Shown: piece by piece, positions 1-62,704 of the stretch
Position numbering within the stretch: position 1 is the stretch's first letter
Layout of the letters: each line of letters starts with the position of its first letter
The notes under the pieces: generated by a model
Databases searched by the model: none
Told to the model about the DNA's origin: nothing
What the model saw: only the letters and a program-made list of their open reading frames with translations
Made by a program: the position numbers and the translations under genes
Origin: Bacteroidales bacterium
Lineage (GTDB): Bacteria > Bacteroidota > Bacteroidia > Bacteroidales > FEN-979
Direction of reading: 5' to 3'
NCBI GenBank assembly: GCA_025355465.1
Contig: JANXZO010000019.1
Location: 1-62,704, forward strand
Length of the DNA stretch: 62,704 nt

Positions 1-1
1 C

Positions 2-940
2 CTGATTGCCAAACGGCTTGGCAGACCCTTGCAACCTTTTGACATCTGGTACGATGGCTTTAAGGCCCGCAGCAACATGAACATGGAACTTCTCGACCAG
101 ACCACCCGTAAAAAATATCCAAACACGGCAGCGCTCGAGGCCGACATTCCCAACATCCTGACCAAACTGGGATTCAAAGCCGACAAGGCGAAGGAAATTG
201 CCTCGCACATCGCGGTCGACAATGCGCGCGGAAGCGGCCATGCCTGGGGTGCCCAGATGAAGGGCGACAAAGCCCATCTTCGCACCCGCATCGGCAAAGA
301 CGGTATGGATTACAAAGGATACAATATTGCCATTCATGAACTGGGACACAACGTCGAACAAACGATCTCCCTCTATTTTGTCGACAACTACATGATGCAG
401 GGGGTGCCGAATACCGCCTTCACGGAAGCGTATGCTTTTACCTTTCAGAAACGCGACCTGGAGCTGCTCGGGATCAAAGACAGCGACCCGAACAAGGAGG
501 CGATGGGTGCCCTGGATAACTTTTGGGCCAGCTACGAGATCATGGGTGTATCACTCGTAGACATGAAGGTTTGGAAGTGGCTTTATGAAAATCCGGCAGC
601 TACGAATGATCAGTTGAAGGAAACGGTCGTAAAATCGGCCATCGAAGTGTGGAACCAATATTACGCACCCGTTTTCGGTATCAAGGACAGTCCGCTCCTG
701 GCCATCTATTCGCACATGATCGACAATCCGCTTTACCTCTCAAACTACCCCGTCGGACACCTTATCGATTTCCAGCTTGACCAGTTTTTCAAAGGGAAGA
801 ATTTTGCGGAGGAGTCGATGCGTATTTACTCCACCGGCCGTCTCATCCCGCAACTCTGGATGAAAAACGCCATGGGGAGCGAAATATCGATCAAACCTTT
901 ACTCGAAGCCACGGATGCTGCACTTAAAGTGGTGAAATAA
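2..940 (+). CDS. Zinc metallopeptidase (HExxH...E, M3-like), 5' end outside window
   Basis: The frame is open from base 2 with no convincing start, so the gene begins to the left of the window and about 312 C-terminal residues are visible. A HELGH zinc motif lies near visible residues 112-116, and a Glu in a TEAYAF context 26 residues after the second His is well placed as third ligand. That spacing is typical of gluzincin peptidases such as the M3 oligopeptidases. An upstream GSGHAWG segment and a DIWYDGFKAR segment may belong to the substrate cleft. Because the N-terminus is missing, a signal peptide cannot be judged. The exact family is inferred from the motif only; the peptidase call is fairly safe. 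Confidence 0.65.
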   Translation: MIAKRLGRPLQPFDIWYDGFKARSNMNMELLDQTTRKKYPNTAALEADIPNILTKLGFKADKAKEIASHIAVDNARGSGHAWGAQMKGDKAHLRTRIGKDGMDYKGYNIAIHELGHNVEQTISLYFVDNYMMQGVPNTAFTEAYAFTFQKRDLELLGIKDSDPNKEAMGALDNFWASYEIMGVSLVDMKVWKWLYENPAATNDQLKETVVKSAIEVWNQYYAPVFGIKDSPLLAIYSHMIDNPLYLSNYPVGHLIDFQLDQFFKGKNFAEESMRIYSTGRLIPQLWMKNAMGSEISIKPLLEATDAALKVVK

Positions 941-977
941 ACCGGATGCAGTTATCTGTCCGCCAGATTATTTTGCG

Positions 978-985
978 TATTTTTG
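978..985 (+). promoter_or_regulatory. Bacteroidota -7 promoter element
   Basis: TATTTTTG matches the TAnnTTTG -7 consensus of the Bacteroidota housekeeping sigma factor. It lies 20 bases before the ATG of the secreted protein at 1005. No good TTG -33 element is seen at the expected distance. Confidence 0.45.
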
Positions 986-1004
986 TAATCTAAACATTCA
1001 ACCC

Positions 1005-2474
1005 ATGAAAAAATATATTTTTACGCTCCTCCTGCTGATCCCATTCCTGCTTCCTGCCCAAAACTATAAGAATATTTGTACACAGGGTCTGACCTTCTAC
1101 AATAAAAACAACACCAACAACGTAAAAGCGTTTCGTGTTGATTCAATCGGTATTCCCGTTGCAGGTGATACGATTTTCAAATCTTTCCGGATCATCATCG
1201 ACACTAACCTGATCATGTGTGGCGACACCGCCAAAGGCTCAATTCTGGGGATGCGTGTTTACAAGAAAAACAACGGATGGTTTTACTTTTTCAACAAATC
1301 AAACGATACGGTCTACCTTAACACCCAGGCCGCGTTAAACGATACATGGAGATTTTATAACATCACCACGGCCACATACCTTCAGGCAGAGGTAACGTCC
1401 ATTGCACAGGATACGGTGCTCGGTCTTCTCGACAATGTGAAAACCATTACCTTCCAGGGAAAACGAGACAACGGCACGAATATCCTCCATCTCTTCAATG
1501 GAAAAACCATGAAACTGAGCGAGCACTATGGGCTCTCCAAAACATTCAACATGGTGATGACTCCTTTCGACACGACCGCGTTCAAACTTGTTGGAAAAAC
1601 CCATCCGGTGCTCGGAATCCAGGATTTCGGCTGGCATGAGATCTACAATATGCAGGTGGGCGATATTTTCCATTATTCCGGATACCATACTGCTGTGTCC
1701 TCGGGCGGAGGAGTAAGCACCACCTGGCTCTCCATGAAGAAGATCCTCACCCGGACGGTACACGGAAACAATGACTCTGTTACCTACACATACCAGCTTT
1801 GCAAACGGGAACAGGTGATCAGCACCGGGGTGATAACCTCCACCTTCGACACCATCACCAAGACGTACAACTTTGTTCAACTGGCCAACGACTCCTCGAT
1901 TTTCCGCATGCCCGACGAATTCATCCGCCGCAACAACTATGCTTCGGCCTACGACCGTAAGATGAACAATTACCACAGTCGTCAAACGAAAGAGATAGAC
2001 ACCGACAAATACCGTTACATGAACCATTGCTGGTTGCTTCCGGAAGCAGGAACCATAAACAACAACTGGTACAGCGAAGGTCTTGGCATTTCAGAGTATT
2101 ACAAAAAGAACAGTAATTATATCGAAAATGAAGCGCTGGTTTATTACAAGAAGGGTATGGAAATCTGGGGAACTCCGGTTTCGACGGATTGCAACACACT
2201 GGTTTCTGTAGAAGGTGCACCGGTAAAATCCTCAGTGCAGGTTCGTGTGATCCCCAACCCGGTAAATACCCGCGCCGAAATTATCATCGACGGATGGCAA
2301 GGCACCACTTCACTTCAGATTGCGCTCTTCGATTATACGGGTCGCCAGGTGTATCGCAATGCGGTTAACTCAACACGGTTTACTTTCGACCGCAGTGGTA
2401 TTGCCAACGGTTTGTACGTGTTAAAGATCACCGGTGGCGAAGTGAGTGTAACAAGCAAACTCATTCTGGAATAA
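1005..2474 (+). CDS. Secreted protein with T9SS type A sorting domain, unknown function
   Basis: A 489-residue protein starting with a clear signal peptide (MKKYIFTLLLLIPFLLPAQ, cleavage after the AQ). The last 75 or so residues form a type A T9SS sorting domain: VIPNPV near residue 415, a central FDYTGRQVY strand, and a GIANGLYVLKI ending. The protein is therefore expected to cross the outer membrane through T9SS and be anchored or released. The middle is rich in Thr, Asn and aromatic residues, as in extracellular beta folds, but I recognise no catalytic domain. It has its own -7 element, and a hairpin at its 3' end separates it from convergent hutI. Confidence 0.8.
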   Translation: MKKYIFTLLLLIPFLLPAQNYKNICTQGLTFYNKNNTNNVKAFRVDSIGIPVAGDTIFKSFRIIIDTNLIMCGDTAKGSILGMRVYKKNNGWFYFFNKSNDTVYLNTQAALNDTWRFYNITTATYLQAEVTSIAQDTVLGLLDNVKTITFQGKRDNGTNILHLFNGKTMKLSEHYGLSKTFNMVMTPFDTTAFKLVGKTHPVLGIQDFGWHEIYNMQVGDIFHYSGYHTAVSSGGGVSTTWLSMKKILTRTVHGNNDSVTYTYQLCKREQVISTGVITSTFDTITKTYNFVQLANDSSIFRMPDEFIRRNNYASAYDRKMNNYHSRQTKEIDTDKYRYMNHCWLLPEAGTINNNWYSEGLGISEYYKKNSNYIENEALVYYKKGMEIWGTPVSTDCNTLVSVEGAPVKSSVQVRVIPNPVNTRAEIIIDGWQGTTSLQIALFDYTGRQVYRNAVNSTRFTFDRSGIANGLYVLKITGGEVSVTSKLILE

Positions 2475-2489
2475 ATTCCCGATGACTTC

Positions 2490-2513
2490 CTCTTCCCCTA
2501 CCCGGGGGAAGGG
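2490..2513. terminator. Bidirectional hairpin terminator between the secreted protein gene and hutI
   Basis: CTTCCCC (2492-2498) pairs with GGGGAAG (2505-2511) around a 6-base loop, extendable by two pairs including one wobble. It sits in the 47-base gap between two convergent genes and is followed by a short T-rich run on the plus strand. Confidence 0.55.
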
Positions 2514-2521
2514 TTATTTCA

Positions 2522-3811
2522 TCACCGGGCAATCAACTTCCCGTTCAGGATGACCTCGTCTACCTTATTGCTTCCATAAGCGTAGGGCATGAATTCGTAG
2601 GTCGGGATCGGTTTGGTGATAAAAAGGTTTGCTTTTTTTCCCTTCTCAATACTTCCATAATCGTTGCTGATCCCCATGGCATAAGCGCTGTTGATGGTTG
2701 TTGCATGGATGGCCTCTTCGGGCAGCATCCGGTAACGGACAGAGGCCAGGGAAAGGATAAACTGCATGTTTCCCGACGGGGATGAGCCCGGGTTAAAATC
2801 ACTGGCCATGGCGACCGGGAGCCCGGCATCGATCATGGTTCTCACCGGCGAAGCTACCATCCCCAGAAAAAAAGCAGCGCCCGGCAGCACGGTGGGCATG
2901 GTGCCGGTATTCCTGAGACTGGCAATCTCCTTGTCACCAACAAATTCCAGGTGATCAACCGACAGGGCATTGTATTTGACCCCTACCTGCACCCCGCCGG
3001 AATAACCAAGTTCGTTGGCATGGATCTTGGCCCTGAGTCCGTATTTCATGCCTGCATCAAGGATCCGGTCTGTTTCGTCAACAGTAAAAAAACCCTGGTC
3101 GCAAAATACGTCAATGAACCCGGCAAGTTGTTCGGAGGCCACGCGGGGGATCATTTCATGAATTACAATGTCCACAAATTCACCCTGATGTCCTTTGTAG
3201 CCGGCCGGTACGGCATGTGCACCAAGAAAAGTGGGAACAATCGTCAACGGTGTCATTCCCTGGAGTTTCCGGATCACCCTGAGCATCTTAATTTCATCTT
3301 CGACCGTGAGGCCATAACCACTTTTGATCTCAACGGCACCTGTTCCCAAACGGATGATCTCTTCAAGCCGGGGAAGCGCCTCTGCTACAAGTTCATCTTC
3401 CGAAGCAACGTGCAGTCTTGCCGCCGAATTAAGAATTCCTCCTCCGCGACGGGCAATCTCCTCGTAGCTAAGCCCTTTGATCTTATCGATGTATTCCAAC
3501 TCGCGGCTTCCTGCATAGACCAGATGTGTGTGCGAATCGCAGAAACTGGGAAATACCAGGCGGCCTGTAGCATCGATGACCTGGTCAAAGGCCGTCATCT
3601 GCCAACCATCGCCATCCACCTGCCAGTTGCCGTCTTTCCTCTGGCACCGACCTTCTGACATTCTTCCAAAGTCCTTAATTCCGGCCCCCTCGGTAAGCAA
3701 CCAGGCATCCTTGAGGGTCGATAGTTTCGACATGGCGCAACCGGCAACCATCTTCACATGGTTCTCCGTTATCTGAACGAGCTCCTTAATGTTTACAATA
3801 AGAATTGTCAT
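2522..3811 (-). CDS. hutI: Imidazolonepropionase
   Basis: A 429-residue amidohydrolase matching HutI, which opens the ring of 4-imidazolone-5-propanoate to give N-formimino-L-glutamate in histidine degradation. Visible features are the metal-binding FCDSHTHLVYAG motif, the HANELGYSGG and SVDHLEF segments with further metal and substrate His residues, and ASDFNPGSSPS around the catalytic Asp. Length fits the family, with about 10-20 extra N-terminal residues. The ATG at 3811 is preceded by TATCTTCG (3832-3839, minus strand), one mismatch from the -7 consensus. No other hut gene is in the window, so the rest of the pathway lies elsewhere. Confidence 0.93.
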   Translation of the reverse strand: MTILIVNIKELVQITENHVKMVAGCAMSKLSTLKDAWLLTEGAGIKDFGRMSEGRCQRKDGNWQVDGDGWQMTAFDQVIDATGRLVFPSFCDSHTHLVYAGSRELEYIDKIKGLSYEEIARRGGGILNSAARLHVASEDELVAEALPRLEEIIRLGTGAVEIKSGYGLTVEDEIKMLRVIRKLQGMTPLTIVPTFLGAHAVPAGYKGHQGEFVDIVIHEMIPRVASEQLAGFIDVFCDQGFFTVDETDRILDAGMKYGLRAKIHANELGYSGGVQVGVKYNALSVDHLEFVGDKEIASLRNTGTMPTVLPGAAFFLGMVASPVRTMIDAGLPVAMASDFNPGSSPSGNMQFILSLASVRYRMLPEEAIHATTINSAYAMGISNDYGSIEKGKKANLFITKPIPTYEFMPYAYGSNKVDEVILNGKLIAR

Positions 3812-3888
3812 AATATTCCTGATTACGCATACGAAGATAGATAATTTGGCTGTTTTCCCGGAGTCCTTAGAAATGAAGTTTATTTTTG

Positions 3889-3896
3889 TAACTTTG
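3889..3896 (+). promoter_or_regulatory. -7 promoter element for the C10 peptidase gene
   Basis: TAACTTTG fits TAnnTTTG exactly, 43 bases before the ATG at 3940. A second match, TATTTTTG, lies just upstream at 3881-3888. The -33 element is weak. Confidence 0.45.
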
Positions 3897-3939
3897 ATAC
3901 TTGAAAACCAATCCCTAATTCATCAAACCCCACTACACC

Positions 3940-6057
3940 ATGAAAACCGTTCGTCTGTTTTTAGCACTGATCATTCTGTTCGTCAGTCTTGGCGCCATTG
4001 CCAAAAAGGTCGACATTAAAGAGGCCCGGCTTGTCGGTACAAACTACTATTTTGAACGCATAAACATCCGGAATGCGGTTCCTTTCTCTTCCCTCCACAT
4101 CACCGGGGAGTTCACTGAACAGGAGAATGGCACACCGGTCTACTATGTGTTCAACATCAACAACAACGGTTTTATTATGATTTCGGCCGAGGATGGCTGT
4201 TATCCGGTACTGGGCTATTCCTTTGAAGGAACGTATAGTCCTGAAAACATCCCTGAGGTGGTGAGTTCCTGGTTTAACAAGTACAAAAGCGAAATTCTTT
4301 ATGTGATCTCCGGTAACCTGAAACCCGATCAGGATATTACAAATACCTGGGTAAAATATTCAGCAACAGATCCTTCAAATTTGGATACACCCGGCAACGT
4401 AATGGATGTTGCACCCCTGATCACATCCAACTGGAACCAGGACTTTCCTTACAATGCCATGTGTCCGAAAGATGCAGCATCAGGCGGCTCCTATGCTGGT
4501 CGTGTTCCTGTTGGGTGTGTGGCTACCTCAATGACACAGATCATGTACTACTGGAGATATCCCAACCAGGGACAAGGGCAGCATTGCATCTACCCGGTAC
4601 CGAGCTATGGTGCCCAGTGTGCTGATTTCGGAAACACAACCTACGACTGGAATGGAATAACGAACCAGCCCACCCGCGAATGTAATCCCGTGGCTGTTGT
4701 ATCCTGGCATGCCGGAATTGCCGTGGATATGGATTATGCTCCCTCCGGATCCGGGTCATACATGACCAAGGTTCCCAATGCCATGAAAAACTATTTCAAA
4801 TATTCGAGTTCCATTTACTACATGGGGCGTCCATCAAGCCAAACCAGCTGGCAAAACACGCTTCGTACCGACCTTGATGCCAAACGGCCGCTGATTTATT
4901 CGGGACAAGGCTCCAGTGGAGGTCATGCCTGGGTTTGTGACGGTTACCAGGGAGCAGACCAGTTTCATATGAACTGGGGTTGGGGAGGTTCGTACAATGG
5001 TTACTTTACCCTGAACAACCTGAACCCGGGAGGATCAAGTTTTAACTCGCAGCAGGGTGCTGTTTTAAGCATTCAGCCCGATGCAGCTTTTTATCCGACC
5101 TTTTGCACAGGAACAACCAATGTATCCACCAACGACTTCGGCACCATGGAAGATGGCAGTGGCCCGATAGCCGACTACCAGAACGGCGCAAACTGCAGCT
5201 GGCTTATTGCTCCCGACGACAGCATCTCCTCGATCACCCTCAACTTCGAACGGTTTAATGTAGCAGCGAACGACGAAGTAAAAGTTTATGATGGAACAAA
5301 TGCCTCTGCAACCCTCCTCGGAACCTACACCGGCACCACCCTGCCACCTGCTATTGTATCGAGCGGCCCGGCACTGTTCCTCACCTTCACATCCGACGGC
5401 TCGGGTACCGCCCCGGGATGGCTGGCAAACTACAACGCTACAGTCATCCCGTTCTGCGAATCAATAACCACCCTCACCTCCGCTACGGGCGACATGACCG
5501 ACGGCAGTGGTCGCTTCAGCTACCGAAACACAAGCAGCTGCAAATGGAAGATCATCCCCGACAATGCGGCTACCCTCACCATCACCTTCAGCAGTTTTAA
5601 CACGGAGCAGGATGTCGACAAATTGCAGATCTATGATTTGAAATCTGCCGCTTTGCTTGGTGTTTATTCTGGAAACAGCCTGCCGCCGAACGTCACCTCA
5701 ACCAATGGTCAGGTGATGCTGATCTGGAACACCAACTCATCGGTTCGCGGAGAGGGATGGAATGCAAGTTATACCATCACCGTGGGCTCAGACGAGAAAG
5801 AGAACTTTACCGGACTTTCGATCTTCCCGAACCCTGCCACGGATAAGCTTAACATTACATTCAACCTAGCCGAAACGCAAAACATGAAAGTGGAACTCGT
5901 TACACTCCGGGGTGAGCTGATGTTCAGCGAAAACCTGGTTGCGTTCAAAGGCGCCTATACAAAACAAGCCGACATAAGCAGCTATCCTGCTGGAATTTAC
6001 CTGTTGCGCCTTACAAGCGATGCGGCTACAGTAACGAAAAAAATCGTGATTTACTGA
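3940..6057 (+). CDS. Secreted C10 (streptopain-like) cysteine peptidase with two CUB domains and T9SS signal
   Basis: A 705-residue protein with a signal peptide over residues 1-21. A propeptide-like region (about 25-150) resembles the inhibitory prodomain of streptopain-type enzymes. The peptidase core follows: VPVGCVATSMTQIMYYW holds the catalytic Cys near residue 193, and SSGGHAWVCDGY the catalytic His near 329, followed by the MNWGWGG strand typical of C10. Two CUB-like beta domains occupy about 390-500 and 505-615, each opening with a Cys and containing a VYDG or IYD strand. A type A T9SS sorting domain ends the protein (IFPNPATDKL to the C-terminus). Expected to be an exported, surface-attached protease. 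Its last 7 bases overlap the convergent zinc-ribbon gene. Confidence 0.88.
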   Translation: MKTVRLFLALIILFVSLGAIAKKVDIKEARLVGTNYYFERINIRNAVPFSSLHITGEFTEQENGTPVYYVFNINNNGFIMISAEDGCYPVLGYSFEGTYSPENIPEVVSSWFNKYKSEILYVISGNLKPDQDITNTWVKYSATDPSNLDTPGNVMDVAPLITSNWNQDFPYNAMCPKDAASGGSYAGRVPVGCVATSMTQIMYYWRYPNQGQGQHCIYPVPSYGAQCADFGNTTYDWNGITNQPTRECNPVAVVSWHAGIAVDMDYAPSGSGSYMTKVPNAMKNYFKYSSSIYYMGRPSSQTSWQNTLRTDLDAKRPLIYSGQGSSGGHAWVCDGYQGADQFHMNWGWGGSYNGYFTLNNLNPGGSSFNSQQGAVLSIQPDAAFYPTFCTGTTNVSTNDFGTMEDGSGPIADYQNGANCSWLIAPDDSISSITLNFERFNVAANDEVKVYDGTNASATLLGTYTGTTLPPAIVSSGPALFLTFTSDGSGTAPGWLANYNATVIPFCESITTLTSATGDMTDGSGRFSYRNTSSCKWKIIPDNAATLTITFSSFNTEQDVDKLQIYDLKSAALLGVYSGNSLPPNVTSTNGQVMLIWNTNSSVRGEGWNASYTITVGSDEKENFTGLSIFPNPATDKLNITFNLAETQNMKVELVTLRGELMFSENLVAFKGAYTKQADISSYPAGIYLLRLTSDAATVTKKIVIY

Positions 6058-6473
6058 TCTGACGGGGGGTGGAAAAGAACATCCACCTCCCCTTTATTTT
6101 TAATGCATTCCATCAGGCGGCTCTTCAATTTCCAACAAGTCATTTGACGCAATTCAATCTCCCGGGATAATGCGTAGCTTGAGATGGCAGGGTTGTGACA
6201 TACCTTGTAAACAATCTGGAACGCTTCGGTGATTGGGATGTGGCAGCGGTGAAATATGGTATTGGCCGTTGCAGACTCCTCCTTTTTACAGCGTGTACAA
6301 CGTCGTGAATGAGGAGTTTTACCTTTACAGAAGTTGGTATGCCCGCATTTCCGGCAAACATAGCCGGTCTCCCATTTTTTTTCAGCAAGAAAGCGGAGAC
6401 AATCATCCTCCGAAGAAAAAAAACCTTCAAGATCCTGTACATCAAGCGAATTGAACGGTAGTTTCATGGTCAT
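6051..6473 (-). CDS. Stand-alone zinc-ribbon protein resembling the N-terminus of IS1595-type transposases
   Basis: About 140 residues from the ATG at 6473. A TTG further upstream at 6491 would lie ahead of the likely transcription start. Residues 20-70 hold a zinc ribbon with paired cysteines (CRKCGH and CTRCKKE), followed by a helical segment with ITEAFQIVYKV and a possible DNA-contacting RQMTCWKLKSR. This is the architecture of the N-terminal domain of IS1595-family transposases, but the DDE catalytic domain is absent and the reading frame ends cleanly. It could be a transposon remnant or a domesticated DNA-binding protein; its own -7 element favours an expressed gene. Its end overlaps the peptidase gene by 7 bases. 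Confidence 0.6.
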   Translation of the reverse strand: MTMKLPFNSLDVQDLEGFFSSEDDCLRFLAEKKWETGYVCRKCGHTNFCKGKTPHSRRCTRCKKEESATANTIFHRCHIPITEAFQIVYKVCHNPAISSYALSREIELRQMTCWKLKSRLMECIKNKGEVDVLFHPPSDQ

Positions 6474-6488
6474 GTAAAATTCATGCAG

Positions 6489-6496
6489 CAAATTTA
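6489..6496 (-). promoter_or_regulatory. -7 element for the zinc-ribbon gene
   Basis: On the minus strand the sequence reads TAAATTTG, an exact TAnnTTTG match. Transcription would begin near 6483, which favours the ATG at 6473 as start. Confidence 0.4.
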
Positions 6497-6539
6497 TAAA
6501 AATTTAGTGTTATTTATGCGATTTATAAAAATAATGTTG

Positions 6540-6547
6540 TAATTTTG
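6540..6547 (+). promoter_or_regulatory. -7 element for the thioredoxin pair
   Basis: TAATTTTG, exact -7 match, 20 bases before the ATG at 6568. No clear -33 TTG is seen at 19-21 bases. Confidence 0.45.
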
Positions 6548-6567
6548 CAGCAGCTAAAAGATACAAC

Positions 6568-7029
6568 ATGAAAAAACTAACATTTCTATTCCTGTTTGTA
6601 GCTACTTTCACCGTGAATGCATGCAGCAGCAATACCGAAGAAAATAATACAGCGGTTTCGACGGAGGGCAAAGTGGTGTCACTTACTTCGGATTCGTTCC
6701 GAAAACTTGTATGGGATTATCAGAATAATCCGAAAGAATGGGTTTTCAGTGGAACACAACCGGTGATCATCGACTTCTATGCCGATTGGTGCCGCCCGTG
6801 TAAAATGGTAGCACCGATAATGGAGCAGCTCGCAACAGAATATCAGGGGAAGATCCGCGTTTACAAAGTGAATACAGACCAGCAACGTGAACTTGCGGGA
6901 TTGTTCAACATCTCATCCATCCCGGCCGTATTGTTTATTCCAAAAACAGGAAAACCGCAGATGTCGGTTGGAGCCATGCAGAAAAATGGCTATGTGGAAG
7001 CGATCAATAAAGTTTTAAATGTAAAATAA
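6568..7029 (+). CDS. Thioredoxin-fold lipoprotein (WCRPC active site)
   Basis: 153 residues. The N-terminus has a lipoprotein signal peptide ending in a lipobox (TVNACSS, Cys near residue 19), so the protein should be anchored in the periplasm. The thioredoxin domain spans about 40-150, with an ADWCRPCKMVAP active site instead of the usual WCGPC, and the cis-Pro in SSIPAVLF. It is closely related to the next gene, including the shared TPQMSVGA-like strand, so the two probably arose by duplication with one copy gaining an export signal. A role in periplasmic disulfide reduction is likely. The Gly-to-Arg change may alter redox potential. Confidence 0.85.
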   Translation: MKKLTFLFLFVATFTVNACSSNTEENNTAVSTEGKVVSLTSDSFRKLVWDYQNNPKEWVFSGTQPVIIDFYADWCRPCKMVAPIMEQLATEYQGKIRVYKVNTDQQRELAGLFNISSIPAVLFIPKTGKPQMSVGAMQKNGYVEAINKVLNVK

Positions 7030-7047
7030 ATCTAAAAATCTATAATC

Positions 7048-7416
7048 ATGGCAATTGAGCATTTAACAAAAGAGACCTTTCTCTCGAAAGTCTTCAATTT
7101 TGAAGTAAACAAAGAGTGGAAATTCGAAGGTAGCAAGCCTTGTATTATTGACTTCTACGCCGACTGGTGCGGTCCCTGCAAGATGGTGGCACCGATCCTT
7201 GAGGAACTTGCCACAGAATATACCGGCAAGATCGATATTTATAAAATTGATACCGAAGCTGAACAGGAACTGGCCAGTGCATTCGGGATCCGCAGTATTC
7301 CGTCGATGCTCTTCGTTCCGATGGGAGAACAGCCTCAGATGTCGGTTGGCGCATTGCCCAAGGACAGCCTGAAGAAAGCAATCAGCGATGTGCTTCTTAA
7401 AGATGCCGCAAACTGA
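7048..7416 (+). CDS. trxA: Cytoplasmic thioredoxin
   Basis: 122 residues with no signal peptide. It has a canonical ADWCGPCKMVAP active site near residue 40, the conserved FYADW strand before it, and the cis-Pro in RSIPSMLF. It begins 18 bases after its lipoprotein paralogue and probably shares its transcript; a strong hairpin follows. As a general thioredoxin it would reduce cytoplasmic disulfides such as those of ribonucleotide reductase and peroxiredoxins. About 15 extra residues between the start and the first core strand are shared with the neighbour and unlike E. coli TrxA, so this is a Bacteroidota-type thioredoxin. Confidence 0.88.
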   Translation: MAIEHLTKETFLSKVFNFEVNKEWKFEGSKPCIIDFYADWCGPCKMVAPILEELATEYTGKIDIYKIDTEAEQELASAFGIRSIPSMLFVPMGEQPQMSVGALPKDSLKKAISDVLLKDAAN

Positions 7417-7454
7417 TCGACACAGCGGGCAACTGTAACTAATTAAAGAACCGG

Positions 7455-7488
7455 CAACCGGCGAATTATTACATTTGCCGGTTGTTTT
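7455..7488 (+). terminator. Rho-independent terminator after the thioredoxin pair
   Basis: CAACCGGC (7455-7462) pairs perfectly with GCCGGTTG (7477-7484) across a 14-base loop, followed immediately by TTTT. It lies 39 bases after the trxA stop and just before the next gene. Confidence 0.65.
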
Positions 7489-7492
7489 CATT

Positions 7493-8101
7493 ATGGCGAA
7501 ACTCCTTTCCACAGCCTACTTTCCCCCCATCGCATATATGGTCAAAACCATTGGTGCGGAAGAAATATGCATCGAATCATGGGAAACCTACACTAAACAG
7601 ACTTGCAGGAACCACTGTAAAATCGGGGGTCCCAACGGAGTACAAACGCTAACCATTCCCGTAATTAAAATTAACGGTAATCATACCTTAACCCGCGACA
7701 TCAAAATATCCGATTCGCTTCCCTGGCAGAAGACCCACTGGCGGTCGATTGAAACAGCCTATAACAACAGTCCCTTTTTTCTCTATTACCAGGACCTTTT
7801 TTCGCCATTCTTTCAAAAAAAGTATAACTTTCTGCTTGACCTGAACATCAACATTCTGGAAACAATTTTTAAAGCGATAAAACAAAATACCCGTGTAAGC
7901 ATTTCAAGCCAGTTTAATCCACTGACTAACAATGATAACAGAAATGACCTGGTTTCAAAAAAAATTGATTTTCAACACCCGGTTTACCAACAGCCGTTTT
8001 CTGAACGAAATGGTTTCCTGAACAACCTCAGTATCATCGACCTGATCTTCAACCTGGGTCCGGAAAGCCATCCGTATCTCGTAAACCTTACGAAAATCTG
8101 A
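7493..8101 (+). CDS. WbqC-like family protein
   Basis: 202 residues from the ATG at 7493; an in-frame start at 7475 lies inside the terminator hairpin and is unlikely. It shows the pattern of the WbqC family: an N-terminal TAYFPPIAYM strand, a conserved TRNHCKIGGPNGVQTLTIPV-like region, WQKTHWRSIETAY near residue 75, and the PFF..Y..LFSPFF segment. The family is often found in surface polysaccharide clusters but its reaction is not established. Here it stands between a thioredoxin terminator and the feoAB promoter, so it has no obvious functional partner. Confidence 0.75.
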   Translation: MAKLLSTAYFPPIAYMVKTIGAEEICIESWETYTKQTCRNHCKIGGPNGVQTLTIPVIKINGNHTLTRDIKISDSLPWQKTHWRSIETAYNNSPFFLYYQDLFSPFFQKKYNFLLDLNINILETIFKAIKQNTRVSISSQFNPLTNNDNRNDLVSKKIDFQHPVYQQPFSERNGFLNNLSIIDLIFNLGPESHPYLVNLTKI

Positions 8102-8122
8102 TCTGCAAATACTTTTTTTTTG

Positions 8123-8130
8123 TATCTTTG
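8123..8130 (+). promoter_or_regulatory. -7 element for feoAB
   Basis: TATCTTTG, an exact -7 match, 30 bases before the TTG start proposed at 8153. A start at 8120 would lie upstream of transcription, which is why 8153 is preferred. I see no recognisable Fur box by eye. Confidence 0.45.
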
Positions 8131-8152
8131 CTTTTATTTAATCCAAATTAAA

Positions 8153-10564
8153 TTGTCAACACTCTTCGATCTCCGGCAAAGCGAAAGCGGCATCATCACC
8201 AAGGTGAAAGGCCGGGGTGCGTTCCGTAAACGAATCACGGAGATGGGGTTTGTAAAAGGGAAAGAGGTCAGGGTGATTAAATCGGCGCCGCTGCAGGACC
8301 CGGTGGAGTACTTTATCATGGGCTACCATGTATCGTTGCGACACAGCGAGGCAAGATTGATTGAGGTATCCCCTGTGGGTGATGAAACGGAGAATGAATT
8401 GCTTCAAAACCTTCAACCGGGACCCGAAACAACCACCTCCGCGAAACCTTACAAAAATGGGAATGTCAGCGCTGATAAGGGGAAAATAATTGACATTGCG
8501 CTGGTAGGCAATCCGAACTGCGGTAAGACCACGCTGTTCAATTTCGCCTCCGGTTCCCATGAACGGGTTGGAAATTTCAGCGGCGTAACCGTTGAATCGA
8601 AGGAGGCGCAATTCAAACAGTCCGGCTACACCTTCAACATCACCGATCTCCCCGGCACCTACTCGCTCACGGCGTTTTCGCCCGAGGAAATTTTTGTGCG
8701 CAGGCATATTATCGGCAAGGTACCGGATATCGTGGTGAATGTGATCGACAGTTCCAACCTCGAACGCAACCTGTACCTCACCACGCAATTGATCGATATG
8801 GATATCCGCGTGGTGGTTGCATTCAACATGTTTGATGAATTTGAGACGCAGGGGCACAAACTGAACATCGAAGCACTTTCAAAACTGCTCGGCATTCCGA
8901 TCATTCCAACGGTTGGCTCGAAAGGGACAGGGATCCACGATTTGTTCAGCAGGATCATCGAGGTGTATGAAGACCGCGACCCTGTTGTAAGGCATGTACA
9001 CATCAACTACGGCAAAGATATTGAGGATTCAATCCGCAGGATACAGAATCTGATACGCGTTGACAAATCGCTGACCGATCTCGTTTCCTCGCGCTACTTC
9101 AGCATACGGCTTCTGGAGAAAGACACCGAAACCCTGGAAGCGATTCGGTCATCAACGCAGGGAGATCGTATTCTATCCATGGCAGAGGCTGAAATCAAGC
9201 GACTTGAATCGGGGTATCATGAGGATTCCGCCACCTTTATCACGGATGCAAAATACGGATTTATTGCGGGGGCGCTCAGGGAAACCATGATCTCAAATAG
9301 GGACAAGAACCCGCCTAAGACGACCAGTGATCGTGTTGACAAATTCCTCACACACAGGATTTTCGGCTTCCCGATTTTCATCTTCTTTCTATGGTTCATG
9401 TTTCAGGCAACGTTCACCCTCGGAGCCTATCCAAAACAGGGGATTGAGTTGCTTGTTGGCTGGATTGGCAGTGAACTCAGCCTGCTGATCCCACCCGGGC
9501 CGCTGAAAGACATGCTGGTTGATGGCATCATCAATGGTGTTGGGAGTGTTATCGTTTTCCTCCCCAACATTCTCATCCTCTTTTTCTTTATTTCCCTGAT
9601 GGAAGATACGGGATACATGGCGCGGGCTGCCTTTATCATGGATAAGCTGATGCACAAGATGGGATTGCATGGTCAGTCGTTCATCCCCCTGATCATGGGA
9701 TTTGGCTGCAATGTTCCGGCCATCATGGTAACACGCACTATCAAAGACCGCAACAACAGGCTCCTTACCATGCTTATCAACCCATTTATGTCGTGCAGCG
9801 CCAGGCTGCCGGTTTACATCCTTATTGCCGGTGCCATTTTCCCCACACAGGCCGGCACGGTAATCTTCGGACTCTACCTTACCGGTGTGATCCTTGCCGT
9901 ACTCATCTCACTGGTTTTCAAGAATACCCTGTTTAAGAGCAAGGAGGCTCCTTTTGTGATGGAACTCCCGCCTTACCGGATGCCCACCAACAAGGTAATC
10001 CTCCGTCATATGTGGGAAAAAGGTCAGCAGTACCTCCAAAAAATGGGCGGTGTGATCTTGGTTGCCGTTATCCTCATCTGGGCGCTGGAATATTTCCCGG
10101 TAGGAAGTAACGGTACCCCGGAAGAACGTCTGCAGAACTCCTACATTGGTAAAATCGGCAAAACGATCGAACCCGCCATTGCGCCGCTCGGCTTCGACTG
10201 GCGTATGGGGGTCAGCCTCATCACAGGAGCTGCCGCCAAGGAGGTGGTGGTAAGTACCCTTGGCGTACTCTTCGGCAGCAACCATTTCCATGAGCAGGCA
10301 AAACAAGTTAGTCTTGGAACCCGGTTGCAGAAGGCTGAATACGGCGAAGGTCCGAAAACCGGTCAGAAGGTATTCACCCCGCTTGCCGGAATTTCTTTCC
10401 TGCTGTTCATTCTCATTTACATGCCCTGCGTTGCGGTTATCGCTACCGTAAACCGTGAATCAGGCAGCTGGAAATGGGCTTTGTTTCTCATTGTTTACAC
10501 AACCGCGCTGGCCTGGATACTCTCCTTTACGGTATTCCAGGTGGGCAGTTTAATTTTTTCATAA
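8153..10564 (+). CDS. feoB: FeoA-FeoB fusion, ferrous iron transporter
   Basis: About 803 residues from a TTG start. Residues 1-75 are a FeoA SH3-like domain (VKGRGAFRKRITEMGF, then a VSLRHSEARLIEV end). A linker leads into the FeoB G domain: GNPNCGKTTLF (G1, about 120), a switch region with GNFSGVTVE, and LPGTYSLTAFSPEE (G3), followed by the helical guanine dissociation inhibitor region. From about 390 onward lies the membrane channel, with the GFGCNVPA and paired Gate motifs expected of FeoB. It imports Fe(II) through the inner membrane. FeoA-FeoB fusion is known in Bacteroidota. The stop is followed after one base by the small cysteine-rich gene, indicating translational linkage. Confidence 0.93.
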   Translation: MSTLFDLRQSESGIITKVKGRGAFRKRITEMGFVKGKEVRVIKSAPLQDPVEYFIMGYHVSLRHSEARLIEVSPVGDETENELLQNLQPGPETTTSAKPYKNGNVSADKGKIIDIALVGNPNCGKTTLFNFASGSHERVGNFSGVTVESKEAQFKQSGYTFNITDLPGTYSLTAFSPEEIFVRRHIIGKVPDIVVNVIDSSNLERNLYLTTQLIDMDIRVVVAFNMFDEFETQGHKLNIEALSKLLGIPIIPTVGSKGTGIHDLFSRIIEVYEDRDPVVRHVHINYGKDIEDSIRRIQNLIRVDKSLTDLVSSRYFSIRLLEKDTETLEAIRSSTQGDRILSMAEAEIKRLESGYHEDSATFITDAKYGFIAGALRETMISNRDKNPPKTTSDRVDKFLTHRIFGFPIFIFFLWFMFQATFTLGAYPKQGIELLVGWIGSELSLLIPPGPLKDMLVDGIINGVGSVIVFLPNILILFFFISLMEDTGYMARAAFIMDKLMHKMGLHGQSFIPLIMGFGCNVPAIMVTRTIKDRNNRLLTMLINPFMSCSARLPVYILIAGAIFPTQAGTVIFGLYLTGVILAVLISLVFKNTLFKSKEAPFVMELPPYRMPTNKVILRHMWEKGQQYLQKMGGVILVAVILIWALEYFPVGSNGTPEERLQNSYIGKIGKTIEPAIAPLGFDWRMGVSLITGAAAKEVVVSTLGVLFGSNHFHEQAKQVSLGTRLQKAEYGEGPKTGQKVFTPLAGISFLLFILIYMPCVAVIATVNRESGSWKWALFLIVYTTALAWILSFTVFQVGSLIFS

Positions 10565-10565
10565 A

Positions 10566-10739
10566 ATGGATTGGCAATATATCATCGTACTTACCATCGT
10601 CCTTTCTGCAGTAACTTTAACTGCAGTGAGACTGGTAAAGTTCTTCACCACCCCGTCGTCAAAATGCGATGGATGCAGCTTAGGTTGTCATGGTTGCAGT
10701 CTGGAGGAACTCAAGCGGGAGATCGCAGCCAAAAAATAG
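10566..10739 (+). CDS. FeoB-associated Cys-rich membrane protein
   Basis: A 57-residue protein one base downstream of the feoB stop codon. It has an N-terminal transmembrane helix (about 5-25) and a cytoplasmic tail with CDGCSLGCHGC, that is Cys at 34, 37, 41 and 44, then a charged helix ELKREIAAKK. This matches the small FeoB-associated Cys-rich proteins found beside feoB in Bacteroidota and Firmicutes, whose role is thought to be helping iron transfer or FeoB assembly. The four cysteines could bind iron or a cluster. The short length would make it easy to miss, but position and motif make the call strong. Confidence 0.85.
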   Translation: MDWQYIIVLTIVLSAVTLTAVRLVKFFTTPSSKCDGCSLGCHGCSLEELKREIAAKK

Positions 10740-10740
10740 T

Positions 10741-10748
10741 TACCTTTG
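10741..10748 (+). promoter_or_regulatory. -7 element for the NlpC/P60 gene
   Basis: TACCTTTG, an exact -7 match, starts 2 bases after the stop of the Cys-rich gene and 31 bases before the ATG at 10772, so the hydrolase can be transcribed apart from feo. Confidence 0.4.
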
Positions 10749-10771
10749 CCTCCTCTAAAACTTCCCTGTTT

Positions 10772-11581
10772 ATGGAGTTCGGCATCTGCCTCCTCAGCAT
10801 CATCCCTGTAAGGTTGGAACCTTCGCACAAGTCGGAAATGGTAACCCAGATTCTTTTCGGTGAACTTTACCGCATCATCGAAATTTCGGAAAAATGGACA
10901 AAAGTTAAGCTGACCTTCGATGATTACGAAGGTTGGATCAGTTCCAACCAGGTTCGCGGTATATCTGAGTCAGAATATATGCGGTTGTATCATTCGGACC
11001 CGGCCGTGACCATGGAGTTGGTGCAGATAGTAAGCAATGATACCACACGTACCTTGCTGCCACTCGTAATGGGAAGTTCGCTTCCCGGGCTTACAGATCA
11101 GCGGATTCGCGTAAACCAGGATGAATTTTTTTTCGAGGGCGTTACAGTTGCCAACACGGGTTCTGATCTTACTTCTGCCCCGCACAACCATGCCAATGTT
11201 CGTATTCATTTGGTAGAGGATGCCATGCTTTACCTTAATGCACCTTATCTCTGGGGCGGACGTTCACCCTTCGGAATAGATTGTTCCGGCTTTGTTCAGA
11301 TGGCGTACAAATTAAAAAATGTAACCCTTCAGCGGGATGCTTCCCAACAGGCAAGGCAGGGAGAGGTTGTTGGATTGCTGGCAGAGGCCGAGCCCGGCGA
11401 TCTTGTTTTCTTCGACGACGAGGAGGAGAACATCAACCACGTTGGGATGCTCATCGACCGCCATCGCATCATTCATTGTTCAGGTAAAGTTCGTGTCGAC
11501 ACCATCGACCACCAGGGAATCTACAATGAGGAGCTGCAGCAATATACACACAAGTTGCGGCTGATTAAACGGATCATCTGA
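10772..11581 (+). CDS. NlpC/P60 family peptidoglycan endopeptidase with SH3 domain
   Basis: About 269 residues from the ATG at 10772, placed after the -7 element; the open frame extends upstream but overlaps the Cys-rich gene. Residues 20-75 form a bacterial SH3 domain (LFGELYRIIEISEKWTKV, then YEGWISSNQV). A second SH3-like part follows, and the C40 catalytic domain covers about 150-265: the nucleophile Cys is in GIDCSGFVQMAY, and the His is in INHVGMLID. Such enzymes cleave the gamma-D-Glu-diaminopimelate bond in cell wall stem peptides. No signal peptide is obvious, so the protein may be a cytoplasmic muropeptide recycling enzyme. Confidence 0.85.
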   Translation: MEFGICLLSIIPVRLEPSHKSEMVTQILFGELYRIIEISEKWTKVKLTFDDYEGWISSNQVRGISESEYMRLYHSDPAVTMELVQIVSNDTTRTLLPLVMGSSLPGLTDQRIRVNQDEFFFEGVTVANTGSDLTSAPHNHANVRIHLVEDAMLYLNAPYLWGGRSPFGIDCSGFVQMAYKLKNVTLQRDASQQARQGEVVGLLAEAEPGDLVFFDDEEENINHVGMLIDRHRIIHCSGKVRVDTIDHQGIYNEELQQYTHKLRLIKRII

Positions 11582-11593
11582 CGTTATTGAACA

Positions 11594-12268
11594 CTACTCG
11601 TTTTCCGGACTGAATTTCCGCTTGGGATTGGCTTCCTGGTTGAACATCCAGGTGAGGCGGATGGTTATTACGTTGTTATACTGGTATCGTGTGATCGGGC
11701 TGGGCACATTCGGATCATAAATAAGCATGGTCCGGTTGCTCTTCATCGAATACTGATAGCGGATATTGGCCCACAACCTGTACCACAAGCGGATCTGCAA
11801 ATCGGCAATTACTGAAATATCACTGTTTGAGAGGGAGCTCTGAGGCCTGTAGAGGGAGTCGAAAAACTGAGAATGGGTCTCTTTGTAGTTTATTAACTGA
11901 CCATAGCAGAAGCCTACGCCACCCGAGATGATCTTTTTATCGGTAAAATGAATAAGTACCGGAATCTCGGCATAATCCTGCACCAGTTTGTATCTCAAAG
12001 TATCCACACTGCTTCCGTGGTAGGCTCCTTTTTGGGAATAAAGAAGCTCCATGCTGACTGACCAGTTGCTTTTCTTGCCAAACGGAATGGAGACCATCGG
12101 ACCCACATTCAGTCCGACTTTATGAAAACCATAAAATTCATCACCATCTACCTGCGTCAGGTTCATCCCAACAGATAGACCGCCAAGAATACGTTGTGCA
12201 AAAGCAGTTTCAGTGAGCAGAACAAGAAAAATGAGTGTAACAGCGAGCGGGTAGTGACGTTTTAGCAT
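11594..12268 (-). CDS. Small outer-membrane beta-barrel protein (PorT-like)
   Basis: 224 residues with a signal peptide (cleavage after TAFAQ, about residue 25). The rest alternates hydrophobic and polar residues as in an 8-10 stranded barrel, with GGLSVGMNLTQVDGD at the start, LYSQKGAY in the middle, and a final strand ITIRLTWMF followed by a charged tail. This is the pattern of the outer-membrane beta-barrel family that includes PorT, common in Bacteroidota. Sequence alone does not show whether it is T9SS PorT itself. It lies downstream of tex with a 39-base gap and may end that transcript. Confidence 0.65.
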   Translation of the reverse strand: MLKRHYPLAVTLIFLVLLTETAFAQRILGGLSVGMNLTQVDGDEFYGFHKVGLNVGPMVSIPFGKKSNWSVSMELLYSQKGAYHGSSVDTLRYKLVQDYAEIPVLIHFTDKKIISGGVGFCYGQLINYKETHSQFFDSLYRPQSSLSNSDISVIADLQIRLWYRLWANIRYQYSMKSNRTMLIYDPNVPSPITRYQYNNVITIRLTWMFNQEANPKRKFSPENE

Positions 12269-12307
12269 TTGCGGTTCAGCATTTAATCGTTACCATTCAA
12301 TAAACGG

Positions 12308-14458
12308 TCATTTTGCAGCCTTAGTATTCTGCCCTTTCATGGTGAGCTGGATGCGCTTGCGTTCCGCATCAACGTCGAGAACCTCCACCATCACCTTCTG
12401 GTTGAGTTTTACAACCTCATTGGGATCCCTGACGAACCGGTCGGAAAGCTGACTGACATGAACCAATCCGTCCTGGTGAACTCCCAGGTCTACAAACACC
12501 CCAAAATTAGTAATATTGGTGATAATCCCCGGAAGTTGCATTCCTTTATGAAGATCGCGGATAGTATGGATATTTTTATCGAACTCGAACATCTCGAATT
12601 TCTGCCTTGGATCACGCCCTGGTTTTGCCAATTCCTGCATGATATCCTGCAAAGTTGGCAACCCGACCTTTTCATCGATGAACTCCCGGAGGTTGATCTT
12701 TGCCCGCAGATCGGCATTCTCCAGCAGTTCGTCAACTGTAGCATTTAACTTTTTCGCCATCCTGTCTACCACCGAATAGCTCTCGGGGTGAACAGCGCTT
12801 CGGTCGAGTGGATTTTTTGCATCACGGATCCGGAGGAAACCGGCGGCCTGTTCAAAGGCCTTTTCACCAAACCTCGGAACCTTTCGCATCGCGGTTCGCG
12901 AACTGAATGGCCCCTTCTCATTCCGGTACTGAATTATATTCTTCGCCAGGGTGGGCCCAAGTCCCGACACATGGGTGAGCAGCTCCTCGCTGGCTGTGTT
13001 GATCTCCACCCCAACTTTATTAACACAACTTACCACGGTATCCTCCAGACTTTTAAGCAATGTCGTTTGGTCAACATCGTGCTGGTATTGTCCCACACCG
13101 ATAGATTTTGGTTCGATCTTCACCAGTTCGGACAGCGGATCCATGAGCCGGCGCCCGATGGAGACAGCGCCCCTTACGGTGATATCGTAGTCGGGAAATT
13201 CCTTGCGGGCAACGGCAGAGGCTGAATAAACCGATGCGCCGCTTTCATTCACCACCAGCGCCAGTATCTCCTTTTCGAACGGGATCGCTCTGACAAGCCG
13301 CTCCGTCTCCCTTCCGGCAGTTCCATTACCGATGGCAATGGCTTCAATTTTATAGGCATTCACCAGGCTTTTGATCTTGTGAATGGACTCCTTCACCTCG
13401 TTTTGAGGAGGGTGAGGATAGATTGTTTCGTTGTGCAGTAATTTTCCCTGGCGATCCAGACATACGATCTTGCAACCGGTCCTGAATCCGGGATCGACAG
13501 CCAGCACGTTTTTTTGTCCGAGCGGAGGAGCCAGCAGCAATTGGCGCAGGTTCTCAGCAAACACCCGGATCGCTTCGGCATCGGCTTTCTCCTTCGCCCA
13601 TTGCCGCATCTCCGTCTCCATCGACGGGAAAAGCAACCGTTTACAGCTATCGGCAATCGCCGATTTCACAATCTCTGCCGAAGCGTTGTTCGACTTGACA
13701 AAGATCTTCTCCAGAATTTCACCCGCGTGATCATTTTCCACCTCCACCGACATTCGCAGAAACCCTTCATTCTCGCCGCGTAACATAGCCAGCAACCGGT
13801 GCGATGGAGCCTTCGGCAGCGGCTCGTGATGGTCGAAGTACATCTGGAAGTTGATTCCCTCCTGCTCCTTCCCCTTCACTACCCTGACGTTTACCTGCGA
13901 CTCTTTCTGAAACAAACTCCGGATCCGTTTCCGCGTATAGCTGTCCTCGTTGATGTTTTCGGCCAATATATCACTGGCTCCTTTGATGGCCTCCTCCCGC
14001 GTATTTACTCCCTTTTCGGCATCAACAAATGGATCGGCCCTGAGTTCTATGTCGTTGTATCGTTGCGACATAATAAGCTGCGCCAGGGGTTCCAGCCCTT
14101 TTTCGCGGGCGATACTTGCGCGTGTCTTCCTTTTCTGTTTGTAAGGCAGGTAAATATCCTCCAATTCAGCCAATGTAGCGGCAGATTCAACGGCCTGCTG
14201 TAGTTCCTGCGTGAGTTTTTCCTGTTCCGTCAGCGATTTCAGAATGGCTGCCCGCCGGGCATCAAGCTCCTTCAGTGCGGCCAGCCTGTCGCGGATCGCA
14301 GCAATGACAACCTCATCCATAGAACCCGTCATCTCCTTGCGGTAACGGGCAATGAAAGGGATCGTTGCCCCGCTCTCAAGCAGGGTGATGGTATTTTGAA
14401 CAAATTCCGGAGATACATTCTGCTCTGCGGAGATGATGGCAGTGTATTTTTCGTACAT
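12308..14458 (-). CDS. tex: Tex, RNA-binding transcription accessory protein
   Basis: A 716-residue protein with the full Tex/YhgF layout: an N-terminal helical domain (VQNTITLLESGATIPFIARYRKEMTG), a YqgF/RuvC-like nuclease fold around 320-450 (LAVDPGFRTGCKIVCLD; AIAIGNGTAGRET), helix-hairpin-helix repeats (LLTHVSGLGPTLAKNI; RKVPRFGEKAFEQAAGFLRI), and a C-terminal S1 RNA-binding domain (GIITNITNFGVFVDLGVHQDGLVHVSQLSD). Its ATG overlaps the stop codon of the preceding secreted-protein gene by one base (TAATG), so it is translated in coupling with that gene. This is an unexpected partner for surface proteins. Confidence 0.95.
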   Translation of the reverse strand: MYEKYTAIISAEQNVSPEFVQNTITLLESGATIPFIARYRKEMTGSMDEVVIAAIRDRLAALKELDARRAAILKSLTEQEKLTQELQQAVESAATLAELEDIYLPYKQKRKTRASIAREKGLEPLAQLIMSQRYNDIELRADPFVDAEKGVNTREEAIKGASDILAENINEDSYTRKRIRSLFQKESQVNVRVVKGKEQEGINFQMYFDHHEPLPKAPSHRLLAMLRGENEGFLRMSVEVENDHAGEILEKIFVKSNNASAEIVKSAIADSCKRLLFPSMETEMRQWAKEKADAEAIRVFAENLRQLLLAPPLGQKNVLAVDPGFRTGCKIVCLDRQGKLLHNETIYPHPPQNEVKESIHKIKSLVNAYKIEAIAIGNGTAGRETERLVRAIPFEKEILALVVNESGASVYSASAVARKEFPDYDITVRGAVSIGRRLMDPLSELVKIEPKSIGVGQYQHDVDQTTLLKSLEDTVVSCVNKVGVEINTASEELLTHVSGLGPTLAKNIIQYRNEKGPFSSRTAMRKVPRFGEKAFEQAAGFLRIRDAKNPLDRSAVHPESYSVVDRMAKKLNATVDELLENADLRAKINLREFIDEKVGLPTLQDIMQELAKPGRDPRQKFEMFEFDKNIHTIRDLHKGMQLPGIITNITNFGVFVDLGVHQDGLVHVSQLSDRFVRDPNEVVKLNQKVMVEVLDVDAERKRIQLTMKGQNTKAAK

Positions 14459-16431
14459 TATCGAACCAGTGTAACGGTACCTTTAAGAACAATATCCCCC
14501 TGGGTGATGATATCCTGGCCGAGGAAACCGATATTCACAATCCAGACAAAACTGTCAGGGGCACAATATTGACCGTTTACCATGCCATTCCAGCCATTGT
14601 CTATATCGGTCGACTCAAATATCATCTGGCCCCACCGGTTGTAGAGAGACATCCTGAATTTAATGTTCTTATACAATCCCTCCACCTTGAAAACATCATT
14701 TAGCCCGTCGTTGTTGGGAGTGAACGCATTCGGAATAAAATACTCAAACACCTTCACAAAGACGCTGTCAGCGTTAGTGCAACAATTGAAATCCTTCACC
14801 TTTGCCCTGTATTTTCCCTGGCTGGCAACAGCAATAATCGAGTCGGTGGAACCTGTAGACCACAGGTATTCCTGGAAACCACCTCCGGCATGCAGGTTTA
14901 TCTCTGAACCTGAATAAAGCAGGATGGTATCTGCCGGAAATGCAATGACCGGCAATGCATAACTGGTAACACGGGCAGAGTCCATGTAACTGATCCCATT
15001 GAACATTTCGGTAAGCTTTACCAGGTATGTTCCGGGTTGCGCGTAGGCATGCAGCGGTTCGGTTACATCTGAACCAGCGCCGTCGCCAAAGTCCCAGCGC
15101 ACCGAATCGATATTCGCCTTATTGGGAATGGTGAACCTGGTTACGTCGTTGTGGCAAACACTGTCCCATCTGAAGGCCGGCAAGTCAAAATAGCTCTGAA
15201 TAAAATTTGGCAGACTGAAAATACTGGCACGGCCAAGCAAGGGAAAACGACTTTCCGGTATATTATTCAACCGGTTATAGTTGCAACCGGCACCCGGGCG
15301 GTTAGGGTTGTAGATCACATCAACCGAATCCTTCCTGGAAATAATGTTTACGGTCCGTGAAAGGTATATCCTGCCATCGGTAGCAAGTTGCATGGCTGCA
15401 ACGCTCATACCGGGGGTTGAATCTACCACAATGGGGTTCGAGAGTCCGTTTTGCAGGTTGAACTGATATAAAATGGAGGGATTTGACAGGGGCGGGTTTT
15501 GAGTTTGAAAGGCTGTTGCATACAAAAGTTTGCTGTCGGGCGAAAACTCGATCCCGTAAGGATTCAAATTCGGTCGGGTTACCGTATAGGAACTGGTTGC
15601 GTTAACCATCCCGGTTTCATTGTTGAAACTAAACAACTCGATCAGGTTATTGCCGGTGATTGCAAGCGCCAGCTTACTCCCATCCGGGGATGTTTTCATA
15701 TAACCGATCGAGTTCCGCTCTTCATTGCCTCCGCCATGAATGGAACCTGCTGCGCTGATCACTGGTTCCTGCACCCCTTTTGCGCTCACGAGGCAGGCAT
15801 AAAATTCATTCGAATCCCACCCGTGGGCGATCACCCATACGGATCGCTTATCCTTGTGCATGACCGCTGTAAGCTTCTGGCATGCTGGTGTCAGTAATGG
15901 CAGATTGAGAACCGAAGCATCTCCCATCCCGTTCCGGAGCTTCATATCAATGATGCTGTAGCGCAGCCCTTTGGTTGTGTATGAGCCGCCTTTCCAGGCC
16001 ATGATGTCGAGGGTGAAAATAAAATAGATGGTAGGATCGTCAGCCTTTGGAATGATAATACAGGGTTGGGTCACACCCAGGTCTCCGTCAAGTCCCGATG
16101 CATTGTTCATCAACGTGAAGGTCCGGTCCCAGACCTTTTTCCCGTTGGTAAAAAACAGCAGGGTCCCTGCACTGTCGCACATCACCGCACTGGCCTTAAA
16201 GGCCGTCATCACATCCTCCGTGATATCGGGTGTTGCCGTTCCGGAGCGAAAATCGATCCCCGCTTTGTCACCGAAATACCAAAGGTCTGCCTGATGTTGC
16301 ATCCGCGGGCAGTTGGTCCTTACCATCCGGCTTTGCGAAAACAGCGAAAAAACCGGAATGAGCAGAAAGAGCCCTGTAAAAAATCCTGAAAGAGCGGTTG
16401 TTCGTAATTTGATCTTGGTTTTATTGTGCAC
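14458..16431 (-). CDS. Gliding-motility-type secreted protein with PKD domain and CHU-type C-terminal domain
   Basis: 657 residues starting with GTG at 16431, whose first base is shared with the stop of the gene before it. Signal peptide over about 1-33. Residues 45-400 look like a repeat or propeller fold (ADLWYFGDKAGIDF start; NPYGIEFSPDSKLLYAT; LATDGRIYLSR). A PKD domain follows around 440-500 (SVRWDFGDGAGSDV, then YAQPGTYLVKL). The final 90 residues are a gliding motility-associated C-terminal (type B-like) T9SS domain: FIPNAFTPNNDGLNDVF and MSLYNRWGQMIFES. It should be exported by T9SS. The function of the propeller-like part is not known. Confidence 0.82.
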   Translation of the reverse strand: MHNKTKIKLRTTALSGFFTGLFLLIPVFSLFSQSRMVRTNCPRMQHQADLWYFGDKAGIDFRSGTATPDITEDVMTAFKASAVMCDSAGTLLFFTNGKKVWDRTFTLMNNASGLDGDLGVTQPCIIIPKADDPTIYFIFTLDIMAWKGGSYTTKGLRYSIIDMKLRNGMGDASVLNLPLLTPACQKLTAVMHKDKRSVWVIAHGWDSNEFYACLVSAKGVQEPVISAAGSIHGGGNEERNSIGYMKTSPDGSKLALAITGNNLIELFSFNNETGMVNATSSYTVTRPNLNPYGIEFSPDSKLLYATAFQTQNPPLSNPSILYQFNLQNGLSNPIVVDSTPGMSVAAMQLATDGRIYLSRTVNIISRKDSVDVIYNPNRPGAGCNYNRLNNIPESRFPLLGRASIFSLPNFIQSYFDLPAFRWDSVCHNDVTRFTIPNKANIDSVRWDFGDGAGSDVTEPLHAYAQPGTYLVKLTEMFNGISYMDSARVTSYALPVIAFPADTILLYSGSEINLHAGGGFQEYLWSTGSTDSIIAVASQGKYRAKVKDFNCCTNADSVFVKVFEYFIPNAFTPNNDGLNDVFKVEGLYKNIKFRMSLYNRWGQMIFESTDIDNGWNGMVNGQYCAPDSFVWIVNIGFLGQDIITQGDIVLKGTVTLVR

Positions 16432-18686
16432 TATTCGATAAGGAGTTTTTGGGAATGATAAAAATCAGGATTATTGAATTTCACCAGGTATATACCTTTG
16501 GGCAAGCCGGTGAGGTCGAGGGTGCGGGTTACTTTGCCTGAGGCGGATGCGGGTACTGAGAAAACCTTCACCTCTTTACCGTAAGGTGAAACTATCGTGC
16601 CATTGGTTCCCCCGCTGATCCCTTCCATCTCGAGGGTAACCATGCCCCCGGAAGGGTTGGGATAGAGGCGGATGGTTCCCGGGATGTTGTTCTCGCCAAT
16701 TCCCGTGCAGGCATCGAAGGAAAAAATCACGTTGATGCCGGCAGACGATTTACAGCCATGTTCATTGGTTACTTCAACCGAAAAGGTCTGGGAGTCATAT
16801 CCGATTCCGGTGGTTCCGATCCGTATCTCCCGCGTGGTGGCTCCGTTCGACCAGAGATAGCTGGCTCCGGGGTTCCCCGCATTAAGGCGGATGGTGTCAT
16901 AAACGCATACGGTGGTATCCGGCGGACCAAGACGAATGGATGGCTCCGGATAAATTTCAACGGCAGTATTGCCTGTGGTAGTGTTAAATCCATCGAACAC
17001 CGAAACCAAATAGCTTGTGTTTACCGACGGGTCAACCATGGGATCGGGATCAGTGGAGGTAAATCCTGGAGGTTCCGAGCTCCAGATATACTGATAATAT
17101 CCCACATTTCCTCCACCTGCAGAGGCATGTATCCGCGCCGTATCTCCTCTGCAGATCCGGGATGGTATGGCAACCGGATTTACATTCAGTGGCACACCGG
17201 TAACTTCAACGGAAACAGTGGGCGAATTATCACTTACACAATTGGATATCAAATCGGTAACCATCAGCGAAAAAACGGTGGTTGTCTGAAGGTTGGTAGT
17301 TTGCGGCGATTTAATGTTGGCATTGACCAGCTTATCTGCCGGTGACCAGGAATAAAAATAGTTGGAATTGCCGTTTACCACAGATCCATCGAGGTAGGTA
17401 TAGGTTCCGTTTGGGATCGATAGATTGGTGCCGGCATTGGCAACAGGCAGCGGAATCACGGTAACTACCACATTGCTTATAGATGTATTGTAACCATCAT
17501 GTACTGTGACCTGGTAGTTTGAGGTAATATACGGGATCACCGTCGGGTTCTGAAGGGTTGAGGTAAACCCGTTGGGTCCGGACCAGGAATAGGTGTAATT
17601 ACCTGCTCCTCCCGATCCGAAGGCTTGAAGCTGTGATGAGGCCCCGGCACAGATGTAGGCCGGCGTGGCTACCGAATTCACCGCCAGAGCGCCTCCTACA
17701 ATGTTCACAGTAACCACGTCGGAAGAGGGGCAACTGGCAGAATCGTCGGTAACCTGCACAGTAAACATCGTCGTGGCAAAAAGGTTAACCGTTTGAGGTT
17801 TACGCATATTCGGATCGACAAGTTTGGCAGCGGGCTCCCAATGGTACTGGTAGGAACCGCTTCCGCCCGTAGCGCTCCCAACCAGCGCTGCCGTAACTCC
17901 ATTGCTGATAGAGGTATCGTTGCCGGCGTTGGCCACCGGCTGATATATGTAGGCCGTAGTTACCGAGGTATCCTGACTGGGCTGACCATTCACCGTGATA
18001 CGCAGAAAATAATCACCGGCGTTGGCCGGAGTAGCATTCAGGATGGTGGGATTCTGAAGCGTCGAGCTGAAATTGGCCGGACCCCACCAGTTATAAATTG
18101 CGTTGCTTACCGCCTGGGCTGTGAACTGCAGCGTTTGTCCGGTGCATATCGGGCTGTTATTCGAACATGCCGGCGGAAGAATGGTACAGTCGGTTGTTCC
18201 GGTACCTCCCGTTTGCTCAAAAATGATATTACAAGGAGCATTGGAGAAATTCGTGATGACAAGGATGTAGTACTCTCCGGCAATTCCGTTCGGGATATTA
18301 CAGGTTTCAGTTGTACTGGCGGAATAACTGCACGATACCTTTTTATTACAGGTTAGCTGGGTACAGGCATTCTGATTAGGAAACGGGCCCCAGCAGCAGA
18401 AGTCAATATCTTTGGAAGGCACGCTGTGCATCTTGATAATGATGTTTCCTGAGGTGAGTACCTTCATGTAATACCAGGCCGGGTTGGGAGTTGTTGCCAA
18501 ACAACTGTAACAGGGACCCGGTTGTCCGCTGCCTGCATTGACCCCGGCCGGGAAATTATATACCGTTCCCGTGCAAAAAGGGGAAGCTGTCTCGCAGGTG
18601 CTGTTGGGCCCGCCACCTCCCGTTTGTGCAAACAATCCTGTAGCCAGTGCAAAAAATATGATGACAAGAGAAAAGTACCTGTTCAT
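16431..18686 (-). CDS. Secreted multi-PKD/Ig-repeat protein with T9SS type A domain
   Basis: 751 residues from the ATG at 18686; a TTG two codons earlier is in frame but less likely. The signal peptide ends at GLFAQ. An N-terminal domain with paired cysteines (ETASPFCTGTVYNF; IDFCCWGPF) resembles the jelly-roll modules of gliding-associated proteins. Then come about five Ig/PKD-like repeats of roughly 85-90 residues, each with a conserved YxYxWSGPxGFTSTLQNP or SWxPADKLV block. The C-terminus carries LYPNPSGGMVTLEM and GLPKGIYLVKF, a type A T9SS domain. It is a clear paralogue of the gene at 19147 and probably forms a surface fibre or adhesin. Confidence 0.83.
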   Translation of the reverse strand: MNRYFSLVIIFFALATGLFAQTGGGGPNSTCETASPFCTGTVYNFPAGVNAGSGQPGPCYSCLATTPNPAWYYMKVLTSGNIIIKMHSVPSKDIDFCCWGPFPNQNACTQLTCNKKVSCSYSASTTETCNIPNGIAGEYYILVITNFSNAPCNIIFEQTGGTGTTDCTILPPACSNNSPICTGQTLQFTAQAVSNAIYNWWGPANFSSTLQNPTILNATPANAGDYFLRITVNGQPSQDTSVTTAYIYQPVANAGNDTSISNGVTAALVGSATGGSGSYQYHWEPAAKLVDPNMRKPQTVNLFATTMFTVQVTDDSASCPSSDVVTVNIVGGALAVNSVATPAYICAGASSQLQAFGSGGAGNYTYSWSGPNGFTSTLQNPTVIPYITSNYQVTVHDGYNTSISNVVVTVIPLPVANAGTNLSIPNGTYTYLDGSVVNGNSNYFYSWSPADKLVNANIKSPQTTNLQTTTVFSLMVTDLISNCVSDNSPTVSVEVTGVPLNVNPVAIPSRICRGDTARIHASAGGGNVGYYQYIWSSEPPGFTSTDPDPMVDPSVNTSYLVSVFDGFNTTTGNTAVEIYPEPSIRLGPPDTTVCVYDTIRLNAGNPGASYLWSNGATTREIRIGTTGIGYDSQTFSVEVTNEHGCKSSAGINVIFSFDACTGIGENNIPGTIRLYPNPSGGMVTLEMEGISGGTNGTIVSPYGKEVKVFSVPASASGKVTRTLDLTGLPKGIYLVKFNNPDFYHSQKLLIE

Positions 18687-18697
18687 AACCAAAAAAT

Positions 18698-19144
18698 TTA
18701 CTTGTATTTATCATTATTCTTAAGCCAGCTGACCTTCTCCGGTGTTGTGGTGGATTGCGCGGCCTCTTTGGTTTTATTCATCAGATTGTCGAAAAGATCA
18801 ATGACCTCTTTTACAGGGTAACGGTGATCCGACTGGAACCATAATTTAACCTTACGAATATCCGGGTCAATGTTCACCACTTCGGGATGCTGAAAAACCA
18901 GATTCATGAACCAAACCCTCTCAAACCGGTCAGGGAGCTTCGTAAAATCGACAAGGTAATAGTTGTTCCGGGAATCGGTGGTAGCCACTGCCGCAAACCG
19001 GGATTTAAAATCGAAGGAGGCGTATTTCGCATTGAAGGCGGAGTCGGCCGGATCGACATTCTCCTCTTGGGCAATGGAGACCATGGCATATCCCAGGAAT
19101 AGGCACGTCACAAAAACAGTTCGGAAAAATAAATAGGTTTTCAT
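18698..19144 (-). CDS. Small secreted protein of unknown function within the PKD-protein operon
   Basis: 148 residues with a signal peptide (MKTYLFFRTVFVTCLF start, cleavage after SIAQ, about residue 25). The mature part is acidic to neutral with LPDRFERVWFMNLVFQHPEV and KVKLWFQSDHRYPVKEVIDLFDNL, suggesting a compact alpha/beta fold. I recognise no family. It lies 2 bases after the 827-residue repeat protein and 11 bases before the next, so it is almost certainly co-transcribed and may be an accessory or chaperone for the large surface proteins. It has no T9SS sorting domain, so it probably stays in the periplasm. Confidence 0.65.
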   Translation of the reverse strand: MKTYLFFRTVFVTCLFLGYAMVSIAQEENVDPADSAFNAKYASFDFKSRFAAVATTDSRNNYYLVDFTKLPDRFERVWFMNLVFQHPEVVNIDPDIRKVKLWFQSDHRYPVKEVIDLFDNLMNKTKEAAQSTTTPEKVSWLKNNDKYK

Positions 19145-19146
19145 TG

Positions 19147-21621
19147 CTACCGGTTTATAAATTTCAGGGTTCGTGAAAAATCTTTGCTCCGCAGATTTAC
19201 CAGGTATAAACCTTTCGGAAACGACGAAAGATCATAGGACCTGGAAAAAGGACCGGGGATGTCGGGCCTCATCTCTTCATGAAAAATTATCGCCCCGGGA
19301 ATGGTGGTGATGGTTATGTCGACCGGACCGTCAAAATTGCGGATCGTGAGGTTTAGCGTTCCTTCGCCGGGGTTTGGACCAATGGAGATCCGGCCTTCCG
19401 GAAGTCGTTCATCCATCCCGGTACAGGCTGAAAATGAAAAAATGACGTTGATTTCAGCCGAATCGGCACAGGCGAATTCATTGATCACCCGAACCGAATA
19501 ATTTTGCACATCATAACCTATCCCGGCACTCACGGCTTCGAGTGTTTTTGCAGTCGATCCATTCGACCAGTAATACTGTGCACCCGGGTTTCCGGCATCG
19601 AGAATGACAGTACTATAAATGCAGGCGGTGGAGTCGGGCGGACCCAGCCGGATCACCGGGATGGGATTCACCCTGACATTGACTGCATCGGCAGTGCTGT
19701 TGTAGCCGTCGCTCACGGTCAGCAGGTAATTTGTCGTCTCGGTGGGAACCACTTCTGGATTGGCCTCCTGGGAAACGAACCCGGGCGGATCCGAACTCCA
19801 CGAATAGGTATAGGTTCCTGCTCCTCCCCCTACCATGGCATTCAGCCGGGAAGGGTTTCCCTTGCATATCACGGCAGGCGTGGCAACGGGATTACATGAC
19901 AGCGGACTGCCGGTAACGGAAATGGTAACGTTAACCGGTTCACTTACACAGAGCGTGGTCAGGTCGGTGACGGTAAGTGTAAAAATGGTGGTAAGGGTAA
20001 GGTTTACTGCCAGCGGGTTTTGCAGCGTGGAGGAAAATCCCGGCGGGTTGGAGGTCCAGTACCAGGAATAATTTCCCGAACCACCCGAGGCCGATCCTGC
20101 AAGCTGTGCATTCGTACCATACGGAATACTTGAGTTACCGCCGGGATTGGCAACCGGTTTTACATTTACGTTGGCAACCGTGGTTCCGGAAATCGTGCTG
20201 AATCCATCCTGTACCTGCACATGGTAGGTTGTGGTGCTATTCGGATAAACTGTAGGATTCTGAAGGGTTGAGGTAAATCCTGGTGGATCGGAGGTCCATA
20301 GGAACGAATAACTGCCGCTGCCGCCTGAAACTACTGCCATCAGGGTTACCGCTTCGCCCGGACATATAACCTGTGGTGAGGCCGTGGTGGTTACCCCGAG
20401 TGGTCCGCCTACCACCGTAACTAAAACTTCATCCATACCATGACAGCCGGCATTGTCGGTGACAGTAACGGTAAACAGGGCAGAAGCACCCATTCCGATT
20501 GTGGTTGGCCGCTGAACATTGGAATTAACAAGCAGGTTGGCCGGTTCCCAGTGATACGCATAGGGTGGTGTGCCGCTTGAAGCATTTCCGTGCAGGGTAA
20601 GGATGGTGCCATTGGCTACAGACGTGTCGTTCCCTGCTGCAGCAACAGGTGCATTAATCTCCGTAAGCTGAAACGGATATCCCTGATAAAGCGCAAGATT
20701 GTTGCACAGGTCGTGAATGTCGCCGGTGATGTTTAGGGTGTAGGAACCTGAACCTACCGGGGTGGATAGTATAAGGTTGTAACCACGGCCATTGGCGGCA
20801 CCGGTTGCACAATCCACCCCTGTAACATCACTTATCGTTATGGCACCGGCCGGACCCACCAGACTGAATTTCTCAGGATGTTGAAAAACGTCGGAACATT
20901 TTACATTCTCCGAAAACCGGAAATAGATACTGGTCGTTCCTGCACAGGAGATATCCTGCTGGATGGAATCGATCAATGGAGGGACATTGTCAAAAATGGA
21001 GGCGGTAGAGGCGCTGAAATCGAGCGTATAGCCCGATTGGTTCGTGGAGGACCAGTTGCTGATATTCAGAACATAGGTCTGACCGGCTGTCACCGTAAGG
21101 TCTTTGTTGAAGGCAGGTCCGTTGGCGACACCCGGACCGTTGCAATTAAAGTTGTTCCCCAATAAGGAATTGATCCCGGTGGGGCCATTGTTCCCGGTGA
21201 TCCCGTAAGAGTTGCAACTTACCTGCAGAGAAGTTGCATTGGTGTAGATCTGATCACAACCCGCCGAGGTCATGTTAAAAAGCGACCAGTCATAATCATT
21301 CGTTATATTATTAGGTGTGAGTTTGAACCTTAAAATTCCGTTGGTCTGAACGGTGATGATATAAAATACATCATTCTTTTCACCATCCATACAAAGCGGA
21401 CAAACACTGTTGGCATGGATCTCAGGATAAACATTTCCGTGCCCGGTATAGGAGGCTGTCGTAGTATATACCGACTGGCAAACCGGAATGGCGCCGAGGC
21501 AGTCCTGTACCGTAGGGGTTCCGCTTCGGTCTTGTGCAGAGGCACGCTCGAAGGCACTAACCAGCAAAATTATGATGCTGGTCCAAATAAGGTAAAATTG
21601 CGCAACTTTTCTCCCGGACAT
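19147..21621 (-). CDS. Secreted multi-PKD/Ig-repeat protein with T9SS type A domain (first gene of operon)
   Basis: 824 residues from the ATG at 21621; the ATG three codons earlier would leave a leader of only about 7 bases after the -7 element. Signal peptide to about residue 30. The N-terminal 200 residues form a Cys-containing jelly-roll-like domain (DCLGAIPVCQSVY; CPLCMDGEKNDVFYII). A Big/Ig-like module follows (IYFRFSENVKCSDVFQHPEKF), then about four PKD/SprB-like repeats with FTSTLQNPTVYPNSTTTY-type blocks. The end is a type A sorting domain (ISIGPNPGEGTLNLTI; SFPKGLYLVNL). A segment NVIFSFSACTG before it matches the paralogue at 16431. Likely a surface adhesin or filament. Confidence 0.83.
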   Translation of the reverse strand: MSGRKVAQFYLIWTSIIILLVSAFERASAQDRSGTPTVQDCLGAIPVCQSVYTTTASYTGHGNVYPEIHANSVCPLCMDGEKNDVFYIITVQTNGILRFKLTPNNITNDYDWSLFNMTSAGCDQIYTNATSLQVSCNSYGITGNNGPTGINSLLGNNFNCNGPGVANGPAFNKDLTVTAGQTYVLNISNWSSTNQSGYTLDFSASTASIFDNVPPLIDSIQQDISCAGTTSIYFRFSENVKCSDVFQHPEKFSLVGPAGAITISDVTGVDCATGAANGRGYNLILSTPVGSGSYTLNITGDIHDLCNNLALYQGYPFQLTEINAPVAAAGNDTSVANGTILTLHGNASSGTPPYAYHWEPANLLVNSNVQRPTTIGMGASALFTVTVTDNAGCHGMDEVLVTVVGGPLGVTTTASPQVICPGEAVTLMAVVSGGSGSYSFLWTSDPPGFTSTLQNPTVYPNSTTTYHVQVQDGFSTISGTTVANVNVKPVANPGGNSSIPYGTNAQLAGSASGGSGNYSWYWTSNPPGFSSTLQNPLAVNLTLTTIFTLTVTDLTTLCVSEPVNVTISVTGSPLSCNPVATPAVICKGNPSRLNAMVGGGAGTYTYSWSSDPPGFVSQEANPEVVPTETTNYLLTVSDGYNSTADAVNVRVNPIPVIRLGPPDSTACIYSTVILDAGNPGAQYYWSNGSTAKTLEAVSAGIGYDVQNYSVRVINEFACADSAEINVIFSFSACTGMDERLPEGRISIGPNPGEGTLNLTIRNFDGPVDITITTIPGAIIFHEEMRPDIPGPFSRSYDLSSFPKGLYLVNLRSKDFSRTLKFINR

Positions 21622-21642
21622 GAAGATCATTTTATCAATCTA

Positions 21643-21650
21643 CAAAAATA
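21643..21650 (-). promoter_or_regulatory. -7 element for the secreted repeat-protein/tex operon
   Basis: TATTTTTG on the minus strand, an exact -7 match, 22-29 bases upstream of the ATG at 21621. No strong -33 TTG is seen. It is the only clear promoter ahead of the five-gene run that ends in tex. Confidence 0.45.
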
Positions 21651-21691
21651 CAATATTTTACAGAGAAAGGTTGCCTGGAGTGGCCGGAAAT

Positions 21692-22411
21692 TTAGCAGCC
21701 TGCGGAGAGAAGGTCGATAATATGGATCGTTTTTATCGGCAGTTCATGCTTGTCGATGTAGGCTTGCTGATGCATCAGGCAGGATGAATCGGTAGAGACG
21801 ATATATTCTGCACCGGTAGCCATCGCCTGTTTAACTTTCTGTTCCGCCATCGCGGTTGAAACCGGTTCGAACTTGGCCGAGAAGGTTCCGCCAAAACCGC
21901 AGCACACTTCGTTGTCCTTCATTTCACGCAGTTCAAGACCCCTGACTTTGGCAAGCAGCCTTCGCGGCTCATCTTTCAACCCGTATTCGCGCAGTGCCGC
22001 ACACGAATCGTGATAGGTAACCACATGCGGAAATTCAGCCCCCAGATCCTCTACCTTCAGAAAATTCACCAGGAAATCAGTAAATTCGAATATATTCTTC
22101 TTCAACTGTTTATATTCAAGATGGTTGGCTGTATTATGAAACAGCCATGGGTAGTAGTTCCGCACAAACCCGATGCAGGAAGCTGAAGGTCCGACGACTG
22201 GCCGGTCGTTGGGAAAGTCATTCAGGAACTTCTCCCCCATCTGTTTGGCCTCGTCCCAGAAGCCACTGTTGAATGCCATCTGGCCACAACAGGTCTGGTT
22301 CCCGTTATAATGAACGTCGACACCAAGCTTTTCCAATATTTTCACCATGTTCATTCCTGTTTCGGGATAAACCTGGTCGACGAAACAAGGGATAAAAATA
22401 TCTATCAGCAT
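21692..22411 (-). CDS. lutA: LutA/YkgE-like (Fe-S)-binding protein
   Basis: 239 residues with two CCG-type cysteine domains: an IPCFVDQVYPETG start, GNQTCCGQMAFNSG near 40, then TYHDSCAALREYG and NEVCCGFGGTFS. This is the pattern of LutA, one of the three subunits (LutABC) of an iron-sulfur L-lactate oxidising complex. The CCG domains bind a noncubane cluster or hand electrons to it. No lutB or lutC is adjacent: downstream is the repeat-protein operon and upstream aroA. The partner genes must lie elsewhere, or the protein works with another complex. Confidence 0.85.
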   Translation of the reverse strand: MLIDIFIPCFVDQVYPETGMNMVKILEKLGVDVHYNGNQTCCGQMAFNSGFWDEAKQMGEKFLNDFPNDRPVVGPSASCIGFVRNYYPWLFHNTANHLEYKQLKKNIFEFTDFLVNFLKVEDLGAEFPHVVTYHDSCAALREYGLKDEPRRLLAKVRGLELREMKDNEVCCGFGGTFSAKFEPVSTAMAEQKVKQAMATGAEYIVSTDSSCLMHQQAYIDKHELPIKTIHIIDLLSAGC

Positions 22412-22565
22412 GGGAAAGTCGGGGGTTAAAAGTCAAGAGTCAAAAATAGTGATTTAGCGGATGGGTTGGATAAACTGATGAAAAAAGTTTTAACATACTT
22501 AACCCGCATCCATGCCACCGACATTTCAGTGTTGAAGTGGAACCCGGTAAGGACGGCAAACAGAC

Positions 22566-23837
22566 TTACCCGTCAACCTTGAACCCCAACTCCTTCAGGT
22601 GATCCCAGAATTGCGGGTAAGATTTCCCCACCACATCGGGGTTGTTGATCCGTATCGGACCAAGCCGAATGGCCAGCGGGGCAAAAGTCATCGCCATGCG
22701 GTGATCGCCATAAGTTTCGATGGCAGACTGAACTGAAGTTTTTAGAATGGTTGGTTTAAAATCAAGGGTGGGCAGGTCGTCCTTACGATCGGGAATGTCA
22801 ACTTTCAAACCCAGTTTTTCCAACTCGCTTTTGAGTGCCGCCAACCGGTCTGACTCTTTGATTATCAAACTCTTCAACCCTTCAAAATGACCACGGATAC
22901 CCATAACGGCACAGGTAACAATTACCGCTGGTGCAATATCAGGATGGTCATTGAAGTTGAAAAAGAATCCATCGATCTTCTGTCGGTTGCGGGTAAGTCG
23001 TATGCCGGTGGAAGTATAGGTAGTATCGACGCCGAAATTTTCACAGATTGCTGCCAGCAGCGAATCGCCCTGCATGCTTTCCTTCCGGAGCCCTTTCAAC
23101 TCCAGGTCCACCTCGCCCGCCAGAACAGCCGCTTCGTACCAGAATGCTGCCGCCGACCAGTCCCCTTCCACTACAGCCTCCACGGGACGATAACCTCCCG
23201 GTTTTATTGTGACTCCGTGTTTGCCTGCCCTCACTTTGGCACCCTGCTGTTTCATCAGACCGATGGTCATGTCCATATACGGCGTGGAAACCGTTTTTCC
23301 TTTAAAATGAATCGTCAGTCCGTGGGGTAAGTTCGGGGCGATCATCAGCAAGGCCGACACATACTGACTGCTCTCTCCGGGGTCGATGGTTACCTCGGAG
23401 CCGGTGAGCTCCTTTCCGCGGATAAGTATTGGCGGATAACCCGGCTTCGCCAGAAAATCTATGTCTGCACCCAGGCTCCGAAGCGCTTCCACCAGTATTC
23501 CGATGGGCCTTTGTTTCATCCGGTCAGAACCGGTGAGAACCCATTTACCGGGCCGCATGGCCAGGCAGGCCGTGAGAAATCTGATCACTGTTCCGGCATT
23601 TTGCGTATCCAGTTCAGTGACCTTTTTCATACCACCTGTCCTGCAGATCTCAGTCAGCAATTTCTCAAGCAGCACCGTATCATGAGCATCCGACAGACCG
23701 GAAATGGGAAAATCAATACCAGCCAGCGCTCTGATCATCAGCAGTCTGTTGCTCAGACTTTTGGAAGTCGGTAAAAGGATGCTTCCAACCAGTTTCGTAT
23801 TGCTCTTGCTGATCAGTATACTTTTCATCGGGGCCAT
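22566..23837 (-). CDS. aroA: 3-phosphoshikimate 1-carboxyvinyltransferase (EPSP synthase)
   Basis: 423 residues. Joins phosphoenolpyruvate to shikimate-3-phosphate in the shikimate pathway. Visible signature segments are LPTSKSLSNRLLMIRAL (phosphate-binding Lys and Ser), NAGTVIRFLTACLA, DPGESSQYVSALLM, ESDRLAALKSELEKLG, and YGDHRMAMTFAPLAI near the C-terminus. Its ATG overlaps the aroB stop by one base (TAATG), giving coupled translation. A second in-frame ATG lies three codons in. The GTNAG-type motif reads QNAGTVIR, with Asn and Gly conserved. Confidence 0.95.
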   Translation of the reverse strand: MAPMKSILISKSNTKLVGSILLPTSKSLSNRLLMIRALAGIDFPISGLSDAHDTVLLEKLLTEICRTGGMKKVTELDTQNAGTVIRFLTACLAMRPGKWVLTGSDRMKQRPIGILVEALRSLGADIDFLAKPGYPPILIRGKELTGSEVTIDPGESSQYVSALLMIAPNLPHGLTIHFKGKTVSTPYMDMTIGLMKQQGAKVRAGKHGVTIKPGGYRPVEAVVEGDWSAAAFWYEAAVLAGEVDLELKGLRKESMQGDSLLAAICENFGVDTTYTSTGIRLTRNRQKIDGFFFNFNDHPDIAPAVIVTCAVMGIRGHFEGLKSLIIKESDRLAALKSELEKLGLKVDIPDRKDDLPTLDFKPTILKTSVQSAIETYGDHRMAMTFAPLAIRLGPIRINNPDVVGKSYPQFWDHLKELGFKVDG

Positions 23838-24943
23838 TATTTCTGAATTACAAACAAAAGAGCTTCTGCAATTAAATCCGTGTCGCAGGCAACGTTGATG
23901 GCCGGAACCCCGGGCTTCTTAAGCAGACTGAAGCGGATAGTTCCTCCCCTGTTTTTCTTGTCATGGCCCATCAGTTCTACCAATGCCGGGATATCTTCGC
24001 GGGCAAAAACCGAGGTGTCATAACCGCCCCTGATGAAGGAGGTGATCCGCGACAGATCTTCTTCCGGCAACCCGCATTTTTTAACGGAAAGGAAGCTTTC
24101 TGCAACCATCCCCGCCGCCACCGCATCTCCGTGCAACAGTTCAGGGCCCGGGTGCCCACCGCACAGGGATTCAAGAGCGTGGCCGACCGTATGTCCGAAG
24201 TTGAGAATTTTCCGTTTGTCCTTTTCCAGGAAATCATCCCTTACAATCCGCGACTTCTGCGTTACGGATTTTTTGATGAGTTCCAGCCAGAAATTTTCAG
24301 CACATGGCATCGAAAGGATTTCGGCGGCTCCTTTACGAAGCAGGCGGTTCCAAAGCATTGCATCGCCGATCAGGGCCGCCTTGATCACCTCCGCGAACCC
24401 CGACCTGAGTTGCGCTGCAGGAAGGGTATCAAGGAAGCCGGGGAAGAGGAAGATCCCCCTGGCCGGATAAAAGAAACCGATCTGGTTCTTCACCTTGCTG
24501 AGATTCACCCCGGTCTTGCCTCCGATCGACGCATCCACCTGACCTAATATGGTGGTGGGTACATTGATGGAAGCGATGCCTCGCTTAAATCCTGCCGCCA
24601 CAAAACCTCCCAGGTCAGTTACCACGCCACCACCCAGGCAGATGAGCAATGAATTCCGGTCAGCGCCGGCCGAAACCAGCTCCATCCACAGGTCTTCGGC
24701 GCTTTGCAGGGATTTCGATGATTCGCCGGAAGGGATCTCAAGGATGGTACACCCTTTCAAATCCGGTGAATGGGCTTCCAGCACAGGCAGACAGTGGCGA
24801 CGGGTTTCGGAGTCGGTGAGGATAAATATCTTTCCACGATCGAGCCGTTCTGCCACAAGGAAACGGTTTAATTGCACAAGCGAATCCGGCCCGCAGTGTA
24901 TCCGGGTTCTTGCAACGGTGGCGACCCTTCCGGATAGTCTCAT
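23837..24943 (-). CDS. aroB: 3-dehydroquinate synthase
   Basis: 368 residues, the second step of the shikimate pathway (DAHP to 3-dehydroquinate), using NAD and a divalent metal. It shows the NAD-binding ICLGGGVVTDLGGFVAAGF block, PTTILGQVDASIGGKTGVN with active-site Lys, RSGFAEVIKAALIGD, and metal-ligand histidines in NFGHTVGHALES and LLHGDAVAAGM. Length is usual. It starts 21 bases after ald and overlaps aroA, so the three genes probably form one transcript. Confidence 0.95.
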   Translation of the reverse strand: MRLSGRVATVARTRIHCGPDSLVQLNRFLVAERLDRGKIFILTDSETRRHCLPVLEAHSPDLKGCTILEIPSGESSKSLQSAEDLWMELVSAGADRNSLLICLGGGVVTDLGGFVAAGFKRGIASINVPTTILGQVDASIGGKTGVNLSKVKNQIGFFYPARGIFLFPGFLDTLPAAQLRSGFAEVIKAALIGDAMLWNRLLRKGAAEILSMPCAENFWLELIKKSVTQKSRIVRDDFLEKDKRKILNFGHTVGHALESLCGGHPGPELLHGDAVAAGMVAESFLSVKKCGLPEEDLSRITSFIRGGYDTSVFAREDIPALVELMGHDKKNRGGTIRFSLLKKPGVPAINVACDTDLIAEALLFVIQK

Positions 24944-24964
24944 GAGTTATTTTTCTGACCGTGA

Positions 24965-26188
24965 TTAGTGAAAAGCTGCCATTAACAGGTCAATATCCTG
25001 GAACGGCAGTCCGTAGCGTTTACCGATAAACAAGTTGGTCATCAGTCCGTTGTAGATATAAACCCCCTGCCTCACCCCATAATCACGTTTGAGCAGATTT
25101 TCGATACCCCCTTCACTTCCAATGTCGAGAATAATGGGGACGATGATGTTGTTAAGGGCCTGGGATGCAGTATGTGGAACTTTTGACGGGATGTTGGGAA
25201 CACAGTAATGGGTAACGCCGTGTATTTTAAATACAGGCGATTTGTGGGTTGTGGCGCGGGATGTTTCAAAGCAACCGCCCTGATCGATGCTCACATCGAT
25301 GGCCACCGCCCCTTCCTTCATCCCCCGGATCATCTCCTCGCTGATGATACAGGGAGTGGATCCTTCGGCAGAGTGCACGGCACCGATCAGGACGTCTGCT
25401 GTCGTGAGCGATTCTGCAAGTATTTTCGGGTGAAGGATTGAGGTAAAAATCCGCATCCCGAGATTCGACTGGATACGACGAAGGCGGTAGATAGAGTTAT
25501 CGAAGACCTTTACCAGGGCACCGAGACCAAGTGCGGACCGGGCGGCAAATTCACCCACGGTTCCAGCGCCAATGATCACCACCTCCGATGGAATGATCCC
25601 GGTGAATCCGCCGAACATTTTGCCGCGGCCAAAGTCAGTGTTTGCCAGGTACTCGGCAGCAATAAAGATGGAGGTACTGCCGGCAATTTCGCTCATGGCC
25701 CGGATAATGGCCAACTGGTTCGTTTTGTCGCGGATCATCTCGAATGAAAGGGCGGTAACCTTTTTAGAAATCAGGTTCCGGAAGTAGTCTCCGCACTGCA
25801 TCGAGATCTGAATGGCAGAGATCAGCGTTTGTTTGGGTCGCAGGAAATTCATCTCCTCCATGGTCACCGGACCCACTTTCACAATGATGTCAGCTTTGTA
25901 AACCTCATCCGGGGAGTAGACAATCTGGGCGCCGGCCTCGGAATATTCATGGTCAGAAAAGTGGGCGGTAACCCCGGCGCCTGCTTCCACCATCACCCGG
26001 TGACCGCTTCGTACCAGCAGTGCCACTCCATCGGGCACCAGCGAAACCCGGTTTTCCTGCTGCGATATTTCCCTTGGAACACCAATGGCAAGGTTACTCT
26101 TCTGCCTCGCTACTTCAAGCATCTCCTCCTGCGGCATATACCGGTCGGCGGGCGACAATCTTATGGTTGACGGACGTGGGTCTTCCAT
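24965..26188 (-). CDS. ald: Alanine dehydrogenase
   Basis: 407 residues. Reversibly oxidises L-alanine to pyruvate and ammonia with NAD. Core signatures are IGVPREISQQENRVSLVPDG at the start of the catalytic domain, HFSDHEYSEAGA, the Rossmann motif VIIGAGTVGEFAARSALGLGA, the DVLIGAV strand, and VDVSIDQGGCFETS. About 32 extra N-terminal residues precede the core compared with typical 370-residue enzymes. They may be a real extension, because no internal start with better context is obvious. It is the first gene before aroB and aroA, an unusual metabolic pairing that might simply be co-expression. Proton-translocating transhydrogenase alpha is the nearest alternative, but its sequence pattern fits less well. 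Confidence 0.88.
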   Translation of the reverse strand: MEDPRPSTIRLSPADRYMPQEEMLEVARQKSNLAIGVPREISQQENRVSLVPDGVALLVRSGHRVMVEAGAGVTAHFSDHEYSEAGAQIVYSPDEVYKADIIVKVGPVTMEEMNFLRPKQTLISAIQISMQCGDYFRNLISKKVTALSFEMIRDKTNQLAIIRAMSEIAGSTSIFIAAEYLANTDFGRGKMFGGFTGIIPSEVVIIGAGTVGEFAARSALGLGALVKVFDNSIYRLRRIQSNLGMRIFTSILHPKILAESLTTADVLIGAVHSAEGSTPCIISEEMIRGMKEGAVAIDVSIDQGGCFETSRATTHKSPVFKIHGVTHYCVPNIPSKVPHTASQALNNIIVPIILDIGSEGGIENLLKRDYGVRQGVYIYNGLMTNLFIGKRYGLPFQDIDLLMAAFH

Positions 26189-26240
26189 GCTTCCGAAAGT
26201 TTAGACGAAGGTACAAAAAAAATGACGAATCGGAGAAATC

Positions 26241-27158
26241 GTGATATGGCAAATATTTTGGTGTAACTTAGCGGTAACAAATTTTTTCATCATAAAGTCC
26301 TTCCTTTTCATATTGTCCATGTTTTCATGGCTTTGCGTGCAGGCCCAAACCAATAATTACCATCCTTTTCCCGACAGCAATGCGGTGTGGAACATCCATT
26401 ACTGGATGGCCTGCTGGGGAAGCGAAGCGGCCGATGACCATTACTCCATAACCTTTGCCGGCGACACGCTCATCGGAGGAACATCCTACCATAAACTTAC
26501 CACACCTTACATCGAACACCACTCGACCGGCAACTGCAGCTGGACGTCACTTGGGTACCTTGGGGCTATCCGCCGCGACGGCGCCAACAGGAAGGTCTAC
26601 TTCGTACTCTCCCCCGATACCTCCGGGCAGCTACTTTACGATTTTAACCTGCAGGTAGGAGATGCAATACAAGGTTATCTTGGCAATTTTGCCTGGCCTG
26701 CGGATACTGTCCGTGAGATCGATTCGGTGATGGTCGTAAACTCCTACCGGAAAAGGTGGCGTATCAACCCCTGTTACAACATCGATATCATAGAAGGGAT
26801 AGGCTCCACCTACGGACTGATCATCCCTTCACCCGGTTGTGTAACCGACCTTCCCGACTTTACCATCACCTGCTTTCAGCAGAACGGGGAAACCCTCTAT
26901 CCCGATACGATCACAGCCTGCGGACTTATTACTGCGGCAAACCCACCACCACCCGGCTCGACGGATATCAAAATTTATCCCAATCCCGTAACAGATCAAT
27001 TGACCATAGAATGTCCCGATCCAACAATCAAAACGTCGATCTGTCTGTGTGATGTTCATGGCAGGAATGTTATTCAGGAAGTGGTAACACAAGCTGTGAC
27101 GATAATTAATACCCGCCATCTTCAAGCAGGAGTTTATGTACTTCAGCTCAGGAACTAA
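26241..27158 (+). CDS. Secreted protein with T9SS type A sorting domain, unknown function
   Basis: About 305 residues if the GTG at 26241 is used. The hydrophobic segment IIKSFLFILSMFSWLCVQAQ is the signal peptide, and an ATG at 26307 is too close to its end, so the true start is uncertain and may be a non-ATG codon. The mature part contains WMACWGSEAADDHYSITFAGDTLIGGTSYHKL, broken up by turns, in the style of uncharacterised lipobox-free exoproteins with a metal or glycan binding beta fold. The end is a type A sorting domain (IKIYPNPVTDQLTI; HLQAGVYVLQL). No catalytic motif is recognised. Confidence 0.7.
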   Translation: MIWQIFWCNLAVTNFFIIKSFLFILSMFSWLCVQAQTNNYHPFPDSNAVWNIHYWMACWGSEAADDHYSITFAGDTLIGGTSYHKLTTPYIEHHSTGNCSWTSLGYLGAIRRDGANRKVYFVLSPDTSGQLLYDFNLQVGDAIQGYLGNFAWPADTVREIDSVMVVNSYRKRWRINPCYNIDIIEGIGSTYGLIIPSPGCVTDLPDFTITCFQQNGETLYPDTITACGLITAANPPPPGSTDIKIYPNPVTDQLTIECPDPTIKTSICLCDVHGRNVIQEVVTQAVTIINTRHLQAGVYVLQLRN

Positions 27159-27239
27159 AAGGGGATGAAGAATGTGAAAATTGTAAAAAATTAAGAATCA
27201 GACCGGGGATTTGGGTTGCTGTCAATCATAAAAAAATCC

Positions 27240-27474
27240 ATGAATAGTATTTTCCTCATTGTCGTTTTCTCGCTGTTAACGGCTGTTTCAGCTTCTGCCC
27301 GGGATGCAGAAGGGTAGCGAAAAAGCGATATATTTATACACCGGCGACAAATGCACGAAAATTTTCAACCATCCTGAAATAATCCGTGGCACCAGGATTG
27401 GCATCACGATCGGGTCTCATGGGCGCAACCTACGGAAGTTTAGAACTCAACCACCCGATCCGCTTCGCCAGTGA
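27240..27474 (+). pseudogene. Possible frame-broken small secreted protein gene
   Basis: An ATG at 27240 opens a good signal peptide (MNSIFLIVVFSLLTAVSASA) that runs into a TAG at 27315 after 25 codons. A shifted frame (27304-27474) continues with a protein-like stretch, SEKAIYLYTGDKCTKIFNHP, that ends in the convergent tsaE gene. Together this looks like a small secreted protein inactivated by a frameshift and truncated at its 3' end. A sequencing error is the main alternative, and chance is possible because both pieces are short. Confidence 0.3.
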
Positions 27475-27847
27475 TACCGACTTTTACCACCGCAGGCGGA
27501 AGAAGTTCTTCGATCAGTTCGGGCCATTCGAGAAAACAATACTGTCCCGAATAGATATAATCCTCGTAGCCGATATCAAAGACCTCCTCAAGTTTTTTGA
27601 TCCGGTAGAAATCGAAGTGAAAAACAGCACTGCCCGCCGGAGTCTTGTATTCATTTATTATGCCGAACGAAGGACTCTGAACAACATCAGCAACACCCAG
27701 AACTTTGCAAATCGCCTTGATGAAGGTAGTCTTACCCGCCCCCATCCGGCCATAGAACGCAAACACCCGCGACACGGGAAACGTCCTGATCAGCTGCTCC
27801 GCCGCAGCGATCAGATCCTCCTCCTTTTGACAAATAATTTTCGCCAT
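27440..27847 (-). CDS. tsaE: tRNA threonylcarbamoyladenosine biosynthesis ATPase TsaE
   Basis: 135 residues, the usual TsaE length. TsaE drives the TsaBDE complex that makes the universal t6A37 modification on ANN-reading tRNAs. It shows the P-loop AFYGRMGAGKTTFIKAIC near residue 30, SPSFGIINEY, the HFDFYRIKKLEEVFDIGYEDY segment, and FLEWPEL near the C-terminus. It follows porX by 28 bases on the same strand, within a gap made of 8-bp repeats that also overlap its start codon. Confidence 0.93.
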   Translation of the reverse strand: MAKIICQKEEDLIAAAEQLIRTFPVSRVFAFYGRMGAGKTTFIKAICKVLGVADVVQSPSFGIINEYKTPAGSAVFHFDFYRIKKLEEVFDIGYEDYIYSGQYCFLEWPELIEELLPPAVVKVGITGEADRVVEF

Positions 27848-27870
27848 TTCGCAAGTTCGCTATTTCACTA
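27839..27870. repeat. Phased 8-bp repeat array between porX and tsaE
   Basis: Four degenerate 8-base units in register (TTTCGCCA, TTTCGCAA, GTTCGCTA, TTTCACTA) at 27839, 27847, 27855 and 27863. The array includes the tsaE start codon. It is the most degenerate of four such arrays in the window. Confidence 0.5.
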
Positions 27871-27875
27871 TTTTT

Positions 27876-29429
27876 TTATCTCTTCTTCAACGTGATAAAC
27901 GGAATCATCACCTCCTCCATCGAAATACCACCATGCTGAAAGGTGTTTTTGTAATAATTCACATAGTAGTTGTAGTTGTTGGGATAGGCAAAGAAATCGT
28001 TATTCCGGCAAAAAACAAAGGAGGAACTCACGTTGGTGCGTGGTAAAAAGGCATCATTGGGATTTCTGATCTCGAAAACCTCATTGCGCTCATACTTCAG
28101 CGCCCTGCCTGTTTTGTAACGAAGGTTGGTGTTGGTATTTCTGTCGCCTAGCACCTTTACCGGAGCGTCCACACGAATAGAGCCATGATCGGTGGTGATC
28201 ACCACATTTACATCTTTTTCTGCCAGGTACCTGAATATTTCGAGCAGGGGCGAATGCTGAAACCAGCTCAGGGTAAGTGAACGGTATGCCTTTTCATCAT
28301 CTGCCAGTTCGCGGATGATCTCCATTTCGGTGCGGGCATGAGACAACATGTCAACGAAATTATAGACGATGAAGTTGAGCTTGTTCACCATGAGATTAGG
28401 CATGAGTTCTACAAGCTTTTTTCCGTAAGTCTGGTTGAGCACCTTGTAATAGGAGTACTTAACATCGCGGCCATAGCGTTTAAGCAGTTCTCCCAGCAGT
28501 TCCCCTTCATAGTTGTTTTTGGTTCCCTCTTCATCTTCGTTGACCCAGTATTTTGAATATTTCTTCTCAATTTCAGTAGGTAACAATCCGGAAAACAGAG
28601 AGTTGCGCGCATACTGTGTGACGGTGGGAAGAATGCTGTAGTATATCTCCTCCTTCTCCACCCTGAAATATTCTTCAAAGATGGGTTGCAGCACCTTCCA
28701 CTGGTCAAAGCGAAGGTTATCGATCAGGATGACGAACAACGGCTTGTCGTCGTTCATCAGCGGAAACACCTTCTCCTTGATCAGGTTGTGCGACTGAACC
28801 GGGCGGTTCGCCGTTTTTCCCTGCACCCAGTCAAGGTAATTGCGCTCCACAAACCGGCTGAAGACCTGGTTCGCCTCGTCCTTCTGCATCTTGAGGATCT
28901 GGTTCATGCCATCGTCAGTGGATTGCCCCAGCTTAAGTTCCCAGTAAATAAGCTTCTTGTAAACTTCCGGCCACTCTTCATGGGTAAGTCTGTTGGTGAT
29001 CTCCATGCCGATGTTACGAAACTCCTGCTGATACTGGTGTGAGGTTTTTTCGCTCACCAGCTTCTTGTTCTCAAGATTCTTTTTCAGACAAAGGAGTATC
29101 TGGTTCGGCTTTACCGGTTTTATCAGGTAATCGGCAATGTTCGACCCGATGGCATCCTCCATGATGCTCTCCTCCTCGCTCTTGGTGATCATCACCACCG
29201 GCAGGTTTGCCGAGACCTCTTTCATCTTCGAAAGTGTCTCGATCCCGGAAAGACCCGGCATTTGTTCATCCAGGAAGACGATATCAAAGGGGGTCGACTT
29301 AATCATTTCGATGGCGTCGTGTCCGTTATTTACCGTGGATACATCGTACCCTTTTTCTTTCAAAAAAATGATATGGGGTCTTAACAGGTCAATTTCATCG
29401 TCAACCCACAATATGTTTACCTTCTCCAT
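27876..29429 (-). CDS. porX: PorX, response regulator with PglZ phosphodiesterase-like domain
   Basis: 517 residues. Residues 1-120 form a receiver domain: acidic DD pair at 10-11, phosphate acceptor Asp54 in FLDEQMPG, and Lys104 in LIKPVKPNQ. A helical linker leads to a C-terminal PglZ/alkaline-phosphatase-like domain with LIDNLRFDQWK, a VVITTDHGSIRVDAP segment holding metal ligands, and KTFQHGGISMEEVMIP at the end. This is the architecture of PorX, which with the sensor PorY and the sigma factor SigP controls type IX secretion genes, and whose PglZ domain cleaves oligonucleotides. The many T9SS cargo genes in the window fit. It has a divergent promoter region shared with the HD hydrolase gene. 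Confidence 0.92.
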   Translation of the reverse strand: MEKVNILWVDDEIDLLRPHIIFLKEKGYDVSTVNNGHDAIEMIKSTPFDIVFLDEQMPGLSGIETLSKMKEVSANLPVVMITKSEEESIMEDAIGSNIADYLIKPVKPNQILLCLKKNLENKKLVSEKTSHQYQQEFRNIGMEITNRLTHEEWPEVYKKLIYWELKLGQSTDDGMNQILKMQKDEANQVFSRFVERNYLDWVQGKTANRPVQSHNLIKEKVFPLMNDDKPLFVILIDNLRFDQWKVLQPIFEEYFRVEKEEIYYSILPTVTQYARNSLFSGLLPTEIEKKYSKYWVNEDEEGTKNNYEGELLGELLKRYGRDVKYSYYKVLNQTYGKKLVELMPNLMVNKLNFIVYNFVDMLSHARTEMEIIRELADDEKAYRSLTLSWFQHSPLLEIFRYLAEKDVNVVITTDHGSIRVDAPVKVLGDRNTNTNLRYKTGRALKYERNEVFEIRNPNDAFLPRTNVSSSFVFCRNNDFFAYPNNYNYYVNYYKNTFQHGGISMEEVMIPFITLKKR

Positions 29430-29509
29430 TCCGTCTGTTTTGTTGTTACTTATAAATGTCGTATTATTGCTTTTATTGTGCCTGCAGCCCCGTTTTTATA
29501 GTTATTTAA

Positions 29510-29538
29510 CAAAGTTACGTGAATTTCCAGAGTACCAA
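29510..29538 (-). promoter_or_regulatory. porX promoter (-33 TTG and -7 TAACTTTG)
   Basis: On the minus strand, TTG at 29538-29536 is followed after 18 bases by TAACTTTG at 29517-29510, close to the TTG-N19-21-TAnnTTTG consensus. Transcription would start near 29504, 75 bases before the porX ATG. The -33 box lies within the first codons of the divergent HD gene. Confidence 0.55.
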
Positions 29539-30763
29539 TAAACGGAAAAACATCAACGACCCTGTATATGGATTCATCACCATACCCGACAGCGGAATTT
29601 TTGATGTGATCGAGCATCCCTGGTTTCAGCGGCTGCGCCGGATCAAGCAGCTCGGACTGACACATTACACCTATCCTTCGGCGCAACATACGCGGTTCCA
29701 GCATGCCCTGGGTGCCATGCACCTGATGGGCCTGGCCATCGACGTGCTGCGTGCCAAGGGGATTGAGATTACCGATGAGGAGGCCAATGGCACAACCCTC
29801 GCCATCCTGCTTCACGACATCGGACATGGTCCTTTTTCCCATACACTGGAACAGTCGATCGTGCGTGACCTGACCCACGAGGAACTCTCCATCCTGTTCA
29901 TCACCCGGCTCAACAGCCATTTTAACGGGGCGCTGGCGATGGCGCGCGACATTTTCACCAACACCTACCACAAAAAATTTCTGCATCAGCTGGTATCAAG
30001 TCAGCTCGATATGGACAGGCTCGATTACCTGTCGCGCGACAGCTTTTTCACCGGTGTGGCTGAAGGGGTGATCAGTACCGACCGCATCATTAAAATGCTG
30101 ACCGTTTTCGACGACGAACTGGTGGTGGAAGCCAAAGGGATCTACTCCATTGAGAAGTTCCTTGTGTCGCGCCGCCTCATGTACTGGCAGGTGTACCTGC
30201 ACAAAACCGTTATCGCCGCCGACCAGATGCTGGTAAACCTGCTAAAAAGGGCGAAATTTCTGGGTGGCCATGGCATCCCGCTCTTTTCCACCCCTGTTTT
30301 AGGAGATTTCCTCACCATGAACCCCAGCAGGTCAGATTTCAATTCGGACCCAACCTGGCTGGAGCGTTTTGCGCTGCTCGACGATGTGGATATCTTCGCC
30401 TCCATCAAGGTTTGGGTGAACCATCCCGATGCGATCCTCTCCGATCTTTGCCGGCGGTTGCTTAACCGGCAACTTTTCAGGGCCGAGATGCAGAAGGTGC
30501 CATTCGACCCGGAATATGTGGAGAAGATCAGGAACGCTGCACAAAAACAATTCGGTATCACCCACGGGGAAACATTTTATTATGTGACCTGCGACCACGT
30601 GGAAAACAAGGCTTATAACCCCCGGCACGAAAGGATCATGATAAAGGAAAAATCCAATACCCTGCTCGATATATCAGAAGCTTCCGAACAACTCAATATT
30701 GCCGTCCTGCCAACCACCGTAAGCAAGTTTGTGTTATGCTACCCAAAGGGGTTATCTATTTGA
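29519..30763 (+). CDS. HD-domain phosphohydrolase (dGTPase-like)
   Basis: 414 residues from a GTG start. The N-terminal 200 residues are an HD domain: HTRFQHALGAMHLMG, then LLHDIGHGPFSHTLEQS carrying the HD metal ligands, and SQLDMDRLDYLSRDSF with the third Asp. This matches the family annotated as deoxyguanosinetriphosphate triphosphohydrolase-like, although the true substrate of many members is unknown. Located 100 bases upstream of lpxD, as in many Bacteroidota, which suggests a loose link with the lipid A cluster. Confidence 0.85.
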   Translation: MNFQSTNKRKNINDPVYGFITIPDSGIFDVIEHPWFQRLRRIKQLGLTHYTYPSAQHTRFQHALGAMHLMGLAIDVLRAKGIEITDEEANGTTLAILLHDIGHGPFSHTLEQSIVRDLTHEELSILFITRLNSHFNGALAMARDIFTNTYHKKFLHQLVSSQLDMDRLDYLSRDSFFTGVAEGVISTDRIIKMLTVFDDELVVEAKGIYSIEKFLVSRRLMYWQVYLHKTVIAADQMLVNLLKRAKFLGGHGIPLFSTPVLGDFLTMNPSRSDFNSDPTWLERFALLDDVDIFASIKVWVNHPDAILSDLCRRLLNRQLFRAEMQKVPFDPEYVEKIRNAAQKQFGITHGETFYYVTCDHVENKAYNPRHERIMIKEKSNTLLDISEASEQLNIAVLPTTVSKFVLCYPKGLSI

Positions 30764-30863
30764 TTTTCTGACTGTTGAAAATTCTTTACCGGCTTTACAT
30801 AAATTTTTGATAACTTGCGGCCTCTTTTGAAGCTTTCCCAGCCTCGATTTAAATCACAACCTA

Positions 30864-31898
30864 ATGGAGTTTAGTGCTTTACAGATTGCCGGTTTGTTGA
30901 AAGGTACCGTTCAGGGTGATCCGGAGGTTAAGGTATCGAGCCTATCAAAAATCGAAGAGGGACAACCCGGAACGATGACCTTCCTCTCCAACCCGAAATA
31001 CGCCCACTTCCTGTATACGACCAGCGCCTCCATTGTGGTTGTTAATCTCGACTTCCCCATCACCCAGCCTGTTACTGCCACCATGATCCGTGTGGCAGAT
31101 GCCTATTCGGCGTTTGCCCATCTGTTGGAGATATTTCATCAAATGAATACCGTTAAAAAGGGAATTTCCGCACAGGCTTTCATCCCCGAAACGGCAACCC
31201 TGGGAGAAAATGGCTATGTAGGTGAATTCACCACCATTGGCGACGGGGTGAAGGTAGGGAAAAATGCCAGGATCTATCCGCAGGTCTTCATCGGCGACAA
31301 TGTAACCATCGGCGATGACTGCACCTTCTACCCTGGTGTGAAGATTTATCATAACTGTGTGATCGGCCACCACTGTACTTTTCATTCTGGGGTGGTGATC
31401 GGTTCTGACGGTTTTGGTTTCGCTCCCCAGCAGGGCAACAACTACCACAAGATCCCGCAGGTGGGTAATGTCATTATTGAAGATCACGTTGAGATCGGCG
31501 CCAACACCACCATTGACCGGGCGACGCTGGGATCGACGATCATCTGCCGCGGTGTGAAACTCGACAACCTGATCCAGGTGGGGCACAATGCAGAGATTGG
31601 TGAGAATACGGTCATTGCCGCACAAGCCGGCATCTCGGGTTCCACAAAGATCGGTAAAAACTGCATGATCGGCGGGAAAGTCGGCATTGTAGGCCACATC
31701 ACCATTGCCGACAATGTGAAGATCGGTGCTGGGTCCGGAATTGAACACAGCATTACCAAAGAAGGGGCCATCATGCTGGGCGCCCCGGCCATTGAGATCA
31801 GCAAAGCCCGCAAAAATTTTATTCACTGGCGCAACCTCGATGAGATCGTAAAAACGGTTTACCGCCTCGAAAAAGAATCAAAGAAGAACCATGAGTGA
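30864..31898 (+). CDS. lpxD: UDP-3-O-(3-hydroxyacyl)glucosamine N-acyltransferase
   Basis: 344 residues. Transfers a 3-hydroxyacyl chain from ACP to the amine of UDP-3-O-acylglucosamine, the third step of lipid A synthesis. The N-terminal uridine-binding domain (about 1-95) is followed by a left-handed beta helix of hexapeptide repeats ([13 protein letters not shown]-like). The catalytic His is in [12 protein letters not shown]-type sequence ([11 protein letters not shown]), a second His is in [11 protein letters not shown], and the helix ends with a C-terminal segment. It overlaps lpxC by 8 bases, so the lpx genes form a tightly coupled operon. Confidence 0.95.
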
Positions 31899-33282
31899 AA
31901 AACAGCAAACGATAAAAGAACCGGTAAGCGTTTCCGGCGTTGGATTGCACACAGGCAACGAGGTGGTGATCACTTTTAAACCTGCTCCTGAAAACTACGG
32001 ATACAAGTTCAAACGCGTCGACCTGAACACCGATGTACTCATTGATGCAGATTGCGACAACGTGGTAGACACTTCGCGCGGTACCAGTCTGGAGGTTGAA
32101 GGAGTTCGTGTGGATACCGTGGAACATGTGCTCGCCGCCCTTGCCGGACTTCAGATTGACAATGCGTTGATTGAACTGAACCAGTCGGAGACCCCGATCC
32201 TCGACGGAAGTTCCCGCTTCTATGTGGAAGCGTTGCTGAAAGCCGGGATCGTTGCACAAAAGGAACTGCGCAAATATTATGAGCTGACCTCCAACATCAC
32301 CTTCACCAATGCCGAGAAGAAGGTTGAAATGATTGCCGTTCCCTCCAGGGATTTTCGTGTATCGGTGATGATCGACTACGAATCAAAAGTGCTGCAGTCG
32401 CAAAATGCCTGTCTTACCTCCATCACCCAGTTTAAAAGCGAATTCGCCACTTGCCGCACCTTCGTGTTTCTGCACGAACTTGAATACCTGCTCAACAACA
32501 ACCTCATCAAGGGAGGCGACCTGAGCAATGCCATCGTATTTGTTGACCGTGTCGTATCCAAAGAGGAACTCGACCACCTTGCCCATCTTTTCAACAAACC
32601 CAAGGTCGAAGTGCTCAAGGAGGGCATCCTCAACAACCTCGAACTCCATTTCTCCAATGAGCCGGCCCGTCACAAACTCCTCGATATCATCGGTGACCTT
32701 ACCCTGGTCGGAATGCCAATCAAGGGTCACATCATTGCAACCCGTCCGGGTCACTACTCCAACGTACAGTTTGCCAAGATGATCAAAAAGCAGATCCAGA
32801 AAGAGAAACGGTCGATGGATCCGCAGAAATTCGACCTCAACCAGACCCCGTTATACAACATCAACCAGATCAAGAATATTCTGCCGCACCGCCCCCCTTT
32901 CCTCTTCATCGACAAGATCCTTGAAATGGGCAAAGATTATGTGGTAGGTGTGAAGAATGTAACCATGAACGAATCGTTCTTTGTGGGCCATTTTCCGGAT
33001 GAACCGGTGATGCCTGGCGTGATTCAGATTGAGGCCATGGCGCAGACCGGTGGCATCCTGGCGCTCAGCACCGTGGAAGATCCTCAGAATTATGCCACCC
33101 TGTTTGTAAAAATAGAGAACGTCCGCTTCAGGCAAAAGGTGGTTCCGGGAGATACCATCATCTTCTTCAACCAGCTCAGCGCCCCCATCCGTCGCGGATT
33201 GATTTCCATGAAAGGGGTTGCCTATGTTGGCAACAAAGTGGTGATGGAAGCGGAAATGATGGCTCAAATTCAACGCAAATAA
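31891..33282 (+). CDS. lpxC: Bifunctional LpxC deacetylase / FabZ dehydratase
   Basis: 463 residues in two domains. Residues 1-300 are LpxC, the zinc deacetylase that commits UDP-3-O-acyl-GlcNAc to lipid [27 protein letters not shown] with a zinc His, ETPILDGSS, and [14 protein letters not shown]. Residues 315-463 are FabZ, the 3-hydroxyacyl-ACP dehydratase: [13 protein letters not shown] with the catalytic His, and [23 protein letters not shown] with the catalytic Glu. The fusion joins lipid A and fatty acid synthesis in one polypeptide and is characteristic of Bacteroidota and relatives. Confidence 0.96.
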
Positions 33283-33289
33283 GGAGGTT

Positions 33290-34087
33290 ATGAATCAACC
33301 GTTAGCATACGTCAATCCCCAGGCTAAAGTAGCTGCCAATGTAGTCATCGAACCATTCGTTTCGATCGACAAGAATGTGGTCATTGAAGAAGGTACATGG
33401 ATCGGTTCCAATGTTACCATTATGGAAGGAGCACGCATCGGAAAAAACTGCCGGATCTTTCCCGGTGCCGTAATTTCTGCCATCCCGCAAGACCTTAAAT
33501 TTTCCGGTGAGGATACCATTGTAAAAATCGGAAACAACGTAACCATCCGCGAATTTGTGACCATCAACCGTGGAACCAAGGCAAGTTACGAAACGGTGAT
33601 CGGCGACAATGCACTCATCATGGCCTACGCACACATTGCCCATGATTGTGTGATCGGCAACAATGTCATCATGGCAAACGCTGCCATGCTGGCCGGTCAT
33701 GTAACTGTCGACGACTGGGCCATCATCGGCGGAATGGTACCCATCCACCAGTTCTGTCACATCGGGGCCCACTCGATTATTGCAGGCGGGGCGGGCGTTG
33801 GGAAAGATGTGCCACCCTACACCAAAGCCGCCAGAAACCCACTCTCCTATGTTGGCGTAAATTCGATCGGACTGCGTAGAAGAGGATTCACACCCGAAGT
33901 GATCAATGAAATACAGGAGATTTATCGGATACTCTATGTGAAAGGATACAACGTGTCGCAAGCCGTAGGGATCATCGAAGCGAAGGTGGAAGCTACCCCG
34001 GAAAGGGATGAGATCCTCTCGTTCATCTCCAACTCAAGCCGCGGAATTATGAAGGGTTATATGCGGATTCGCGACAGACAGGGATGA
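33290..34087 (+). CDS. lpxA: UDP-N-acetylglucosamine acyltransferase
   Basis: 265 residues, usual length. First enzyme of lipid A synthesis, adding a 3-hydroxyacyl group to UDP-GlcNAc. Hexapeptide repeats fill residues 5-190, with the catalytic His in MAYAHIAHDCVIGNN, followed by the C-terminal helical bundle (RRRGFTPEVINEIQEIYRI). A GGAGG sequence at 33283-33287 lies directly after the lpxC stop and only 2 bases before the ATG. That is an uncommon and oddly close Shine-Dalgarno-like run for this phylum. The 3' end overlaps the ABC ATPase gene by 4 bases. Confidence 0.95.
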   Translation: MNQPLAYVNPQAKVAANVVIEPFVSIDKNVVIEEGTWIGSNVTIMEGARIGKNCRIFPGAVISAIPQDLKFSGEDTIVKIGNNVTIREFVTINRGTKASYETVIGDNALIMAYAHIAHDCVIGNNVIMANAAMLAGHVTVDDWAIIGGMVPIHQFCHIGAHSIIAGGAGVGKDVPPYTKAARNPLSYVGVNSIGLRRRGFTPEVINEIQEIYRILYVKGYNVSQAVGIIEAKVEATPERDEILSFISNSSRGIMKGYMRIRDRQG

Positions 34088-34704
34088 GAATTACCCTCCA
34101 AAATATCGGAAAAAAATACAATACCGAGTGGATTTTCAGGGGCGTGGAGTTTACCTTTGAGGAGAAAACCACGTCGGCAATCCTTGGTCGCAACGGCTCC
34201 GGAAAATCAACCCTGCTGCAGGTAGTTGCCGGAAATATTCACCCCAGCCAGGGCCAGGCCACCTATTTACATGACGGGAAGACCATCTCCGAGTTGGAAA
34301 TTTTCCGCCATCTTGCACTTGTTGCACCTTACCAGGAACTGATCGAGGACTTCAACCTGCAGGAGATGCTCTCCTTTCACTTTTCCTTCAAGCCGATGCT
34401 GCCCGGTTTCTCACGCGCAAAGCTCATCAGCCTGCTGGGTTTTTCGGAAACAGGCCGCAAACAGATCCGGCAATTCTCTTCCGGCATGAAACAACGGGTA
34501 AAACTTGCTACGGCCATCTTCAGTGATGTTCCCCTTCTGCTGCTCGACGAGCCAACCATGAACCTCGACAAAGCCGGCATAGACTGGTACCTGAACCTGG
34601 TTAACGATTTTGCAAAAAACCGGACAGTGATTATCTGCTCAAACCTGCATCAGACTGAATCCGCCTTCGCAAAAACCAGTCTGCACATCGAAGACTTCAA
34701 GTGA
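34084..34704 (+). CDS. ABC transporter ATP-binding protein
   Basis: 206 residues, a single ATPase domain: Walker A GRNGSGKSTLLQVVAG near residue 37, signature SSGMKQRVKLATAI near 140, and Walker B PLLLLDEPTMNLD. Its ATG overlaps the lpxA stop (ATGA), so it is co-translated with the lpx genes, a conserved arrangement in Bacteroidota. No permease gene is in the window. It might serve an unlinked transmembrane partner in envelope lipid or lipoprotein transport, but the substrate cannot be told from sequence. Confidence 0.88.
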   Translation: MRITLQNIGKKYNTEWIFRGVEFTFEEKTTSAILGRNGSGKSTLLQVVAGNIHPSQGQATYLHDGKTISELEIFRHLALVAPYQELIEDFNLQEMLSFHFSFKPMLPGFSRAKLISLLGFSETGRKQIRQFSSGMKQRVKLATAIFSDVPLLLLDEPTMNLDKAGIDWYLNLVNDFAKNRTVIICSNLHQTESAFAKTSLHIEDFK

Positions 34705-34713
34705 ACATTATGC

Positions 34714-34744
34714 TATTTCACCATTTCACCATTTCAGCATTTTC
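34714..34744. repeat. Phased 8-bp TTTCACCA array between the ABC ATPase and FkbM genes
   Basis: Units TTTCACCA, TTTCACCA, TTTCAGCA start at 34716, 34724 and 34732, and a fourth partial unit runs into the stop codon of the convergent FkbM gene. Confidence 0.6.
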
Positions 34745-35465
34745 AGGCGTGTGCCACAAAATAGTACTCTCTCCCCTCTTCAAACAGGCGTTTGAACTCC
34801 TCCTCACGAAGGGCAGGAGCGTGGGAAATGAAAGCTTTAAGGGTGGATATCTTCATACCACATTCGGTACATAGAAAATTAAAGAGCTCATGGGGCTTTG
34901 AATCGTAAAAATCGGCCGCACCCAGACCGAACTCAAAGATGATGACCGGCTTGTTGCTGCAGATGGTCTCCTTTCCACCCTTCATCACGTGAAATTCAGC
35001 GCCCTCCACATCAATCTTGATAAGATCGATCTTCTGTTCCGCCGGAATAATATTGTCAAGGAGGTCGGTTTTAACTTTGATCTGTTCGATCTCGGTGTTA
35101 AGTCCGTCGTACCGGCGTTTCTTTATCCCACTGTAAGCCGGGGCGTTGAGCACATGCTGAAAGTTGGTCGTTCCCTTACTGTCGTACAAGGCAATATCAA
35201 AAACCCGCACCCCGGGGTCGGACTTGTACTTGTCGAGCAGCTGGGCGTGAAGTTCGGGGATGGGTTCGAAGGCAAACTTTATTCCTTCGGGTGCACCGGC
35301 AATCATAAGGTCGAGGATCTCCCCTTTGTGACAGCCGATATCGATACAGTTTGAACTCCTTTTCAGCATCTGAAATATGATCTTCCGTGTATAGGCATCA
35401 TATTTCTGGTTCCGGGTGATGGCAAGGTTTAGGAATGAAAAGAGATGTTTCAAAAGTTGTTTCAT
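34743..35465 (-). CDS. FkbM family methyltransferase
   Basis: About 240 residues from the ATG at 35465; a TTG at 35495 is in frame but there is no need for it. The SAM-binding region shows CIDIGCHKGEILDLMI near residue 40 and the acidic strand FAFEPIPELH. KIDVEGAEFHVMKGG near 150 is the FkbM hallmark, followed by PVIIFEFGLGA. FkbM-type enzymes O-methylate sugars or polyketides, and in Bacteroidota usually sit with glycan genes. It lies between the lipid A genes and efp, pointing in the opposite direction, so its target is uncertain but a surface sugar is plausible. Confidence 0.85.
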   Translation of the reverse strand: MKQLLKHLFSFLNLAITRNQKYDAYTRKIIFQMLKRSSNCIDIGCHKGEILDLMIAGAPEGIKFAFEPIPELHAQLLDKYKSDPGVRVFDIALYDSKGTTNFQHVLNAPAYSGIKKRRYDGLNTEIEQIKVKTDLLDNIIPAEQKIDLIKIDVEGAEFHVMKGGKETICSNKPVIIFEFGLGAADFYDSKPHELFNFLCTECGMKISTLKAFISHAPALREEEFKRLFEEGREYYFVAHA

Positions 35466-35536
35466 CAGCCCGGGTCGCGTATTTGTTATTTTCAAAACAG
35501 CTGCAAAAATAAGATTTTTATTTCAGGTTTTTTGAC

Positions 35537-35544
35537 TAATTTTG
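35537..35544 (+). promoter_or_regulatory. -7 element for efp
   Basis: TAATTTTG, an exact -7 match, 34 bases before the efp ATG at 35579. No clear -33 element. Confidence 0.45.
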
Positions 35545-35578
35545 CAGCCCCTTTTAATGCATTATCATTTAATCTTTT

Positions 35579-36145
35579 ATGGCAACAACAGCAGATATCA
35601 AAAATGGTCTTGTTATTACATTTAACAATGACCTTTATTCAATTGTAGAATTTCAGCATGTGAAGCCCGGCAAAGGTCCGGCCTTTATACGTACAAAGCT
35701 GAAAAACCTGAAGCATGGCCGTGTTATCGCCAACACTTTTGATTCAGGTGCAAAAATCGACATTGCGCGGGTTGAACGACGCAAATACCAGTATCTGTAC
35801 AAAGATGATTCAGGCTATCATTTTATGCACATGGAAACCTATGAACAGATCTATATTCCGCAGGACCTGATTAACGCGCCGCAATTTCTCAAAGAGAGTC
35901 AGGAGGTTGAAATTCTGTTTGATGCCGACACCGAGACGGCCCTCACCTGCGAGCTTCCTCCATTTGTTGTGCTTAAGATCACTTATACTGAACCGGGAAT
36001 GCGTGGCAATACCGCCACCAATACCCTCAAAGACAGTACCGTTGAAACCGGCGCCATTGTTAAGGTTCCACTCTTTATCAACGACGGTGAAACCATCAAG
36101 GTGGATACCCGCACCGGGGAATACTCCGAGCGTGTAAAAGTCTAG
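35579..36145 (+). CDS. efp: Translation elongation factor P
   Basis: 188 residues, the family length, with the three beta-barrel layout. The loop tip of domain I reads [16 protein letters not shown], carrying the residue (Lys in PGKGPAF) that is usually modified. The C-terminus has [25 protein letters not shown] broken by the typical [12 protein letters not shown] ending. EF-P relieves ribosome stalling at consecutive prolines. The second lpxD-like gene begins 24 bases after it, probably on the same transcript. Confidence 0.95.
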
Positions 36146-36168
36146 ATCTCTGATAACTCCCTTTTCTG

Positions 36169-37125
36169 ATGAAATTTCCTGCCCCTTTAACCCTATCCGA
36201 AGTTGCTGCCCTGATCGGTGCAAAGATGATCGGCGACCCTGATTTTTCAGTTGCCGGAATGAATGAAATACACATGGTGGAACCGGGTGATCTCACGTTT
36301 GTTGACCACCCCAAATACTACGCCAAAGCGCTGAATTCCAAAGCCACTACCATCATCATCAACAAGGAGTTGGAGTGCCCCGACGGGAAAGCGCTGCTGC
36401 TCTGTGAAAAGCCTTTCGATGCCTATGTGTCGCTGGCTGTTCATTTTCGTGGTTTCGAACAGGCACATGCATTGTTGAGTCCCCTTGCGATCATTGGCGA
36501 AGGTACCGTTATTCAGCCCGGAGCCTTTGTTGGCAACCATGTAACCATCGGCAAAAACTGCATTGTCCACGCCAACGCCAGCATCTACGACCATACTGTG
36601 ATCGGCGATAACTGCATCATCCATTCGGGAGCCGTACTGGGTGCCGACGCATTCTATTTCCAGAAACGGCCCGATGGCTGGAAGAAACTGGAGTCGTGCG
36701 GTCGTGTTGTGGTAGAAGACAATGTTGAGATCGGGGCGCTAACCTCCATCGACAAAGGCGTTTCCGGCGACACCATCATTTCCTGGGGTGTTAAGATCGA
36801 TAACCATGTTCAGATCGGTCACGACACTTTCATCGGCCGCATGGCGTTGATCGGCGCACATTGCGCCATTGCCGGCGTAACGCGGATTGAAGAGGAGGTG
36901 ATCCTGTGGGCCAGGGTTTCCGTAAACAAAGACCTGGTGATCGGCAAGAAAGCCGTTGTCATGGCCATGTCTGGCGTCGACAAGTCACTTGAAGGAGGAA
37001 AGACCTATTGGGGAGTTCCGGCCGATGATCCCCGAAAAAAATGGAAAGAGATTGCCGCCCTGAAACAGTTGCCGGACTTCATGCGCGAAAGCTGGAAAGG
37101 CCGGATGCTGCAAAACGAAGAGTAA
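36169..37125 (+). CDS. Second LpxD-like N-acyltransferase paralogue
   Basis: 318 residues with the LpxD-type N-terminal domain (LTLSEVAALIGAKMIGDPDF) and a hexapeptide beta helix. The catalytic-type His is kept (VQIGHDTFIG), but the second His found in the first LpxD as GIVGH is not: the matching region reads ARVSVNKDLVIG. The C-terminus is longer, with a YWGVPADDPRKKWKEI tail. It may acylate a different sugar nucleotide or act in lipid A variation rather than duplicate LpxD. A gene of this kind after efp is common in Bacteroidota. Confidence 0.75.
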   Translation: MKFPAPLTLSEVAALIGAKMIGDPDFSVAGMNEIHMVEPGDLTFVDHPKYYAKALNSKATTIIINKELECPDGKALLLCEKPFDAYVSLAVHFRGFEQAHALLSPLAIIGEGTVIQPGAFVGNHVTIGKNCIVHANASIYDHTVIGDNCIIHSGAVLGADAFYFQKRPDGWKKLESCGRVVVEDNVEIGALTSIDKGVSGDTIISWGVKIDNHVQIGHDTFIGRMALIGAHCAIAGVTRIEEEVILWARVSVNKDLVIGKKAVVMAMSGVDKSLEGGKTYWGVPADDPRKKWKEIAALKQLPDFMRESWKGRMLQNEE

Positions 37126-37147
37126 ACAGAAAACAGGATTACAAAGA

Positions 37148-38632
37148 TTATTTTTCAACGCCTGGTATTTCACCGGGCTTTTTTATGCCCATGTGGTAAA
37201 TATCCATTGCCACCAGGATGGCAATCATTCCCCACACCGGAACAGAGGCCTTGTCAGTGTCGAGGAAGTTGTTCATGGTTCCATGAAAGAAATAGGTGAT
37301 CAGCGAAAGCATGACAGAAAGACTCAGCATCTTCACCTCCCTGTTTTGGGCACGGCGGTAAACCCGCATGGCGGTGACGATCATGCTCCCAACCACAGCC
37401 AGCATGAATACCAGCCCCGGAAATCCCTGTTCGGCAAGAGGACCGATATATTCACTGTGGGCATTGCCTTTATCTCCGGCGTTCGTACTGATCAGGGTCT
37501 TCTCCTCAGCGCGCTGGAAAGGGGCGTATTCGAACTGGTAAGTCCCCGGTCCGTAACCAAACACCGGACGGTCCTCAAACATGCGAAGTGCCGACTGCCA
37601 GCGGTTGATACGTTCAAGATTGGAGGCATCAGTCGAAATATTGGAGATGGAACGAAGATGTTCGACGAAATTCTTTGAACTGTCCTGTTTGTTCTTCTCC
37701 AGGGCATCGAGGATCTGGAAGGAGAAGAGATAGAAGATAAAGCCGAAGATGATCGCTGCCGATGCAAGCCATTTGAATTTGATCCGGAAGATTACAATAA
37801 AATAAACGCCGAATGCGAAACCGAGACTGAGCCATGCCGCACGGCAGAAAGACAACACAATGGCCGTCATCAGGATGCATAGTACCACAAAGGAAAAAAA
37901 GCGCGTAGTCCGGGAATATACCCCGCTAAAGGTAAAACCGAGAAACACCGGAATAAAAAGCGCAAGCACGGCACCATAGGCCGTGTGGTCGTTATAAAAT
38001 GGCTCCATAACCCAATGACCTGCCTGTTCCTCAAATCCCCACAGGGAGTGGTTGTAGGTAGTGTAAAAGATAACCCCCACCAGCGGGATGGTATAGGCCC
38101 AGATGAATTTCCGGATGTTTGACATATTGCTGAAAAGATGGATCCCAAGCACATAAAATGGAATCACAAACCACAGCCGGGCAAGCAGGTATTTGAATGA
38201 AACCAACGGAAGGGTGCTGGTAATACAGGCGATGAGCATCCACATCAGCTGCAACCCGATGATTATTGTCATGGGGTGTTTCCATATCCGCCTGTCGGTG
38301 GTGTTATCGTAAATAAGTTTTACGAAAAAGAGAACCAATACCCCGAAAAGCAATGGTTCGCTGGGCAGGGATATGCCTACATTGAATTCAAACTGAGTGA
38401 TGTTGAGGGCAATGGGTGTGAGAAAAGCAATGAGAAGCAGGATTACATCCAGGGCATAGAAATAGAGGTACAGGATCACCAGTAAAACCGGCAGCATCAG
38501 CAGCCAGTATGTTTGGCGGTACACCAGGTAGCAATTCAGCCCGATAAAAATTACGCTGAGCAGGTAAAGAACGGTGATCTTTACATTGCCGCCAACCAGG
38601 TAACTCTTTATTTCTGCCAGTTTATCCCTCAT
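37148..38632 (-). CDS. O-antigen ligase / Wzy-type polymerase family membrane protein
   Basis: 494 residues from the ATG at 38632; a TTG upstream at 38650 is in frame but only deepens the overlap with the preceding gene. Ten or more transmembrane helices are visible. The large loop near 350-400 has FGYGPGTYQFEYAPFQR and GNAHSEYIGPLAEQGFPG, the Wzy_C motif of O-antigen ligases and polymerases with the conserved His. It would join or polymerise lipid-linked glycan repeats on the periplasmic side. Together with two chain-length proteins upstream it forms a surface polysaccharide unit. Confidence 0.85.
   Translation of the reverse strand: MRDKLAEIKSYLVGGNVKITVLYLLSVIFIGLNCYLVYRQTYWLLMLPVLLVILYLYFYALDVILLLIAFLTPIALNITQFEFNVGISLPSEPLLFGVLVLFFVKLIYDNTTDRRIWKHPMTIIIGLQLMWMLIACITSTLPLVSFKYLLARLWFVIPFYVLGIHLFSNMSNIRKFIWAYTIPLVGVIFYTTYNHSLWGFEEQAGHWVMEPFYNDHTAYGAVLALFIPVFLGFTFSGVYSRTTRFFSFVVLCILMTAIVLSFCRAAWLSLGFAFGVYFIVIFRIKFKWLASAAIIFGFIFYLFSFQILDALEKNKQDSSKNFVEHLRSISNISTDASNLERINRWQSALRMFEDRPVFGYGPGTYQFEYAPFQRAEEKTLISTNAGDKGNAHSEYIGPLAEQGFPGLVFMLAVVGSMIVTAMRVYRRAQNREVKMLSLSVMLSLITYFFHGTMNNFLDTDKASVPVWGMIAILVAMDIYHMGIKKPGEIPGVEK
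37160..37184 (+). terminator. Terminator of the efp-lpxD2 transcript
   Basis: GCCTGGT (37160-37166) pairs with ACCGGGC (37172-37178), with one wobble, around a 5-base loop and followed by TTTTTT. It lies within the last codons of the convergent ligase gene. Confidence 0.5.
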
Positions 38633-39602
38633 TCGGCGAAGAAACAACAATTTCGAACTTTCGTCTTTCGATCACTCCGATAATCAGGATGGCCAGGAAA
38701 ACGGCGGCAAAGGTGCTGAATACCACGATAAGCCAGCGGATCGGATAGGCTTTCTTGTCGGCAACGAAGGGCTTGCTGAGGATGTTAACATAAGTATAGT
38801 TACGATTTGCATCGAGCACAGCGCGGTCGTAATCAATTTTAAGGGTGCTGTAATCTTTCGAAAGTGCAAGCATCAAACCCGAAAGGAGTTCACGCTCTCC
38901 ACCCTTCTCCTCCAGGTTCTTTTTCAATTTCTGGGCCTCCTGCACCCGTCCCGACCCGCTCAGGATGGCTCGCATCACTTCACGCGTTTGCATCGGGTAG
39001 TCGAGCAGGCCGTAGTTCACGCCAAGATCCTTGGCCGTTTTAGCAAGCGAATCAAGCTCCAGTCGCTTCAGGTTGATGATGTACTGGTAATTGGTCACCA
39101 CCTCCTCAAACTTCTCCTTATGCATCTTCCGAATCTTCGTGTTATAGAACAACATCATGGCGTTTATCACATCGCGGGCCATGATCGGATCCTGGTCCCA
39201 CACCTCAATCTCCACCGCCTCGTAGGGGGTTTTGCTTACTTTCACGCGCTGACTGTACTCCCAAACAAGAGTGCTTTCGAAATGCTGGTAGGCACTGTCG
39301 ATGCCATAATGCCGGGCCAGGTCGAATTTTTTCACAAGACTGTCGCGGATATCCCTCGACTGGAAGATCTGGACGCTCTGCTCTGTTTCATTTTCGTCAG
39401 AATATGGCGAAATGTTGGAGGGATAGAGTATGGCATTCGATTTATACAGTGGAGTAATAAAAATCGGGCTCGAGAAGAAAATGGAGAGCAGCACGGCGGC
39501 CACTGCCACCACGGCAAGCTGGTACTTCCATTTCAGCATAATGTCTAGGAGGTTCTTGCTATTGAAGAAATTGTCCATAGTCTGTATTGGTTGCTTTGAC
39601 AT
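38622..39602 (-). CDS. Wzz-type polysaccharide chain-length determinant (second copy)
   Basis: 326 residues. A transmembrane helix at about 20-42 and another near 290-312 flank a periplasmic region rich in coiled-coil heptads (YQYIINLKRLELDSLAKTAKDLG). The C-terminal PIRWLIVVFSTFAAVFLAILI segment is the Wzz second helix. These co-polymerases set the length of O-antigen or capsule chains. It follows the paralogue at 39616 by 13 bases and overlaps the ligase gene by 11 bases. Confidence 0.85.
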   Translation of the reverse strand: MSKQPIQTMDNFFNSKNLLDIMLKWKYQLAVVAVAAVLLSIFFSSPIFITPLYKSNAILYPSNISPYSDENETEQSVQIFQSRDIRDSLVKKFDLARHYGIDSAYQHFESTLVWEYSQRVKVSKTPYEAVEIEVWDQDPIMARDVINAMMLFYNTKIRKMHKEKFEEVVTNYQYIINLKRLELDSLAKTAKDLGVNYGLLDYPMQTREVMRAILSGSGRVQEAQKLKKNLEEKGGERELLSGLMLALSKDYSTLKIDYDRAVLDANRNYTYVNILSKPFVADKKAYPIRWLIVVFSTFAAVFLAILIIGVIERRKFEIVVSSPNEG

Positions 39603-39615
39603 ATTAATGTTTGTC

Positions 39616-40662
39616 TTATGATTGTCCGAGCTGAAATTTCTTATGGGCGTTGTAGTCTGAGATCTTCTCCATGATCATGATCACGATAATGGCAAGGAAG
39701 AGGGCTGCAACAGTCGAAACCAGGATGATCAGCCAGCGGATCGGGTATGACTTCCGTTCGGCCTTGAAGGCATCGCTGACCACAAACTTCTGAGGCATAT
39801 TTTCCTCGGCATCGACCTTTGCCTCCTTGTATTTTGCCTGGAGCAGGGTGAGCTGTTCGGTTTTGAATTCGAGGGCATTTTTCAGAGAAGTGTAGATACC
39901 GCCGTATTTTCCGAGTACATCCAGCTTCTTCTGGATTGCCACCTGTGCAGTTTTGTTGCCATTCATCAGGGCAATGGCGTACTGCTGGTTCAGCACCTGC
40001 GACTGGTATTCAACCTCGTTCAGACCGAGTCCGCCGAGAATAACCAGCGAATCCACAATCCGTTCCACCTCGGCTTTCAATCCGTTGTATTCCGATTCAA
40101 CCACCTTGAAGCCTTTGTAGGCACGTTGGTGGATCATCTCATTTTTTGCCGAGTCGAGCAGGGAGGAGATGTTGTTGGCAATATCAGCCGCCATGGCTGG
40201 ATCGGTGTCATAAACCGTGATCTGCACTGCCATGAATTCGGTCCTGCGGAAGTTGATGTTGAAATCGTACTCCTTGAACAGCTGTGAATATTTTGTATCG
40301 GAGGTGCTGTCGATGCCGTAATGGCTCATCAGGTTGAATTTCCGCACAATGCGGTCGCGGATCCTGTTAGAATTGAGGATCTGTAGCAGCTGCTCGGCCT
40401 GGTCATCCTCTCCGAATGCGGTAATATCCTGTCCTTTGGCGCTCTGCTCGGTGAGCAGCGCTTTCGAAATGGAACTGGTACTAGCCGGGAAAAGAATAAC
40501 GGTGGATTTGAACTTCGGGGTAATAAACCAGGAGGAGGAAAAAAACCACGAGCCGACGAGCGCCACCACCATTACAATGAATAGTGGTTTGCGCCATTTG
40601 TAGAGAAAGATGACGAGATTTGAGGAGTCGAAATCTTCTCCCTTTCTGTAATCATTGGCCAT
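39616..40662 (-). CDS. Wzz-type polysaccharide chain-length determinant (first copy)
   Basis: 348 residues. Transmembrane helices lie at about 28-50 and 305-328, with a long periplasmic coiled coil in between (AYKGFKVVESEYNGLKAEVERIV). The ending SYPIRWLIILVSTVAALFLAIIV is shared with the next gene, so the two are duplicates. Two chain-length proteins in tandem could set two chain-length classes or act as a heteromer. The gene has the best Bacteroidota-type promoter of the window, 24 bases upstream. Confidence 0.85.
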   Translation of the reverse strand: MANDYRKGEDFDSSNLVIFLYKWRKPLFIVMVVALVGSWFFSSSWFITPKFKSTVILFPASTSSISKALLTEQSAKGQDITAFGEDDQAEQLLQILNSNRIRDRIVRKFNLMSHYGIDSTSDTKYSQLFKEYDFNINFRRTEFMAVQITVYDTDPAMAADIANNISSLLDSAKNEMIHQRAYKGFKVVESEYNGLKAEVERIVDSLVILGGLGLNEVEYQSQVLNQQYAIALMNGNKTAQVAIQKKLDVLGKYGGIYTSLKNALEFKTEQLTLLQAKYKEAKVDAEENMPQKFVVSDAFKAERKSYPIRWLIILVSTVAALFLAIIVIMIMEKISDYNAHKKFQLGQS

Positions 40663-40685
40663 ATAGTAAAAATCAAAATTGTTGT

Positions 40686-40715
40686 CAAAGGTAGGGAATT
40701 ATACGTAATGTCCAA
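40686..40715 (-). promoter_or_regulatory. Promoter of the wzz-wzz-ligase operon
   Basis: On the minus strand, TTG at 40715-40713 is followed after exactly 19 bases by TACCTTTG at 40693-40686, a full match to the Bacteroidota sigma consensus. The start site would fall near 40679, leaving a 17-base leader. Confidence 0.7.
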
Positions 40716-40743
40716 GGATAAGTTACACGAAAGGGCCGATTAA

Positions 40744-42258
40744 TCAGCGGTCTTCGCGCAGGATCCGGCGCAAGGCCCCGAAACTCCACAAACGTAAAAC
40801 GAAGGAGAGAATTACCGATAAGAGGAGCATCAGCATAAAATTTCCTACCCAGTTGATGGATGCCGGCAGGAATGACCAGTGGATGACAATCAACCGCGAA
40901 AGCACATTGAACGTGATCACTCCGGTAACGAAAACCAGCAGGGTAAAGAGGTACTTGTAGTTAACCCTGAACTTGAAGATTCGCTGCACAGTCCATACCT
41001 GCAATATCGCCATCGTGTACTGGGTTACCAGGCTGGAGATAGCCGATCCTTTAGCCATTAAAGTGGGAATGAGCAGGAGGTTCAGTAACAGGTTGATGAG
41101 CAATCCAAGAAGAGCGATATAATTGAGCTGTTTGAGATTGCCGTTGGCCGTGAGCAGGGTGCCGAAAATATAGGTGGCGGAAACGGCAATAAAGCCGGGT
41201 ATCAGCAGCTGAAACACCTCCGTGGATGGCAGAATGTGTGTATCATACAACAGATCCATCATTTCGTAGCTGTAGAAAAAAGATCCCATTCCCACGATGA
41301 CTGCCAGTGTAATGATGAGGGTAAATGACAACTTAAGCATGTGCTCGACGGGTTGCCGCTTTTTGATCATCCGAGAAAAGATGGGCACCAGGAGTACGCC
41401 GAAAAGATAGGCGATCATGTTGACCGCATCGAGCAGCCGGAAACCGGATGCATAGATGCCAACCTGCTCCTTGCCGATGTTTTTGGGCAACAACCGGCCC
41501 AGCATCACCGGGTCGAGGCGGTTATAAAAGGTCATCAGCAGCACCAGCAAGGCAAAAGGCGCGCTCTGTTTCACGATCATCACGAAAAACGGCCGGTTCC
41601 AGGTGAGCTTACGGAATTGGGCTTTTTTCACCACGATCAGGAAAGCAAGGCTGGCGGTGATCAGGTAAGCAGCTGTCTGCGAATAAACAAACCACTCGAT
41701 ACGGAAGGGGATGGAGGTAACATTTCCCCACAAAAGCATCCCGCAGAAAAAGATCATCAGCAACCGGTCCAGCACCGAGAGCATGCTGTCTGTCTTGAAC
41801 ATGAGGTACCCGGAGATATTCGACCGGAGGTACAACACGAAGGAAAGAAGAAACTGGTTCAGCGCCAGCCATCCAAGGAGACGGAACTGGTCGGTGTCAT
41901 ATCCGAGCATCAGCGCACCGATAAATGCAACCACCAGGTAGGTCAGCCCCAGGAGCAACTTCACCACCAGGATACCCGAAAAATGTTTGTGCAACAAGTG
42001 GTTGTGCTGGGCAATGTTGCGGTTATTGAAGTTGGTGATCCCAATATCGAGAAGGATATTGAAGAGAAAGGAAAAGTTCAGGATCTCAAAATAAAAGCCA
42101 TAGTTTTCCAGCCCCACGATCCGCTGCACGGAAAGATCAATCCCAAAAATCCACACGGGTTTAATGAGAAGGTTGAGTAAGAGGAGTAACCCAAGGTTGG
42201 TAAGGAACTTCCGTTGCATAAAGAAAGATAAAAAGTCGCCGGAAAAGCAACTTTTCAT
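40744..42258 (-). CDS. Polysaccharide flippase (Wzx-like, MATE/MVF fold)
   Basis: 504 residues from the ATG at 42258, or 491 from the ATG at 42219 (MQRKFLTNLG), which gives the more usual Wzx N-terminus. Twelve to fourteen hydrophobic helices span the protein. ENYGFYFEILNFSFLFNILLD and DIGITNFNNRNIAQ match the conserved start of this family. It would move lipid-linked oligosaccharide units across the inner membrane for the ligase and Wzz proteins next door. It has its own -7 element and stands back-to-back with a glycosyltransferase gene. Confidence 0.86.
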   Translation of the reverse strand: MKSCFSGDFLSFFMQRKFLTNLGLLLLLNLLIKPVWIFGIDLSVQRIVGLENYGFYFEILNFSFLFNILLDIGITNFNNRNIAQHNHLLHKHFSGILVVKLLLGLTYLVVAFIGALMLGYDTDQFRLLGWLALNQFLLSFVLYLRSNISGYLMFKTDSMLSVLDRLLMIFFCGMLLWGNVTSIPFRIEWFVYSQTAAYLITASLAFLIVVKKAQFRKLTWNRPFFVMIVKQSAPFALLVLLMTFYNRLDPVMLGRLLPKNIGKEQVGIYASGFRLLDAVNMIAYLFGVLLVPIFSRMIKKRQPVEHMLKLSFTLIITLAVIVGMGSFFYSYEMMDLLYDTHILPSTEVFQLLIPGFIAVSATYIFGTLLTANGNLKQLNYIALLGLLINLLLNLLLIPTLMAKGSAISSLVTQYTMAILQVWTVQRIFKFRVNYKYLFTLLVFVTGVITFNVLSRLIVIHWSFLPASINWVGNFMLMLLLSVILSFVLRLWSFGALRRILREDR

Positions 42259-42289
42259 TAAAACTCAAAAAATATTCAGATATTTGCTA

Positions 42290-42297
42290 CAAACTTA
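42290..42297 (-). promoter_or_regulatory. -7 element for the flippase gene
   Basis: TAAGTTTG on the minus strand, an exact -7 match, with a predicted start near 42284 and a leader of about 25 bases to the ATG at 42258. On the plus strand GATATTTG (42279-42286), one mismatch, may serve the divergent glycosyltransferase. Confidence 0.4.
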
Positions 42298-42306
42298 ACA
42301 AAATTA

Positions 42307-43434
42307 ATGAACATTGCGGTTAACACCCGGCTACTCCTCCAGAACAAACTCGATGGCATCGGCTGGTTTACCTACGAATCGCTCAAGCGGATCACCACCC
42401 AGCACCCCGAGCACCACTTCTTTTTCATCTTCGACCGTGAGTACGACCCTGCCTTCCTCTTCTCCGACAACATCACCCCGATCATCCTATACCCCCAGGC
42501 CCGTCACCCGGTTTTATATTATACCTGGTTCGAAATTGCCCTGCCAAAGTTATTGGAACGGCTTAAACCCGATCTCTTTCTTTCGCCCGACGGATTTCTG
42601 TCGCTGAAAACACAGGTGAAATCGCTCACGGTGTTCCACGACCTCAATTTTGAACATTATCCGGAGGATATTCCATTCCTGACCCGGCGCTACTACCGTC
42701 ACTACTTCCCCAAATACGCCGCTAAGGCAGCCCGCATCGCCACAGTTTCCACCTATTCAAAAGAGGATATCGTAAAACAGTATCACGTCTCTCCAAACAA
42801 GATCGATGTGGTTTACGACGGATGGCACGAAAAATACGTGCCGCTCAATGATGCTGAAAAAGCCAGGGTGCGGGAAGAACTCACAGAGGGTCTCCCTTAC
42901 TTCATCTTCATCGGAACACTCCACCCCCGCAAAAACCTGGTGAACCTTTTCAGAGCCTTCGACCTGTTCAAAAAATCCAATCCTTCCGAAGTGAAACTGT
43001 TGATCGTGGGAGCAAAAAAATGGTGGACCCGCGACATAGATTTTGCTTACAACCGGATGATCTTTTCCGATGATGTGATTTTCACGGGCCGGATGGATAT
43101 CGATGAACTATCAGGTGCCCTGGGCGCCGCACTGGCACTCACATATGTATCCTATTTCGAAGGTTTCGGAATCCCGATCGTCGAAGCCTTCCGTTGTGAT
43201 GTTCCGGTGATCACCTCCAGTGTTACCTCCATGCCGGAGGTGGCCGGTGATGCAGCCTTATATGTAGATCCGTTCAACCCGGAATCCATCGCCGAAGCGC
43301 TCTACAAGGCATACCAGTACGAGAGTATCCGGAGCGACCTGGTAGTGCGGGGCAGAAGACGCAAAGATCTGTTCTCCTGGCAGCAAACCGCCGACCGGCT
43401 CTGGGAGTCAATTGAAAGTGCCGTTAAAACCTGA
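42307..43434 (+). CDS. Glycosyltransferase family 4 protein
   Basis: 375 residues with a GT-B fold. The N-terminal domain has NTRLLLQNKLDGIGWFTYESL, and the C-terminal domain has FIGTLHPRKNLVNLFRAFDL and YVSYFEGFGIPIVEAF (EGFGIPIVE is the E-x7-E nucleotide-sugar signature). DVPVITSSVTSMPEVAG follows. It is likely to add a sugar to a growing surface glycan on the cytoplasmic side. The donor sugar cannot be read from sequence. It is divergent from the flippase and 6 bases before purD. Confidence 0.9.
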   Translation: MNIAVNTRLLLQNKLDGIGWFTYESLKRITTQHPEHHFFFIFDREYDPAFLFSDNITPIILYPQARHPVLYYTWFEIALPKLLERLKPDLFLSPDGFLSLKTQVKSLTVFHDLNFEHYPEDIPFLTRRYYRHYFPKYAAKAARIATVSTYSKEDIVKQYHVSPNKIDVVYDGWHEKYVPLNDAEKARVREELTEGLPYFIFIGTLHPRKNLVNLFRAFDLFKKSNPSEVKLLIVGAKKWWTRDIDFAYNRMIFSDDVIFTGRMDIDELSGALGAALALTYVSYFEGFGIPIVEAFRCDVPVITSSVTSMPEVAGDAALYVDPFNPESIAEALYKAYQYESIRSDLVVRGRRRKDLFSWQQTADRLWESIESAVKT

Positions 43435-43440
43435 TCCTTT

Positions 43441-44712
43441 ATGAACATCCTGTTGCTTGGCTCGGGTGGCCGGGAACATGCGCTTGCATGGAAAATGGTC
43501 CAAAGCCCCCTGCTTACCAGACTCTATATTGCCCCCGGAAACGCTGGCACTGCCGGCATGGGCATTAACCTTTCACTCAGCGTCACTGACTTCCCCGCCG
43601 TGAAGGAGGCAGTGCTCAGCCACCACATCGGCATGGTGGTAGTGGGACCCGAAGACCCGCTGGTAATGGGCATCCGCGACTATTTCCTGTCCGACCCGGA
43701 GGTGCTGCACGTTCCCGTTATCGGACCGGCGAAACAGGGCGCCATGCTTGAAGGCAGCAAGGATTTCGCCAAACAGTTCATGATTAAATACGGGATCCCG
43801 ACAGCCCGGTATCAAACCTTCATTAAAAACACACTGACCGATGGGATCGCTTTCCTTGGCAAACTGGATGCACCCTATGTTTTGAAAGCCGACGGACTGG
43901 CAGCCGGAAAAGGGGTGGTGATCTGCCATTCAGTGGAAGAGGCAACCGCAGAACTAACTGCCATGCTACGCGACGAGCGTTTTGGAGCCGCATCGGAAAG
44001 TGTCGTGATCGAAGAGTTCCTCCACGGTATCGAACTTTCTGCTTTCGCCATAACCGACGGCATCTCCTACAAGATCCTGCCAGAGGCCAAGGATTACAAA
44101 AGAATCGGAGAAAGCGATACCGGTCCGAATACCGGAGGCATGGGCTCCGTGTCGCCCGTTCCATTTGCCGGAAAAGCATTCATGGAGAAAGTGGAAACAC
44201 AGGTGATCAGGCGTACCATGGAAGGGCTGAAAGCCGAAGGGATCCACTACACCGGCTTTCTCTTCTTCGGACTGATGAACGTGAAGGGCAACCCGTTTGT
44301 TATCGAATACAACTGCCGGATGGGCGACCCGGAAACCGAGTCGGTGGTACCACGCATCACCTCCGACCTCGTTGCGTTGCTCCAGGCAGTGGCAAACGGC
44401 ACCCTGGCTGCAGAAACCATTACCACCGATCCGCGCTTTGCAACAACCGTTATGCTGGTCTCCGAAGGTTACCCCGATGCCTATGAAAAAGGCAAGCTTA
44501 TCAGCGGTGAAGAGGCAGTTGTAGGCAGTATGGTTTTTCATGCCGGAACGAGGATGGAAAAAGACGAAGTACTCACCAACGGGGGCCGGGTCATGGCCCT
44601 GACCTCCTTTGGAGAAACCATGCAGGAAGCCCTGGCGACATCCTACCTAAATGTCCAAAAAATAACCTTTGAAGGAAAGTGCTACCGGCGGGATATTGGC
44701 TTTGATTTGTAA
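43441..44712 (+). CDS. purD: Phosphoribosylamine-glycine ligase
   Basis: 423 residues, the usual GAR synthetase length. Makes glycinamide ribonucleotide in purine synthesis with ATP-grasp chemistry. Clear features are the MNILLLGSGGREHALAWKM start, KADGLAAGKGVVIC in the ATP lid, and NTGGMGSVSPVPF. EYNCRMGDPETESVVPRI is the metal-binding end of the ATP-grasp domain. It follows the glycosyltransferase by 6 bases, so it may share its transcript although the functions are unrelated. Confidence 0.96.
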   Translation: MNILLLGSGGREHALAWKMVQSPLLTRLYIAPGNAGTAGMGINLSLSVTDFPAVKEAVLSHHIGMVVVGPEDPLVMGIRDYFLSDPEVLHVPVIGPAKQGAMLEGSKDFAKQFMIKYGIPTARYQTFIKNTLTDGIAFLGKLDAPYVLKADGLAAGKGVVICHSVEEATAELTAMLRDERFGAASESVVIEEFLHGIELSAFAITDGISYKILPEAKDYKRIGESDTGPNTGGMGSVSPVPFAGKAFMEKVETQVIRRTMEGLKAEGIHYTGFLFFGLMNVKGNPFVIEYNCRMGDPETESVVPRITSDLVALLQAVANGTLAAETITTDPRFATTVMLVSEGYPDAYEKGKLISGEEAVVGSMVFHAGTRMEKDEVLTNGGRVMALTSFGETMQEALATSYLNVQKITFEGKCYRRDIGFDL

Positions 44713-44753
44713 TTGCAGCATTTTAAATTTTTCGCAACACTAACAGAACAGTA

Positions 44754-45755
44754 TTGTTTATAAAGTTTTTCAAATCGGGCTTCCCGGTACAGTATATTAC
44801 CATCGCGATCATCGGACTCCTGCTCTGGTTCCGGGCTTTTCTCGATCCCCTGGCTATGCCGCTGCCCGACGGACCTGTACCTCTTTATGGCCTTGTTTAT
44901 GACTTGCTTAAGGATACTCCACGTGTTGCAGCAATCCTCGGTTTTTTGCTCGTGCTGGGCGAATCGATCTGGCTCACAGGTGTCCTGAACAAACATGAGC
45001 TGGTGCTCAAAAACTCCTCACTCTCCTCCCTGGTTTTTATCCTCCTGATGAGTTTTATTCCGGAACAGCTCACCCTCACCCCTGTCAACATCGCTGTTTT
45101 TCTTCTCATCGTGATCCTTAAATATCTGCTTAGGTCCTACAATAAACCTGAACACCTCGACCTGGTTTACGGAGCGGGATTTTTTACCGCAGTAGCCTCC
45201 CTCTTTTTCCTGCCGTTCCTGATCTGGTTTGTTTTTGTGCCCATCAGCTTCGTAATCTTCCGGTCCGGACAATGGCGCGTGTGGGTTGGGTCCCTTATCG
45301 GTGTTGCCACTCCGTTTATCTTTTTAAGCGTCTATTATTTCTGGCTTGATGAGCTGCCTTTCCGCATTGCGGAGTACGGGGTATTTTTCAGTCATCTCTT
45401 GTTTTACCCCACTCCCTTTAAGCTTGATTTCTGGTTAATCGGAGGATTTACCCTTCTTCTTGCATTGTGGGGGATCTTCTCGATGTGGAGCGGACCGATA
45501 GAGAAAACTGTGGAGATCCGGGCCAAGACGAATCTGTTCCTCTGGATATTCATCTTTACGGCCATCTCTTTTGCCTTTTCCCGCTCCCTGGCAATCTTCC
45601 ATGTAGCGCTCGCCTTTCCTGCTTTTACCCTGGCCATTACCGGAACCCTCAACGGACTGAAAAAGGTTGCAATCGCTGAGTGGATATTCCTGGGTTACTT
45701 TATGATTGTCCTGTTAAACAATACGATCATCCATTCGCTGTTCTATGCACGATAA
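44754..45755 (+). CDS. Polytopic membrane protein (DUF6427-like)
   Basis: 333 residues from a TTG start at 44754; no ATG is available before the first helix. Eight to ten hydrophobic segments run through the protein, with YITIAIIGLLLWFRAF near the start and FHVALAFPAFTLAITGTLNGL near the end. It matches the Bacteroidota-specific DUF6427 membrane family, which is often located between purD-like and rnhB-like genes but has no known role. No catalytic residues stand out. Confidence 0.6.
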   Translation: MFIKFFKSGFPVQYITIAIIGLLLWFRAFLDPLAMPLPDGPVPLYGLVYDLLKDTPRVAAILGFLLVLGESIWLTGVLNKHELVLKNSSLSSLVFILLMSFIPEQLTLTPVNIAVFLLIVILKYLLRSYNKPEHLDLVYGAGFFTAVASLFFLPFLIWFVFVPISFVIFRSGQWRVWVGSLIGVATPFIFLSVYYFWLDELPFRIAEYGVFFSHLLFYPTPFKLDFWLIGGFTLLLALWGIFSMWSGPIEKTVEIRAKTNLFLWIFIFTAISFAFSRSLAIFHVALAFPAFTLAITGTLNGLKKVAIAEWIFLGYFMIVLLNNTIIHSLFYAR

Positions 45756-45770
45756 AACGGTCCGACACCC

Positions 45771-46379
45771 ATGCTCCTGAACCATTTTACCGAGAACCTG
45801 ATCGAGGCCGGCTGTGATGAAGCCGGAAGGGGCTGCCTTGCTGGTCCTGTCTTTGCCGCAGCAGTTATCCTGCCGCGAAACTACCACGACGAAATCCTGA
45901 ATGACTCCAAACAACTGACAGAAAAAAGGCGTAATGAGCTCAGGATCAAAATCGAAAACGAAGCCGTTGCCTGGTCAGTGGCATCCGTCGATGCCGCCAC
46001 TATCGACGACATAAACATTCTCAATGCTTCCATCCTGGCCATGCACCGGGCAGTTGAGCAGTTAAAAACCACCCCGCAGTTCCTCCTCATCGATGGTAAC
46101 CGTTTTAAACCCTACCCGGGGATTCCGCACCAATGTATCGTGAAAGGAGATGAGAAATACCTGTCCGTTGCCGCAGCTTCTGTTCTGGCCAAAACCTGGA
46201 GAGATGAATTCATGGTCAGGTTGCATGAGGAATATCCTTACTTTGGCTGGAAGAAAAACAAGGGATACCCGACCCTGGTTCACCGCGATGCCATCGCCAT
46301 GCACGGGATTGCTCCCTGGCACCGGAAAAGTTTCAGGATGGGTGAACAGATCAGTTTGGAAATTAACATGCAGAGATGA
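45771..46379 (+). CDS. rnhB: Ribonuclease HII
   Basis: 202 residues. Removes RNA from RNA-DNA hybrids, including single misincorporated ribonucleotides. The catalytic acidic residues are in GCDEAGRGCLAGPVFAAAV (Asp and Glu), LLIDGNRF (Asp), and a later Asp in AKTWRDEFM. GWKKNKGYPT matches the C-terminal GYGTK-like substrate-binding motif. It starts 16 bases after the membrane-protein gene and overlaps the next gene by 4 bases (ATGA). Confidence 0.95.
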   Translation: MLLNHFTENLIEAGCDEAGRGCLAGPVFAAAVILPRNYHDEILNDSKQLTEKRRNELRIKIENEAVAWSVASVDAATIDDINILNASILAMHRAVEQLKTTPQFLLIDGNRFKPYPGIPHQCIVKGDEKYLSVAAASVLAKTWRDEFMVRLHEEYPYFGWKKNKGYPTLVHRDAIAMHGIAPWHRKSFRMGEQISLEINMQR

Positions 46380-49117
46380 AGAACATCCGCCTTGTACTTT
46401 TTATTATCGGGACCCTTGTTGCACTTGGCGGGGTGATTATCTTCGGGTATCCGCTGCTCGAGAAATTCAGAACGCCGGCCGAATCTCCTTTTAAAGCCAT
46501 CCCGGGAAATACCGCCCTCATCTTTAAACTCAACAAAGCCGGGAATTTACTGGAAGAACTTAACCGGTCCAATCTCCTCTGGCGCGAACTATCACGCTTC
46601 CCGGGAGTAAGTACGGTTCGCGGAGAGCTTCAGGTGGTTGATTCCGCCAGCCGGAAAAATGCCAGGATCAACGAGATTCTTCAACACTTTAACATCTATA
46701 TCGCCATCAGCCTGAGCGGATGGAATACCTTCGGCTCGCTTTACCTTACCAACCTGCCACGGTCGGTTTCAGAATCCGACATCACCGATTTCGTGGTGGA
46801 GTTGTCGGGCGGCAAAGCCATCTTCACCGAATCGCCATACGCCACCACCAAAATTCTCAGGGTTCAGCCGAAAGGTTCGGGCGCCCCCTTCTATTTCGGA
46901 GTGCTCAAAGGGGTCTTCATGGGAAGTTATCATGCCGACCTCGTAAAAAAAGCCATCGACCGGCTTTCACTCAACACCCCGATGGCATCCTCCTATGGAT
47001 TTCAACGTGTGGAATCAACCACAGGCAAAAAAGTGGATGCCAACATTTATGTCAATTACCGCTTTTTCTCACTGGTCCTTTCCAAAATCACACGCACTGA
47101 GAACCTGGCCGATCTGATCAAATTCTCTCATTTTGCCGACTGGAGCGGTCTCGATCTTATCATCAAGAAAGATGAACTGCTCTTCAACGGATTTACCGTG
47201 GCGAACGACAGCAGCCAGCATTTCCTGGCTTTGTTTTCGGAACAGAAACCGCAGAAAGTCGAAATTTCCCGGATCATTCCGCAAAGTGTCTCCTATTTTA
47301 CATTTTACGGCTGGAGCGATCCTGCCCAGTTTGTTACCCGGCTGGAAACCCGCCTTGCCCGTGATGAAAACTACCCTGGCGAATCTTCAACGGCAACTAC
47401 CACCATAGAGCGATTCCAACTGAGCATCAATGACTACTTTATCCCCTGGCTTGGAAATGAAAGTTGTCTTTTTGTGATCCCCGACCCCGGAACCGGTCAG
47501 GATGCCTCCTATGCTGCGTTCCGTGCTGCTGATACCTTGCGGGCCGTGAAAAGTCTGCTTGCGCTTGCCGATACGATCGGGGTAAAAACAGATTCGGTCT
47601 CCTTCAACGGCACACGGATCTATCGCTGCCCATTACCCGATTTTCTACCCCTGCTTTTCGGCGACCTCTTTACGAAGATAAACATCAAATGTTTCGCACT
47701 GCTCGATGGCTACCTGATCTTTGCCGGTAACCAGAAGGAATTGGAATACGTCATCCAGTCCTACCGCGCAGGTGATAATCTCATCAGGAACCGGGAGTAT
47801 CTCGATTTTTCAGGAAACCTGTCTGCAAAATCTACTATTTTCTGCTATTTCAACACCCAAAACGCGATGTCGTCACTGCGCGGTATGCTCAATCTCGATC
47901 TCCGTGAACAACTCAACCCGGTGATGGACAGCATCCGGAAATTCGAATCGGTCGCCTTCCAATACAACAATCAGGATGGTCTCTTTTATTCCAATGTTTT
48001 CCTGCGCTACGACCCTAATTTCGGACGCGAAGGACCGCTGGAATGGCAAACCATCCTCGACACCACCATCGCCGGACGGCCACAGATCATCAATACCAGC
48101 CCGGGTAACGTTCCCATGGTGGTGGTCACGGATACATCGAACACCCTTTACCTGGTAGGCGCCGACGGCCACATTGCCTGGAAAAAACACATTATGGGCA
48201 CGCTGCGCGGCGAGGTAAATACCATTCTGCTTCCCGGCAGCGACTCTTCCTACTTGCTCTTCAACACCGAAACACACCTCTACCTGATCCGTTCCGACGG
48301 TCAGTTTGCGGATAAATATCCGATGCGGTTCCCGCTTCATGCCACTAATCCGCTGACTTACAAAGACTACGCTAAAAACCGGAACTATATCATCTACGTG
48401 GCATTCCACGACAACAGACTCTACAGCTTCACCCTCGACGGAAAATCGCAGACTAACTGGAACAGACCCAATCTGAAGGAGGAAATCATATTGCCCGCTA
48501 CCATCGCCGGTACCGGGAGCAAAGCGTACATCCTGATCCGCGGCAGGAATGGACACGGAATGATCGTTGGCAGGGATGGCACCGAAAAGATTGTGCAGGA
48601 TCCGCAGATCGTAAACTCTCCAAATTCTGGTTTCTATGCGAACCGAACCGGAAAAAAAGGGCTGTTCCTCACCACCAACTTAAGCGGAAAAGCTGTGTTT
48701 ATCCAGGGAAACGGAAAAACTTCTGAGGTCACGATGAACCTCTTCAGCCCCGATCACAGATTCTTTTACGAGGATATAACCGGCAGCCCTCAGCCGGAAT
48801 TTATTTATGTTGATAAAAGCAGGATCTATTACTACAACCGGAACTATAAACTGGTTTATTCTTATGCCTTCCGGCGCGAGGTCAACACCCCTCCCTTCCT
48901 GCTTCACACACCGGATGGTAAATCCATGATCGGTTTCGTGGTGCCGGAGACCAACGAGCTTTTCCTTTTCGATAAAAACGGCTATCGTGAACTTGAATCC
49001 GGCATCAGGGGAAATACACCTTTCAACATCGGGAAACTCAATTCTGGCGATCAGCTGAATCTTGTGGTAGGTTCAGGTAAAACGTTGAAGAATTTCAGGT
49101 TACCTAAGCTGCAGTAG
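46376..49117 (+). CDS. Large membrane-anchored protein of unknown function, with a propeller-like C-terminus
   Basis: 913 residues. An N-terminal membrane anchor (VLFIIGTLVALGGVIIFGYPLL) is followed by a region with DUF3352-like character (residues 40-560: IPGNTALIFKLNKAGNLLEEL; repeated LFAGNQKELEYV-type segments). The C-terminal third (about 600-913) shows strands such as TLYLVGADGHIAWKK, LYLIRSDGQFADKYPMR and RLYSFTLDGKSQTNW, reminiscent of PQQ-like propeller blades. It is translationally coupled to rnhB. I do not know its function; a periplasmic scaffold is one guess. Its end overlaps the convergent glucosaminidase gene by 18 bases. Confidence 0.65.
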   Translation: MKNIRLVLFIIGTLVALGGVIIFGYPLLEKFRTPAESPFKAIPGNTALIFKLNKAGNLLEELNRSNLLWRELSRFPGVSTVRGELQVVDSASRKNARINEILQHFNIYIAISLSGWNTFGSLYLTNLPRSVSESDITDFVVELSGGKAIFTESPYATTKILRVQPKGSGAPFYFGVLKGVFMGSYHADLVKKAIDRLSLNTPMASSYGFQRVESTTGKKVDANIYVNYRFFSLVLSKITRTENLADLIKFSHFADWSGLDLIIKKDELLFNGFTVANDSSQHFLALFSEQKPQKVEISRIIPQSVSYFTFYGWSDPAQFVTRLETRLARDENYPGESSTATTTIERFQLSINDYFIPWLGNESCLFVIPDPGTGQDASYAAFRAADTLRAVKSLLALADTIGVKTDSVSFNGTRIYRCPLPDFLPLLFGDLFTKINIKCFALLDGYLIFAGNQKELEYVIQSYRAGDNLIRNREYLDFSGNLSAKSTIFCYFNTQNAMSSLRGMLNLDLREQLNPVMDSIRKFESVAFQYNNQDGLFYSNVFLRYDPNFGREGPLEWQTILDTTIAGRPQIINTSPGNVPMVVVTDTSNTLYLVGADGHIAWKKHIMGTLRGEVNTILLPGSDSSYLLFNTETHLYLIRSDGQFADKYPMRFPLHATNPLTYKDYAKNRNYIIYVAFHDNRLYSFTLDGKSQTNWNRPNLKEEIILPATIAGTGSKAYILIRGRNGHGMIVGRDGTEKIVQDPQIVNSPNSGFYANRTGKKGLFLTTNLSGKAVFIQGNGKTSEVTMNLFSPDHRFFYEDITGSPQPEFIYVDKSRIYYYNRNYKLVYSYAFRREVNTPPFLLHTPDGKSMIGFVVPETNELFLFDKNGYRELESGIRGNTPFNIGKLNSGDQLNLVVGSGKTLKNFRLPKLQ

Positions 49118-50050
49118 CCTCCCCTTGGGCGGTTCAACCCCAACCGGGATATCGTTCCGCTTATAGAGCATCTTCAGCTTTATTCCGTACATCTGGGAAA
49201 TCATGAACAAGGTCTCCTTCTCCTTTACAACATGTGATGAGGCAGCGGCTTTGCGCCGTTTCGATTCAAGGTAGATCATTTGTCCCGGTTTGACCGTGGA
49301 ACTGGCACCCATATCGTTGTAGTCAGCGAGTTTTTTCGGACTGATATCAAAATCCCTTCCTATTTTATCAAGATTATCTCCCTTTCTTGAGATGGTCAGC
49401 TGCAACCGGTTGTTTTCGTAAATATGCCGGCCGTTGGCACCCTCTCCCACCACGATAAATGAACTCAGCCAAGCTTCGCGGCCCTTCACATCCTCAATGA
49501 GCTGGAAAGAATCGCCAAACGCAGAGGCAAAATCAGCATTGTCGTAGGTGTTGAGCGAATAGGTCTGGATCATTTTGATCAGTTTGTCCGCATACGTCGG
49601 ATCAGTGGCATATCCTGCTGCCTTCAATCCCCTGGCCCAACCTTGATAATCGGTCACATCGAGTTCGAACAGGCCCTTGTAACGGTCGCGAAGTGTGAGA
49701 AAATAGGAGTGGTCGCGAAACGACTCCACCGGATCAACATACTTTCTGAAACACTCCTGCTTTTCATCGTCATCCTGGTAAAAAGTATCTCCCTTCCACT
49801 CCTTGTGGCACTTTATTCCAAAATGATTGTTGGCCTCCATCGCCAGTCTGCTGGTCCCTGCACTCGATTCAATGATACCCTGTGCCAGGGTAATGCTGGC
49901 CGGAACACGATACACCATCATCTCCTTCACGGCAATTTCCTTGAATTGTTGAATATACCGCGTAACCAGCAAATTAAAGTCTGCCTGCTGAGCCATTACC
50001 CCACAGGAAAAACAAACCAAAAACAAAACAGGAATCCCCCTTCTCACCAT
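49100..50050 (-). CDS. Secreted N-acetylglucosaminidase (GH73-like) with LysM repeats
   Basis: 316 residues. Signal peptide to about residue 20 (ending CGVMAQ). The glucosaminidase domain covers 30-180: SITLAQGIIESSAGTSRLA contains the catalytic Glu, followed by NNHFGIKCHKEWKG and GWARGLKAAGYATDP. Two LysM-type peptidoglycan-binding segments follow (LTISRKGDNLDKIGRDFDIS and HVVKEKETLFMISQMYGIK). It would cleave glycan strands in the wall. Its start codon lies inside an 8-bp repeat array, and the murD stop is only 34 bases upstream, so the wall enzymes murL, murD and this gene share a transcript direction. Confidence 0.88.
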   Translation of the reverse strand: MVRRGIPVLFLVCFSCGVMAQQADFNLLVTRYIQQFKEIAVKEMMVYRVPASITLAQGIIESSAGTSRLAMEANNHFGIKCHKEWKGDTFYQDDDEKQECFRKYVDPVESFRDHSYFLTLRDRYKGLFELDVTDYQGWARGLKAAGYATDPTYADKLIKMIQTYSLNTYDNADFASAFGDSFQLIEDVKGREAWLSSFIVVGEGANGRHIYENNRLQLTISRKGDNLDKIGRDFDISPKKLADYNDMGASSTVKPGQMIYLESKRRKAAASSHVVKEKETLFMISQMYGIKLKMLYKRNDIPVGVEPPKGRLLQLR

Positions 50051-50097
50051 TTTACCATTTCACCATTTCACCATTTTATCATTTTATCTTTTCACCA
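50041..50097. repeat. Phased 8-bp TTTCACCA array between murD and the glucosaminidase gene
   Basis: Seven 8-base units run in register from 50042 to 50097 (for example TTTTACCA, TTTCACCA, TTTCACCA, TTTTATCA, TTTTATCT, TTTCACCA). The array holds the glucosaminidase start codon at one end and the last four codons and stop of murD at the other. Confidence 0.65.
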
Positions 50098-51457
50098 GCT
50101 CCCTGAACCTCTTCCCCCGCTCCTCAAAATTCCTGAACTCGTCGTAACTTGCGGCTGCCGGCGACAACAGGCAAACATTCCCCGGACGGGTTTCGCGGAG
50201 CGCAATTTCGCGAAAATTATCAAAGTTGTTGATATAGAATATCTTTTTATCCCCCAGACCCAGCGCCTCCAGCTGCTTTCCGATCCGCTTTCCCGCGGCA
50301 CCAACCAGTATCAGGTTCCGCACGCCGGAACCAACGAGAAACTCAGCCAGGGCAGAATAATCTATGCCGCGATCAAACCCACCCGCCACCAGCGTATCCA
50401 CCTTCGGGATGGCTTTGATAGCCTCTATGCTGGCCTCCGGTATAGTGGCAATGGAGTCGTTGTAGAAGTGAATTCCGTGAAATACTCCCACATATTCAAG
50501 CCGGTGCTCAAGTCCCTTGAAAGTGGCGATTCCATCCCCGATCATCTCCGGCGCGATACCCAGCAACATGCATACATTCGTTGCGGCCAGGATATTTTTC
50601 AGGTTATGTTCACCGCAAAGAAAACGGTCCTGGTGAATGTCCCATACTTCAGTAGTGGTTGTTCTGTCGGAAAACATCACCTTGCCATCTTCAATAAAGC
50701 CGCCCTTCACGTTGGAATCATTCAGTGAAAATGGATAACGTATTCCCTTCACCTCAGTTGTGGTCATGTGACCGCTCACCAGCGGGTCGTCGGCATTAAA
50801 AACGACCAGGTCGCCAGTCTGCTGGTTTCTGAAGATATTCATCTTGGCAAGCTGGTATTCAAGGTAACCGGCGTAGGCATCAAGATGCTCCTGGAAAAGA
50901 TTCAGCAAAACGGCAATGTGCGGAGCTTTGTGTATATATTCGAGCTGATGTGAAGAGAGTTCAAAAACAATCAGGGTCTGGGGTGTTATCAGGTCGATAT
51001 AATGAAATGCAGGATTTCCGATATTGCCCACCAGCAGCGCATCCTCCCCTGCTGTTTTAAGAATATGATAGATAAGGCTTGCCGTAGTGCTCTTACCCTT
51101 GGTGCCGGTAACGCCGATAACCTGATCTCCGTATGCCTGTAAAAACAAATCGGTCTGAGAGGTCACCTTTTCCACCGGTAATTTGGGGTCAAGATTCCAG
51201 ATCGGAATACCCGGTGAACGAAATACAACGTCAAACTTCGACAGTTCGGCCAGGTATCCGCTGCCGGTAACAAAGTTTACGAAGGGATCGTTCGCTACCA
51301 GCGGATTGTTGCAAACCTCCTTGCTCGAGTCTGCGATGAAGATCTGCTTTTTTGGAAAATGGTTGCGTAATAATTCATAACTGGCCTGGCCTTCGCGTCC
51401 GAACCCCAGCAAAACGATCGATTTTTCGGCAAGGTCTGCCAATATTTTCTCAATCAT
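50084..51457 (-). CDS. murD: UDP-N-acetylmuramoyl-L-alanine-glutamate ligase (MurD, possibly MurD2-type)
   Basis: 457 residues, usual for MurD. The N-terminal Rossmann-like domain has SIVLLGFGREGQASYELL, the central domain the ATP loop GVTGTKGKSTTASLIYHIL, then FELSSHQLEY and LNLFQEHLDAYAGY. The C-terminal domain has DSIATIPEASIEAIKAI and LSPAAASYDEFRNFEERG. The standard reaction adds D-Glu to UDP-MurNAc-L-Ala. The preceding gene overlaps it by 8 bases (ATGATTGA) and resembles MurL. In bacteria with MurL the ligase is a MurD2 that adds L-Glu instead, so the substrate stereochemistry here is an open question that sequence reading cannot settle. Confidence 0.9.
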   Translation of the reverse strand: MIEKILADLAEKSIVLLGFGREGQASYELLRNHFPKKQIFIADSSKEVCNNPLVANDPFVNFVTGSGYLAELSKFDVVFRSPGIPIWNLDPKLPVEKVTSQTDLFLQAYGDQVIGVTGTKGKSTTASLIYHILKTAGEDALLVGNIGNPAFHYIDLITPQTLIVFELSSHQLEYIHKAPHIAVLLNLFQEHLDAYAGYLEYQLAKMNIFRNQQTGDLVVFNADDPLVSGHMTTTEVKGIRYPFSLNDSNVKGGFIEDGKVMFSDRTTTTEVWDIHQDRFLCGEHNLKNILAATNVCMLLGIAPEMIGDGIATFKGLEHRLEYVGVFHGIHFYNDSIATIPEASIEAIKAIPKVDTLVAGGFDRGIDYSALAEFLVGSGVRNLILVGAAGKRIGKQLEALGLGDKKIFYINNFDNFREIALRETRPGNVCLLSPAAASYDEFRNFEERGKRFRELVKR

Positions 51458-52829
51458 GTAGACGCACTCTTAGCATCGTTTCAAACTCAGGGGGCAGATG
51501 GTTCTCCGGGTCGAAGTTTATCAATGCCTGGTCAAAGGCTGCTTCCGAAATGCCATCTCCTTCCAGTTGGCCGGCGTAGTGCTCCACGAGTGCAGGCAAC
51601 GGCTGGTTGTCATTGCACCGAAGTCGTTGTTGCAAGGCAAGGTTTACCTCGTCAATGGTCCCCACGCATTCAAAAGGCTTCTCCTCATCCATTCCGGTAA
51701 GCTGATCAAACAGCGGGATCAGCGACATATCTTCAAACAGGTTCTTTCCGAAAATGGCAACCAGCTGGTCCTCCTTTATAAACGGCGACAGAATAATCCA
51801 GGTAAACAGGCATTTTGCACACGCCCCGCACCAGCTGTCGGTTTTACTTCCGGCATTGCAACTTTTAAACACCCTGTGATAGCGGGTAAACCCGGCAAAC
51901 AACTTTGCGATCTGCAGTTCACTGAGCGGCCGCAGGAAACTGAAATAATGCATTCCGGGGGCCACAAATTTATTCAGGTAGTTGATAAAGTCTGTTTCAA
52001 ATTCATATGATTTTGAATACTGATGATTGATGGTGGTTCCTTCGATGGTCGCTTCGTTGGCGCTCGATTCATTCGATAAAACAAGATAACTTTTGTCGGA
52101 AAGATGGGCGGCCAGCAGCGCGGTAAAGGCGAGCATGGCCGAAAAAGGGGTGTGACCATTAAGAAAACCGAGGGCATTCAATTCCAGCAATGTTGGATCA
52201 ATGGTCCTGAACCCTTCTACGAGCTGCTCCCGCGGGATCCCTGCAGCATTTACCGACTCCAGGGTTGCACCCCGTGGATTCAGGATGAACGGCAGGTTCC
52301 CTTTATCCATCCCCAAAATCTCAAGGGTTACCGACGAATCCTTGCCCCCTCCGACCGGGATCAGGCAACTGCCCTGAGCCTGGCTTCGAAATGGCTGTAA
52401 AAACTTCCCGCTGTCAGCTTCCATTTCGAACAGTGTCTCTTGACAGGCTTCAATTCCGTTGAGGTAAAAGAACTCGCCCAACCCATGAAACCAGAGCTTT
52501 TTCCACCAGGCAACCTGCTCACCGGTTAGGGCATGAGGCTTAATAATGATTCGGGGAGAACAAGCGGCTTTCCAGTAGCTGATCATCTCAACAAGCCCGA
52601 TATTGAAGAGGAATACGGGCAAACCGGCAATAATCCGCTCATCAGAGATAAACCATGACTTCCGTGGTAACCTGAGCGCGGGATAAAAATGATAACGGTC
52701 GGCCAGGTTGAAATGAAAACGCACATCCAGTCCGCGCTCCGTGAGGGTGTAGGTGTAATTTTCAAAGATAAAATGGGGAAACTCCTCCCGTAGCTCAAGA
52801 AATTTTTCCTGCCTCGTTGACTTGACCAT
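51450..52829 (-). CDS. murL: MurL-like glutamate epimerase of peptidoglycan precursor (PP-loop ATPase fold)
   Basis: 459 residues. An N-terminal domain (1-140) precedes a PP-loop: LIPVGGGKDSSVTLEIL near 156-172, then SNESSANEATIEGT near 252-265. A cysteine set, Cys324 plus WCGACAKC (334-340), could bind a metal. This layout and the 8-base overlap with murD fit MurL, an enzyme known from Xanthomonas that uses ATP to convert UDP-MurNAc-L-Ala-L-Glu to the D-Glu form after MurD2 has added L-Glu. Adenylation of the glutamate carboxylate would suit the PP-loop. MurL identity is inferred from pattern and context, not from an alignment. Another PP-loop amidotransferase-type enzyme is the main alternative. 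Confidence 0.6.
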   Translation of the reverse strand: MVKSTRQEKFLELREEFPHFIFENYTYTLTERGLDVRFHFNLADRYHFYPALRLPRKSWFISDERIIAGLPVFLFNIGLVEMISYWKAACSPRIIIKPHALTGEQVAWWKKLWFHGLGEFFYLNGIEACQETLFEMEADSGKFLQPFRSQAQGSCLIPVGGGKDSSVTLEILGMDKGNLPFILNPRGATLESVNAAGIPREQLVEGFRTIDPTLLELNALGFLNGHTPFSAMLAFTALLAAHLSDKSYLVLSNESSANEATIEGTTINHQYSKSYEFETDFINYLNKFVAPGMHYFSFLRPLSELQIAKLFAGFTRYHRVFKSCNAGSKTDSWCGACAKCLFTWIILSPFIKEDQLVAIFGKNLFEDMSLIPLFDQLTGMDEEKPFECVGTIDEVNLALQQRLRCNDNQPLPALVEHYAGQLEGDGISEAAFDQALINFDPENHLPPEFETMLRVRLHD

Positions 52830-52847
52830 GAAATGGTATTATATTTG
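52817..52847 (+). promoter_or_regulatory. Promoter of algH (yqgE)
   Basis: TTG at 52817-52819, a 20-base spacer, and TATATTTG at 52840-52847 match the Bacteroidota consensus fully. The start site would be near 52853, supporting the ATG at 52888 rather than an earlier one. The -33 box lies within the first codons of the divergent murL gene. Confidence 0.7.
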
Positions 52848-52861
52848 TCAGGATGCTGTCG

Positions 52862-52869
52862 CAAAACTA
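52862..52869 (-). promoter_or_regulatory. -7 element for the murL-murD transcript
   Basis: TAGTTTTG on the minus strand, an exact -7 match. Transcription would start near 52856, giving a 27-base leader to the murL ATG. It faces the algH promoter, so the two RNA polymerase footprints overlap. Confidence 0.4.
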
Positions 52870-52887
52870 CGAAAATTGTCCGACATC

Positions 52888-53448
52888 ATGGAAAAACGAA
52901 TCATAAAACCGAAGCAGGGTATCATCCTCATTTCAGAGCCGTCGCTGCGTGACTTTTACTTCCGCCAGTCTGTGGTGTTGCTGGCCGAACACAACGAAGA
53001 TGGAACCTTCGGCGTGATCATTAATAAACCCATCGAAGCCCGCGTAAAAGATGTGATCAGGGATTTCCCCGATTTCGATGGAACCATGTCTCTTGGCGGA
53101 CCCGTAAAAACCGATAGTATTTTCTTCATTCACACCCTCGATGAAATTGAAGATGCCATGCCGATCATGGAGGGTCTTTACTGGGGAGGCAACATCGATG
53201 TCATCCGCGACCGGATTCTGGCAGGGACTTTACACGACAACGAGATCCGGTTCTTCGCTGGATACGCTGGATGGAATCCAAGTCAGCTGGATGCCGAGAT
53301 CAAAGAAAAATCGTGGGTGCTCTCCCATATCACAGCCGAAGAGGTGATCAGACAAAAACAGGAAAGACGCTGGAGCGATTATCTGAAAAACATGGGCACG
53401 GATTACGCCATCTGGGCCAATTTTCCGGCCGACCCCTCTTTCAACTAA
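52888..53448 (+). CDS. YqgE/AlgH family protein
   Basis: 186 residues from the ATG at 52888; an ATG at 52822 lies upstream of the transcription start. It shows the family pattern: GIILISEPSLRDFYFRQSVVLLAEH, then FGVIINKPIE, SLGGPVKTDSIFFIH, and YWGGNIDVIRDR, followed by FFAGYAGWNPSQLDAEI. The biochemical role is unclear; AlgH in Pseudomonas is linked to regulation. It diverges from murL and is followed 9 bases later by a membrane protein. Confidence 0.9.
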   Translation: MEKRIIKPKQGIILISEPSLRDFYFRQSVVLLAEHNEDGTFGVIINKPIEARVKDVIRDFPDFDGTMSLGGPVKTDSIFFIHTLDEIEDAMPIMEGLYWGGNIDVIRDRILAGTLHDNEIRFFAGYAGWNPSQLDAEIKEKSWVLSHITAEEVIRQKQERRWSDYLKNMGTDYAIWANFPADPSFN

Positions 53449-53457
53449 CAATTTATA

Positions 53458-54171
53458 ATGAAACGATCCGATCTTTATACACTGGGAGCCATTGTGGTTA
53501 TCCTCCTTCCATTCTTTATTTTCCCCTCCTTCCTGGAAAGCTACCGTGATATCAATTCGAAATTTCCTTATCTGGCCAGCTTTGTCAAATTTGCCATCCT
53601 GGCCACTTTTGGCGAAAGTCTGGGGCTGCGTATCCGTTCAGGTCGCTACTGGCAGAAAGGGTTCGGACTGATTCCCCGCGCTATTGTATGGGGATTTCTC
53701 GGTATTTCGATCAAGATGGCCTTTGTGATTTTCGGTGAAGGGGGACCGATGATCGTAAAAACTTTGGGGGTTGCCTTTCCTACCACCGTTCCTTCTGATG
53801 TTCTCAGACAGCCAGGGTTCAGCTGGCTGAAATTGCTGTCGGCGTTCAGCGTCGGGCTAACACTGAATATCTTCTTCGCCCCGGTTTTCATGACGTGTCA
53901 TCGCATTACCGACATGCACATTCAGACCACCGGTGGTACAATTAAAGGTTTTTTCACACCTGTTCCGGTACGTGAATACATCACCAACATGGAGTGGCCT
54001 GTTTTCTGGGATTTCGTGCTAAAAAAAACCATCCCCTTCTTCTGGATTCCTGCGCAAACGCTCAACTTCATGCTGCCGGAAGAGTACCGTATCCTTGTCG
54101 CGGCCATCTACAGTATCATTCTGGGCATCCTCATGTCTGTTGCCAGTACCATGCAGCTGAAAAGACTGTAA
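53458..54171 (+). CDS. Mpv17/PMP22-like membrane protein
   Basis: 237 residues with five or six hydrophobic segments. The C-terminal part, MEWPVFWDFVLKKTIPFFW, then IPAQTLNFMLPEEYRILVA, then YSIILGILMS, follows the Mpv17 pattern: W-P, then Q-x2-NF, then P-x2-R-x2, then a final helix ending in S. Mpv17 proteins are best known from eukaryotic organelles, where they are thought to form channels. Bacterial relatives are less studied. It starts 9 bases after the YqgE gene and is probably co-transcribed. The call rests on a short C-terminal signature. Confidence 0.5.
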   Translation: MKRSDLYTLGAIVVILLPFFIFPSFLESYRDINSKFPYLASFVKFAILATFGESLGLRIRSGRYWQKGFGLIPRAIVWGFLGISIKMAFVIFGEGGPMIVKTLGVAFPTTVPSDVLRQPGFSWLKLLSAFSVGLTLNIFFAPVFMTCHRITDMHIQTTGGTIKGFFTPVPVREYITNMEWPVFWDFVLKKTIPFFWIPAQTLNFMLPEEYRILVAAIYSIILGILMSVASTMQLKRL

Positions 54172-54179
54172 ATCAAGGT

Positions 54180-56015
54180 TTAGTCAACCAAAACTTTGCG
54201 CGTCACCTGAAAGTCTCCCGCTTTTACAACAAGGAAGTAAGCTCCGGCGCTTAATCCCGACAGATCTGTTTCCACCAGGTTTTTTCCGGGCTTCAGGATT
54301 CCGGCCTCCTGCAGTCGTAAAGTTTGGCCGGTCACATTCATAATTTCGATGTTTACCCTTGCCGCAGTTTCCAGCGCTACAACAAACCGCGTCGTCAGGT
54401 GTGCCGGGTTCGGATAACTCTGTGACACCTCAAAACCTGGTCTGTTCTGCATCTCACCGGTACCCACGAAAAATCCCATCGGGAAGTTGATGTACTCCAT
54501 GAAGTTCTCATCGCCGGCACCGGTTCCCGGGGCATAATCCTCCTGAAACACGACATGAACGGTTTGATCTGTAACGGGAGCAACAGCCGGGTAAACGCAT
54601 TCGGAGTATATGAACTGAAAATCGGAGGTCAGCTCCTTAATGCCATTCCAGGCGCCTCCGCCATCTGCAGTGGCATTGCTGTAAATACGACGAAAGTAGA
54701 TGCCATCCACCGGATTTGCCGGTGTAAGGGCCGAATAAACCACCACGAGATTGTCGTTCGCATCAATGGAAAGCTGTGGCTGTGATGTTAGTCCTACACC
54801 ATAACTTGGCTGGCCGCTTAAAATATTCAGGGTTGCCGTATCCGGAACTACCCATCCGATGAGATTACCGCCTGCCACCAGGTAATCAAGTGTATAAGAA
54901 CTCACCGTAGTCGAATCCAGAGTAGGCATCGATTCATTCCAGTAAATTAGCCCTTCGGTGCTCGTGGGATAATAATACCATCCGCCCGGAGGTGTGGTAA
55001 TGACGTCATGAAACCAGATGTCCCTTCCGAAAACTACGTGAACCTTGCCCTGCGAGTCAAGCGCAATGGCCGATGTTCCGTCGCCGCTCCCGTAAGGAAC
55101 CGTCACATCAGGAATGTTGAATGGATTCCATGGAGACTGATATACCACAGTCTTCTGCCAGGTATTGCCATTGTCGGTCGATTTGAACACCAGGCCGTCA
55201 AAATAGTCGAACCCGTAAGTAAAAGCCAGGGTTTTGCCCACCGGCTGGGCCCAGAAGTAACGCAAACTGGCGATTCCGGTAAAAAAATCCGAGCCCAGTC
55301 CGTCGATGAGCATCCCATTGATCTCCCAGGTAACTCCGCCATCCGAAGAGCGGTAATAAAGCAGTGCATCATCCTGCCCCAGATACGGATCGTCATAAAC
55401 ATAAGCCAACACATGAATATACTGATGTTCCGTTCCGCTGGTGATCATCGAATGCCATACAAGCGAATAGTTTCCCGGAGGCGGAGGCAGAACGCTCTCA
55501 ATCCAGCTGCCGGTTCCCTTTGTCTCCCGTCTCAGTAATTTAATGGGTCCGTCGCCGGCCACATACTGATAGTGCGCAACGATCTCACCATTCGGGCCCC
55601 ACGGTGCATAACTCGGAAAAGCGTTGTTGGCATCATTACCGAGATGCAATGCAGCGCCGCTCCAGGTACTCCCGTTGTTGAAATTGTAGGCGGTGCCACG
55701 ATCGGGAAGCCCGGACGCTGCCTTGAACATCCAGGTAGCGCCAAGGTTGCCGTCAGGGTAGGCATAAATTCGGTTCATCATGTTCCCGGAATTATAGGTC
55801 TGGGTGTCATACCACGTATTTCCGATCACAAAAGCACTGCTTGGCTTCTCGCCGGGGATAATTTTTCCCGCAACGGACAACGCCTCTTCAGGTGAAGGTG
55901 CAGGTGCCATCAGAACGGCCTTTCCGCGGTCCATTCGATCGGTAACATGCTGCTTCTGCGCGTAGGTTGCTGAAGCTATCAAGGTGAGCGATAAAATGAG
56001 TAAATTTTTTTTCAT
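54180..56015 (-). CDS. Secreted BNR/sialidase-like repeat protein with T9SS type A sorting domain
   Basis: 611 residues with a signal peptide (MKKNLLILSLTLIASATYAQ). Two Asp-box motifs are visible, YRSSDGGVTW near 230 and FKSTDNGNTWQKT near 290, of the kind found in sialidase-type propellers. The Arg triad of a catalytic sialidase is not evident, so this may be a binding or structural propeller. The last 80 residues are a type A sorting domain (VSQSYPNPAHLTTRFVV; LSAGAYFLVVKAG). A long N-terminal prosegment contains APSPEEALSVAGKIIPGEK. Its own -7 element is seen upstream. Confidence 0.8.
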   Translation of the reverse strand: MKKNLLILSLTLIASATYAQKQHVTDRMDRGKAVLMAPAPSPEEALSVAGKIIPGEKPSSAFVIGNTWYDTQTYNSGNMMNRIYAYPDGNLGATWMFKAASGLPDRGTAYNFNNGSTWSGAALHLGNDANNAFPSYAPWGPNGEIVAHYQYVAGDGPIKLLRRETKGTGSWIESVLPPPPGNYSLVWHSMITSGTEHQYIHVLAYVYDDPYLGQDDALLYYRSSDGGVTWEINGMLIDGLGSDFFTGIASLRYFWAQPVGKTLAFTYGFDYFDGLVFKSTDNGNTWQKTVVYQSPWNPFNIPDVTVPYGSGDGTSAIALDSQGKVHVVFGRDIWFHDVITTPPGGWYYYPTSTEGLIYWNESMPTLDSTTVSSYTLDYLVAGGNLIGWVVPDTATLNILSGQPSYGVGLTSQPQLSIDANDNLVVVYSALTPANPVDGIYFRRIYSNATADGGGAWNGIKELTSDFQFIYSECVYPAVAPVTDQTVHVVFQEDYAPGTGAGDENFMEYINFPMGFFVGTGEMQNRPGFEVSQSYPNPAHLTTRFVVALETAARVNIEIMNVTGQTLRLQEAGILKPGKNLVETDLSGLSAGAYFLVVKAGDFQVTRKVLVD

Positions 56016-56073
56016 GATTTTCGTCCTTAACTATAGCAAGTCATAAAATTCTGCTAATTATTGACAACTCCTG

Positions 56074-56081
56074 CAAATGTA
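56074..56081 (-). promoter_or_regulatory. -7 element for the BNR-repeat protein gene
   Basis: TACATTTG on the minus strand, an exact -7 match. The predicted start near 56068 leaves a leader of about 53 bases before the ATG at 56015. No -33 TTG is seen at the expected distance. Confidence 0.4.
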
Positions 56082-56155
56082 ATTGGTTTATTTAAAAAAT
56101 ATTTACATTTTTGTTGTCCTGAATTTCCCTCATTCAACCATGCAAACGGAATCCT

Positions 56156-57472
56156 ATGAAAGATACTCCCATTAACTACGAGATTGTTACCCGACACATC
56201 GCAGAAAGCAAAATACGCAGCATCGGAAAGGCCTCCATCCGTGAAATCAAACGCCTGATCAACGGAATAGAGAAGGAGACCGGTGAGAAGTTTGTGCGCA
56301 TGGAGATGGGAGTACCCGGTTTACCTGCCACCGAGATCGGTGTTCTTGCCGAGATTGAAGCCCTGAAACGGGGAGTGGCAGCTGTTTATCCCGACATTGA
56401 AGGCGTGCCGTTGCTGAAGCAGGAAGCGGCACGATTTGTCAAGATGTTCCTCGACATTGAGGTGGATGCAGCCAACTGTCTGCCAACCGTGGGCAGCATG
56501 CAGGGCGGATTTGCAGCATTCCTTACATTTTCCAAGATCCATAAGGAGAAAGATACGACCCTGTTCATCGATCCGGGATTTCCTGTGCATCACCAGCAAC
56601 ATCGGGTGCTTGGACAAAAATTCGAATCGTTCGATGTGTACGAATACCGCGGCGAAAAACTGAGGGCCAAACTGGAATCCTATTTTTCGAAAGGCAACAT
56701 CCATTCGGTACTTTACTCCAATCCAAACAACCCGTCGTGGATCTGTTTTACCGATACCGAACTCCGTATCATCGGCGAACTGGCAAATCAGTACAATGTA
56801 ATTATAATCGAAGACCTGGCTTATGTCGCCATGGATTTCCGCAAGGATTACTCAAAACCCGGTGTGCCCCCTTTCCAGCCAACGGTTGCAAAATACACCG
56901 ACAACTATGTCATGCTCATTTCGAGTTCCAAAGCGTTTAGTTATGCAGGGCAGCGCATCGGACTGATGATCGTATCCAACAAGCTTTTCAACACCCAGGC
57001 ACCCGATCTGCTTCAATATTACACCACCGACAATGTCGGACGTGCCCTGATCTTCGGAACAGTGTATGCGCTGAGTGCAGGAACTGCTCATTCAACGCAG
57101 TACGCCCTGGCAGCCATGCTCAAAGCCGCTAACGACGGCGACCTCGACTTTGTTGAAGTGGTGCGCGAATACGGTGAGAAGGCCAAAATAATGAAGAAGA
57201 TGTTTACGGGAAATGGGTTCAACATCGTTTACGACAAAGATGAAGATGACCCCATTGCCGATGGGTTTTATTTCACGTTTAGCTATCCCGGATTTACCGG
57301 CGAGGCCCTGCTGGAGGAGATGCTGTACTATGGAATCAGCGCCATTGCGCTTTCCATCACGGGTAGCGAACGCATCGAAGGCATCCGTGCCTGTGTGTCG
57401 CTGGTTACCCGCGAACAGTTCCCTACCCTCGAAGCCAGACTGAAAAAATTTCATGAAAGTCATCCGGTTTAG
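56156..57472 (+). CDS. PLP-dependent aminotransferase (class I/II)
   Basis: 438 residues with fold type I features: SMQGGFAAFLTF, SNPNNPSWICF with the Asn that contacts PLP, EDLAYVAMDFRKDY, and ISSSKAFSYAGQRIGLM, whose Lys forms the Schiff base. GSERIEGIRACVSLV near the C-terminus includes the substrate carboxylate Arg. The substrate cannot be assigned. Members of this subgroup in Bacteroidota are annotated only as pyridoxal phosphate-dependent aminotransferase. It stands alone between a T9SS cargo and a secreted unknown. Confidence 0.88.
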   Translation: MKDTPINYEIVTRHIAESKIRSIGKASIREIKRLINGIEKETGEKFVRMEMGVPGLPATEIGVLAEIEALKRGVAAVYPDIEGVPLLKQEAARFVKMFLDIEVDAANCLPTVGSMQGGFAAFLTFSKIHKEKDTTLFIDPGFPVHHQQHRVLGQKFESFDVYEYRGEKLRAKLESYFSKGNIHSVLYSNPNNPSWICFTDTELRIIGELANQYNVIIIEDLAYVAMDFRKDYSKPGVPPFQPTVAKYTDNYVMLISSSKAFSYAGQRIGLMIVSNKLFNTQAPDLLQYYTTDNVGRALIFGTVYALSAGTAHSTQYALAAMLKAANDGDLDFVEVVREYGEKAKIMKKMFTGNGFNIVYDKDEDDPIADGFYFTFSYPGFTGEALLEEMLYYGISAIALSITGSERIEGIRACVSLVTREQFPTLEARLKKFHESHPV

Positions 57473-57686
57473 AGAACCTCACTTGGTTTTAAGGTTATTA
57501 ACATGACCGCCGCCTGATTTTGCCGTCCTGCATCCCAAATTCCGCTTAATTTATTATAATCACCTGCTTTTCTATCAGTTGAACCTGTTTTCAATGAACA
57601 TTCCCCCGTTCACAAAATAGCAGGAAACCATGCAGGTTGTGAACCTGAACAGCCAATATTTGTATCCGGATAATCTGCATCAGGTC

Positions 57687-58448
57687 ATGAAGTACAGACT
57701 GACCCTGCTGGTGGTTGGTTTATTACTGCTCGGGAGTTCCTACCCCCGTGATGTGTATATTGACGAACGCACCAGTACGGAGGTGTTTTTTAAGGTACCG
57801 GAAAAAGTCTTTCCCGGTCATTGGTATGGACCACGGATCAATGCTGAGGTAGAGCCGCTTTCACGGAGTGAGCGCCAGCGGATGATCACCATCCTCCTGC
57901 GCGCATTCTCCAAATATCCTGACCAGGTGCTGCGCGATAATCTCAGTCGCATCTATCTTTTCCGCACAATGAGGTTCTATGGCGTACCTTATGGCGGCAC
58001 CAATGCAGCAAATACAGTTTACATGAGCGACGACGAGAGCAATCCCATCTTCTCCGACCGGTTTATCGAAAATGTTTTCCACCACGAATTTTCAAGTGTC
58101 TTAAAGCGAGCCTATCCGCACAAATTTAAAACAGAGAAATGGGAGCTGGCGAATCCTTCCAGTTTCAGTTATGGCAGCGGTGGCGTAGATGCCATGCTCA
58201 ATGGTGAAGCCTCCATGGATTTCGACCCGGAATTGTTTGAACGCGGATTTTTATCAAAATATTCCCAGGCCTCCATCGAAGAAGATGTAAATGTTTGTGC
58301 CCAGAATCTCTTCACCGGTTCCCGCGAATTCTGGGATATCGTTGACAACAACGACCGCATTCGCAAAAAAATCATGCTCCTCATCGCATTCTACCACAGC
58401 GTCGATCCTGTTTTCACAGAAGAATACTTCAGAAAGATTAAGTTGTGA
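57687..58448 (+). CDS. Secreted protein of unknown function, possibly zinc metallopeptidase-related
   Basis: About 253 residues from the ATG at 57687, chosen because it is followed at once by a signal-like segment (MKYRLTLLVVGLLLLGSS); the frame is open further upstream. A VFHHEFSSVLKRAYP segment near residue 132 recalls an HExxH site, but the second His is a Ser, so zinc catalysis is doubtful. The fold otherwise resembles small putative metallopeptidases with an AFYHSVDPVFTEEYF C-terminus. No T9SS domain is present. A degenerate or non-catalytic relative is my preferred view. Confidence 0.5.
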   Translation: MKYRLTLLVVGLLLLGSSYPRDVYIDERTSTEVFFKVPEKVFPGHWYGPRINAEVEPLSRSERQRMITILLRAFSKYPDQVLRDNLSRIYLFRTMRFYGVPYGGTNAANTVYMSDDESNPIFSDRFIENVFHHEFSSVLKRAYPHKFKTEKWELANPSSFSYGSGGVDAMLNGEASMDFDPELFERGFLSKYSQASIEEDVNVCAQNLFTGSREFWDIVDNNDRIRKKIMLLIAFYHSVDPVFTEEYFRKIKL

Positions 58449-58547
58449 GTCGTTATTGAGGAACCTTTTCAACGATGCATGCCCCCCGTTCGTCGGGTTT
58501 AACGCCAAACCAGACGATTCCATCTGTACCCCCCTTGCCATCTGCTG

Positions 58548-58555
58548 TATCTTTG
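58548..58555 (+). promoter_or_regulatory. -7 element for the 79-residue secreted protein
   Basis: TATCTTTG, an exact -7 match, 28 bases upstream of the ATG at 58583, so the small gene has its own transcription signal. Confidence 0.5.
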
Positions 58556-58582
58556 CTTCATCAAACTCAAACAACAACCAAA

Positions 58583-58822
58583 ATGAAAGCAACATCTATT
58601 ATCTTAGCAGCCGCCCTTGCCTTCTCAGTGAATGGTCTTTGCGCCGAAACCAATAATGAATCCCTCCCGGTCTCAAACAGCAACAAAGAAATTATTTTAA
58701 CATCCCTTGCACCCACTTTGCCCAATGTGGCGACTTTTGAAGATGCCGTGGCCGATTCTTCAGCGGTAACCGATTACAGCTACCTGGCACCCACAACACC
58801 CACTGTAGCCGACTTCGAATAA
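58583..58822 (+). CDS. Small secreted protein with a duplicated LAPTxPxVAxFE motif
   Basis: 79 residues. A signal peptide (MKATSIILAAALAFSVNGLCA) ends near residue 21. The mature acidic peptide carries two copies of one motif, SLAPTLPNVATFEDAV and YLAPTTPTVADFE, the second ending exactly at the C-terminus. It contains no cysteine after the signal region except at the cleavage site. Its own -7 element and a strong terminator bracket it, so it is a complete monocistronic unit. I recognise no characterised family. Confidence 0.7.
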   Translation: MKATSIILAAALAFSVNGLCAETNNESLPVSNSNKEIILTSLAPTLPNVATFEDAVADSSAVTDYSYLAPTTPTVADFE

Positions 58823-58849
58823 TACTCTGTTTACCTTCCTCAACTGTGC

Positions 58850-58877
58850 GAAGCTGCCCCAACGGGTGGCTTCTTTC
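58850..58877 (+). terminator. Terminator after the small secreted protein gene
   Basis: A 10-bp stem (58850-58859 with 58864-58873, two wobble pairs) closes a CAAC tetraloop and is followed by a T-rich run, 28 bases after the stop codon. Confidence 0.65.
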
Positions 58878-59030
58878 GTTTATAAACCTAACACATTGCA
58901 ATCCATTCCCCTGATTAAACCGATTCTAAATTATCCATATTCTGTTATTTTCTTAACATTGAGCCATTCCGCATCCGGGAAAATTCAGTAATTTCGTCCC
59001 ACATAACAAATCCTAAAAATCTCTTCAGCT

Positions 59031-59261
59031 ATGGCTAAAATCAAGGGAGATATCGTGATCAACACCGAGCGCTGCAAAGGTTGTGAAGTGTGCATTGCCG
59101 CCTGTCCATTCACGGTGATTGCGATGTCGAAGGACGTGAACAGCAAAGGTTACCATTTCGCCATGAAAGTCAATGACGAATGCACAGGCTGCACAAACTG
59201 CGCCGTAGTATGCCCCGACGGGGTGATCACTGTTTACCGCGCTAAAGTCACCACCGAATAA
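59031..59261 (+). CDS. korD: 4Fe-4S ferredoxin subunit of 2-oxoacid oxidoreductase
   Basis: 76 residues with two 4Fe-4S cluster motifs: CKGCEVCIAACP near 14-25 and CTGCTNCAVVCP near 51-62. It is the electron-transfer subunit of the 2-oxoacid:ferredoxin oxidoreductase encoded downstream, accepting electrons from the TPP site and passing them to ferredoxin. TAATTTCG (58989-58996), one mismatch from the -7 consensus, precedes it. The gene leads a four-gene operon with korA beginning 21 bases later. Confidence 0.92.
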   Translation: MAKIKGDIVINTERCKGCEVCIAACPFTVIAMSKDVNSKGYHFAMKVNDECTGCTNCAVVCPDGVITVYRAKVTTE

Positions 59262-59282
59262 AACTCAAAAACATACAACTCA

Positions 59283-60365
59283 ATGGGTGAACTCAGATTA
59301 ATGAAGGGCAACGAAGCCATCGCTGAAGCCGCCATCCGCGCAGGCTGTGATGGATATTTCGGCTACCCGATCACACCACAGTCGGAAGTCATGGAATACC
59401 TCATGGCAGAGAAACCGTTTGAACGGACCGGGATGGTAGTGCTTCAGGCCGAAAGCGAAACAGCTTCCATCAACATGGTTTATGGTGGCGCCGGCACTGG
59501 AAAAATGGTCATGACCTCCTCCTCCAGCCCGGGCATCAGTCTCATGCAGGAAGGTATCAGCTACATGGCGGGAGCCGAACTTCCGGGGTTGATCGTGAAT
59601 GTTGTTCGTGGCGGACCCGGTCTCGGAACCATTCAACCATCACAGGCCGACTATTTCCAGGCAGTGAAAGGTGGCGGACATGGCGATTACCACATGCTTG
59701 TCCTTGCTCCGGCCTCAGTACAGGAGATGTGTGACCACGTAAAACTGGGGTTCGACCTGGCTTTCAAATACCGCACTCCCGTGATGATCCTTTCCGATGG
59801 CGCCATCGGCCAGATGATGGAAAAAGTGGTCCTCTTCGATCAGATTCCACGCCGCACCGACGAACAGATCATCGAACAATGCCCGTGGGCATCGAACGGA
59901 CGTCCTGCCAGTCGCGACCATCATATCATCACCTCCCTCGACCTCGATCCCGCCGGACAGGAGCGCGTGAACCTTAAGCTCCAGGCCAAGTACAAGACCA
60001 TGGAAGAGAATGAGACACGTTACGAAGAGATCAATTGCGAGGATGCAGAATACATTTTTGTCGCCTTCGGACTTGCCGCACGTATCTGCCAGAAGGCCAC
60101 CGACCTTGCCCGTGCCAAAGGGATAAAAGTCGGACTATTCCGCCCCATCACCCTCTTTCCTTTCCCTGCGCAGGAAGTAGCTTTCATTGGCAACCGCGTA
60201 AAGGGCATCCTGGTTGTGGAGATGAATGCAGGCCAGATGATCGAAGATGTTAAACTTTCGGTTGGCTGTCGCGTGAAAATTGAACATTACGGTCGCTTCG
60301 GGGGAATCATCCCATCGCCGGATGAAGTTGTGAGAGCCCTTGAAAAACAAATTATCGGAGGTTAG
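59283..60365 (+). CDS. korA: 2-oxoacid:ferredoxin oxidoreductase, alpha subunit
   Basis: 360 residues. N-terminal pyrimidine-binding domain with GYPITPQSEVMEYLM near 30 and LQAESETASINMVYGGAGTG near 55-75. TSSSSPGISLMQEGISYMAG follows, then a C-terminal Rossmann-like domain including VGLFRPITLFPFP. Together with beta and gamma subunits it converts a 2-oxoacid and CoA to acyl-CoA with ferredoxin as acceptor. The genes are commonly annotated either as 2-oxoglutarate (Kor) or as 3-methyl-2-oxobutanoate (Vor) type, and the substrate cannot be settled by eye. Confidence 0.92.
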   Translation: MGELRLMKGNEAIAEAAIRAGCDGYFGYPITPQSEVMEYLMAEKPFERTGMVVLQAESETASINMVYGGAGTGKMVMTSSSSPGISLMQEGISYMAGAELPGLIVNVVRGGPGLGTIQPSQADYFQAVKGGGHGDYHMLVLAPASVQEMCDHVKLGFDLAFKYRTPVMILSDGAIGQMMEKVVLFDQIPRRTDEQIIEQCPWASNGRPASRDHHIITSLDLDPAGQERVNLKLQAKYKTMEENETRYEEINCEDAEYIFVAFGLAARICQKATDLARAKGIKVGLFRPITLFPFPAQEVAFIGNRVKGILVVEMNAGQMIEDVKLSVGCRVKIEHYGRFGGIIPSPDEVVRALEKQIIGG

Positions 60366-60367
60366 TC

Positions 60368-61180
60368 ATGGAAGAACAATTCGAAAAAATCGAAATACGC
60401 AAACCGGAAAATATTGTCTATAAAAAGACCGACCTGCTTGTCGACCGGCCGCTGAGTTATTGTCCCGGCTGCGGGCACGGCACCGTGCACCGCATGCTCA
60501 TGGAGGTACTCGAAGAGATGAATATCTATGAAAAGACCATCGGCGTCTCCCCCGTGGGATGTTCCGTACTGGCCTATGACTTTCTCAACATCGACATGAT
60601 CGGCGCCGCCCACGGTCGCGCACCTGCTGTTGCAACGGCTGTAAAACGCCTGTGGCCCGACCATTTTGTGTTTACCTATCAGGGCGACGGCGACCTGGCA
60701 GCCATCGGAACTGCCGAAACGATCCATGCCTGCAACCGCGGTGAGAACTTCACCATCATCTTCATAAACAATGGAATTTACGGGATGACCGGCGGCCAGA
60801 TGGCCCCGACCACTCTGCCCGGGATGAGATCCTCCACTTCGCCCTATGGACGCGATGTCCCAACCATGGGTCATCCGTTGAAGATCACAGAACTCGTGGC
60901 GCAACTGCCGGGAGTTCACTTTGTAACACGGCAGGCGGTGCATACCCCGGGCAATGTTCGCAAAACCAAGAAAGCATTACGCAAGGCCTTTGAACTCCAG
61001 AAAGAAAACAAGGGTGTGGCCTTTGTGGAAGTCGTATCCAACTGCAACTCCGGCTGGAAAATGACCCCGGTTCAGGCAAATAAATGGATGGAAGAGCACA
61101 TGTTTCCTTTCTATCCACTCGGAGATATCAAGGTTGATGGAAAATTAGTTGAAAAAAAAGAGATGGTCGATAAAGAATAA
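60368..61180 (+). CDS. korB: 2-oxoacid:ferredoxin oxidoreductase, beta (TPP-binding) subunit
   Basis: 270 residues. YCPGCGHGTVHRMLMEVL near the start is the cluster-adjacent motif, and the TPP-binding GDGDLAAIGTAETIHACNR runs to FINNGIYGMTGGQMAPTT, the GDG-x(26)-NN pattern. The end has EVVSNCNSGWKMTPVQA. A GGAGG at 60357-60361 lies six bases before the ATG, inside the 3' end of korA. It is a well-placed Shine-Dalgarno sequence, which is rare in this phylum. Confidence 0.94.
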   Translation: MEEQFEKIEIRKPENIVYKKTDLLVDRPLSYCPGCGHGTVHRMLMEVLEEMNIYEKTIGVSPVGCSVLAYDFLNIDMIGAAHGRAPAVATAVKRLWPDHFVFTYQGDGDLAAIGTAETIHACNRGENFTIIFINNGIYGMTGGQMAPTTLPGMRSSTSPYGRDVPTMGHPLKITELVAQLPGVHFVTRQAVHTPGNVRKTKKALRKAFELQKENKGVAFVEVVSNCNSGWKMTPVQANKWMEEHMFPFYPLGDIKVDGKLVEKKEMVDKE

Positions 61181-61189
61181 ATCTCTTTC

Positions 61190-61227
61190 TCATCATTTCA
61201 CCATTTCACCATTTCACTATTTAGCAA
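61190..61227. repeat. Phased 8-bp TTTCACCA array between korB and korC
   Basis: Units TTTCACCA, TTTCACCA, TTTCACTA and TTTAGCAA start at 61196, 61204, 61212 and 61220, ending one base before the korC start codon. Confidence 0.65.
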
Positions 61228-61228
61228 T

Positions 61229-61783
61229 ATGACAGAAGAAATCATTATAGCAGGCTTTGGCGGACAAGGTGTTTTGTCCATGGGAAAAATTCTTGCCTAT
61301 TCGGGGGTAATGCAGAACAAAGAGGTAAGCTGGATGCCGTCGTACGGTCCCGAAATGCGGGGTGGAACGGCCAATGTTACCGTGATCATCAGCGATGAGC
61401 GCATCAGTTCGCCTACCATTAACGCCTTCGATACCGCGATCATCCTCAACCAGCAGTCGATGGATAAGTTCGAAAAGACGGTAAAGCCCGGCGGATTGAT
61501 GATTTACGACCCCAACGGCATCACCCGTCATCCGGAGCGTAAAGACATTAACATTTACGCTATCGAGGCCGCCGATGAAGCCAGCAAACTGGGACTGGCC
61601 AAGGTTTTCAACATGATCGTTTTAGGTGGATTCCTGAAACTGAAACCCCTGATTGCTCCGGAATTTCTGCATAAAGGACTTGAAAAATCGCTTCCCGCCC
61701 GCCACCACAAACTAATCCCCGAAAACGAAAAAGCGGTGGAGATCGGGAAAGGGCTGCTGAAGCCAATACAAGTGCTGAACTAA
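61229..61783 (+). CDS. korC: 2-oxoacid:ferredoxin oxidoreductase, gamma subunit
   Basis: 184 residues of the gamma-type domain: IIAGFGGQGVLSMGKILAYSG at the start, SWMPSYGPEMRGGTANVTV near 36-55, and a C-terminal VEIGKGLLKPI helix. It completes the KorDABC complex. The 48-base gap from korB is largely an 8-bp repeat array. Gamma subunits help position CoA and the alpha subunit. Confidence 0.93.
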   Translation: MTEEIIIAGFGGQGVLSMGKILAYSGVMQNKEVSWMPSYGPEMRGGTANVTVIISDERISSPTINAFDTAIILNQQSMDKFEKTVKPGGLMIYDPNGITRHPERKDINIYAIEAADEASKLGLAKVFNMIVLGGFLKLKPLIAPEFLHKGLEKSLPARHHKLIPENEKAVEIGKGLLKPIQVLN

Positions 61784-61806
61784 TTTACGATACGTATCAA
61801 CCGGCT

Positions 61807-62586
61807 ATGATCCCGGATACTGCAGGGTTAAAGGAATTTCTGGACGCAAAGGTTGTCCAATATAATAATCCCGATTTCATCCATTTAGACCCCATTCAGG
61901 TACCTCACCTATATACTTCAAAGGAAGATGTAGAAATCTCAGGCTTTTTAACAGCTACTATCTCATGGGGTAACAGGGTCTCGATAATAAAAAGTGCAAC
62001 AGGAATGATGAGTCTGATGGGAGACTCTCCATTTGATTTTATTATGAATCACAGAGCCTGGCATTTGAAAAAACTAACTCATTTTGTTCATCGTACATTC
62101 AACTCCACGGACCTGCTTGTATTCATCGAAGCCTTAAAATCAATATATCTTAATAAAGATGGATTAGAGGGGATATTTAACAAGTACGTCACCAATGATT
62201 CAATCCAACCTGCCATTCATTCTTTCAAAAACGAATTCTTCTCGATACCCCATCCAGCCCGTTCACAAAAACATATCCCGGACCCGTTCAATGGTTCGGC
62301 TGCAAAAAGATTGAACATGTTCCTGCGGTGGATGGTCCGTAAAGACGATGCTGGCGTGGATTTCGGAATTTGGAAAAACATCTCTCCTTCAGTATTATCC
62401 TGCCCCCTTGACCTACATTCCGGAAATATCGCAAGAAAATTGGGTCTGATGAAGCGCAGACAAAACGACGCCAAAGCTGTTCAAGAGCTCGATAATGAAC
62501 TGCGAAAATTTGACAAATCAGACCCTGTAAAATATGATTTTGCATTATTTGGGTTAGGCATTCATTGGAAAATACGCACATACTGA
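61807..62586 (+). CDS. DUF2400 (TIGR02757 family) protein
   Basis: 259 residues. LKEFLDAKVVQYNNPDFIHLDPIQVPH matches the family start in pieces, with FLTATISWGNRVSIIKS, RLNMFLRWMVRKDD and DPVKYDFALFGLGIH as further conserved blocks. Its function is unknown. Codon use is visibly more A/T-rich than in the kor genes before it. The TGA stop (62584-62586) is also the first three bases of a repeat block that looks like an insertion element end, so the natural C-terminus may have been a few residues longer. Confidence 0.8.
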   Translation: MIPDTAGLKEFLDAKVVQYNNPDFIHLDPIQVPHLYTSKEDVEISGFLTATISWGNRVSIIKSATGMMSLMGDSPFDFIMNHRAWHLKKLTHFVHRTFNSTDLLVFIEALKSIYLNKDGLEGIFNKYVTNDSIQPAIHSFKNEFFSIPHPARSQKHIPDPFNGSAAKRLNMFLRWMVRKDDAGVDFGIWKNISPSVLSCPLDLHSGNIARKLGLMKRRQNDAKAVQELDNELRKFDKSDPVKYDFALFGLGIHWKIRTY

Positions 62587-62704
62587 CCCCCATCGTACGT
62601 TTTAAGTTGACCCCCTGAAAACGCTCCAAATTGACCCCCTCATTACGGGGCAAATTGACCCCCTGAAAACAGATATCATATCTTAAGGCAAGTTTGCTTA
62701 ATGT
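62584..62704. mobile_element. Probable end of an IS21-type insertion element (multiple 24-bp-spaced terminal repeats)
   Basis: The motif TGACCCCC occurs four times with exactly 24-base spacing, its TGA falling at 62584, 62608, 62632 and 62656; the last three are preceded by a T and followed by a T (TTGACCCCCT). IS21-family elements begin with TG and carry several such short repeats at each end as transposase binding sites. No transposase gene is within the window, so the element would continue beyond the right edge. Confidence 0.55.

Follow-up and report, generated by a model that had tools for sequence, protein, structure and literature searches.

The window, by which we mean the whole 62,704-nucleotide stretch of Bacteroidales DNA analyzed here, carries on its minus strand two overlapping ORFs with a putative role in supplying the D-glutamate of peptidoglycan. 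Both are present as claimed in the preliminary description, which had also correctly placed their 8-base overlap, a GGGKDS motif and a set of cysteines. A third ORF, encoding a glucosaminidase, lies downstream, 33 bases from the end of murD. The features of the locus are the following:

52822..53448, plus strand: YqgE/AlgH-family gene, divergent, conserved upstream of MurL (best profile score 120.7 bits, below the 225-bit cut-off)
51450..52829, minus strand: MurL-like gene (459 aa), putative function from the MurL profile NF041275
52335..52352, minus strand: GGGKDS PP-loop motif, MurL residues 160-165
51810..51860, minus strand: Cys4 motif Cx9CxxCxxC, MurL C324/C334/C337/C340, a QueC-like metal site by analogy
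51450..51457, minus strand: overlap of the MurL stop and the MurD2 start, exactly 8 bases, ATGATTGA on the minus strand
50084..51457, minus strand: MurD2-type ligase (457 aa), putatively L-Glu-adding, from TIGR01087 and its specificity residues
50888..50890, minus strand: MurD2 Glu190, aligned with E. coli D182 and X. oryzae E197 (role from PMC8788868)
50450..50452, minus strand: MurD2 Ile336, aligned with E. coli K319
50369..50371, minus strand: MurD2 Arg363, aligned with E. coli K348 and X. oryzae R358
49100..50050, minus strand: glucosaminidase with LysM, probably outside the route and a neighbour only in the most similar loci

The 459 amino acid protein had been described as MurL-like, a reading borne out by a highly significant match to the NF041275 profile (MurL_Xanthmoales; 250.4 bits, E = 2.5e-74), although the score falls below the curated 700-bit cut-off of this Xanthomonadales equivalog and the comparison is with the profile rather than with a characterised sequence. 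The match is nearly full-length, pairing protein residues 70-454 with positions 57-444 of the 447-position model. Since its score is below the cut-off, the window protein is not filed under this equivalog; none of 100 relatives reached 700 bits in the profile search. Both the GGGKDS and the Cx9CxxCxxC motifs are invariant in 38 of 38 aligned MurL sequences, the window's included.

The 457 amino acid protein is a MurD by TIGR01087 (319 bits; cut-off = 211.95), and is the only full-length MurD of the window genome. Comparison with the active sites of MurD and MurD2 assigns it to the L-Glu type, as it carries E190 at the D182 position and R363 at the K348 position, which correspond to the specificity positions E197 and R358 described for Xanthomonas oryzae MurD2 (PMC8788868), and also I336 at the K319 position. 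The same residues recur in the aligned MurDs that are linked to MurL (105 rows, with at least six contigs counted twice), where R occupies the K348 position in 104/104, I the K319 position in 104/104 and E the D182 position in 99/103, with D kept in four MurD2s. The MurDs whose place in the dcw cluster was checked have D, K and K at positions 182, 319 and 348 in 17/17 cases.

To place this pair in context, 110 MurL loci were compared (80 named and 30 from a genome search, including the window's own and at least six contigs twice). In 99 a MurD follows MurL on the same strand, and in five the two are fused; one locus has a 94-base overlap, and no MurD was found in five. Among the 99, locus L122 has only a 169-aa MurD piece, 850 bases off; in all others the gap is at most 242 bases. 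MurL and MurD are accordingly adjacent, overlapping or fused in 105/110 loci, the L122 piece included. The 8-base overlap occurs more often than any other spacing (29/74 named pairs that are not fused), and in five loci MurL and MurD2 form a single protein, one of which was scanned and matches both profiles. A divergent yqgE/algH gene near MurL is likewise conserved (64/79 named loci). The glucosaminidase lies close downstream in at least 11/79 named loci, a lower bound because some loci are short, and all of these are among the loci most similar to the window. The gene had been tied to peptidoglycan precursor synthesis on two grounds, of which the linkage to murD holds and the co-directed glucosaminidase does not; the latter was rejected as a partner in the route, not being conserved beside the MurL-MurD2 pair. 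At least 574 stretches encode a MurL relative in one scan, and the 80 loci kept include six labelled Bacillota; MurL is also carried by a MAG labelled Lentimicrobium (L131).

We then asked which D-Glu enzymes accompany MurL. The window genome (98.8% complete) contains no glutamate racemase detectable by PF01177 or TIGR00067 (0 matches each), and the lack of any PF01177 match speaks against a hidden divergent MurI. A D-amino-acid transaminase was also considered as the D-Glu source and set aside, as the window genome has only homologues below the cut-off (best 36.8 bits; cut-off = 277.45); none of 100 genomes has one above it. In these 100 genomes, MurL is present in 60, MurI above the cut-off in 36, both in none and neither in four; by family (n = 58) the counts are 21, 36, zero and one, respectively (Fisher p ~7e-15). 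MurI above the cut-off is likewise missing from all 50 named MurL genomes; 13 of them have racemase-profile matches, of at most 78.6 bits. MurL and MurI above the cut-off are mutually exclusive in the genomes surveyed. Absence of MurI alone does not imply MurL, since in a sample of the phylum 63 of 392 genomes were without MurI above the cut-off (present in 329/392; weaker matches in 12/392) and only one of the 392, the window genome, had a full MurL. A PF01177 (Asp/Glu racemase family) protein, mostly of 230-270 aa, occurs in 13 of the 60 MurL genomes; none of these exceeds 43.8 bits on TIGR00067 (cut-off = 146.65), with no match for those of G011 and G074, and we tentatively take such proteins to be other racemases.

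With a probability of roughly 0.9, we propose that the MurL and MurD2-type pair is the only recognisable source of peptidoglycan D-Glu in the window genome, where L-Glu would be added first and then inverted in place by MurL. The genes, their homology, the specificity residues, the coupling, the fusion and the lack of a detectable MurI are observed directly; from them we infer both reactions, ligation and epimerisation, and their order. The suggestion that a MurD2/MurL-type route operates in a member of the Bacteroidota is thus supported by the MurL profile, the L-Glu-type MurD, the lack of murI and the exclusion between MurL and MurI; the protein resembles MurL, and the genome does not combine a typical murI with a D-Glu-only MurD. 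It is very improbable that the pair is accessory and that the main D-Glu supply comes from a broad racemase or from a moonlighting enzyme such as the bifunctional DapF reported in Chlamydia (PMC5885031): in ten MurL genomes the dcw MurD is still full-length and of the D-Glu type in its residues, though MurI was not found there, and the PF01177 proteins mentioned above could fit such a role, but the window genome lacks any PF01177 match and its sole full-length MurD is of the L-Glu type.

The MurL fold was predicted with AF2 (pLDDT = 92.9). By VIA-align, the model is similar to QatC (Z = 18.2, rmsd = 3.9, 324 residues aligned, ~9% identity), QueC (Z = 13.3) and Cap9 (Z = 12.1), which points to a QueC/QatC-type PP-loop (HUP) fold with a Cys4 motif, the VIA-align list on which this prediction rests leaving room for other families. 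Foldseek gave no match to the model at E ≤ 0.001, and a sequence search among solved structures gave one insignificant match only (E = 0.89). The Pfam QueC family (PF06508) has no match listed for the window MurL at E up to 1 and matches 5 of the 38 MurL members (best E = 0.01), while DUF6395 matches 34 of 38 (best E = 5.1e-5) and is below its cut-off in the window protein. MurL would share with the QueC family (QueC, Cap9 and QatC) the PP-loop fold, a GGxDS-type loop and the CxxCxxC part of the Cys4 motif. It differs in the first residue of the phosphate loop (GGGKDS instead of SGGxDS), in the spacing of the first cysteine, which is C(x)9CxxCxxC in 38/38 MurLs as opposed to the C(x)8CxxCxxC zinc motif of QueC (PMC13329287), any metal in MurL being proposed by analogy, and in its proposed substrate, a UDP-linked dipeptide. 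A role in defence, as the likeness to QatC might indicate, was rejected, as PADLOC gave no match for three MurLs.

The predicted fold and the Cys4 motif would fit carboxylate adenylation. In such a mechanism, the PP-loop would use ATP to adenylate the alpha-carboxylate of the terminal L-Glu, which would acidify the C-alpha proton and may allow MurL to invert the residue in place after ligation. The X. oryzae MurL is described as requiring ATP, producing AMP and working from L to D only (PMC8788868), its mechanism being called unclear in reviews (PMC8788868; PMC5808125). As QueC, Cap9 and QatC carry out ATP-dependent amide, nitrile or conjugation chemistry, or a reaction described as unresolved (PMC13329287; PMC13279940), and as the MurL score is below the curated cut-off, the PP-loop protein might instead amidate or conjugate the dipeptide precursor or another carboxylate, with D-Glu coming from an unrecognised racemase; this is highly unlikely given the L-Glu-type residues of the partner ligase, the exclusion of MurI above the cut-off and the fusion with the ligase in five loci.

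Our analysis also identified a residual MurD in the dcw cluster. In 48 of the 100 genomes, the window's included, the usual place of murD holds only a C-terminal half of ~182 aa, without the UDP-binding domain and the ATP-binding domain with the P-loop that canonical dcw MurD has; the 60 MurL genomes divide into 45 with the half-MurD, 11 with a full dcw MurD and four not judged. In the window genome, the half-MurD matches TIGR01087 over 270-440 only and starts 4 bases past the end of mraY (dcw genes there were named from their translations, except for this fragment, named by profile). The order mraY-half-ftsW is found in 40/41 loci, the remaining one being cut by a contig end. The half-MurD groups with canonical dcw MurD and not with MurD2 (100 in a quick tree), and a single clade of halves was not rejected (p-AU = 0.36 for all halves and 0.12 without G096, with family copies thinned to 13).

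The ORF is open in all 42 extracted copies (which leave out G016, G031, G043, G045, G057 and G076), is exactly 182 aa long in 36 and has a mean pairwise identity of 55%. Its median dN/dS is 0.089 (range 0.027-0.286; 29/861 pairs with dS of 0.05-1.5), and selection on it is purifying. In these copies the ATP- and Glu-contacting residues are lost, with conservation gone at K319, K348 and the HN contact, and 34 of 65 canonical-invariant positions persist in 85% of copies or more; judged by alignment, the half-MurD retains part of the fold core, with the ligand contacts gone. The G057 copy is strongly diverged (48 bits), and neither MurI nor MurL nor a full-length MurD was found in that genome.

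There is nearly an even chance that the half-MurD is a non-catalytic subunit, which would either dock on the membrane Mur complex (MurG, MraY and FtsW) in place of MurD or bind and position MurL or MurD2 there, as suggested by its place between mraY and ftsW and by the partly kept core without ligand contacts. Against this, eleven MurL genomes have a full MurD at that place instead, and MigC of Acinetobacter, a MurD partner with a mapped binding site, is described as binding MurD residues 53-103 (PMC12208494), a region absent from the half-MurD. That it is a mere decaying remnant, or is kept for mraY-ftsW spacing and translational coupling, would agree with the 4-base distance from mraY, the eroding catalytic residues and the diverged G057 copy, but is improbable in light of the open ORF, mostly of the same length, the low dN/dS and the conserved canonical positions. 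Returning to the subunit, it is possible, at somewhat less than even odds, that the C-terminal domain of MurD does selected, non-catalytic work in the wall complex that is separable from ligation. On this view, Bacteroidales lineages may have dropped the catalytic two-thirds following the MurL/MurD2 takeover, with translation restarting from an internal Met that the full gene already conserves, and retained the docking half. As part of the D-Glu route proposed above, once MurI had been replaced, the dcw murD of many lineages would have shed the domains that bind UDP and ATP, surviving as a selected C-terminal half that cannot catalyse the reaction.

The MurD2/MurL route was described in X. oryzae (Feng 2017, as reviewed in PMC8788868), which likewise has E and R as ligase residues, a neighbour matching the MurL profile and no recognised D-Glu enzymes in its genome. 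It belongs to another phylum, and the Bacteroidales differ in a MurL score below the Xanthomonadales cut-off, in the fused forms and in the residual half-MurD. That review lists Gamma- and Alphaproteobacteria as well as actinobacteria (PMC8788868); according to a 2018 review, cyanobacteria, a fungus and an amoeba also have MurL orthologs of low similarity (PMC5808125). Among the matches listed in a search of titles and abstract starts, with subscription literature mostly outside its reach, none dealt with MurL in Bacteroidota or with a half-MurD. Our findings would widen the distribution of a rare D-Glu route to include many uncultured Bacteroidales, and a QueC-like adenylation suggests a structural basis for the MurL epimerase. 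The retained half-MurD offers a natural experiment on the structural versus the catalytic role of Mur ligases. By inference, glutamate racemase inhibitors should spare bacteria that use MurL, on which inhibitors of MurD2/MurL might act.

The preliminary description had read a 459-residue PP-loop protein, overlapping murD by 8 bases, as MurL-like, and proposed that it may provide a MurL/MurD2 route to D-Glu in a T9SS-bearing Bacteroidota. The ORFs concerned are:

50084-51457, minus strand: MurD-like ORF, 457 aa (MurD2, putative L-Glu-adding ligase), match to profile TIGR01087
51450-52829, minus strand: MurL-like ORF, 459 aa (putative L-Glu epimerase), match to profile NF041275
54180-56015, minus strand: T9SS type A sorting-domain protein, 611 aa (TIGR04183, 43.8 bits; cut-off 23)

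The first two ORFs do share 8 bases, and the similarity to MurL is significant: the NCBIfam MurL profile matched the 459-aa ORF with 250.4 bits (E = 2.5e-74; model positions 57-444 of 447), a score below the 700-bit cut-off, which was set for Xanthomonadales. The 457-aa ORF is a MurD according to TIGR01087 (319 bits, above cut-off), and the sorting-domain protein agrees with a T9SS-bearing host.

As the proposed route would have it, neither PF01177 (Asp/Glu racemase family) nor TIGR00067 (glutamate racemase, MurI; cut-off 146.65) had a match in the window's own genome (98.8% complete), and no D-amino-acid transaminase scored above cut-off there. We surveyed 100 genomes (this one, 42 of the same family and one from each of the 57 other families of the order), of which 60 had a MurL match (a weak partial one in G094), 36 had MurI above cut-off, none had both and four had neither (G006, G020, G026 and G057). 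Counted by family (n = 58), MurL was found in 21, MurI in 36 and neither in one (Fisher p ~7e-15). The broader PF01177 matched 49 genomes, namely all 36 with MurI plus 13 with MurL, and the proteins of these 13 score far under MurI. A scan of named genomes yielded at least 574 stretches encoding a MurL relative, from which 80 loci were kept, mostly from MAGs labelled Bacteroidales or Bacteroidota and six labelled Bacillota; 50 of these 80 genomes, which may partly overlap the 100-genome set, were searched for MurI, with no match above cut-off and 13 weaker ones. Across a sample of the phylum (392 genomes, completeness of at least 90% requested), MurI was above cut-off in 329 genomes and weaker in 12, and full MurL occurred only in the window's own genome, two others having partial matches of 20-22 bits. 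Since 62 of these genomes have neither full MurL nor MurI above cut-off, the phylum must hold other D-Glu routes or low-scoring racemases.

The ligase was compared with MurD and MurD2 active sites. In X. oryzae MurD2, E197 and R358 correspond to D182 and K348 in MurD of E. coli; swapping both for the E. coli residues changed the specificity of MurD2 from L-Glu to D-Glu, and a K319T substitution led E. coli MurD to accept L-Glu (PMC8788868). Aligned to E. coli MurD, the window protein has E, I and R at D182, K319 and K348, in line with the proposed MurD2. Among MurL-linked MurDs (n = 105, with at least six contigs fetched twice and a few fragments), E was found at D182 in 99/103 aligned rows, I at K319 in 104/104 and R at K348 in 104/104; four MurD2s have D at 182, three of them from Bacillota-labelled loci. 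All 17 dcw MurDs, 15 located between mraY and ftsW and two beside one of these genes at a contig end, have D, K and K.

In 110 loci, MurL was followed by a same-strand MurD in 99 (including L122, with just a 169-aa MurD piece 850 bases away), fused to it in five and overlapped it by 94 bases in one; no MurD was found in five. Of these five, G092 carries a further full MurD on a different contig, and L184 and G096 showed no MurD. In the remaining two, large ORFs separate MurL from MurD2: L199 (G033; 1599 and 526 aa) and L200 (G039; 544 aa). The fused proteins (834-907 aa; L138, L143, L159, L171 and L174) all come from Bacteroidota-labelled records, and their distribution on the MurL tree requires that fusion or fission happened more than once. 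The six Bacillota-labelled loci (L154, L169, L172, L175, L183 and L187) are MurL-MurD2 pairs forming one clade (99*, quick tree), and D at MurD2 position 182 is kept in three of them.

The AF2 model of MurL is confident (pLDDT 92.9, pTM 0.92). Foldseek gave no significant match for it; VIA-align over the Foldseek candidates placed QatC first (Z 18.2; 324 residues, rmsd 3.9), followed by QueC (Z 13.3), Cap9 (Z 12.1) and rows of at most 8.5. All 38 aligned MurLs have both the Cys4 motif Cx9CxxCxxC and GGGKDS; for QueC, C(x)8CxxCxxC and SGGxDS have been published (PMC13329287). Because QueC converts a carboxylate to amide and nitrile with ATP (PMC13329287) and MurL consumes ATP and releases AMP (PMC8788868), MurL may adenylate the alpha-carboxylate and invert C-alpha, with hydrolysis to follow. 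Adenylation was already hypothesized in PMC8788868; its link to the modeled QueC fold is our own proposal, and MurL is unnamed in the main text of two recent QueC-family papers (PMC13329287, PMC13279940).

The second-best MurD match of the window's genome is a C-terminal half-MurD in the dcw cluster:

G000:C43:55884-56432 (L039:7885-8433), minus strand: half-MurD, 182 aa, matching TIGR01087 positions 270-440 only

It occupies position X in rsmH-ftsI-murE-mraY-X-ftsW-murG-murC-ftsQ-ftsA-ftsZ, an arrangement shared by most of the genome's family. The reading frame is open in all 42 copies extracted (36 of exactly 182 aa), and 40 of the 41 from other genomes keep the order mraY-half-ftsW, the remaining one ending at a contig end; six more (G016, G031, G043, G045, G057 and G076) bring the total to 48. 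The 60 MurL genomes comprise 45 with a half-MurD, 11 with a full dcw MurD (one, G094, split across two contigs) and four with neither found (G036, G041, G042 and G062). Three of the 48 half-MurDs lack a MurL match in their genome (G006, G020 and G057). Among the matches listed, beyond which MurI genomes may have weaker halves, 35 of the 36 MurI genomes have a full MurD and G059 (70% complete) has none; G048 carries an additional 111-aa C-terminal piece on another contig. In G057 (98% complete; L191, G057:C4:296000-306000) the half-MurD is strongly diverged, MurI, MurL and full MurD were not found in the genome, and murC is absent from the dcw cluster. Ten MurL genomes without a MurI match (L094-L103: G054, G055, G068, G069, G082, G087, G088, G090, G092 and G093) have a full D-Glu-type dcw MurD, which counts against the MurL-MurD2 reading.

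In a quick tree, the half-MurD groups with dcw MurD, apart from MurD2 (100*), and its start Met is also found internally in full-length dcw MurDs. Of the 42 copies, six retain K at K348 and 19 at K319, and not one has the HN-contact His. Their dN/dS is nevertheless low, with a median of 0.089 over 29 of the 861 pairs. Judged from these sequences, the half-MurD is under purifying selection and has lost active-site residues. Being selected yet catalytically unable, it suggests a docking or structural role. MurG is reported to bind MurD (PMC6420597), making the membrane Mur complex a plausible site for the half-MurD; counting against this, Acinetobacter MigC binds MurD residues 53-103 (PMC12208494), which are absent from the half-MurD.
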